Shown: piece after piece, positions 1 to 32,079 of the stretch
How the letters are laid out: each line of letters opens with the position of its first letter
Position numbering within the stretch: position 1 is the first letter of the stretch
Source of the DNA: an uncultured Lachnospiraceae bacterium
GTDB taxonomy: Bacteria > Bacillota > Clostridia > Lachnospirales > Lachnospiraceae
NCBI GenBank assembly: GCA_947166195.1
Contig: CAMVDF010000005.1
Coordinates: 1 to 32,079 of the forward strand
Direction: 5' to 3'
DNA: 32,079 bases
Notes under the pieces: generated by a model
What the model was told of the DNA's origin: nothing
Databases searched by the model: none
Seen by the model: the letters and a program-made list of their open reading frames with translations, nothing else
Position numbers and translations under genes: made by a program

Positions 1-17
1 AAAGGGAGGTCCAAGGC

Positions 18-1352
18 ATGAACTTTCTGACCGGTCTTTCAAAAAAACTGGTAAACAACCTGGGCCTGAAGATCATCTCCCTTTTGGCAGGACTCCTCAT
101 CTGGATAGTTGTCGTCGGAATAGACAATCCTCTGAGGACCCAGGTATTTGTGGGTATCCCGGTGAATGTGGAAAACGCTGCCTTCATGGAAAAGGAAGGC
201 AAGGCCTACGAGGTTGATGATTCGAGCAAGACGGTGAGCATCAGCGTGCGTGCGGAGAGAGCCATCCTGAACCGGCTTTCAAGGGACAATTTCACCGCTT
301 CCATAGATCTTGAGGACTATGCGGACGGAAGGGTTCCCATCACCGTCAGGGCCAACCGTTACGCAGACAAGATCACGAGCATCACTCCCCGTGCCACCTA
401 CGCCAGGGTGACGGTGGAGGATCTGGGAGAAAAGCAGTTCGGCATAGAGGCCGAGATCACGGGAGAGGTTCCCGACGGATACTCCGTTGGAACCGTGGTC
501 GTAAACAACAATATCGTCAATGTGGCAGGACCGGAATCCGTGGTAAATTCCATAGACAGGGCAGTCATAAAGGTTTCTGTACAGGGGATGACGAGGGATA
601 TCCGCACGGAGTCAAAGATAGAATTCTATGATGACTCGGGTGATGCAGTGGATACGGGAGACCTGGAGCTTTCAAGGACGGATTCATCGGTCAGCGTTGC
701 CATCTGGGCAAACAAGAACGTGCCCGTATCCTACGGTTATACCGGCATACCGGCAGACGGTTTTGCAGCAACAGGCAACATCATAGCCTCGGTGGATAAT
801 ATAAACATTACCGGAGCTTCCGGAGATCTTTCAGCAGTTGATTATATCGATGTACCCGGCACGGCGATCGACATAACGGGCGCTGACAGCAATGTGAACG
901 CAAAGATAGACATCAAAAGATATCTGCCGGGCGGGATCAGCATAGCCTCAGTCGATTTCGACAAGTCGGTTTCCGATGTGGCCGTGGAGATCCAGCCTTT
1001 GAGCGAGATCAATGTGGAAGTGCCGGTATCCAATATCACGATCGAAAACATTCCCGAGGGCATGACGGCCTATGTGACCGGATCCGGGGATAATGTGGTG
1101 ACATCGATAAAGGGTCTGGCAAATACTCTTGCAGGCATCAATCCTGCCATGATCACCGGAAAGGTGGATCTGCACGAGGTTGCTCTGGCACAGGGTCTTA
1201 CGGAATGGACAGAGGGTGTGTATGACGCCACCGTGAACTTCACCTATCCGGAGGGGATCTACGGCGGTACCGTGCAAAGTCCCGTGAAAGTGGTCCTGCA
1301 CAAAGGAGAGGCAGCTCCTCCTGATACCGCGGAGGAAAATACGGAAACTTGA
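18..1352 (+). CDS. cdaR: YbbR/CdaR-like domain protein (regulator of diadenylate cyclase)
   Basis: 444 aa ORF with SD ggaggt upstream; N-terminal TM (LGLKIISLLAGLLIWIVVVG) followed by repeated YbbR-like segments. Confidence 0.85.
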   Translation: MNFLTGLSKKLVNNLGLKIISLLAGLLIWIVVVGIDNPLRTQVFVGIPVNVENAAFMEKEGKAYEVDDSSKTVSISVRAERAILNRLSRDNFTASIDLEDYADGRVPITVRANRYADKITSITPRATYARVTVEDLGEKQFGIEAEITGEVPDGYSVGTVVVNNNIVNVAGPESVVNSIDRAVIKVSVQGMTRDIRTESKIEFYDDSGDAVDTGDLELSRTDSSVSVAIWANKNVPVSYGYTGIPADGFAATGNIIASVDNINITGASGDLSAVDYIDVPGTAIDITGADSNVNAKIDIKRYLPGGISIASVDFDKSVSDVAVEIQPLSEINVEVPVSNITIENIPEGMTAYVTGSGDNVVTSIKGLANTLAGINPAMITGKVDLHEVALAQGLTEWTEGVYDATVNFTYPEGIYGGTVQSPVKVVLHKGEAAPPDTAEENTET

Positions 1353-1377
1353 ATTAATACAGAGATAGTAGTATAAT
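1349..1377 (+). promoter_or_regulatory. Predicted sigmaA promoter for the HPr gene, TTGAAT-N17-TATAAT
   Basis: TTGAAT 1349-1354, 17 nt spacer, TATAAT 1372-1377; overlaps the cdaR stop codon. Confidence 0.7.
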
Positions 1378-1409
1378 TACTTGAATGATTTCTTAGAGGT
1401 TACTTTAAA

Positions 1410-1673
1410 ATGGTTAGTCAGAAGATAGTGATCAAAAACCCAACAGGCCTGCACCTGCGTCCCGCCGGCATCCTATGCAAGGAGGCAATGCAGTTCAAGT
1501 CCCTCATAACCTTCAGGTTCAAGGACAATACTGCCAATGCAAAGAGTGTGCTGAGCGTACTCGGAGCATGCGTGAAATGCGGAGATGAGATCGAGTTCGT
1601 CTGCGAAGGCGAGGACGAGGAGGAAGCCCTTGCATCCCTTGTAGCCGCAGTCGAAAACGGACTGGGCGAATAG
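1410..1673 (+). CDS. HPr family phosphocarrier protein
   Basis: 87 aa; NPTGLHLRPAG active-site His motif and NAKSVLSVLGACVKCGDEIEF regulatory-Ser region. Confidence 0.9.
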   Translation: MVSQKIVIKNPTGLHLRPAGILCKEAMQFKSLITFRFKDNTANAKSVLSVLGACVKCGDEIEFVCEGEDEEEALASLVAAVENGLGE

Positions 1674-1692
1674 AAAACCTGTACTTTTCTTT

Positions 1693-1724
1693 ACCTCTCC
1701 GCAGATGCGGGGAGGTTTATTTTT
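1693..1724 (+). terminator. Intrinsic terminator/attenuator-like hairpin immediately 5' of leuA
   Basis: ACCTCTCCGC (1693-1702) / AGAT loop / GCGGGGAGGT (1707-1716), 10 bp with one G.U, then TTATTTTT. Confidence 0.75.
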
Positions 1725-1740
1725 CCAAGGAGGACCAAAA

Positions 1741-3450
1741 ATGCTCAACTACAAGCGTTACAGAAAAAATCCCGTCATGGATTATCCGGAGAGGAAGTGG
1801 CCGGACCGCCAGATCGAAAAGGCACCCGTATGGTGCAGCGTGGATCTGAGGGACGGCAACCAGGCTCTGGTAGAACCCATGGTGGTTTCGGAAAAGATAG
1901 AGATGTTCAAGCTTCTCACAAAGATCGGCTTCAAGGAGATAGAGATAGGTTTTCCCTCTGCCTCCCAGATCGAATTTGATTTTCTGCGCGAGCTGGTGAA
2001 ACAGGATCTCATCCCCGATGATGTGGTGATCCAGGTTCTGACCCAGTGCAGGCAGGAGCTGATCGACCGCACCTTTGAATCCATAGAAGGGATCAAAACG
2101 GCAATAGTCCATATCTACAATTCCACCTCGACCCTCCAGAGGGAGGTGGTATTTCACAAAAACAAGGAGGAGATACTTCAGCTTGCCGTGGATGGAACCC
2201 GCATGGTCAAGGAAAGGGCGGCAAAATTTCCGGGAAAGATCATCCTGGAGTATTCTCCCGAAAGCTACACCGGCACGGAGCCGGACTATGCCATAGAGGT
2301 CTGCAACGCGGTTATCGATGAGTGGGACCCGAAGGGCGATGAAAAGATCATCATAAATCTGCCATCAACGGTGGAGATGACCACCCCCAATGTATTTGCC
2401 GACAGGATAGAGTGGTCCGATGCCCATCTTGCAAAAAGGGAAAATGTGGTCCTGAGTATTCATCCCCACAATGACCGCGGTACCGGAGTTGCAACGGCTG
2501 AGCTTGCTCTCCTTGCGGGAGCCGACAGGGTGGAGGGAACCCTTTTCGGAAACGGCGAGAGGACCGGAAATGTGGACATACTGAACATAGCCTACAACAT
2601 GTTTTCCCAGGGCATAGATCCGAAGCTTGACATCTCCGATGTGAACGAGCTCATAGAAGTATATGAAAAATGCACCAAGATGAAGATAGATCCCAGACAC
2701 CCCTATGCCGGAAAGCTTGTATTTACCGCGTTTTCCGGATCCCATCAGGATGCCATCAGCAAGGGTGTCAGCGCGTTAAAGGAATCGGGCAAGGATTACT
2801 GGGAGGTACCCTATCTTCCCATCGATCCCGCCGACATCGGCCGTGAATACGAGCCCATTGTCAGGATCAATTCCCAGTCGGGAAAGGGCGGTGTCGCTTT
2901 TATTATGGACAGCTACTTCGGCTTCAAACTGCCAAAGGGCATGCACAGGGAATTTGCGGATGTGGTCCAGAAAGTATCCGAAAAGCAGGGTGAGGTGGCG
3001 CCCGATCAGGTCATGGAGCTTTTCAGGGAAAACTACCTCGAAAAGAAGGAGCCCATCCACTTCAGAAAGATCTCCGTCATCGATCTGTCCGACGGAGCGG
3101 ATACCTCCGAGTTTGATACCGAGGTGAAGGTCACCTATACGGATCATGGCATGACAAAGGAATTTGAGGCTGTGGGCAACGGACCCATCGATGCGGTGGG
3201 ACGCGGGCTTTCCCACGAGCTTGGGATCAATGTCAAGGTCATTGATTATGAGGAGCATGCGCTCACCGGCGGTTCAAACGCCCAGGCGGCAGCGTATATC
3301 CACATGCTCTCTCCCGAGGATAATAAGATCACCTACGGTGTCGGCGTGAGTTCAAATATCACGAGGGCTTCGGTGCGTGCGGTATTCTCAGCTGTAAACA
3401 GGCTCTTTGGAGAAAGGTTTGATGTGGAAAATTCCAGACTGATGCAGTAG
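1741..3450 (+). CDS. leuA: 2-isopropylmalate synthase
   Basis: RDGNQALVEPM, SIHPHNDRGTGVATAELALLAGADRVEGTLFGNGERTGNVD; C-terminal LeuA regulatory domain; start chosen at 1741 with SD aaggagg 1727-1733 rather than the ORF-track start at 1705. Confidence 0.95.
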   Translation: MLNYKRYRKNPVMDYPERKWPDRQIEKAPVWCSVDLRDGNQALVEPMVVSEKIEMFKLLTKIGFKEIEIGFPSASQIEFDFLRELVKQDLIPDDVVIQVLTQCRQELIDRTFESIEGIKTAIVHIYNSTSTLQREVVFHKNKEEILQLAVDGTRMVKERAAKFPGKIILEYSPESYTGTEPDYAIEVCNAVIDEWDPKGDEKIIINLPSTVEMTTPNVFADRIEWSDAHLAKRENVVLSIHPHNDRGTGVATAELALLAGADRVEGTLFGNGERTGNVDILNIAYNMFSQGIDPKLDISDVNELIEVYEKCTKMKIDPRHPYAGKLVFTAFSGSHQDAISKGVSALKESGKDYWEVPYLPIDPADIGREYEPIVRINSQSGKGGVAFIMDSYFGFKLPKGMHREFADVVQKVSEKQGEVAPDQVMELFRENYLEKKEPIHFRKISVIDLSDGADTSEFDTEVKVTYTDHGMTKEFEAVGNGPIDAVGRGLSHELGINVKVIDYEEHALTGGSNAQAAAYIHMLSPEDNKITYGVGVSSNITRASVRAVFSAVNRLFGERFDVENSRLMQ

Positions 3451-3542
3451 GCTCATGGTTTAGCATAGCAGCTATTCACGGCTGGTATCATTAAGATAAG
3501 CGCGTAGTGACATTGCCTGTGAAAAAGGCAGATAGGAGGAAC

Positions 3543-4715
3543 ATGAACGAGACGGTGAAAAGACGCACGGAAATATCAGACAGCATAAAGTATGCCGGCT
3601 TTGACGACAAAGAGCTGGAGGTCTTTGAAAGCCAGTATCCCGTGGAGGGAATATCCTACAATTCCTATGTGATCCTTGATGAAAAGACTGCCATCATGGA
3701 TACCGTGGACAAAAGGGGCACGGAAGGCTACTTCGCAAATCTGAAGGAGATTCTGGGAGATACGGAGCCGGACTATCTTGTGGTGCTTCACATGGAGCCC
3801 GATCATGCCGCAAACATAGAAAAGCTTGCCCTCATGTATCCAGAGATGGAGATCATCGGAAGTGCGGTGACAGGAAGGCTTATCACGCAGTTTTTTGAGA
3901 CTGACCTCACATCGAGGTTTCGTGCTGTAAATGAGGGGGAGACACTTTCCCTTGGAAAGCACACACTGCAGTTTGTCATGGCACCCATGGTGCACTGGCC
4001 CGAGGTAATGGTGGCCTACGAGCAGACGGAAAAGGTGCTGTTTTCAGCCGATGCCTTTGGGACCTTCGGCGCGCTTCAGGACGATGAGGAGTGGATCGCT
4101 GATGCAGGCCATTATTATTTTAATATAGTAGGAAAGCACGGGGCAGCGGTTCAGGCCCTTTTGAAAAAGGCATCGGGGCTTGATATATCGGTGATCGCAC
4201 CGCTTCACGGTCCGGTACACAGGGACGACATCGAATTTATTATCGATAAATACGATACCTGGAGCAGTTACAGACCCGACAGGAAAGGGATCTTCATGCC
4301 CTATGCCTCGATCCACGGCAATACAAAGAAGGCCGTGCTTGAATTTGCGAAGGAGCTGGAGGCGGCCGGAGAAACTGTCGTCACCATGGATCTGACAAAG
4401 GAGGATGTGTCCGAGGCGGTTGAGCAGGCATTTTTTTACGACAGGATGATCCTTGCGGCCTGCACCTACGATCTGGAGATATTCCCGCCCATGAATGATC
4501 TCCTCCATCATTTGAAGATCAAAAATTTCAAAAACCGCAAGGTCGGCATCATCGAGAACGGCTCCTGGGCGCCCATGGCTGCAAAAAAGATGAGGGAGTA
4601 CCTCGAGGCCATGGAAAACATAACCATCGCAGAACCCGTGATCACCATCCGTTCCACAAAAAAACCGTCAGATGAAGCGAATTTCAAAGCCCTCGCAGAA
4701 GCGATGAAGGGATGA
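3543..4715 (+). CDS. FprA family A-type flavoprotein (flavodiiron, MBL-fold plus flavodoxin)
   Basis: HMEPDHAANIE metal-site motif, C-terminal flavodoxin-like domain; SD aggagg just before ATG 3543. Confidence 0.88.
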   Translation: MNETVKRRTEISDSIKYAGFDDKELEVFESQYPVEGISYNSYVILDEKTAIMDTVDKRGTEGYFANLKEILGDTEPDYLVVLHMEPDHAANIEKLALMYPEMEIIGSAVTGRLITQFFETDLTSRFRAVNEGETLSLGKHTLQFVMAPMVHWPEVMVAYEQTEKVLFSADAFGTFGALQDDEEWIADAGHYYFNIVGKHGAAVQALLKKASGLDISVIAPLHGPVHRDDIEFIIDKYDTWSSYRPDRKGIFMPYASIHGNTKKAVLEFAKELEAAGETVVTMDLTKEDVSEAVEQAFFYDRMILAACTYDLEIFPPMNDLLHHLKIKNFKNRKVGIIENGSWAPMAAKKMREYLEAMENITIAEPVITIRSTKKPSDEANFKALAEAMKG

Positions 4716-4726
4716 GAAAATTTTCC

Positions 4727-4757
4727 GCCGGAGACCGAAAGGTTTCCGGCTTTTTTT
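4727..4757 (+). terminator. Intrinsic terminator after the fprA-type gene
   Basis: GCCGGAGACC (4727-4736) GAAA GGTTTCCGGC (4741-4750) then TTTTTTT; stem of about 10 bp. Confidence 0.9.
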
Positions 4758-4800
4758 GTTCTGTCCCCAAAATCTTTCAAGCGAATGCGAATAATAAGAT

Positions 4801-4840
4801 AGAATTGTTTCTTGACAATTCTGCTCTTTTGTATTAGTTT
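4801..4840 (+). promoter_or_regulatory. Operator-like inverted repeat overlapping a putative -35 box
   Basis: AGAATTGT (4801-4808) TTCTTG ACAATTCT (4815-4822), perfect 8 bp arms; TTGACA 4812-4817 overlaps the right arm; weak -10 candidate TAGTTT 4835-4840. Confidence 0.5.
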
Positions 4841-4871
4841 TACAAATGTATGTATGTAACTATCTGTTTTT

Positions 4872-5060
4872 GTGCCTGAAAGCACGATCCTTCTTTCACA
4901 CGGGAGGGTCATGACAGGGAGCTGACCAAGCGGTCCTTAACTCACACGAAGGATCGGGAGGTATCCGAAAAGATGAGTCTCACACCTCATCACCGGACAG
5001 GGAGTACGAACCCGAAGGCTTCAGGGTATGGAAACCGGAGCGTACGAGAGTTTCGGGGAG
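4872..5060 (+). ncRNA. Candidate structured 5' leader RNA (class not recognised) upstream of the giant secreted protein
   Basis: Perfect pairings CGATCCTTC 4885-4893/GAAGGATCG 4948-4956; GGTCA 4907-4911/TGACC 4923-4927; CCGAAA 4965-4970/TTTCGG 5051-5056 enclosing GATGAG 4972-4977/CTCATC 4986-4991, GTACG 5004-5008/CGTAC 5041-5045 and ACCC 5010-5013/GGGT 5024-5027. Confidence 0.5.
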
Positions 5061-5110
5061 AAGGTATATACACACGAGCACACAATTTCAAAGAAAGGAT
5101 GATATGTGAA

Positions 5111-8100
5111 ATGAGAAAAAGACAGTGGAAAAAGATCCTGTCGGTGGTTCTCGCGCTTGCTATGGTATTCTCTATGAATGTCAGCGCATTCGCAGATGAG
5201 GTTGCGGACCCCGTAGCCGTTGAAGAGCCCGCGGCAGAGGAACCCGTCGCAGAAGCTCCCGTTGATTCCAACGAGGAGACTCCCGAAGAAACAAAAGAAG
5301 AAGAGCCCGCAGCTCCTGCAGAAGAACCTGCAGCTGAAGAGTCTGCGCCTGTTGAAGGTGAAGAGGCAGCCGAAGCGATCACGGGATCTTTGCCCGAAGG
5401 ATGGGCAGCAGACAGCAGTGCGGCAGGTACATACGCTGAAGGGGTACTGACCCTTTCCGGTGATACGACTATAACAGCTACTGATCCTGCAGTAACACTT
5501 AGAGTTGTTGCTGATGGTGATGGCGCTGGAGATACTCTTATATTAACCGGTTGCGCAGCTATAGTTGACAACAAGGTTGTTACCGGATCACTTGTGATGG
5601 AATCCGATATAACTTATACGCTTTATAAGTATGTTACTGCAGGAGCTCTTGCAGACGTTATAAGTTATGAGGCATCCAACGCAGCCGGAAAGATTGTAAA
5701 AAATGACGGTCTTAGCGTTTATAAGGCATCCGATGGAAGCGCTTTTTCTGGTGACCTTGTAGCAGGAGATGATTACTATTTTGTAAAGGGTGTTGTTGTT
5801 TCGAACAATACTGCACCTAACTGGACAAAGGTAACAGCTCCCACAGCTGCAAATGACAGCCTTGATGCAGATCCGGCTGGAATCAATATAACAGGAGATA
5901 ATGGTGGTGAGTACTATGTTGCAAAGTCATCAACTGCTCCCACAAGAGAGACAGAAAAGACGGGCAATCTTGATGGTTCTGGAGTTGCCACATATCTTCC
6001 TACTGAAGGTAGCGGTGATTACTATGCATGGATAAGAAATCCCGGAACAGCTGATACATCATTTGATTCTGACTGGGTGGCAACAAAGCCTGCAAAGGTT
6101 ACTGTTAATGTTGAAAACATGATCGGTACCGTAAGTGGAATGACATTTGAGCCTGTAGGAGATGCAACATGGTCGAAGGGGGCATCTGACAATTCCGGTA
6201 TCTACACAGTGAACATTCTCAGCGGAAATGTTTTCATGTATCCCGAGACATCTTTACCGAGTGTTAAAAGTATTTCAGTCAATATCGTAAAAGATGCTGT
6301 ACTTGTTGTAGGTGGCGGTGTTGATGGAGCTGCACCTGTAACTCTTACGGGAACAGGTACGGCCCTGTTTTCAGCAAAATCTTCTTATGAAGGTATCGCG
6401 ACAGGAGTTACGATCAGCAGTAATGTAGCTACCGCAGCTCAGGCTCTTGTGGCAAAAAACACTAACGGCGAGAATATCAAGTATACGATAGTTGAAGAAG
6501 GAACAGATCCCGCTGCTGCGACGATCGGAGGAAAGCTTGAGATCGTAGCCGTAGATGCAGCAAATGTTACATCAACAAAGCTCAGTCTTACCGATGAGAC
6601 ACTTGAAGCACCTTTCACATTAAGCTCAAACGGAAAAGAATTCGTTGAGACAGTTGATGCTTCAGATAAACTTACTGTAAGCGACAGCGCTATCGACGGA
6701 ATCTCTGTTAAGTTTGGCAGTGGAAAGGTACTGATCGGTAATTTAGCCACACCTAGTACATACACCTATGCCGTGATCCCTGAGCGTGCAGCAAATGAGT
6801 ATCCTGCAGGCCTCGTAGACGGACAGCAGACAGCCACTGGTGTAAATGTAAACAGAGGTACATCAAAGCAGAGACAACTTAATGCTTCTTATGAATTTAT
6901 CATTTCAACAAACGGAGCCGTAAGCCAGAAGGATTCCCTTGGATGGACATGGCAGGACACCGGTTATGATAACATCTATACTCTTGCAAACGGCGGGGCT
7001 CTTGAGTCTGACAAAACATATTATCTTTATGCCCGCAGGAAGCCGAATGTTGATTACGATGGACTCTTCCGTTCAGAGTTAAAGCCGGTTGGATCGTTCT
7101 CGATTCTGAAGGCGACATCCATATCCATCAACAAGGCAGCAGGAAGGGCAGTATCACCCAATTACATCGGAGATGCAACCACCCTTGATTACGATAAGGA
7201 ACTTGCATTCTATAAATCACAAAACACAAATGCCCTTAATGCAAGCTTCTTCAGTTGGACATTTAACTATCCTTCAGCAAAGGAAGTACCCGGTATTCAT
7301 GTAACAGAGAATATAGGGGACCACTACGATGATGAGTTGGCTGACTATACAGATGATGTGCTTGCAGTAGTGGATGGTGACGGATTCAGGATAGGTACCC
7401 TTACTCTGAAGGCTTATCCGGCAATTGCTCCCGGAACCAACAGTTTTGACTGGAGTAGCGCTGAGACCAGCCTTGGCAGTCTTACACCCGGAGAGTATGC
7501 CGTTAAAGCATCATTTGCGACGGCAGGATCAGCTGGTGCAAAGTACGGAGCTATGGCTTCCCCTGCAGACAATTGGGTATCATTTAATGTTATCCCTGCT
7601 CCCGTAAAGGTTGAGCCTGTTGTTGTTACTCCTCAGATGTCAGGAAATGTGGCAGCACCTACAAAGAAGGTTACCAGCCAGATAACAGGCGCTACAGCCA
7701 CTTTGGGCGGAACAGAGATAATCCTTGCAGATGGCAAGGAGGTGGCAGACTGGAATGCACTTGCTGCAGGAAGCTACAAGATCACCGTAAGCCAGGGATC
7801 TCTGGTAGACGGAAACTATTATGCAGACAAGAACAAGTCTGATTACAGCACAGAGCAGACTCTTACAATAGTTGACAAGGGCGGCCTTGGTGTGGTTGCC
7901 GAACTTAAAGAAGATGCAGATCCTGTTTACTACGGCACGACCGTTGCCCATGTAAAGAATCAGATCAAGGGATATTTCACTCTTGGCGGAACAAAGACCG
8001 GAGATGAACAGCCTGCAGATTATGACAGACTGTTCCTTTACAAGACTACATCAGATAACCTTGCAGCAGCTACAGCACTTACGGATGAAACGATCAAGAC

Positions 8101-11100
8101 CATAAGTGCAAATGAGACGATCTACGCATACTATTTTGATGATACATATAAAGGACAGAAGGTATCATCAAATGCTTTGCCTATAAAGATCGCAAAGAGA
8201 CCTGTAAAGCTTTCCTACACAGGTGAAGCTCTCAAGACTGTAAGGGGCGAGGATCTTCTTACCAAAGTCAGCACAAACCTGATCAAGGGTACAGCAGTAG
8301 GCGCAGATTACAGTATCACAGCAGCACCTTTTGCAAATGATATTAAGGGCACAGATCTTCTTGGTTCAACTTACAGTGTTGATGTTCCTCTTGACACATC
8401 AATGATCAGCAAGTTTAGCGCAGCTACCAAGAAGGCATATATCAATATTGATGACTCAAGCCTTTCAACGAACTTTGCAAGAAACTATACTCTTAGTGAC
8501 AGACAGGTTGAATATAAAGTAATCGGAAGATACTATATCAAGTATGTCCTTGAGTACGGCGGAAAGAAGTATGTATCGAGCAATGTTGTCGAAGAGAAAG
8601 ACCTCGTCACTATAGCTGGAAAAAAGAAAATCGCACTTAAACCTTCGACTTATAAGTCAGTAAGCTGGGGTAACGCTGATGGAAAAGATGCCGGAGTGCT
8701 CGGAAAAGATAACAAGATCACACAATGGAATGCACAGCGTGTAAAAGAAGGAGATACTAAATTCACAAATGAAACCCAGTTTGATTTTGATGATACAAGC
8801 AATGTAGATCCCGGAGATTACATCGTTTATGCGATAGTTACTGCAGTAGCTACCAAGAGGGGTGATAATTCCAGCGTTATGGTAGAGTCCATCACTCCTG
8901 TAGAGTATGATGGGGCAAGCCATGTTGTTGAAGACGAGGGATACAAGGGAAATAAAGAAAATGACCTGGATCTTGTACTCTATGACCAGCTGGAGATCAT
9001 TGACGTTGATGGAAACGACGGATATAAGTTTGACCCCAAGAATCCTTATTACAACGAGTGGCAGAAGATATCTGCTAAAGTAGATGGTGTAATCCTAGAT
9101 AAGAATTCAGGATCAAAAGAAGTAGATATCTATAGACACGATCTTGAGTACAAAAAGGATTACACAGTTTCCTACAAGAACAACAAGAATGCATCCGTAG
9201 CATATGATCCGACAGTGAGCGGAGACAGTTCAGAAAGTGGAAAGAACGGTGCAGATGCAACCTTCAAGCAGCTCTTCCCTGAGAACAAGAGACCTCAGAT
9301 CATAGTCAAAGGTAAGGGTGATTATGCAAAGATGAAGGTAACAGTACTGTTTGATATTCTGCCTACAGATGTGGATGAAGATAACTGGGATGCAGTACCG
9401 GAATTCTTTGCTCCAAACAAGACACTCAAAGTCACACCGAAACCCTATGAATATATTTACTCAAATTATGAGAAGGCTAAAAAGGGAGATGAAAAGGGGG
9501 TGAAGAAGTACACCCTTAAAGAAGGTAAGTTTAATTCCAAGAAAGCTGCATATACAAAAGATTTTGTAAAGGAGATTTACAAGCTTACATTATCTTCTGA
9601 CGGTGTATCAGTTGTAAAGAAAGATCTTGTGACTAACTTCAAGAGGATTCCGGCCGGTGATTATCAGGTTGTGATCAAGGGAGTGAATAACTACATGGGT
9701 ACTTATGAAAAACAAATCCATGTAGCTACGACGTACCTTCTTAGCAAGCAGACATTCAAGTGGACAAAGAGCAAGAAGTGGAATAAAACACCTTATACAG
9801 TTGCAGACTTTAAGGTAACTGTAAAGGATAAGAAAACTAAGAAACCCATAGAGATTCTTTCGCTTACTGATGCCATTGCAAATGAGAAACCCGGAATCTA
9901 TGTACAGGGAATTCTGAAAAAAACCGGAAAAGAATATAAGTATGTTTCAGATCTTTATAATGAAGATTTTATGGCAGCTATAGCTGCTGGAGGTCTTGAA
10001 AACTTCAAGTTTAAAGATGCCGGAATATACAGAATAGTTTTTGAAGCAAATGGTAAGCTGCAGGATACAAACCAAATCATGGGTACACATTATATCCAGA
10101 TCGAAGTCAAGGGTACAAAGGTTAAGGCATCTGACTTTAAGATTAATAACGGCAAAAAGCTTGTATATACCGGAAAGCCTACAGCTATAACTGTTAGCAT
10201 TAAGAACAAAAAGCTCAAACCGGATGAAGTCAGCAAGATACCTTTGGGCAATACTGCAAAGAAAGTCAATGTAGCAGAAGGCGGTAACGAACAAGCAGCA
10301 ATAGATGCATATAAGGACAAATTCAGATATAACAACTGTGGCAGCGGCTATCAGACAAGAGATTGTGATAACTATACTGATGACGGAGCAACATATAACG
10401 CTGATCTTGTAAGAAGTAATGTCTACAGCGTAGGATATGTACCTGCCAATACAGAGCTTGATAAAACTTATCATGTATTCATTAGACCTTCAGGACAGTT
10501 TTGGGCAGATGATACCAGAGGAGAGGTAAAGCTTTCCTACAAGTATGATGTCATCAACCTGAAGAATGCAGATAAGAAAGATTCTGCAGTGAAGTTTATT
10601 GCAAATGATGTTCAGGCGAATATCGGCGGTACAACAGCAGATTTGTATATGGCAGTAAGTGGAAATGCTTTTGAAGATCCTTTAGCTACTGTATCCAAGG
10701 ATGGTTTTGTCTATCACCCGATAACCAAGGTAGATGGCAAGAAGGACAAGATCGAGATATTGAGTAATTATACCGATTATGATGGAAACCAGATAGTATA
10801 CAAATTCAATGTCACCTACAAGAATAATAAGAAGACCGGTTCGGCAAAGGCTGTAGTAACTCCTGCAGACAAGAATACTAAGGCATATTTCAAGAAGTCC
10901 TTTACAGTACCTTTCAACATCGTTGACAGGAAGGTGGAGGAGATTGCGATTTATGATGCAGATGCTATGGTGCCCGATGCAGTGGTGGCGGATATTACAG
11001 ACGCTGTTGAACCTAAGGGCAACAAGAGTGCAAAGCCAGTAGTAACTCTTTATCAGGTTGACGAAACCGGTGAAAAGGTTACCAAGCTGAAGAATAAGGT

Positions 11101-11590
11101 TGATTATACTTGGGCTATAGGCAAGACTGTAAGTGGTGAAGGAATTCATATTGATGTAACAGCTCCTTCTAAGGGAAGTTTCACCTTCGTTGATTCGAAG
11201 GATCACAAGACAGTTGTTAATAAGCTTGATGCCGGATTCTTCAATGTATACGGAGCAAAGAGCAAGATTAAGGCTACACTTTCAGATGCAGGTTATGATA
11301 TATCAAAGAAGGGCTATACCTACACAGGCAGCAGTATCACACCTACGATTACAAGTATTACGTATGGTGGAGTGACATATCCATTCCCTGCCGGCATAAG
11401 CACCTCAAGCAACTTCGTTGTGAAGTACAAGAACAATATTAAGGTTGGTACAGCAACTGCTACAATAACGATGAAGAAGAATGCAGACCCTGCAGTATCT
11501 GCTAATCAGGCATATCCTTACGGTGGATCTGTAACGGTTAAGTTCAAGATCGTACCTCAGTCCAACCAGAACCTGATCCTGAACGAGTAA
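5111..11590 (+). CDS. Giant secreted surface-type protein with repeated Ig-like/MBG-like segments
   Basis: Signal peptide MRKRQWKKILSVVLALAMVFSMNVSAFA; E/P/A-rich linker; recurring (V/T)xYKNNK/N motifs (VSYKNNKNAS, VTYKNNKKTG, VKYKNNIKVG). ORF-track start 4973 lies inside the structured leader; 5111 preferred (5099 possible). Confidence 0.8.
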   Translation: MRKRQWKKILSVVLALAMVFSMNVSAFADEVADPVAVEEPAAEEPVAEAPVDSNEETPEETKEEEPAAPAEEPAAEESAPVEGEEAAEAITGSLPEGWAADSSAAGTYAEGVLTLSGDTTITATDPAVTLRVVADGDGAGDTLILTGCAAIVDNKVVTGSLVMESDITYTLYKYVTAGALADVISYEASNAAGKIVKNDGLSVYKASDGSAFSGDLVAGDDYYFVKGVVVSNNTAPNWTKVTAPTAANDSLDADPAGINITGDNGGEYYVAKSSTAPTRETEKTGNLDGSGVATYLPTEGSGDYYAWIRNPGTADTSFDSDWVATKPAKVTVNVENMIGTVSGMTFEPVGDATWSKGASDNSGIYTVNILSGNVFMYPETSLPSVKSISVNIVKDAVLVVGGGVDGAAPVTLTGTGTALFSAKSSYEGIATGVTISSNVATAAQALVAKNTNGENIKYTIVEEGTDPAAATIGGKLEIVAVDAANVTSTKLSLTDETLEAPFTLSSNGKEFVETVDASDKLTVSDSAIDGISVKFGSGKVLIGNLATPSTYTYAVIPERAANEYPAGLVDGQQTATGVNVNRGTSKQRQLNASYEFIISTNGAVSQKDSLGWTWQDTGYDNIYTLANGGALESDKTYYLYARRKPNVDYDGLFRSELKPVGSFSILKATSISINKAAGRAVSPNYIGDATTLDYDKELAFYKSQNTNALNASFFSWTFNYPSAKEVPGIHVTENIGDHYDDELADYTDDVLAVVDGDGFRIGTLTLKAYPAIAPGTNSFDWSSAETSLGSLTPGEYAVKASFATAGSAGAKYGAMASPADNWVSFNVIPAPVKVEPVVVTPQMSGNVAAPTKKVTSQITGATATLGGTEIILADGKEVADWNALAAGSYKITVSQGSLVDGNYYADKNKSDYSTEQTLTIVDKGGLGVVAELKEDADPVYYGTTVAHVKNQIKGYFTLGGTKTGDEQPADYDRLFLYKTTSDNLAAATALTDETIKTISANETIYAYYFDDTYKGQKVSSNALPIKIAKRPVKLSYTGEALKTVRGEDLLTKVSTNLIKGTAVGADYSITAAPFANDIKGTDLLGSTYSVDVPLDTSMISKFSAATKKAYINIDDSSLSTNFARNYTLSDRQVEYKVIGRYYIKYVLEYGGKKYVSSNVVEEKDLVTIAGKKKIALKPSTYKSVSWGNADGKDAGVLGKDNKITQWNAQRVKEGDTKFTNETQFDFDDTSNVDPGDYIVYAIVTAVATKRGDNSSVMVESITPVEYDGASHVVEDEGYKGNKENDLDLVLYDQLEIIDVDGNDGYKFDPKNPYYNEWQKISAKVDGVILDKNSGSKEVDIYRHDLEYKKDYTVSYKNNKNASVAYDPTVSGDSSESGKNGADATFKQLFPENKRPQIIVKGKGDYAKMKVTVLFDILPTDVDEDNWDAVPEFFAPNKTLKVTPKPYEYIYSNYEKAKKGDEKGVKKYTLKEGKFNSKKAAYTKDFVKEIYKLTLSSDGVSVVKKDLVTNFKRIPAGDYQVVIKGVNNYMGTYEKQIHVATTYLLSKQTFKWTKSKKWNKTPYTVADFKVTVKDKKTKKPIEILSLTDAIANEKPGIYVQGILKKTGKEYKYVSDLYNEDFMAAIAAGGLENFKFKDAGIYRIVFEANGKLQDTNQIMGTHYIQIEVKGTKVKASDFKINNGKKLVYTGKPTAITVSIKNKKLKPDEVSKIPLGNTAKKVNVAEGGNEQAAIDAYKDKFRYNNCGSGYQTRDCDNYTDDGATYNADLVRSNVYSVGYVPANTELDKTYHVFIRPSGQFWADDTRGEVKLSYKYDVINLKNADKKDSAVKFIANDVQANIGGTTADLYMAVSGNAFEDPLATVSKDGFVYHPITKVDGKKDKIEILSNYTDYDGNQIVYKFNVTYKNNKKTGSAKAVVTPADKNTKAYFKKSFTVPFNIVDRKVEEIAIYDADAMVPDAVVADITDAVEPKGNKSAKPVVTLYQVDETGEKVTKLKNKVDYTWAIGKTVSGEGIHIDVTAPSKGSFTFVDSKDHKTVVNKLDAGFFNVYGAKSKIKATLSDAGYDISKKGYTYTGSSITPTITSITYGGVTYPFPAGISTSSNFVVKYKNNIKVGTATATITMKKNADPAVSANQAYPYGGSVTVKFKIVPQSNQNLILNE

Positions 11591-11638
11591 TAGGGATTGG
11601 AAAACATCTTCGATGGACATAATTCATAGTAATACCCA

Positions 11639-11670
11639 CACCCCCGGGAGCGATCCCGGGGGTGTTTTTT
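11639..11670 (+). terminator. Strong intrinsic terminator of the giant-protein gene
   Basis: CACCCCCGGGA / GCGA / TCCCGGGGGTG, 11 bp perfect stem, then TTTTTT. Confidence 0.95.
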
Positions 11671-11671
11671 C

Positions 11672-11708
11672 AAAAGATGACAGAGGGACAGTCCCCCTGT
11701 CATCTTTT
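11672..11708 (+). repeat. Long dyad element 1 (ATGACAG...CTGTCAT type)
   Basis: AAAAGATGACAG 11672-11683 / CTGTCATCTTTT 11697-11708, inner GGGA/TCCC. Confidence 0.85.
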
Positions 11709-11778
11709 CCTGTTTATATCTTCTCCGTTGTCTAAAAGAAATGACAAAATGAGATTGACAGAAAAATGATCATATGTA

Positions 11779-11807
11779 TTGAAAAAACCGGTAGTAAATG
11801 CTACGAT
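11779..11807 (+). promoter_or_regulatory. Predicted promoter of PD-(D/E)XK unit 1, TTGAAA-N17-TACGAT
   Basis: TTGAAA 11779-11784, spacer 17, TACGAT 11802-11807; same boxes and spacing as unit 2. Confidence 0.6.
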
Positions 11808-11980
11808 ATTTCTTGGAGCAGTTATTTCTACGGCGCCTCTATTATGAGGCAGCATCTGATATATGAAGATTCCTACATTCTGAAATTTCCTGCTTTAAAT
11901 CCAACTTATTTCAACAAAGCAGGAAGAGGGATGTAAAAGACATTCGACTCCTGCGGATCATCCACGAAAGGAGACGAAAA
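11794..11980 (+). repeat. Leader repeat copy 1 (~187 bp, structured)
   Basis: Near-identical and equal in length to 12939-13125; hairpins listed in findings. Confidence 0.85.
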
Positions 11981-12853
11981 ATGAAATACAACTGGTTTAA
12001 GAGGATCTGGTACAGGATAAATCCTAAACACAAGGACAGGCTTTTCTGTACCATTTTTGGGAAAGAAAAGTACAAGAGGTATGCACTGGATCTGTATAAT
12101 GCCATAAACGGCAGTGATCATAAGAGCCTGGCGGATCTGGAGATCATTACCCTGGAGGATGCCATCTACATCAGGATGAAAAATGATGTGGCATATCTGA
12201 TAAACGGAACCATAGCTATTTACGAGCATCAAAGCACTGTAAACCAGAACATGCCTATCCGGGGATTCATGTATATGGGGGAGCTTTACAGCAAGATACT
12301 GAAAAGACAGAAAGCGAAAATATACAACAAAACACTCGTAAAGATACCAACTCCCCAGTACATAGTGTTTTATAACGGAACGGATGATTATCCCGAATGT
12401 AGCAAGCTGAGGCTGTCGGACGCGTTTATGACACCGACGGACAGAAATGATTATGAATTCACAGCAACAGTGTATAATATCAACCTTGGGAAGAATACGG
12501 AACTTCTGGATTCATGTGATTCACTGAGGGGTTACAGTATTCTCATAGACCGAATCAGGACGAACAGCCTTACAATGTCCCTTGAAGATGCAGTAGATGA
12601 AGCAGTAAAATGGTGCATAGAAAATGGTATTCTTGTGGATGTATTGGAAGAGGAGAGGTCAGCGGTTATGTTAGAGATGCTTACTGAATTTGATGAAAAA
12701 ACATACGAAGAAGGCCTGCGTGAAGAAGGCCGTGAGGAAGGCCGTGAACAAGGACGCAAGGAAGAGCGAGCCAACACCGAGCGCGAGCGAAAAAGAGCAG
12801 ATGATTTAATGGCGGAGCTTGAAAAGTACAGATCAAAGTATGGCAGTCTGTGA
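11981..12853 (+). mobile_element. PD-(D/E)XK (Rpn/PDDEXK_2-like) family transposase/nuclease, apparently full length
   Basis: 290 aa; D-x(n)-ExQ-type core NDVAYLINGTIAIYEHQS; charged EEGREEGR tail; SD AAAGGAG 11967-11973. Confidence 0.7.
12707..12766 (+). repeat. 12-bp tandem repeat coding (REEG)n in the transposase-like tail
   Basis: Units gaagaaggccgt / gaggaaggccgt / gaacaaggacgc. Confidence 0.8.
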
Positions 12854-12865
12854 TAAGTGATCATA

Positions 12866-12890
12866 AGTCACAGGGACGGTTCTTCTGACT
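12866..12890 (+). repeat. Dyad element 2 (AGTCACAGGGACGGTTCTTCTGACT)
   Basis: AGTCA...TGACT arms around GGGACGGTTC, located directly after ORF 11981-12853. Confidence 0.5.
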
Positions 12891-12923
12891 CATTTTCATG
12901 ACTCATTTATAGAGAATTTGGTG

Positions 12924-12952
12924 TTGAAATCAATCATCGTAAATGCTACGAT
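12924..12952 (+). promoter_or_regulatory. Predicted promoter of PD-(D/E)XK unit 2, TTGAAA-N17-TACGAT
   Basis: TTGAAA 12924-12929, spacer 17, TACGAT 12947-12952. Confidence 0.6.
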
Positions 12953-13125
12953 ATTCATTGAAGCAGTTATTTCTATGGCGCCTTTATTATGAGGCTGCAT
13001 CTGATATATGTAGATTCCTACATTCTGAAATTTCCTGCTTTAAATCCAACTTATTACAACGAAGCAGGAAGAGGAATGTAAAAGACATTCGTCTCCTGCG
13101 GATCATCCACGAAAGGAGACGAAGT
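12939..13125 (+). repeat. Leader repeat copy 2 (~187 bp, structured)
   Basis: Aligned by eye to 11794-11980 without a net length change. Confidence 0.85.
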
Positions 13126-13793
13126 ATGAACAAAAAACTGAATAAAGAGAAGCAGCGACCGGTACAGAGCGCAGAGTCAAGGCAGATGAAACCTCTGGAG
13201 GAAATGGATGTCATCGATAATTTCCTTTTTACGGAGATTGCCTTTGATGAAGAAACGGGAGGGTGAGGTATTACAGTGATCTGATAGATGTTCAGCTGCT
13301 GAGTACGGGAACTGATTATGATAAACTCCCGAACCTTGCGATTATATTTATACTGTCGTACGATCCATTTGGAAAGAATGCCATGTATTATGAAGCGGGG
13401 ACTACATTAAAGACCCATCCGGAGATACCTTATGATGACGGTATCAGGAGGATTTATCTGTATACGGGAGGAGAACTTCCGGAAAACGCAGATGAGTACG
13501 ACAGGAGGCTTCAGGCGCTTTTGAAATACATAGAGAAAAGCACGGAAGAGAATGCGACCGATGACACGACAAAGAGGCTTGACGAGATTGTAAATACAGC
13601 AAAAAAGAAGAAGGAAATCGGGGTGAGATATATGAAGAGCTGGGAAAGAGAACAGGAGCTGATAGCTGAGGGAAAAGCAGAAGAACGGGCCAACACCGAG
13701 CGTGAGCGCAAGAGAGCGGATGATGCAGAGGCAAAGGCAGACGATTTAAGGGCGGAACTTGCAAAATACAGGTCAAAGTATGGCAGTCTGTGA
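13126..13793 (+). pseudogene. PD-(D/E)XK family transposase remnant with internal deletion
   Basis: MNKKLNKEKQRPVQ...DNFLFTEIAFDEETGG stops at 13266; RYYSDLIDVQLLSTGTDYDKLPNLAIIFILSYDPFG... resumes in another frame at 13263; the nuclease-core section expected between them is missing. Confidence 0.75.
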
Positions 13794-13794
13794 G

Positions 13795-13813
13795 ATGACA
13801 GGGGGACTGTCAT
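13795..13813 (+). repeat. Dyad element 3 (ATGACAG GGGGA CTGTCAT)
   Basis: Perfect 7 bp arms; looks like a shortened relative of dyad 1. Confidence 0.75.
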
Positions 13814-13874
13814 GTAGATTCTTACATTCTGAAATTTCCTGCTTTAAATCCAACTTATTACAATGAAGCGGGAA
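13812..13874 (+). repeat. Truncated leader repeat copy 3
   Basis: atgtagattcttacattctgaaatttcctgctttaaatccaacttattacaatgaagcgggaa matches the middle of copies 1 and 2. Confidence 0.85.
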
Positions 13875-13914
13875 TGATGAGGTCATGGATTTTGGACGTA
13901 ATGGAGGTGTGGAT

Positions 13915-15279
13915 ATGAAAAAAAATGAAATGATGAAAAGGATTTCGGCAGTTTTGCTTGCTGTGGCACTTGCAGTAGGACAGTGTGTCATAGCTTACGG
14001 TGAAGAGACGGCCGCACCAGAGGATTCCGTTTCTCAGGAAGCAGTCACGGAAAAGATCGTGACTGAGGAAGCGACAGTAGAAGAACCTGAAGCAAATGAA
14101 CCTGTGGTAAATGAACCTGAGGCAGGTGAGCCTGAAGTAAGTGAGCCTGTACAGGAAGAACCCGGAGCAGGAGGAGCTGAGGCAGATGAACCGTCAACCG
14201 GACTGCCCACAGGGGAAGTATCGGAGCCGGAGATCATGCAGGAGAATGAACCTGCGGGAGAGGATGTTCCGGCACAGATTTCTTTTGCCCGTATTAACGA
14301 GGGCGGTTCTCCAATACCTGTAGGTGCAAAGGTAAACCTTAAAGAGGAGTTTGGACTTGACAGCGACTGCAAGGGGGTGAAGTATACCATCACCTCGGGA
14401 AAAAGCCTTGCGGAGATAAGCGGAAGCACTCTCATTGCAAAAAAAGCCGGAGATGTGGATGTGAAGGTAACCTACAAATATGACGGGGAAAAATCAGAGA
14501 ATGAGACTTCATTCACCATATATACGGTGGGATTCAGAAAGAAGACGGTGACCCTGAATGAAAAAGGAGAGTACGATGCCACTCAGAACCTTAAAGGAGA
14601 TACAGTGGAAGGATCACCAACCTGGAGCAGCTCTGCACAGACCGTTGCAACCGTAGATCCCTCAACCGGAAAGGTGAATGTGCTGGCAGGCGGTACGACC
14701 ATGATAAGTGCGGAGTACTCATACGGTGAGAAGACAAAGATATGCAAGTTCAAGCTGTATGTGAAGCTTCCGGGCTTAAAGGTATCTGAAAAGAAGATCA
14801 AATTCGGAGGAACCTTTTCCACAAAGATCATCAACCTTGAAAAAGGTACACAGGTCAGCTGGTATCTGGAAAACGGCGAGACCAGGGCGGCCTTTATCGA
14901 TCAGGAAAAGGGAAAGATAAAGATTACCGGACTTGCAACGGATGATAGCCCGGTGCTGCTCCACGCAAAGGCCGGATCTGAAGAGCTGACCTGCAGAGTT
15001 ACGACGACGGAACCATATCTTGGCGGTCTTCCGAAAAATTATGATGAAGAGGGAATGGTCGTTGTGAAAAGGAAAAATACGAAGCAGTTTTCGGTAAAGG
15101 GTATCGCAAAGGGAACCCCCGTGACATGGTCTTCAAGCGATGAGGAAACTGTTTCGGTCACATCAAAGGGCCTGGTAAAGGCAAAGCAGTACGGGGGTGC
15201 GACCGTCACCGCAAATGTGGAAGGCTACGGAGAGCTGAGCGTATATATAGAGGTGCCAGATCCTGCAGACAGAGAATGA
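13915..15279 (+). CDS. Secreted Big2-type (Ig-like) domain protein
   Basis: Signal peptide MKKNEMMKRISAVLLAVALAVGQCVIAYG; EP-rich linker; Big2-like VTWSSSDEETVSVTSKGLVKAKQYGGATVTANVEGYG; SD ggaggtg before 13915. Confidence 0.8.
   Translation: MKKNEMMKRISAVLLAVALAVGQCVIAYGEETAAPEDSVSQEAVTEKIVTEEATVEEPEANEPVVNEPEAGEPEVSEPVQEEPGAGGAEADEPSTGLPTGEVSEPEIMQENEPAGEDVPAQISFARINEGGSPIPVGAKVNLKEEFGLDSDCKGVKYTITSGKSLAEISGSTLIAKKAGDVDVKVTYKYDGEKSENETSFTIYTVGFRKKTVTLNEKGEYDATQNLKGDTVEGSPTWSSSAQTVATVDPSTGKVNVLAGGTTMISAEYSYGEKTKICKFKLYVKLPGLKVSEKKIKFGGTFSTKIINLEKGTQVSWYLENGETRAAFIDQEKGKIKITGLATDDSPVLLHAKAGSEELTCRVTTTEPYLGGLPKNYDEEGMVVVKRKNTKQFSVKGIAKGTPVTWSSSDEETVSVTSKGLVKAKQYGGATVTANVEGYGELSVYIEVPDPADRE
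14083..14172 (+). repeat. 15-bp minisatellite coding (EPxxx)n
   Basis: gaacctgaagcaaat / gaacctgtggtaaat / gaacctgaggcaggt / gagcctgaagtaagt / gagcctgtacaggaa / gaacccggagcagga. Confidence 0.8.
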
Positions 15280-15923
15280 AGAAGACGAAGAAAAGAAATG
15301 CAAAAGTAAAGGTAAAAGAAATTCTGAAGGCATTGGATGAGCACTACGGCACAGATGACCGTTGTTTTCTGTCCTATGAAAAGCCACATGAGCTTCTGAT
15401 CGCTACCATCATGTCTGCCCAATGCACAGATGAAAGGGTGAATGCGGTCTCAAAGGTGCTTTTTGAAAAATACAGGTCTGTCTCTGATTTCGCGCATGCG
15501 GATATAAATGAGCTTGAAAGGGACATCCATTCTGTGGGATTCTATCATATGAAGGCGCGTCACATCATCGATGCCTGCCGGATGCTACTTGCGGACTATG
15601 GCGGCGAGGTTCCGTCCGGTATAGATGAGCTTACCGGGCTTCCGGGTGTAGGCAGGAAGACCGCAAATGTGGTGAGAGGGCATATCTTTCAGATACCCTC
15701 CATCGTCGTTGATACCCATGTGAAAAGGGTTGCAAAAAGGATCGGCCTCACCGATGAGACCGACCCCGAAAAGGTCGAGTATGCTCTTGAAAAGATCATT
15801 CCGCAGGATCACTGGATACTCATAAACCTTCAGCTCATATCCCACGGCCGTTCCATATGCCATTCGCAGCGTCCGGACTGTGATCACTGTTTTCTGGCCG
15901 GGCTGTGCAGGATGAGGCTTTGA
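15276..15923 (+). CDS. nth: Endonuclease III (HhH-GPD base excision DNA glycosylase/AP lyase)
   Basis: LPGVGRKTANVV, VDTHVKRVAKRIGL, C-terminal 4Fe-4S cysteines CHSQRPDCDHCFLAGLC. Confidence 0.95.
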   Translation: MKKTKKRNAKVKVKEILKALDEHYGTDDRCFLSYEKPHELLIATIMSAQCTDERVNAVSKVLFEKYRSVSDFAHADINELERDIHSVGFYHMKARHIIDACRMLLADYGGEVPSGIDELTGLPGVGRKTANVVRGHIFQIPSIVVDTHVKRVAKRIGLTDETDPEKVEYALEKIIPQDHWILINLQLISHGRSICHSQRPDCDHCFLAGLCRMRL

Positions 15924-15938
15924 CCTAACATTGTGATT

Positions 15939-17489
15939 ATGTCAGAATATAAACCAAAAAGCAGCGAGGTCAGGATGAAAAAACACATTCCGCTGATACT
16001 GGCGGTTCTGCATACACTAATCTCATTTTTCACGGACAGGATGGTCTTTTCCTTTACATCCGGGAATGCCTGGGGAAACTATATCCCATGCAAGGTCCTG
16101 ATGCTTCTTTTCCTGTATATGTTCTGGCAGTTCATTTTTACCTGCGACAGGGATATATTAAAATACAGTGCCGTCTATCTGATACCGATCATCGCGGTGC
16201 TCATCTTCAAGCTCCCCCAGGGGTTTCTCAGTAACGACGAGCACCTGATCTTTGAACAGGCGGTTCAGCTTGCCGACTATACATGGTTTTATTATCTGAC
16301 CACCTGGTACTACATCATCACCATGATGATGATCCCGTCATATCTGGGTCCCATCATAGTGAAGGTAGTGATCCAGGTGCTGATGTGTGGGTACTGTGTG
16401 TACCGTGTTGCAAAGCATACAGAAAGCCGCAGGAGGGGCGCAGTCATGTACATCGCTTTCCTCCTGCCGCCCATCCTTGCCTATACGACATCGGCACACA
16501 GGATACCCATTTACATTTATCTCTATCTCTATCTGATGTTCAGGCTCTATATGGATATGCTTGAAAAAAAGGATCCTTCAAAAAAGGATCTCATACTTCT
16601 TTGCCTGCTCATCGCCGTACTGACCCAGTGGAGGACAGAAGGTATATATCTGGCGGTTTTCGGGCCGGTTCTCCTTTTCATCGCATATCCCTCTCTTCGG
16701 AAAAAGAAGAGTATCCTTGCTATATGCCTGCTTTCCGTCATCGTCCAGTATGTGGTTGCCATTCCACAGAATGGGATCATCCCCTCAAGGATGAACGACA
16801 AGGCAGAAAACCGCATGGGGCCTTTTTACGCCTATACCATCACTAATATGGTCAGAAACGGCCTGGATCCCGAAAAGAACGCTGCCGATCTCCTTCAGGT
16901 TGACAGATATCTCGACATGGAAACGGTAAAAAACATCAACTATGCCCTTGGAGACATCAACTACGAGGATACCCTGATCCTCTACTATCCGGGCTATACA
17001 GGTCTGCGTCCGGAGGCCTCCGATGAAGACTACAGGGCCTATGTTGAGGCCTGCAAAAACATATTCAAAAACAACCCTGATGTCCTGGTAAAGACCCGCA
17101 TCGGCTCCTTTGACTATGCAGCCACGGTCTACGACATCCGCCTTGATCAGGGCATACCCGCCCTCATCATCAGCATAATAAAAACCATCGCCTACAATCT
17201 CTACATCCCGATGGTCCTCCTGCTTCTCCTCTTCATATATTCGCTTTTCCTCACGATGCAGAGCATAACCCGGAAACAGCCGCTGTCACGGCACGCATTT
17301 ACGGCTGTCATGACCCTCGGCCTTTTTGCCCACTGGTTCATAGTATTTGTCCTGGCCCCGGCCTCCTACTTCAAATACTATTTTCCGATATACTTTACCG
17401 TATACTTCTGGTACATACTGTATATAGCGGACGCAGGCACCGTATTCCGTCAGACTATACCACCTGCTTCGGATGAATACCGTATATAG
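15939..17489 (+). CDS. Polytopic membrane protein, possibly glycosyltransferase-like
   Basis: About 10 hydrophobic segments (e.g. FTAVMTLGLFAHWFIVFVLAPASYFKYYFPIYFTVYFWYILYIA); start uncertain (15933 GTG, 15939 or 15975). Confidence 0.6.
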   Translation: MSEYKPKSSEVRMKKHIPLILAVLHTLISFFTDRMVFSFTSGNAWGNYIPCKVLMLLFLYMFWQFIFTCDRDILKYSAVYLIPIIAVLIFKLPQGFLSNDEHLIFEQAVQLADYTWFYYLTTWYYIITMMMIPSYLGPIIVKVVIQVLMCGYCVYRVAKHTESRRRGAVMYIAFLLPPILAYTTSAHRIPIYIYLYLYLMFRLYMDMLEKKDPSKKDLILLCLLIAVLTQWRTEGIYLAVFGPVLLFIAYPSLRKKKSILAICLLSVIVQYVVAIPQNGIIPSRMNDKAENRMGPFYAYTITNMVRNGLDPEKNAADLLQVDRYLDMETVKNINYALGDINYEDTLILYYPGYTGLRPEASDEDYRAYVEACKNIFKNNPDVLVKTRIGSFDYAATVYDIRLDQGIPALIISIIKTIAYNLYIPMVLLLLLFIYSLFLTMQSITRKQPLSRHAFTAVMTLGLFAHWFIVFVLAPASYFKYYFPIYFTVYFWYILYIADAGTVFRQTIPPASDEYRI

Positions 17490-17734
17490 CGGACGCAGGT
17501 ACTGTTTTTCGACGTTCTTTTTCGAGCCGTACTGATACTTGGAAAGTACTCGCAGAACAGGGATGCCGGTACATGGATGTACCGGCAAGGCCGCATGAAC
17601 ACGGATGTGAATTGAGGCCGACCCGTGACGCTCGCAAAGAATATATGCACTTTCCTAGTATCATAGGCGAGAAAAAACTAACGAGAAAAACAGTAACTGC
17701 GTCAGCGAAAAACAGTATAGAAAAAGGAACAACC

Positions 17735-18601
17735 ATGTACATTTCTGATAAATGGAAAGAATATGAAGTAATAGATGCCACTCAGGGCGAAAAACTTGAG
17801 CGTTGGGGAGACTATATCCTCGTCCGCCCCGATCCGCAGGTAATCTGGAACACTCCAAAGGAGAATCCCCTGTGGCACAAAGCCAACGGAATATACCACA
17901 GGAGCAGCAAAGGCGGCGGAAGCTGGGAATTCCGTGACCTTCCGGAGGAATGGCAGATCCACTACGGACAGCTCACCTTTAACCTCAAACCCTTTGCCTT
18001 CAAACACACCGGCCTCTTTCCCGAGCAGGCCGCAAACTGGGACTGGGCAGCGGATCTCATAAAAACCAGCGGCAGACAGATCAGGATACTGAACCTTTTT
18101 GCCTATACCGGAGGTGCTACCATGTCAGCAGTGCTTGCGGGAGCTCATGTCACCCATGTGGATGCCTCAAAGGGCATGACAGGCTGGGCAAAGGAAAATG
18201 AGACGGCATCAAAGCTGCCCCATACATCCTTTCGTTATATAGTCGAAGACTGCGTCAGATTTGTGGATCGTGAGATCAGACGAGAAAGCAGATATGATGC
18301 CATCATCATGGATCCTCCCTCCTACGGCAGGGGCCCGAAGGGCGAGATCTGGAAGCTGGAGGACTGCGTCTTTCCGCTTTTGCAAAAGACGGAAAAACTG
18401 CTTTCCGATGATCCGCTCTTCTTTTTGATCAATTCCTATACAACAGGACTGCAGAGTGCGGTACTCACCTATATGATGAAGCTTGCGTTCAAAAACAGGA
18501 AAACGAAACTTATAGAAGCAGATGAAGTGGGACTTCCCGTAAAGGATGCGGGCACAGTACTTCCCTGCGGCTGTTCCGGAAGGACGGTATTTGGCGGATG
18601 A
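17735..18601 (+). CDS. Class I SAM-dependent (rRNA-type) methyltransferase
   Basis: ILNLFAYTGGATMSAVLAGAHVTHVDASKGMTGWAKEN and IIMDPPSYGRGPKGE motifs; start chosen at 17735 (MYISDKW) after aaaggaac. Confidence 0.85.
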   Translation: MYISDKWKEYEVIDATQGEKLERWGDYILVRPDPQVIWNTPKENPLWHKANGIYHRSSKGGGSWEFRDLPEEWQIHYGQLTFNLKPFAFKHTGLFPEQAANWDWAADLIKTSGRQIRILNLFAYTGGATMSAVLAGAHVTHVDASKGMTGWAKENETASKLPHTSFRYIVEDCVRFVDREIRRESRYDAIIMDPPSYGRGPKGEIWKLEDCVFPLLQKTEKLLSDDPLFFLINSYTTGLQSAVLTYMMKLAFKNRKTKLIEADEVGLPVKDAGTVLPCGCSGRTVFGG

Positions 18602-21144
18602 AGGATATCCTTACAAAAATTCTCGGCTTTGCCGTCATATTTGCCGTATCGATAATGGTGATCAGTTCCTTCATGAACCGCGGGAGCACGGATATGACTG
18701 TGGATATGGAAAAGGCTTCCCTGCCTGTCGTTGCCATCAAAATGCCCGGAGGTACCATCAACAGGCTCTACGGCTACACAGGAGAGGTGGATGTATCAAA
18801 GATCCGTGGCTGCATAACCCAGCTTGACGAAAAGAGGGGACTTTCTTTTATTATACGAAAATACGGCGCCGACGTGAACGGACTCTACTTTGAGGTCAGG
18901 AGCATGGACGGAGAAAGGCTCATCGAAAAGACCCGGATAAAGGATGTGAAGGACCATCCGGATGAGATCGAGGGGAGTCTCAAAGTCAAGGATCTCATCG
19001 ATGAAAATACCGAGTACAGCCTTTGCATCGGCTTTCCTGACGGCAAGGGCAGAGATGTCAGATATTATACCAGGGTGATCTACAACAATGAACTGAGAGC
19101 CGGGGAGCTTTCCGATTTTGTCAGGGACTTTTCAAAGGCGACCCTGAACAAGGAGGAGGCGAGATCCGTTGCCATGTATCTGGAAAGTAACGAGCTTGGC
19201 GACAATACGGATTTTGCTCATGTGAACATCCATTCCAGCTTTGACCAGATCACCTTTGGAAACCTGCGTCCCGAGATAATAAGTGACATGGATGTAAAGA
19301 TCTACGATATGGGCGTAAACGGCGGATTTTTCGGCAACTCCTACCGTATAGAGGCGGGACCGGAGGGCCTTCGCCACGAGTATGAGGTGAACGAGTTTTT
19401 CAGGCTCAGGATCAGTCCGAAGAGGATCTATCTCATAGATTTTGAACGAACCATGAAAGAGGTCTTCATACCTGACAAGGATCATTTCATAAATGACAAG
19501 ATCATGTTCGGGATCACCGACAATGACATAAATTTCCTGGAGAACAACGACGGCGATATCGTTGCCTTTGTCCAGAACGGAGCGCTCTATTGCTACAGAG
19601 GAGTCAACAACCGGGTGGTCAAGGTCTTTTCATTTTTTGACGAGGAAAACAATGACGAGCGTACCAGGCTGTCCGATCACGACATCAAGATACTATCGGT
19701 TGACGAGGGCGGAAACATCCGGTTTCTGCTTTACGGATATATGAACAGAGGCAGGCATGAGGGAGAGGTCCTGGCAGGGGTATATTATTATGACAGTTCG
19801 CTGAATACTATAGAGGAAGAGGTTGTCATACCCTATGACGGTTCCTATGCCCGGATCAAGAGCAACCTGGATCTGCTTGCTTTTGAGGACAGGGCAAACA
19901 ATTTCTACTTTTATCTGTCGGATACGATCTATAGGATCAGGATGGGCTCGGCCAGGACCGAGATCCTGGCCTCTGATATCGGTGTGGACGATTTTGTGGT
20001 ATCTGACAGTTCAGGGCTTGTTGCATGGACCGATGAACTGGTGAAGGTCGGCTCGGCAGATACCATGGGTGTCAATTCCGAAAACAGTGAGATAACCTTT
20101 CTGGATCTGTCCACGGGAGAGAGGAGGCTTATCAAGGCCGGACCCGGAATGATCAGCGTGCCTGTCGGCTTCATAGGAGAGGACCTGGTCTACGGAGCCG
20201 TGGATTCGAGCGGGATAATCAGGACCGCTGCGGGAACGGCAAGGCTGGTCATGAAGTATCTCTATATTGAAAGCCCGAAGGGCGAGATTTTGAAGGAATA
20301 CGATGCAAAGGACAGGTATATTTCAAGGGTCGAGATAAAGGACAATGCGATAAATATTGAAAAGATCCTGCTTGACAGCCAGGGTACGGTGGTGAATGTG
20401 GAAAGTGACCAGATAGTGGGAAGCGGGCGGACAAAGGATACCCATACCTCCATTCTTTCCGTTCTGACCGAGGAAACGGAGACTATCGTGGAGATGCAGG
20501 TCTATCAGGATATCAGGACAGATTCCCTGCAGCTTCTGACTCCAAAGGAGGTTGTTTATGAAGGCGGGCGCAATGTCGATATAGAAGGTTCGTCAAAGGT
20601 CAGTGACGAGACCTATATTGTCTATTCAAAGGGACTGATCTCAGGTATTTACAGCAGTCTTTCCGGTGCCATAGAAAAGGCCGACGAGGATGCCGGTGTG
20701 GTGGTCTTTGATGTGAACAAGTATGCCTGGGCAAAAACCGGAAAGGAAAGCGAAAAGAGCATTCCTCTGGAAGAGATATCGGAGTTTACCGGAAATTCTC
20801 TCTATGACTGCCTGTCGGCCATGCTGGAGTATACAGGAAAAAAGGCTGATATCAAAGGTGATGTTGAAAGAGGAGTATCCCCCATAGAGATACTGCAGGA
20901 TAATATGGACGCCGAGATCCTGAATCTTGAAGGCTGCACTTTGGACGAGGTTCTCTACTATGTATCCTCCGACCGCCTGGTGCTGGCACCTTCAAGGGTA
21001 CAGACGCTGCTCATCACGGGATATGATACCAAAAACATCGAAGTACTGAACCCTGCAGAAGAGAGCGTTCACAAGATCGGCTTAAACGACGCCAAAGAAC
21101 TCTTTGAGAGCAGGGGAAACGAATTCATCAGCTATGTAAGGTAA
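18598..21144 (+). CDS. Membrane-anchored hypothetical protein with beta-propeller-like body and C39-like C-terminal segment
   Basis: N-terminal TM KILGFAVIFAVSIMVISSFM; C-terminal SLYDCLSAMLEYTG...VQTLLITGYDTKNIEVLNP; 4-nt overlap with upstream gene. Confidence 0.6.
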   Translation: MKDILTKILGFAVIFAVSIMVISSFMNRGSTDMTVDMEKASLPVVAIKMPGGTINRLYGYTGEVDVSKIRGCITQLDEKRGLSFIIRKYGADVNGLYFEVRSMDGERLIEKTRIKDVKDHPDEIEGSLKVKDLIDENTEYSLCIGFPDGKGRDVRYYTRVIYNNELRAGELSDFVRDFSKATLNKEEARSVAMYLESNELGDNTDFAHVNIHSSFDQITFGNLRPEIISDMDVKIYDMGVNGGFFGNSYRIEAGPEGLRHEYEVNEFFRLRISPKRIYLIDFERTMKEVFIPDKDHFINDKIMFGITDNDINFLENNDGDIVAFVQNGALYCYRGVNNRVVKVFSFFDEENNDERTRLSDHDIKILSVDEGGNIRFLLYGYMNRGRHEGEVLAGVYYYDSSLNTIEEEVVIPYDGSYARIKSNLDLLAFEDRANNFYFYLSDTIYRIRMGSARTEILASDIGVDDFVVSDSSGLVAWTDELVKVGSADTMGVNSENSEITFLDLSTGERRLIKAGPGMISVPVGFIGEDLVYGAVDSSGIIRTAAGTARLVMKYLYIESPKGEILKEYDAKDRYISRVEIKDNAINIEKILLDSQGTVVNVESDQIVGSGRTKDTHTSILSVLTEETETIVEMQVYQDIRTDSLQLLTPKEVVYEGGRNVDIEGSSKVSDETYIVYSKGLISGIYSSLSGAIEKADEDAGVVVFDVNKYAWAKTGKESEKSIPLEEISEFTGNSLYDCLSAMLEYTGKKADIKGDVERGVSPIEILQDNMDAEILNLEGCTLDEVLYYVSSDRLVLAPSRVQTLLITGYDTKNIEVLNPAEESVHKIGLNDAKELFESRGNEFISYVR

Positions 21145-21146
21145 GT

Positions 21147-22337
21147 TTACTCTTCAGTCAACTCCCCCTTCATGTAGCGATCCACAAAGGACTGTATCCT
21201 TCCGATGGGATTCAGCAGATCGCTGATGGATGAGTCATGGTTCAGTGTGTCTATGATGTAGGCGATATACTTGCTCATATCGCAGGAAATGTACCATTCC
21301 CTTTTGAGTAGTTCAGGCATCTGATAGATGAGGTTTGTTGTGAGAACCCCGCTGATGATGCCGTCCTCGTAGGCTTTGTCAAATCTTTCGATCCCTTTTG
21401 TGAAAAGTCCGAAGGTTGCTGCCAGATAGATTCGGCGGGCCTTGCGCTGTTTCAAAGACATGGCGACCTCCAGGGAGGTATCTCCTGAGGAGATCATATC
21501 GTCGACTACGATGATATCCTTGCCTTCGACATCCGTTCCCAGAAATTCATGTGAGACCACAGGATTTCTGCCGCCCACAACCCTTGTATAATCACGTCTT
21601 TTGTAGAACATTCCCATATCAAGCCCAAGGACATTTGCAAAATAGATGGCCCGGCTCATGCCGCCCTCATCCGGACTTACCACAAGCATATGCTCGGCAT
21701 CGACGGAGAGATCCTTTACATTTGACAAAAGTCCCTTGATGAACTGATAGGAGGGCTGTATGGTCTCAAAACCGCTTAAGGGTATGGAATTCTGAACCCT
21801 GGCATCATGGGCATCAAAGGTTATGATATTGTCAACACCCATCTTGACAAGCTCCTGCAGTGCCAGTGCACAGTCAAGGGATTCCCTTGCGGCTCTGGTA
21901 TGCTGACGGCTTTCATAGAGGAAGGGCATAATGACTGTGATCCGTCTTGCCTTGCCTCCGACGGCTGCTATGATCCTTTTGAGGTTCTGGTAGTGATCGT
22001 CCGGGGACATATGATTGATCTCACCGGAAATAGAATAAGTCACGCTGTAGTTGCAGACATCAACTATGAGATAGAGGTCCATGCCTCTGACAGATTCCAT
22101 GATCATGCCCTTTGCTTCGCCTGTTCCAAAGCGGGGCAGCTGTGCTTCTACGAGATAGGTATCCCTGTGATAACCGGAATAGACGAGGGAGTCTTTCTGT
22201 TCGTCCTCACGCTCCCTGCGCCATTTTACCAAAAATGAATCGATCTTTTCGCAAAGGGGTAGGGTGCCGGTCAGGGGAACCACTCCCAGAGATCCGATGG
22301 GTACAGTGTCCAGTTTCCTTTTGTCGTGGGTTGACAT
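21147..22337 (-). CDS. prs: Ribose-phosphate pyrophosphokinase (long form, ~396 aa)
   Basis: DIIVVDDMISSGDT PRPP loop, FYKRRDY, ITFDAHDARVQ. Confidence 0.85.
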   Translation of the reverse strand: MSTHDKRKLDTVPIGSLGVVPLTGTLPLCEKIDSFLVKWRREREDEQKDSLVYSGYHRDTYLVEAQLPRFGTGEAKGMIMESVRGMDLYLIVDVCNYSVTYSISGEINHMSPDDHYQNLKRIIAAVGGKARRITVIMPFLYESRQHTRAARESLDCALALQELVKMGVDNIITFDAHDARVQNSIPLSGFETIQPSYQFIKGLLSNVKDLSVDAEHMLVVSPDEGGMSRAIYFANVLGLDMGMFYKRRDYTRVVGGRNPVVSHEFLGTDVEGKDIIVVDDMISSGDTSLEVAMSLKQRKARRIYLAATFGLFTKGIERFDKAYEDGIISGVLTTNLIYQMPELLKREWYISCDMSKYIAYIIDTLNHDSSISDLLNPIGRIQSFVDRYMKGELTEE

Positions 22338-23302
22338 TATGCCTGCCTCCGTTTCATCAATCGGATATCCTCGCCTGTAAACCGGATCAGTTCGTAGCTA
22401 CCAAGGATCCTCGAAAACGAGCGCTCGGAATAATTGTCCTTGAGCTGCTCCAAAGAAAGGTTGCTGGAAATGATGGTCGGTTTCCTGGCATTGTCCCGTT
22501 CATTCAATATCTGAAAGAGCTCAGCGGCCGTAACGGTCGCGGAATTCATCACTTCCGTTCCCAGATCGTCTATGATCAGGAGCGAACAGTCAAACAGGCT
22601 GTTGTAAGCATCCTCATCAAATGTCTGGCCGTTCCTTCTGAATACATGGCCGTTTAATAGTTCAAAGAGCCTCAGGGCCGTGAGATATATGACGGAATAA
22701 CCCTCATCTATAAGTCTTTCGGCAATACAGTTTGTGATAAACGTCTTGCCACTCCCCACATTTCCATAGAATAGCATATTTACATAGTTTTTTGCAAACG
22801 AATCGACGAAGTCTTCGGCCAGGGTCCGGATCTTTTTCATCTGGATGAGAGTGTCCCCGGAAAAGTATTCATAGGAAAAGGTGTCGAAATTTTCTTCCCT
22901 GAGTTTCGGATAAATGTCTGACTGCCGGTACATGACATCTATGATCTTTTGTTTCAGGCAGTGGCATCTGGTTCCGTTCACAAAACCGGTATCTTTGCAG
23001 TCAGGGCAGTCATAGACCGGCTGAAGATATGAGGGATCGTAGCCGGCAGCCTTCATGAGGGAGGCTTTTTTTGCGGAAAGTTCGTCGATCCTTTTGAGAG
23101 AGGTCTCTGTGCTCCTGCCCTCCGTGATACTTTGGATGGCGGCCTCAGCTCCCGTATCGGCGATCTGTGCATCTATCTCCTTCAGGGCCGGGATCCTGCC
23201 GTATACTTCCCTTTTTCTTTCGTCAGAAAGAGCGCGGTTTTTCCGTCTGGTCTCTTCGTAGGAGGACATTATCTCATTGAATTGACGGTGACTGAAGATC
23301 AT
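22337..23302 (-). CDS. dnaC: DnaC/DnaI-type helicase loader ATPase
   Basis: YDCPDCKDTGFVNGTRCHC zinc motif, Walker A GNVGSGKT, Walker B LLIIDDLGTE. Confidence 0.9.
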   Translation of the reverse strand: MIFSHRQFNEIMSSYEETRRKNRALSDERKREVYGRIPALKEIDAQIADTGAEAAIQSITEGRSTETSLKRIDELSAKKASLMKAAGYDPSYLQPVYDCPDCKDTGFVNGTRCHCLKQKIIDVMYRQSDIYPKLREENFDTFSYEYFSGDTLIQMKKIRTLAEDFVDSFAKNYVNMLFYGNVGSGKTFITNCIAERLIDEGYSVIYLTALRLFELLNGHVFRRNGQTFDEDAYNSLFDCSLLIIDDLGTEVMNSATVTAAELFQILNERDNARKPTIISSNLSLEQLKDNYSERSFSRILGSYELIRFTGEDIRLMKRRQA

Positions 23303-24396
23303 GACGGCTTACCTGCCCTTGCCAGGCTTTTTTCTGTGAGCTCCTTTTCAAGAGCATCCATATCGTAATCCCTTTCAGAGAAATTTTTGAAACGGTTGGG
23401 TGCGGAAGCGGAGCCGGAAGCAGTCTTTTTGGGATACTCCCTTTTTGCGCTTTGGGCATATTCCCTGTCAAGTGCCTCTATATCGGAAAGATCCTTCACA
23501 CCCTGGGCATACCATTTTGAAAGAATGGTATCCGCATAGGTGAAGCTGGGCTTGGCAAGTCTTTTGATCGTGCGGGATGCGGCCTCCTGTATTATGGAAA
23601 TATCAAAGCCGTATTCGCTCTCCCATTTGGAGAGGTAATCATACTCCGTGGGAGTGAAGTGTCTGTCGCTGATGCCGAACTCCTTCATCAGGGCATAGAC
23701 ATTCTTGTTGTGGAACTTTGTATATTCTTTTGCTTCATCGACACTGTGGATGCCTTTTTCGTTCCAGGAGAAGGCTACCTCCATGAAATATTTCATGTTG
23801 TTTCCGCCGCAGTCGATGCAGTGCTCAACGAGATATTCTATGAGGTCGACGGGAAAGCCCAGCTCATCATACATGAAAAGGATGTTTTCCATGTCGGTAC
23901 GGGAAAGTGTCTGGCGAAGGTATGATTCAACGGCAAAAATGAGCTGTCTGACATCCTCTTTTTTGCTGAAGGTTGCAAGCTTTGAGGCAGAGTAGCCGTG
24001 AAGCTCCGGTTTCTTTTTTTCCTTTCCCATGTATACGGAAGAAAGGGAAGCAGAGGAGCTGTTTGCCTGAACAACATCCTCGGGACCGTCGTAGGGCAGA
24101 TCGGCGGGATCGTTCAGGGTGATGCCGCAGATGCTGTGATCCTCCTCAAAATCCAGGGTTATGATGCCGGCTCTGGACCAATAGAGCAGTGCACGGCACA
24201 CATCCTTTTCGGTATAATTAAAACGGTCGGCGATGGAAGAGACATCAACAGCTATATCAGAGCTGATGCATCTGATCAGATACAGATAGATCTTCAGCTG
24301 TGCCTCATTGGCTCCCGAAAGATAATTGTCAATGAAGACATTGGATATTATGGTGTTGCCGCTGAAACGGCTGCCGCGTAACCTTATCGAATCCAT
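23299..24396 (-). CDS. DnaD domain replication protein
   Basis: C-terminal DnaD-like region (YLSKWESEYGFDISIIQEAASRTIKRLAKPSFTYADTILSKWYAQGVKDLSDIE); starts at 24396 with SD gggag. Confidence 0.85.
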   Translation of the reverse strand: MDSIRLRGSRFSGNTIISNVFIDNYLSGANEAQLKIYLYLIRCISSDIAVDVSSIADRFNYTEKDVCRALLYWSRAGIITLDFEEDHSICGITLNDPADLPYDGPEDVVQANSSSASLSSVYMGKEKKKPELHGYSASKLATFSKKEDVRQLIFAVESYLRQTLSRTDMENILFMYDELGFPVDLIEYLVEHCIDCGGNNMKYFMEVAFSWNEKGIHSVDEAKEYTKFHNKNVYALMKEFGISDRHFTPTEYDYLSKWESEYGFDISIIQEAASRTIKRLAKPSFTYADTILSKWYAQGVKDLSDIEALDREYAQSAKREYPKKTASGSASAPNRFKNFSERDYDMDALEKELTEKSLARAGKPS

Positions 24397-24503
24397 TTTT
24401 TCTCCCGATTCATCATCTTTTTTCCGAAAACGATTTGGAGTATAGCACAACGGATCTTAAAATGAAACAGGGCAAAACGGCCCCCGGTCTGCAAGTGGCA
24501 TGA

Positions 24504-24512
24504 TGTGGATAA
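24504..24512 (-). promoter_or_regulatory. Perfect DnaA box (TTATCCACA) upstream of dnaD-dnaC-prs
   Basis: TGTGGATAA on + strand at 24504-24512. Confidence 0.6.
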
Positions 24513-24616
24513 AGTGGGAAATGTTATATTTTTTTGAGTGACAGGTTTGTACTAAAAAAATAACATACAGTTCTTTTGAAGACAGGTTGGAAAAATTTTG
24601 TTGATATTGTGGAAAG

Positions 24617-25999
24617 TTACTTTTTCAGCAGATCCTCCCCGATCTTTACTACATTTCCCGCACCCATGGTTATCAACAGATCCCCGTTGATACAATTTTC
24701 CAGAATAAATTTTTCTATCTCCTCAAAGGAGGGAAGATACCTGCATGAAACGCCCGCTTCATCAAGCTTTTCAGCGAGTGTGAGGGAACTGATGCCCAGT
24801 GTATCGGTCTCTCTGGCAGCATAGATGTCGGCCAGGATCACCTCGTCCGCAAGGCTCAGAGCCTTTGCAAATTCATTCAAAAGAGCTTTGGTCCTGGAGT
24901 AGGTGTGAGGCTGGAATACGCACCAGATCTTATTATGCGGATATTTCTCCGCGGCGGTCAGGGTCGCTTTTATCTCCGTGGGATGATGGGCATAATCGTC
25001 TATGATGGTAAAACCGTTTTTCTTTCCCTTGAACTCAAAACGCCTGTCGGTTCCGGAAAAACTTTTGAGGGCCTTTCTGATGTCGTCAAAGGGAACATCA
25101 AGAAGTCTTGCCGCAGCGATGGCGGCGCATGCATTTGAGACATTGTGCTCCCCGGGAACCGAAAGAGAAAAGTCTTCCTTTTTTCCTTCGAAATCTGCGG
25201 TAAAGGAGGGATGTCCAAGCTCATCATAGGTTATGCCGGATGCCGACACATCAAAGCCCTCTCCGATCCCAAAGGTCAACACTTTGCAGGTGAGCTCTTT
25301 TGTGATCTCTTTCAGGTCAGGGATCTGTCCGTTTATGATGAGAGTGCCGTCATCCGGCAAAAGCTTTGCAAAAGAGGTGAAGGAATGTCTGATGTCGTCA
25401 ATATCCCTGAAAAAGTCCAGATGATCCGCATCGATGTTCAGTATGACCGCGATCTTCGGGAAAAAGCTCAAAAAGGAATTTGTATACTCGCAGGCCTCCA
25501 TGACGAAGTATCTGTCGGAGCCGATCCTGAAATTTCCGCCTATTGACGGCAGGATGCCGCCTATGGAAGAGGTCGGATCGTAACCCGAATCCAGGAGTAT
25601 CTGGGTGATCATGGAGGTTGTGGTGGTCTTTCCGTGAGTACCTGCCACGGCCAGAGGCAGTTCATACTGCTTCATGACCTGTCCGAGAAGTTCCGCCCTG
25701 GTCATGATCGGGATGTTTCTGCTTTTTGCCGTCATTATCTCGGGGTTGTCGGCTGATATGGCAGCAGTTGCCACGACAACATCGGTATCATCGGGTATGA
25801 AGCCGAGGCTTTGATCATAGCAGATCCTTGCACCGCCGTCTTCAAGCTCCTTTGTCAGTTCCGAGGGCGCCCTGTCCGAACCCGAGACCTTTGCACCCTT
25901 AAACATCAGCAGCTTAGCCAGACCGCTCATGCTGATTCCGCCGATCCCCGTGAAATGTACGCTCAGTGAGCTTATATTATCAAAATCCACGTTATACAT
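24617..25999 (-). CDS. murC: UDP-N-acetylmuramate--L-alanine ligase
   Basis: HFTGIGGISMSGLAKLL, AGTHGKTTTTSM, IIDDYAHHPTEIKATL. Confidence 0.97.
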   Translation of the reverse strand: MYNVDFDNISSLSVHFTGIGGISMSGLAKLLMFKGAKVSGSDRAPSELTKELEDGGARICYDQSLGFIPDDTDVVVATAAISADNPEIMTAKSRNIPIMTRAELLGQVMKQYELPLAVAGTHGKTTTTSMITQILLDSGYDPTSSIGGILPSIGGNFRIGSDRYFVMEACEYTNSFLSFFPKIAVILNIDADHLDFFRDIDDIRHSFTSFAKLLPDDGTLIINGQIPDLKEITKELTCKVLTFGIGEGFDVSASGITYDELGHPSFTADFEGKKEDFSLSVPGEHNVSNACAAIAAARLLDVPFDDIRKALKSFSGTDRRFEFKGKKNGFTIIDDYAHHPTEIKATLTAAEKYPHNKIWCVFQPHTYSRTKALLNEFAKALSLADEVILADIYAARETDTLGISSLTLAEKLDEAGVSCRYLPSFEEIEKFILENCINGDLLITMGAGNVVKIGEDLLKK

Positions 26000-26073
26000 G
26001 TTGTAATACCTTACCTATGCAAAAATCCTGACTTTCCTGTTCTTTCTTTAATATATGTCATCCGCGCCCTTGT

Positions 26074-26102
26074 TGCAAGAGACTATGTAAAATGATATAC
26101 TT
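26074..26102 (+). promoter_or_regulatory. Predicted sigmaA promoter for the deoxysugar operon, TTGCAA-N17-TATACT
   Basis: TTGCAA 26074-26079, 17 nt, TATACT 26097-26102; followed by CTTTAC...GTAAAG dyad 26101-26119. Confidence 0.6.
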
Positions 26103-26132
26103 TACCCTGTATGTAAAGGGGAAAAAACAGGC

Positions 26133-27011
26133 ATGAACGCGAAAAAGATCATAGTCACAGGCTGTAACGGACAGCTTGGAAAAGCCGTAAACAGGCTCTT
26201 CGCAAAAAATGACGCTTACGAGCTCATAAATACGGATATAAACGCTGACATAAAGCTTGACATCACGGATGTGGAAAAGGTCACCTCTTTTGTAAAGGAG
26301 GTCTCACCTTATGCCGTGATAAACTGTGCCGCCTATACCGCTGTGGACAAACAGGAAAGTGACATCGACCTTTCCTACAGGATAAATGCCATAGGTGCAA
26401 GGAACCTTGCCATTGCCTCAAAGGACAGCAAAGCAAAGCTGGTGCATATCTCCACTGATTATGTTTTTCCCGGGGATGCAAAGACTCCCTATACCGAGTT
26501 TGATCCCACGGGACCGAAAAGCGTGTACGGCAGGACAAAGCTTGCCGGCGAGGAATTTGTGAAACAGATGACGGACGCTTTTTTCATAATAAGAACGGCC
26601 TGGCTCTACGGCGACGGCCACAATTTTGCAAAGACCATGCTGAAGCTTTCGGAAAACCATGACGAGGTCAGTGTGGTAGACGATCAGCTGGGCACGCCCA
26701 CGAGTGCATCGGAACTCGCAAAATGCATAGAATACCTGCTTCCCACGGAAAACTACGGTCTGTTCCACGGGACCTGCGAGGGAGATACAAACTGGGCTGA
26801 TTTTGCCGAAAGGATATTTGCCTTTGCCGGAAAGCCCACAAATGTGAAGCACGTGACATCAAAAGAATACGAAAAGATGAATCCGGCATCCGCAAAAAGG
26901 CCGGCATATTCGATACTGGACAACTATATGCTCCGTCTGACCACTCAGTTTTCATTTGCGCCCTGGCAGGATGCACTTGAAGTCTATATTAAAGAGGATC
27001 TGATACTATGA
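26133..27011 (+). CDS. rfbD: dTDP-4-dehydrorhamnose reductase
   Basis: GCNGQLGKAV, STDYVFPGDAKTPYTEFDPTGPKSVYGRTKLAGE. Confidence 0.93.
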   Translation: MNAKKIIVTGCNGQLGKAVNRLFAKNDAYELINTDINADIKLDITDVEKVTSFVKEVSPYAVINCAAYTAVDKQESDIDLSYRINAIGARNLAIASKDSKAKLVHISTDYVFPGDAKTPYTEFDPTGPKSVYGRTKLAGEEFVKQMTDAFFIIRTAWLYGDGHNFAKTMLKLSENHDEVSVVDDQLGTPTSASELAKCIEYLLPTENYGLFHGTCEGDTNWADFAERIFAFAGKPTNVKHVTSKEYEKMNPASAKRPAYSILDNYMLRLTTQFSFAPWQDALEVYIKEDLIL

Positions 27012-28099
27012 TAAATCCCGGAAGGCTTGACAGGGGATATGAAAAATATGCTCCCGAATATGAAAAAAAGGCTTTGGAAGTACTCCGTTCGGGCTGGTAT
27101 GTGCTGGGACGCGAGGTAGAGGCCTTTGAGCAGGAATTTGCTTCTTTTGTCGGGACAAAGTACTGCGCCGGAGTCGCAAACGGACTTGATGCGCTGTATC
27201 TGGCTTTTCGCGCTTTGGGCATAGGAAAGGGCGATGAGGTCATAGTACAGGCAAATACCTATATAGCAAGCGTGATGGGAATCACAATTAACGGTGCGAC
27301 GCCGGTCTTTGTGGAACCTGATGAGTATTTCGGGATAGATCCGGAAATGACAGAAAAGGCCATTACCGGAAAGACAAAAGCGGTGCTTGCGGTCCACCTG
27401 TACGGGCTCTCCTGTGACATGGAAAAGATCAGCGGTATTTGCAAAAAGCACGGGCTGAAGCTGGTGGAGGATTGTGCACAGTCGCATGGTGCGGCTTTTG
27501 AAGGGAAAATGACAGGATCTTTTTCGGACATAGGCTGTTTTTCCTTTTATCCTTCAAAGAATCTGGGCTGTTTCGGGGACGGCGGTGCCATAGTCACCGA
27601 CAGTGAAGAATATCTGAAAAAGATAAAGATGCTCCGAAACTACGGCAGTGCAAAGAGATATTACAATGATGAGGTCGGAGTAAACTCCAGGCTTGATGAA
27701 CTGCAGGCAGGACTGCTCCGTGTGAAGCTTGCTCATCTTGAGGTGCTGAACAGGGAAAGGGACGAAATAGCCCGTGCCTACCTTGACGGTATGAAAAATC
27801 CCCTCATAACCCTTCCGCGGATCAGGGAAGGATGCAATCACACCTGGCACCAGTTTGTGATCAGGTGCAAAAAAAGAGATGAACTGATGAAGTATCTGAA
27901 GGACAGGGATATAGGTACCATCATCCATTATCCGGTACCGCCCCACCTTCAAAAAGCTTACGGATATCTTGGAAAAAAGAAGGGAGACTTCCCGATAGCC
28001 GAGGAGATGGCAGACGAAGTCCTGTCCCTTCCCGTCTACAACGGCATGACATCAGACGAGATCCGTACGGTAATAAATGCGGTTAACAATTGGCAGTAG
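27008..28099 (+). CDS. DegT/DnrJ/EryC1/StrS aminotransferase (FdtB-like sugar aminotransferase)
   Basis: VANGLDALYLAFRALGIGKGDEVIVQANTYIAS; DCAQSHGA; SFYPSKNLGCFGDGGAIVT. Confidence 0.92.
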   Translation: MINPGRLDRGYEKYAPEYEKKALEVLRSGWYVLGREVEAFEQEFASFVGTKYCAGVANGLDALYLAFRALGIGKGDEVIVQANTYIASVMGITINGATPVFVEPDEYFGIDPEMTEKAITGKTKAVLAVHLYGLSCDMEKISGICKKHGLKLVEDCAQSHGAAFEGKMTGSFSDIGCFSFYPSKNLGCFGDGGAIVTDSEEYLKKIKMLRNYGSAKRYYNDEVGVNSRLDELQAGLLRVKLAHLEVLNRERDEIARAYLDGMKNPLITLPRIREGCNHTWHQFVIRCKKRDELMKYLKDRDIGTIIHYPVPPHLQKAYGYLGKKKGDFPIAEEMADEVLSLPVYNGMTSDEIRTVINAVNNWQ

Positions 28100-28133
28100 A
28101 CCGGAGCATTGAGAACACGGGCAGGAGATAATG

Positions 28134-28544
28134 ATGGGTATAGATGAAAAATACAAGGTTCTTGAATTCAAGGAGTACGGCGACGAGAGAGGCAATCTCG
28201 TGGTGGCCGAAGGAGAAAAGGATATTCCCTTTGAGATCAAAAGGGTTTTCTATATGTACGGGTCAGACCCCGGTATCATCAGGGGAAGGCATGCCAACCG
28301 CCGCAGCAGGTTTGTACTGATAAATGTTGCGGGGACCAGCAAGGTAAGGCTTGATGACGGTTTTACCACAAAGGTGGTGGAGCTTGACAAGCCCAGGATG
28401 GGACTCTACATAGCCCCCATGGTCTGGAAGGATATGTACGATTTTTCCCCGGACTCCGTACTGCTGTGTCTTTCGGATGCCGGGTATGATGACAGTGAAT
28501 ATATCCGTAACTATGATGAATTTACCAAAGAGGTCAGGAAATGA
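28134..28544 (+). CDS. FdtA/QdtA-like sugar 3,4-ketoisomerase (cupin)
   Basis: RGRHANRRSRFVLINVAGTSKVRLDDG; MGLYIAPMVWKDMYDFSPDSVLLCLSDAGYD; adjacent to FdtB-like gene. Confidence 0.85.
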   Translation: MGIDEKYKVLEFKEYGDERGNLVVAEGEKDIPFEIKRVFYMYGSDPGIIRGRHANRRSRFVLINVAGTSKVRLDDGFTTKVVELDKPRMGLYIAPMVWKDMYDFSPDSVLLCLSDAGYDDSEYIRNYDEFTKEVRK

Positions 28545-29497
28545 GCCGTCTTTCAGTGGTTGTTCCGGTGTATTTCAATTCCGATACGCTTCCGGCGCTT
28601 TATGAAGATCTGAAAAAAAAGGTATTCAATGAGATATCCGATCACGAGCTGGTCTTTGTGGATGACGGATCAGGGGATGATTCCTGGGAGATCATGAAAA
28701 AGATCAGAGAGGATGATCCGGACCATATAAAATGCGTGAAGCTTTCAAGAAATTTCGGAGAGCACGCGGCACTTCTTGCGGGACTGTCCGTATGTACGGG
28801 AGACTGCGCAGTGACAAAGCAGGCGGATCTGCAGGAGGATTCGGCGATCATCCCCGAGATGTTTGAAAGCTGGAAAAAGGGAAATGATGTAGTGCTTGCC
28901 GTCAGAAACGGAAGAGAGGATCCGGTACTCAAAAAGGCGGCGGCATCCCTCTACTACAGGATCATAAACAGGTTTGTGGAAAAGAATATGCCGGTTGGCG
29001 GCTGTGACTGCTATCTCATAGACCGCAAGGTGATAGAGGTACTCAAACTTCTGGGAGAAAAGAATTCATCTCTGACACTTCAGGTCCTGTGGTCGGGCTT
29101 TCAGACTGACAGGATATATTTTCACAGGGATGAGAGAAAGGAAGGGGTATCGAGATGGACCTTTTCAAAAAAGGTCAAGCTGGCAATGGACTCGATGATG
29201 AGCTTTTCCTATTTTCCGATACGGTTTATGACGGCTCTGGGATTTATCTTTGCCGCTCTTTCCCTTATCTGGATAATCGAGATCGTCATAGAAAAATTTG
29301 CCATAGGAACCCCCATAGCCGGCTGGGCATCCCTGATGTGCCTGAATCTTTTCACTTCAGGCGCCGTGATGCTGATGGTGGGGGTCATTGGAGAATATGT
29401 GTGGAGGACGCTTGATGCATCGAGAAGCAGGCCTCCCTTCATCATAGACAGGATAGAAGAAAAAAAAGAAGAAAAAGAAAAGGAGAATGATAAATGA
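28541..29497 (+). CDS. Glycosyltransferase family 2 (DPM1-like) with C-terminal TM helices
   Basis: [40 protein letters not shown]; two C-terminal TM segments. Confidence 0.92.
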
Positions 29498-30570
29498 GAA
29501 ATGTTGCACTGATCACGGGTATCACGGGCCAGGACGGCTCATATCTGGCTGAATTTCTGCTTGACAAGGGCTACGAGGTCCATGGCATCATCAGACGCCA
29601 GTCCAGCATCAATACTGTCAGGATCGATCATCTCTACTACAACAAGGAGATAAAGGACCGTACATTTTTTCTGCATCACGGGGATATGACGGATTCAAGC
29701 AATCTGAACCTTCTCATAGAGCAGATCCAGCCGACGGAGATCTACAATCTGGCGGCCCAGTCACATGTCGGTGTATCCTTTGAAGTTCCGGAATATACTG
29801 CGGAGACCACCGGTATCGGTACCATGAGGATATTGGATGCGATCAAGAAATCCGGAGTGAAGTGCAGATTTTATCAGGCTTCCACCTCAGAACTCTTTGG
29901 AGGTCTTCCCGATACGGCACCCCAGTCGGAAAAGACTCCTTTTTATCCGAAAAGTCCTTACGGAGCAGCAAAGCTTTATTCCTACTGGATCACGGTAAAC
30001 TACAGAGAGGCTTACGGGCTTTATGCCTGCAACGGGATCCTTTTCAATCATGAATCACCCAGGAGAGGAGAAACCTTTGTTACGAGGAAGATAACGAGGG
30101 CCGTGGCCCATATCGCTGCCGGGCAGTATGAAAGCTTCTCGCTTGGAAATCTGAATGCAAAGAGGGACTGGGGATTTTCCGGAGACTATGTCGAAGGTAT
30201 GTGGCTGATGCTGCAGCAGGAAAAACCCGGAGACTATGTGCTTGCAAGCAATGAGACCCATTCGGTCAGGGAATTTGTTGAACTTGCCTTCAAAAACATC
30301 GGTGTTGAGATCAAATGGAGAGGCACAGGAGTCAACGAAAAGGGATATGACGCAAAGACCGGAGTTGTCAGGGTCGAGGTCAATCCCAAGTATTTCAGGC
30401 CCGCAGAGGTGGAGCTTCTTTGGGGAGATCCATCAAAGGCGGAAAAAGAGCTTGGCTGGAAGAGAAAGGTTGATTTCCCCGGACTCGTAAAGATGATGGT
30501 GGAATCTGACATGAAAGAGATCGCAGGGATGACACCTGCCGAGTACATCAAAAACAATAAGGAAAAATAA
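29494..30570 (+). CDS. gmd: GDP-mannose 4,6-dehydratase
   Basis: [54 protein letters not shown]. Confidence 0.97.
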
Positions 30571-30574
30571 CAGT

Positions 30575-31519
30575 ATGAATACAGATTCAAAGATCTATGT
30601 GGCCGGCCACAGAGGGCTGGTCGGAAGTGCGATAGTCAGGAGCCTTGAAGCAAAAGGCTACAAAAACATCATCGTGAGGACCCATTCGGAACTTGATCTG
30701 ACCGATCAGTCGGCCGTTTTTGATTTCTTTGAAAAAGAGCGCCCCGAATATGTGGTGCTTGCGGCGGCTCATGTGGGAGGGATAAATGCGAACCAGACCT
30801 ATCCCGCAGATTTTATCTATATAAATTCTGCCATCCAGTGCAACGTGATCAAGGCAGCTCATGATAATAAGGTCAAAAAGCTGCTTTTCCTGGGCAGCTC
30901 CTGCATCTATCCGAAGCTTGCTCCCCAGCCGATATCCGAAAGTGATCTTTTGACGGGACCCCTCGAGAGCACCAACGAGGCCTATGCCATAGCAAAGATC
31001 AGCGGACTGATGATGTGCAGATTCTTCAAGAAACAGTACGGGGATGATTTCATCAGCTGCATGCCGACAAATCTTTACGGACCCAATGATAATTTCAATC
31101 TGGAGACAAGCCATGTTCTCCCGGCTCTCATCAGGAAATTCGATGATGCAAAAGAGGCAGGAGCGTCCTTTGTCGAACTCTGGGGCACGGGTTCACCTCT
31201 CCGTGAATTTCTCTATGTTGATGACATGGCAGACGCCTGCGTGTATCTGCTTGAGAATTACAGCGGAGAAGAGCATGTAAATATCGGTACCGGCAAGGAG
31301 ATAACGATAAAGGAACTTGCAGAGATCGTGAAGGAGACCGTGGGATTTGAGGGTGAGATACACTGGAATACGGATATGCCCGACGGAACTCCCAGGAAGC
31401 TCCTCAATGTGGAAAAGCTTCACAACATAGGGTGGAAGGAAAAGGTTTCCCTCCGCGACGGCATCAGGCTTGAATATGAATGGTACAAGGCTCAGGACAG
31501 GGAGTCTCTCAAGATATGA
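30575..31519 (+). CDS. fcl: GDP-L-fucose synthase
   Basis: [45 protein letters not shown]. Confidence 0.97.
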
Positions 31520-31983
31520 CATTATTGCTTGCGGGCCTTCTGGTCCTGTATCTTTTTGACAAAAAGGCCGTCAGGATAATCGAGGTATGTCTCCTGCCGG
31601 CATTTGTCATCCTGCCGGCATTTTTCAAACTGAAAACAACGGAGGGGCTGTGTTTTTATGCCGGGCTCATCATCATAGGAGCAGCGCCCCTGATAGAGCT
31701 TGTCTGCAGGAAACTGGAACCGCACTTTTCTTTTGTGAAAAAAACGGCACAGCAGGAGACGGGTGCCGCCGCGGAGGATATTGTGGATAATAAGAAAAAA
31801 TGGATGCTCATAAAAACCGGATTTGCCGCAGCGCTGATCCTTGTGCTGATCCTTTTTGCAGCTGTGCTGACGCTCAATTCAAAGATCAACAGCATGTACC
31901 GGTTTACCACAGAACAGCAAAATACTATCGAAGAGCAGCAGCGTCAGATCGACGCCCTGAAAGAGAAGGTTGAGAAAAAATGA
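31516..31983 (+). CDS. Small membrane protein with C-terminal coiled coil
   Basis: Three hydrophobic segments and tail [24 protein letters not shown] overlap with fcl. Confidence 0.65.
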
Positions 31984-32079
31984 TCCGTGCGGGAATCGCA
32001 GTATTTTTCATGTTCTTTAATATCATACTGTACTTCCTTTTCGGATCGATCCCGTACACTCTTGGAAAAAAGGGATCTT
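31980..32079 (+). CDS. Truncated (window end) membrane protein
   Basis: ATGA overlap at 31980; reads [33 protein letters not shown]... Confidence 0.6.
   Translation, partial: MIRAGIAVFFMFFNIILYFLFGSIPYTLGKKGS

Follow-up and report, generated by a model that had tools for sequence, protein, structure and literature searches.

A probable default-OFF translational ON-switch in the leaders of rpn-type PD-(D/E)XK genes of Lachnospiraceae

Rpn proteins are widespread. They are encoded by YhgA-like, Transposase_31/PDDEXK_2 and TIGR01784 genes, and the targets of the RNA leader described here belong to these or to related PD-(D/E)XK groups. Rpn proteins are toxic and one of them protects against phages (PMC10327210), overexpression of Rpn is toxic (PMC5350276), and the context in which these proteins are described includes DNA cleavage (PMC5350276, PMC10327210). 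No RNA leader is described in the two E. coli Rpn papers, and in the literature we found no link between rpn-type genes and a riboswitch or structured-RNA motif, although unnamed entries in supplementary motif lists may hold one. The closest regulatory systems are translational riboswitches, with which our leader shares its 5' position, a helix-closed sensor-like domain, exclusive folds and a platform of Shine-Dalgarno sequence (SD) and anti-SD, and ermC-type attenuators, in which, as here, pairing of segments 1:2 and 3:4 hides the SD and pairing of 2:3 frees it.

Here, we describe a window of 32,079 nucleotides from an uncultured Lachnospiraceae bacterium (contig CAMVDF010000005.1, positions 1 to 32,079 of the forward strand), to which the contig JAGACK010000033.1 is near-identical. 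An earlier note on this DNA had described four alternately pairing segments, A to D, before a gene starting at 11981. All four lie where it placed them and pair as it described. A (11887-11896) and B (11916-11925) form a perfect 10-bp pair; B (11919-11924 and 11929-11934) can instead form 6 + 6 bp, one of them G-U, with C (11949-11954 and 11940-11945); and C' (11946-11952) pairs with D (11969-11975) with the single mismatch A11947 x A11974. The set was incomplete, as it missed a further segment, A0, the promoter and an outer extension of A:B (UACAUUCU at 11874-11881 with GGGAUGUA at 11928-11935). The features of this first copy are as follows:

11779-11807, + strand: promoter by sequence, with TTGAAA (11779-11784), a 17-bp spacer and TACGAT (11802-11807)
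11816-11828, + strand: A0, GAGCAGUUAUUUC, with GAGCAG (11816-11821) and AUUUC (11824-11828), from tree-aware covariation
11833-11853, + strand: P1 hairpin inside the A0-A domain (GC-GCCUC / GAGGC-A-GC), from folds
11862-11879, + strand: P2 hairpin, AUGAAGAUUCCUACAU, from folding and sequence comparison (copy 2 has a perfect AUGUAG/CUACAU)
11882-11896, + strand: A, GAAAUUUCCUGCUUU, common partner of A0 and B
11916-11935, + strand: B, AAAGCAGGAAGAGGGAUGUA, pairing with A (predicted OFF) or C (predicted ON), with a near-invariant GCAGGAg
11940-11954, + strand: C, ACAUUCGACUCCUGC, the anti-SD, pairing with B (predicted ON) or D (predicted OFF)
11969-11978, + strand: D, AGGAGACGAA, containing the SD of the gene at 11981, from sequence and folding
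11981-12853, + strand: regulated gene, 290 aa, Rpn/YhgA-like PD-(D/E)XK, from Pfam

A0 was recognized by comparing leader copies from the window genome and its relatives. Its partners within A (GAAAUUUCCUGCUU) are 11890-11895 and 11882-11886, so that A has two partners, A0 on its 5' side and B on its 3' side. In place of P1, three relatives (G013, G029 and G022) have hairpins of differing sequence. Over 105 copies, a -10-like box is present in 104 (50% in shuffles), in most of them 8-11 nt 5' of the GCA of A0, and of the 63 -35 boxes detected, 51 form a sharp peak at a spacing of 17 nt. Since the promoter ends just 5' of A0 and the boxes are placed in this way, the transcript would begin with A0 or close to it. 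The lowest-energy fold of the copy 1 leader combines the outward-extended A:B with C:D, and the SD is hidden in it. Against dinucleotide shuffles, the folding z-score is -4.1 (211 nt) or -2.6 (116 nt) for copy 1 and -4.6 for copy 2.

The window holds two complete leader copies (11816-11981 and 12961-13126) and one that is truncated, and two further copies lie outside it in the same genome, on contig 15. The features of the second and third copies are as follows:

12924-12952, + strand: copy 2 promoter, with TTGAAA (12924-12929), 17 bp and TACGAT (12947-12952)
12961-13125, + strand: copy 2 leader, with A0 (12961-12966), A (13035-13040), B (13064-13069), C (13094-13099) and SD (about 13114-13118)
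13126-13793, + strand: decayed rpn-type gene behind copy 2, a 46-aa start and then a second frame (13263-13793)
about 13812-13874, + strand: copy 3, a leader remnant with P2, A and B present and A0, C and D absent

The copy 2 leader is 92% identical to that of copy 1 and keeps all five segments, and it has U-A at the place of the C:D mismatch, which makes the helix there perfect. The decayed gene behind it has the same N-terminus, MKPLEEMDVIDNFLF, as intact relatives. Units 1 and 2 share the leader and a C-terminal coding tail (12761-12853 and 13680-13793), and the rpn subfamilies in between differ, as though the two units had traded gene bodies while keeping their shared ends. Truncated copy 3 precedes a Big_2 domain gene (13885-15279). 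A REP-like palindrome, AGATGACAGGGGGACTGTC, lies beside the rpn units (11672-11708 and 13793-13811), half of it adjoins truncated copy 3, and similar repeats, GAGACAGGGGGACGGTCC, occur near leaders in L015 and L004.

If the leader were the end of a mobile element, its fold acting as a DNA hairpin for a putative transposase, one would expect multiple copies in a genome, truncation of some, exchanged gene bodies and nearby REP-like palindromes, as are seen here. Any reading at the DNA level must account for the placement of promoter and SD and for the many G-U pairs. The order of promoter, A0, SD and start codon is fixed, the SD is gated in the predicted folds, and we noticed no matching right end. 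We consider a mobile end very unlikely.

The earlier note had proposed searching related genomes with a covariance model, and such models do recover the leader. We built three, from five copies (R1), 43 copies (R2) and 102 copies (R3). Of the 48 genomes of the genus, R1 detects it in 30 at E<=1, and 20 of these also pass E<=0.01. Across Lachnospiraceae, a family of gut and rumen bacteria, R2 finds it in at least 76 of 397 genomes at E<=0.01 and R3 in at least 65 of 299 genomes and 64 of 298 genera at E<=0.001; because 8-11 candidates were scored per genome, these family-wide counts are lower bounds. The leader is a real, widespread structured RNA upstream of PD-(D/E)XK genes. It is indeed present on unit 1, for which it was first described, and it is a family-wide feature rather than one peculiar to that unit. 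An order-level search matched the same family only. The class-level search gave four matches of low E-value in other families, of which three were examined: two look like chance, and in G674 the leader stands beside a short remnant resembling the rpn C-terminal tail; G955 is the remaining fourth. One query each against phages, plasmids and viral contigs gave no match to the element. The earlier note recognized no known class, and Rfam 15 agrees, with no leader match at the gathering score, where only the unrelated TwoAYGGAY RNA and a group II intron were hit, and none near its threshold when thresholds were relaxed. The TwoAYGGAY RNA (RF01731, 70.8 bits, 17516-17678) overlaps the start of a methyltransferase-like ORF (17573-18601), and the group II intron match (RF02005, L220 527-609) lies soon after the start of a leader-bearing rpn-type gene.

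We tested the pairings for covariation in a segment-anchored set of 108 non-redundant copies; in the null model, every column evolves on a FastTree tree independently of the others. Of 3570 column pairs, two are significant at E<=0.05, and both belong to A0:A. The first is U-A in 59 copies, G-C in 37 and A-U in 6; the second is A-U in 77, U-A in 21, G-U in 4 and C-A in 4. Selection by the search models does not account for this covariation: none of them includes the second pair among its base pairs, and the first is kept in all 41 of the 41 copies whose scores far exceed the cut-off. No tree-aware significance was obtained for A:B, B:C or C:D in the 108 copies, partly because their cores are invariant.

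Swapping segments between copies gives a second view of the pairing. The earlier note expected homologous leaders to covary at A:B, B:C and C:D, and cognate pairing appears at all three: in 36 copies, swapped segments pair more weakly for A0:A, A:B, B:C and C:D (0 of 5000 permutations each), and four control pairings lose nothing. Among 11 copies of less than 70% identity, 14 (A0:A), 9 (A:B), 0 (B:C) and 11 (C:D) of 5000 permutations did as well. Family-wide, 97.9% of A0:A cells are paired against 85.1% when permuted, and A:B (z 6.7) and B:C (z 6.3) stand out; these counts are inflated towards pairing for A, B and C, whose anchors were chosen partly by complementarity, and not for A0. Across the family, C:D does not reach significance (z 1.8), since the core of this helix consists of the invariant SD/anti-SD and the register of its extension shifts; B:C is likewise not significant in the 15 distant copies. 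A:B contains many G-U pairs, in keeping with an RNA helix rather than a hairpin in DNA.

Folding in silico connects these pairings to the SD. In an RNA ending just after A, the median probability of A0:A is 0.98, and it exceeds 0.5 in 108 of 108 copies; in the finished leader the median is 0.00, and A:B and C:D win. With A present, P(C:D) is 0.99, P(B:C) is 0.00 and the SD is 14% unpaired (86% paired); with A removed, P(B:C) rises to 0.62, P(C:D) falls to 0.13 and the SD is 43% unpaired. The SD is freer without A in 77 of 83 copies; when A is instead shuffled at its own position, 66 of 83 respond alike. A copy 1 construct starting 14 nt 5' of A is already in B:C, because the outer A:B extension is cut off. 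The computation yields two mutually exclusive folds predicted to gate expression, as in a riboswitch. Both the swap tests and the predicted gating sustain the logic of the earlier note, in which A:B leaves C free to hide the SD and B:C exposes it. Taken together, the folding results indicate a leader that is OFF by default, passes through a co-transcriptional stage with A0:A closed, and would be ON if A0:A were held. The ON fold lies above the minimum free energy by 7.7-7.8 kcal/mol in the window copies and by a median of 8.9 kcal/mol in the set, and a gap of 6-12 kcal/mol implies that ON needs a strong input or kinetic trapping.

From these results we propose a mechanism. Transcription would start at or just 5' of A0, and A0:A would close first, enclosing a hairpin-bearing, UCU-rich domain. 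Were A0:A to last while B and C emerge, B would pair with the anti-SD C, leaving the SD in D free, and the nuclease would be made. Were A0:A lost, B would take A from A0, C would pair with D, and translation would be off. Since A0:A held would mean ON, a binder or stabilizer of the A0-A domain would switch the gene on. The leader is thus, probably, a cis-acting, default-OFF translational ON-switch before rpn-type PD-(D/E)XK genes, built as a five-segment relay A0-A-B-C-D. Sequence and computation show the segments, their competing pairings and the conservation of these, the association with genes and the predicted gating of the SD; we infer that the switch operates in cells, that A0:A is its ON state and that an external input exists.

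Two other kinds of control bear on the same folds. The first is attenuation of the ermC type, in which ribosomes on a small ORF over A and B would move the switch. A 30-codon open frame does cross A and B in copies 1 and 2 (MR[QL]HLIY..KFPALNPTY..AGRGM), with a similar one in G013, but it is broken in G029 and G022, the frame is not depleted of stops relative to frame 1 in 108 copies (107 vs 117 and 162), and the frames are open in 37, 30 and 14 of the 108. We give this reading almost no credence; the stop counts largely refute a conserved translated leader ORF across segment 1. The second is transcription attenuation, for which there is no terminator U-run in the leader: the SD is the end of C:D, and an A-rich stretch and then the start codon come after it.

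It is also conceivable, if fairly unlikely, that the switch has no input and simply holds expression of a toxic nuclease low and in pulses, A0:A existing briefly on each transcript. In favor of this, OFF wins in nearly all finished leaders and Rpn overexpression is toxic (PMC5350276), but a plain SD-blocking hairpin would suffice for it, and that A0:A has been conserved in spite of its competitor A:B speaks for selection on switching.

If the ON-switch does respond to an input, the input would act on the A0-A domain. The interior of this domain is of variable length, with anchor distances of 51-112 nt, and hardly any position in it is fixed. UCU occurs 3.7 times per copy in it against 1.8 in mononucleotide shuffles, with commonest spacings of 7-9 nt, UUCUA is enriched 3 times over dinucleotide shuffles, and the interior UCUs are more often unpaired than the other pyrimidines. 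In known aptamers the binding pocket is conserved. We found no conserved ligand-binding core between A0 and A, only the enrichment of UCU repeats, and an interior so variable is unlike metabolite aptamers, so that a protein or RNA seems a more probable signal than a metabolite.

The same switch could be a classical riboswitch, with a small molecule binding the A0-A domain to turn translation on; the aptamer-like 5' domain, the closing helix whose 3' strand is also part of the expression platform, and co-transcriptional folding would suit it, but the interior of variable length with almost no invariant positions does not, and we think it unlikely. That a protein or RNA recognizes the interior UCU motifs is a reasonable possibility, although we would stop short of calling it likely; candidates include an RNA-binding protein, the encoded nuclease and a factor made during infection. 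The enrichment, spacing and unpaired state of the motifs favor it, and gated synthesis makes sense given the toxicity of Rpn proteins and the phage protection that one of them provides (PMC10327210), but the UCUs may be incidental, arising from U-rich single strands or from constraints on pairing.

The genes behind the leader are of several kinds. The window protein was called Rpn-type in the earlier note, and it does match PF04754, although at 21.0 bits it sits exactly at the cut-off of 21; PF12784 reaches 19.6 bits, below the cut-off of 27.4. It has no NCBIfam match, and TIGR01784 is matched by 6 of 11 relatives. Matches of the window protein to SmpB in the PDB (E about 0.002) were taken as chance. 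An SD and a nearby ORF follow 117 copies; of these, 111 (~95%) precede PD-(D/E)XK-type genes, as judged by clustering of N-termini. These comprise 45 YhgA-like and 42 PDDEXK_2-like genes, two further groups of 10 and 9 that are weakly assigned (one PF04754 match in the group of 9, none in the group of 10), 3 Uma2 (PF05685) and 2 AAA-ATPase_like (PF09820), the last of which we take to be PD-(D/E)XK-associated. A Prok-JAB-like protein stands behind two leader copies. In isolate D16-36, which lay outside model building, the leader precedes a protein like those of the group of 9. The leader occurs in about 7 of 60 PF12784 upstream regions of the genus and therefore marks a subset of these genes.

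The window and G013 share a near-identical gene start, MKYNWFKRIWYRINPKHKDRLF, behind leaders of different type, AAGCAG in the window and AAGCAU in G013; on these sequences, leader type and gene type are exchanged between loci. In L024 (276-378), an rpn leader carries GCAGGAG / CCUCCUGC / AGGAGG, resembling B-C-D, with no A0-A part seen, and is possibly a shorter related switch. Within the window gene (11981-12853), an in-frame ATG at 12668 is preceded by GAG GAG AGG, and SD-like codons recur before this ATG in most of eight relatives with the same motif; it may be the start of a 61-aa C-terminal small protein like the E. coli RpnS antitoxins.

A switch before several nuclease families in about a fifth of the sampled Lachnospiraceae genera would provide a handle on the control of Rpn proteins, and identifying its input would tell when these nucleases are wanted. 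More speculatively, and with more doubt than belief, the leader may be an undescribed Lachnospiraceae RNA regulator that senses a state such as phage attack or DNA stress through its UCU-repeat domain and induces diverse PD-(D/E)XK nucleases. If this were true, toxic and possibly antiphage enzymes of several families would be under one RNA control.

We read the leader as an RNA switch of an undescribed class, one that would work like a translational riboswitch or attenuator, with membership in either putative. From translational riboswitches it differs in having no conserved binding pocket, in its five-segment relay and in its PD-(D/E)XK nuclease-type targets, and from ermC-type attenuators in having no conserved leader peptide and an extra upstream segment, A0, that competes for segment 1. 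Like the mobile/repeat sequence candidates (MRSC) of a 50-genome survey of non-coding RNAs (PMC11109978), it is a structured motif near transposase or nuclease genes with several copies per genome; unlike the MRSC, its orientation, promoter and SD placement are fixed. To the known designs of RNA switches, it would add a five-segment relay whose sensor helix forms first and is outcompeted afterwards.
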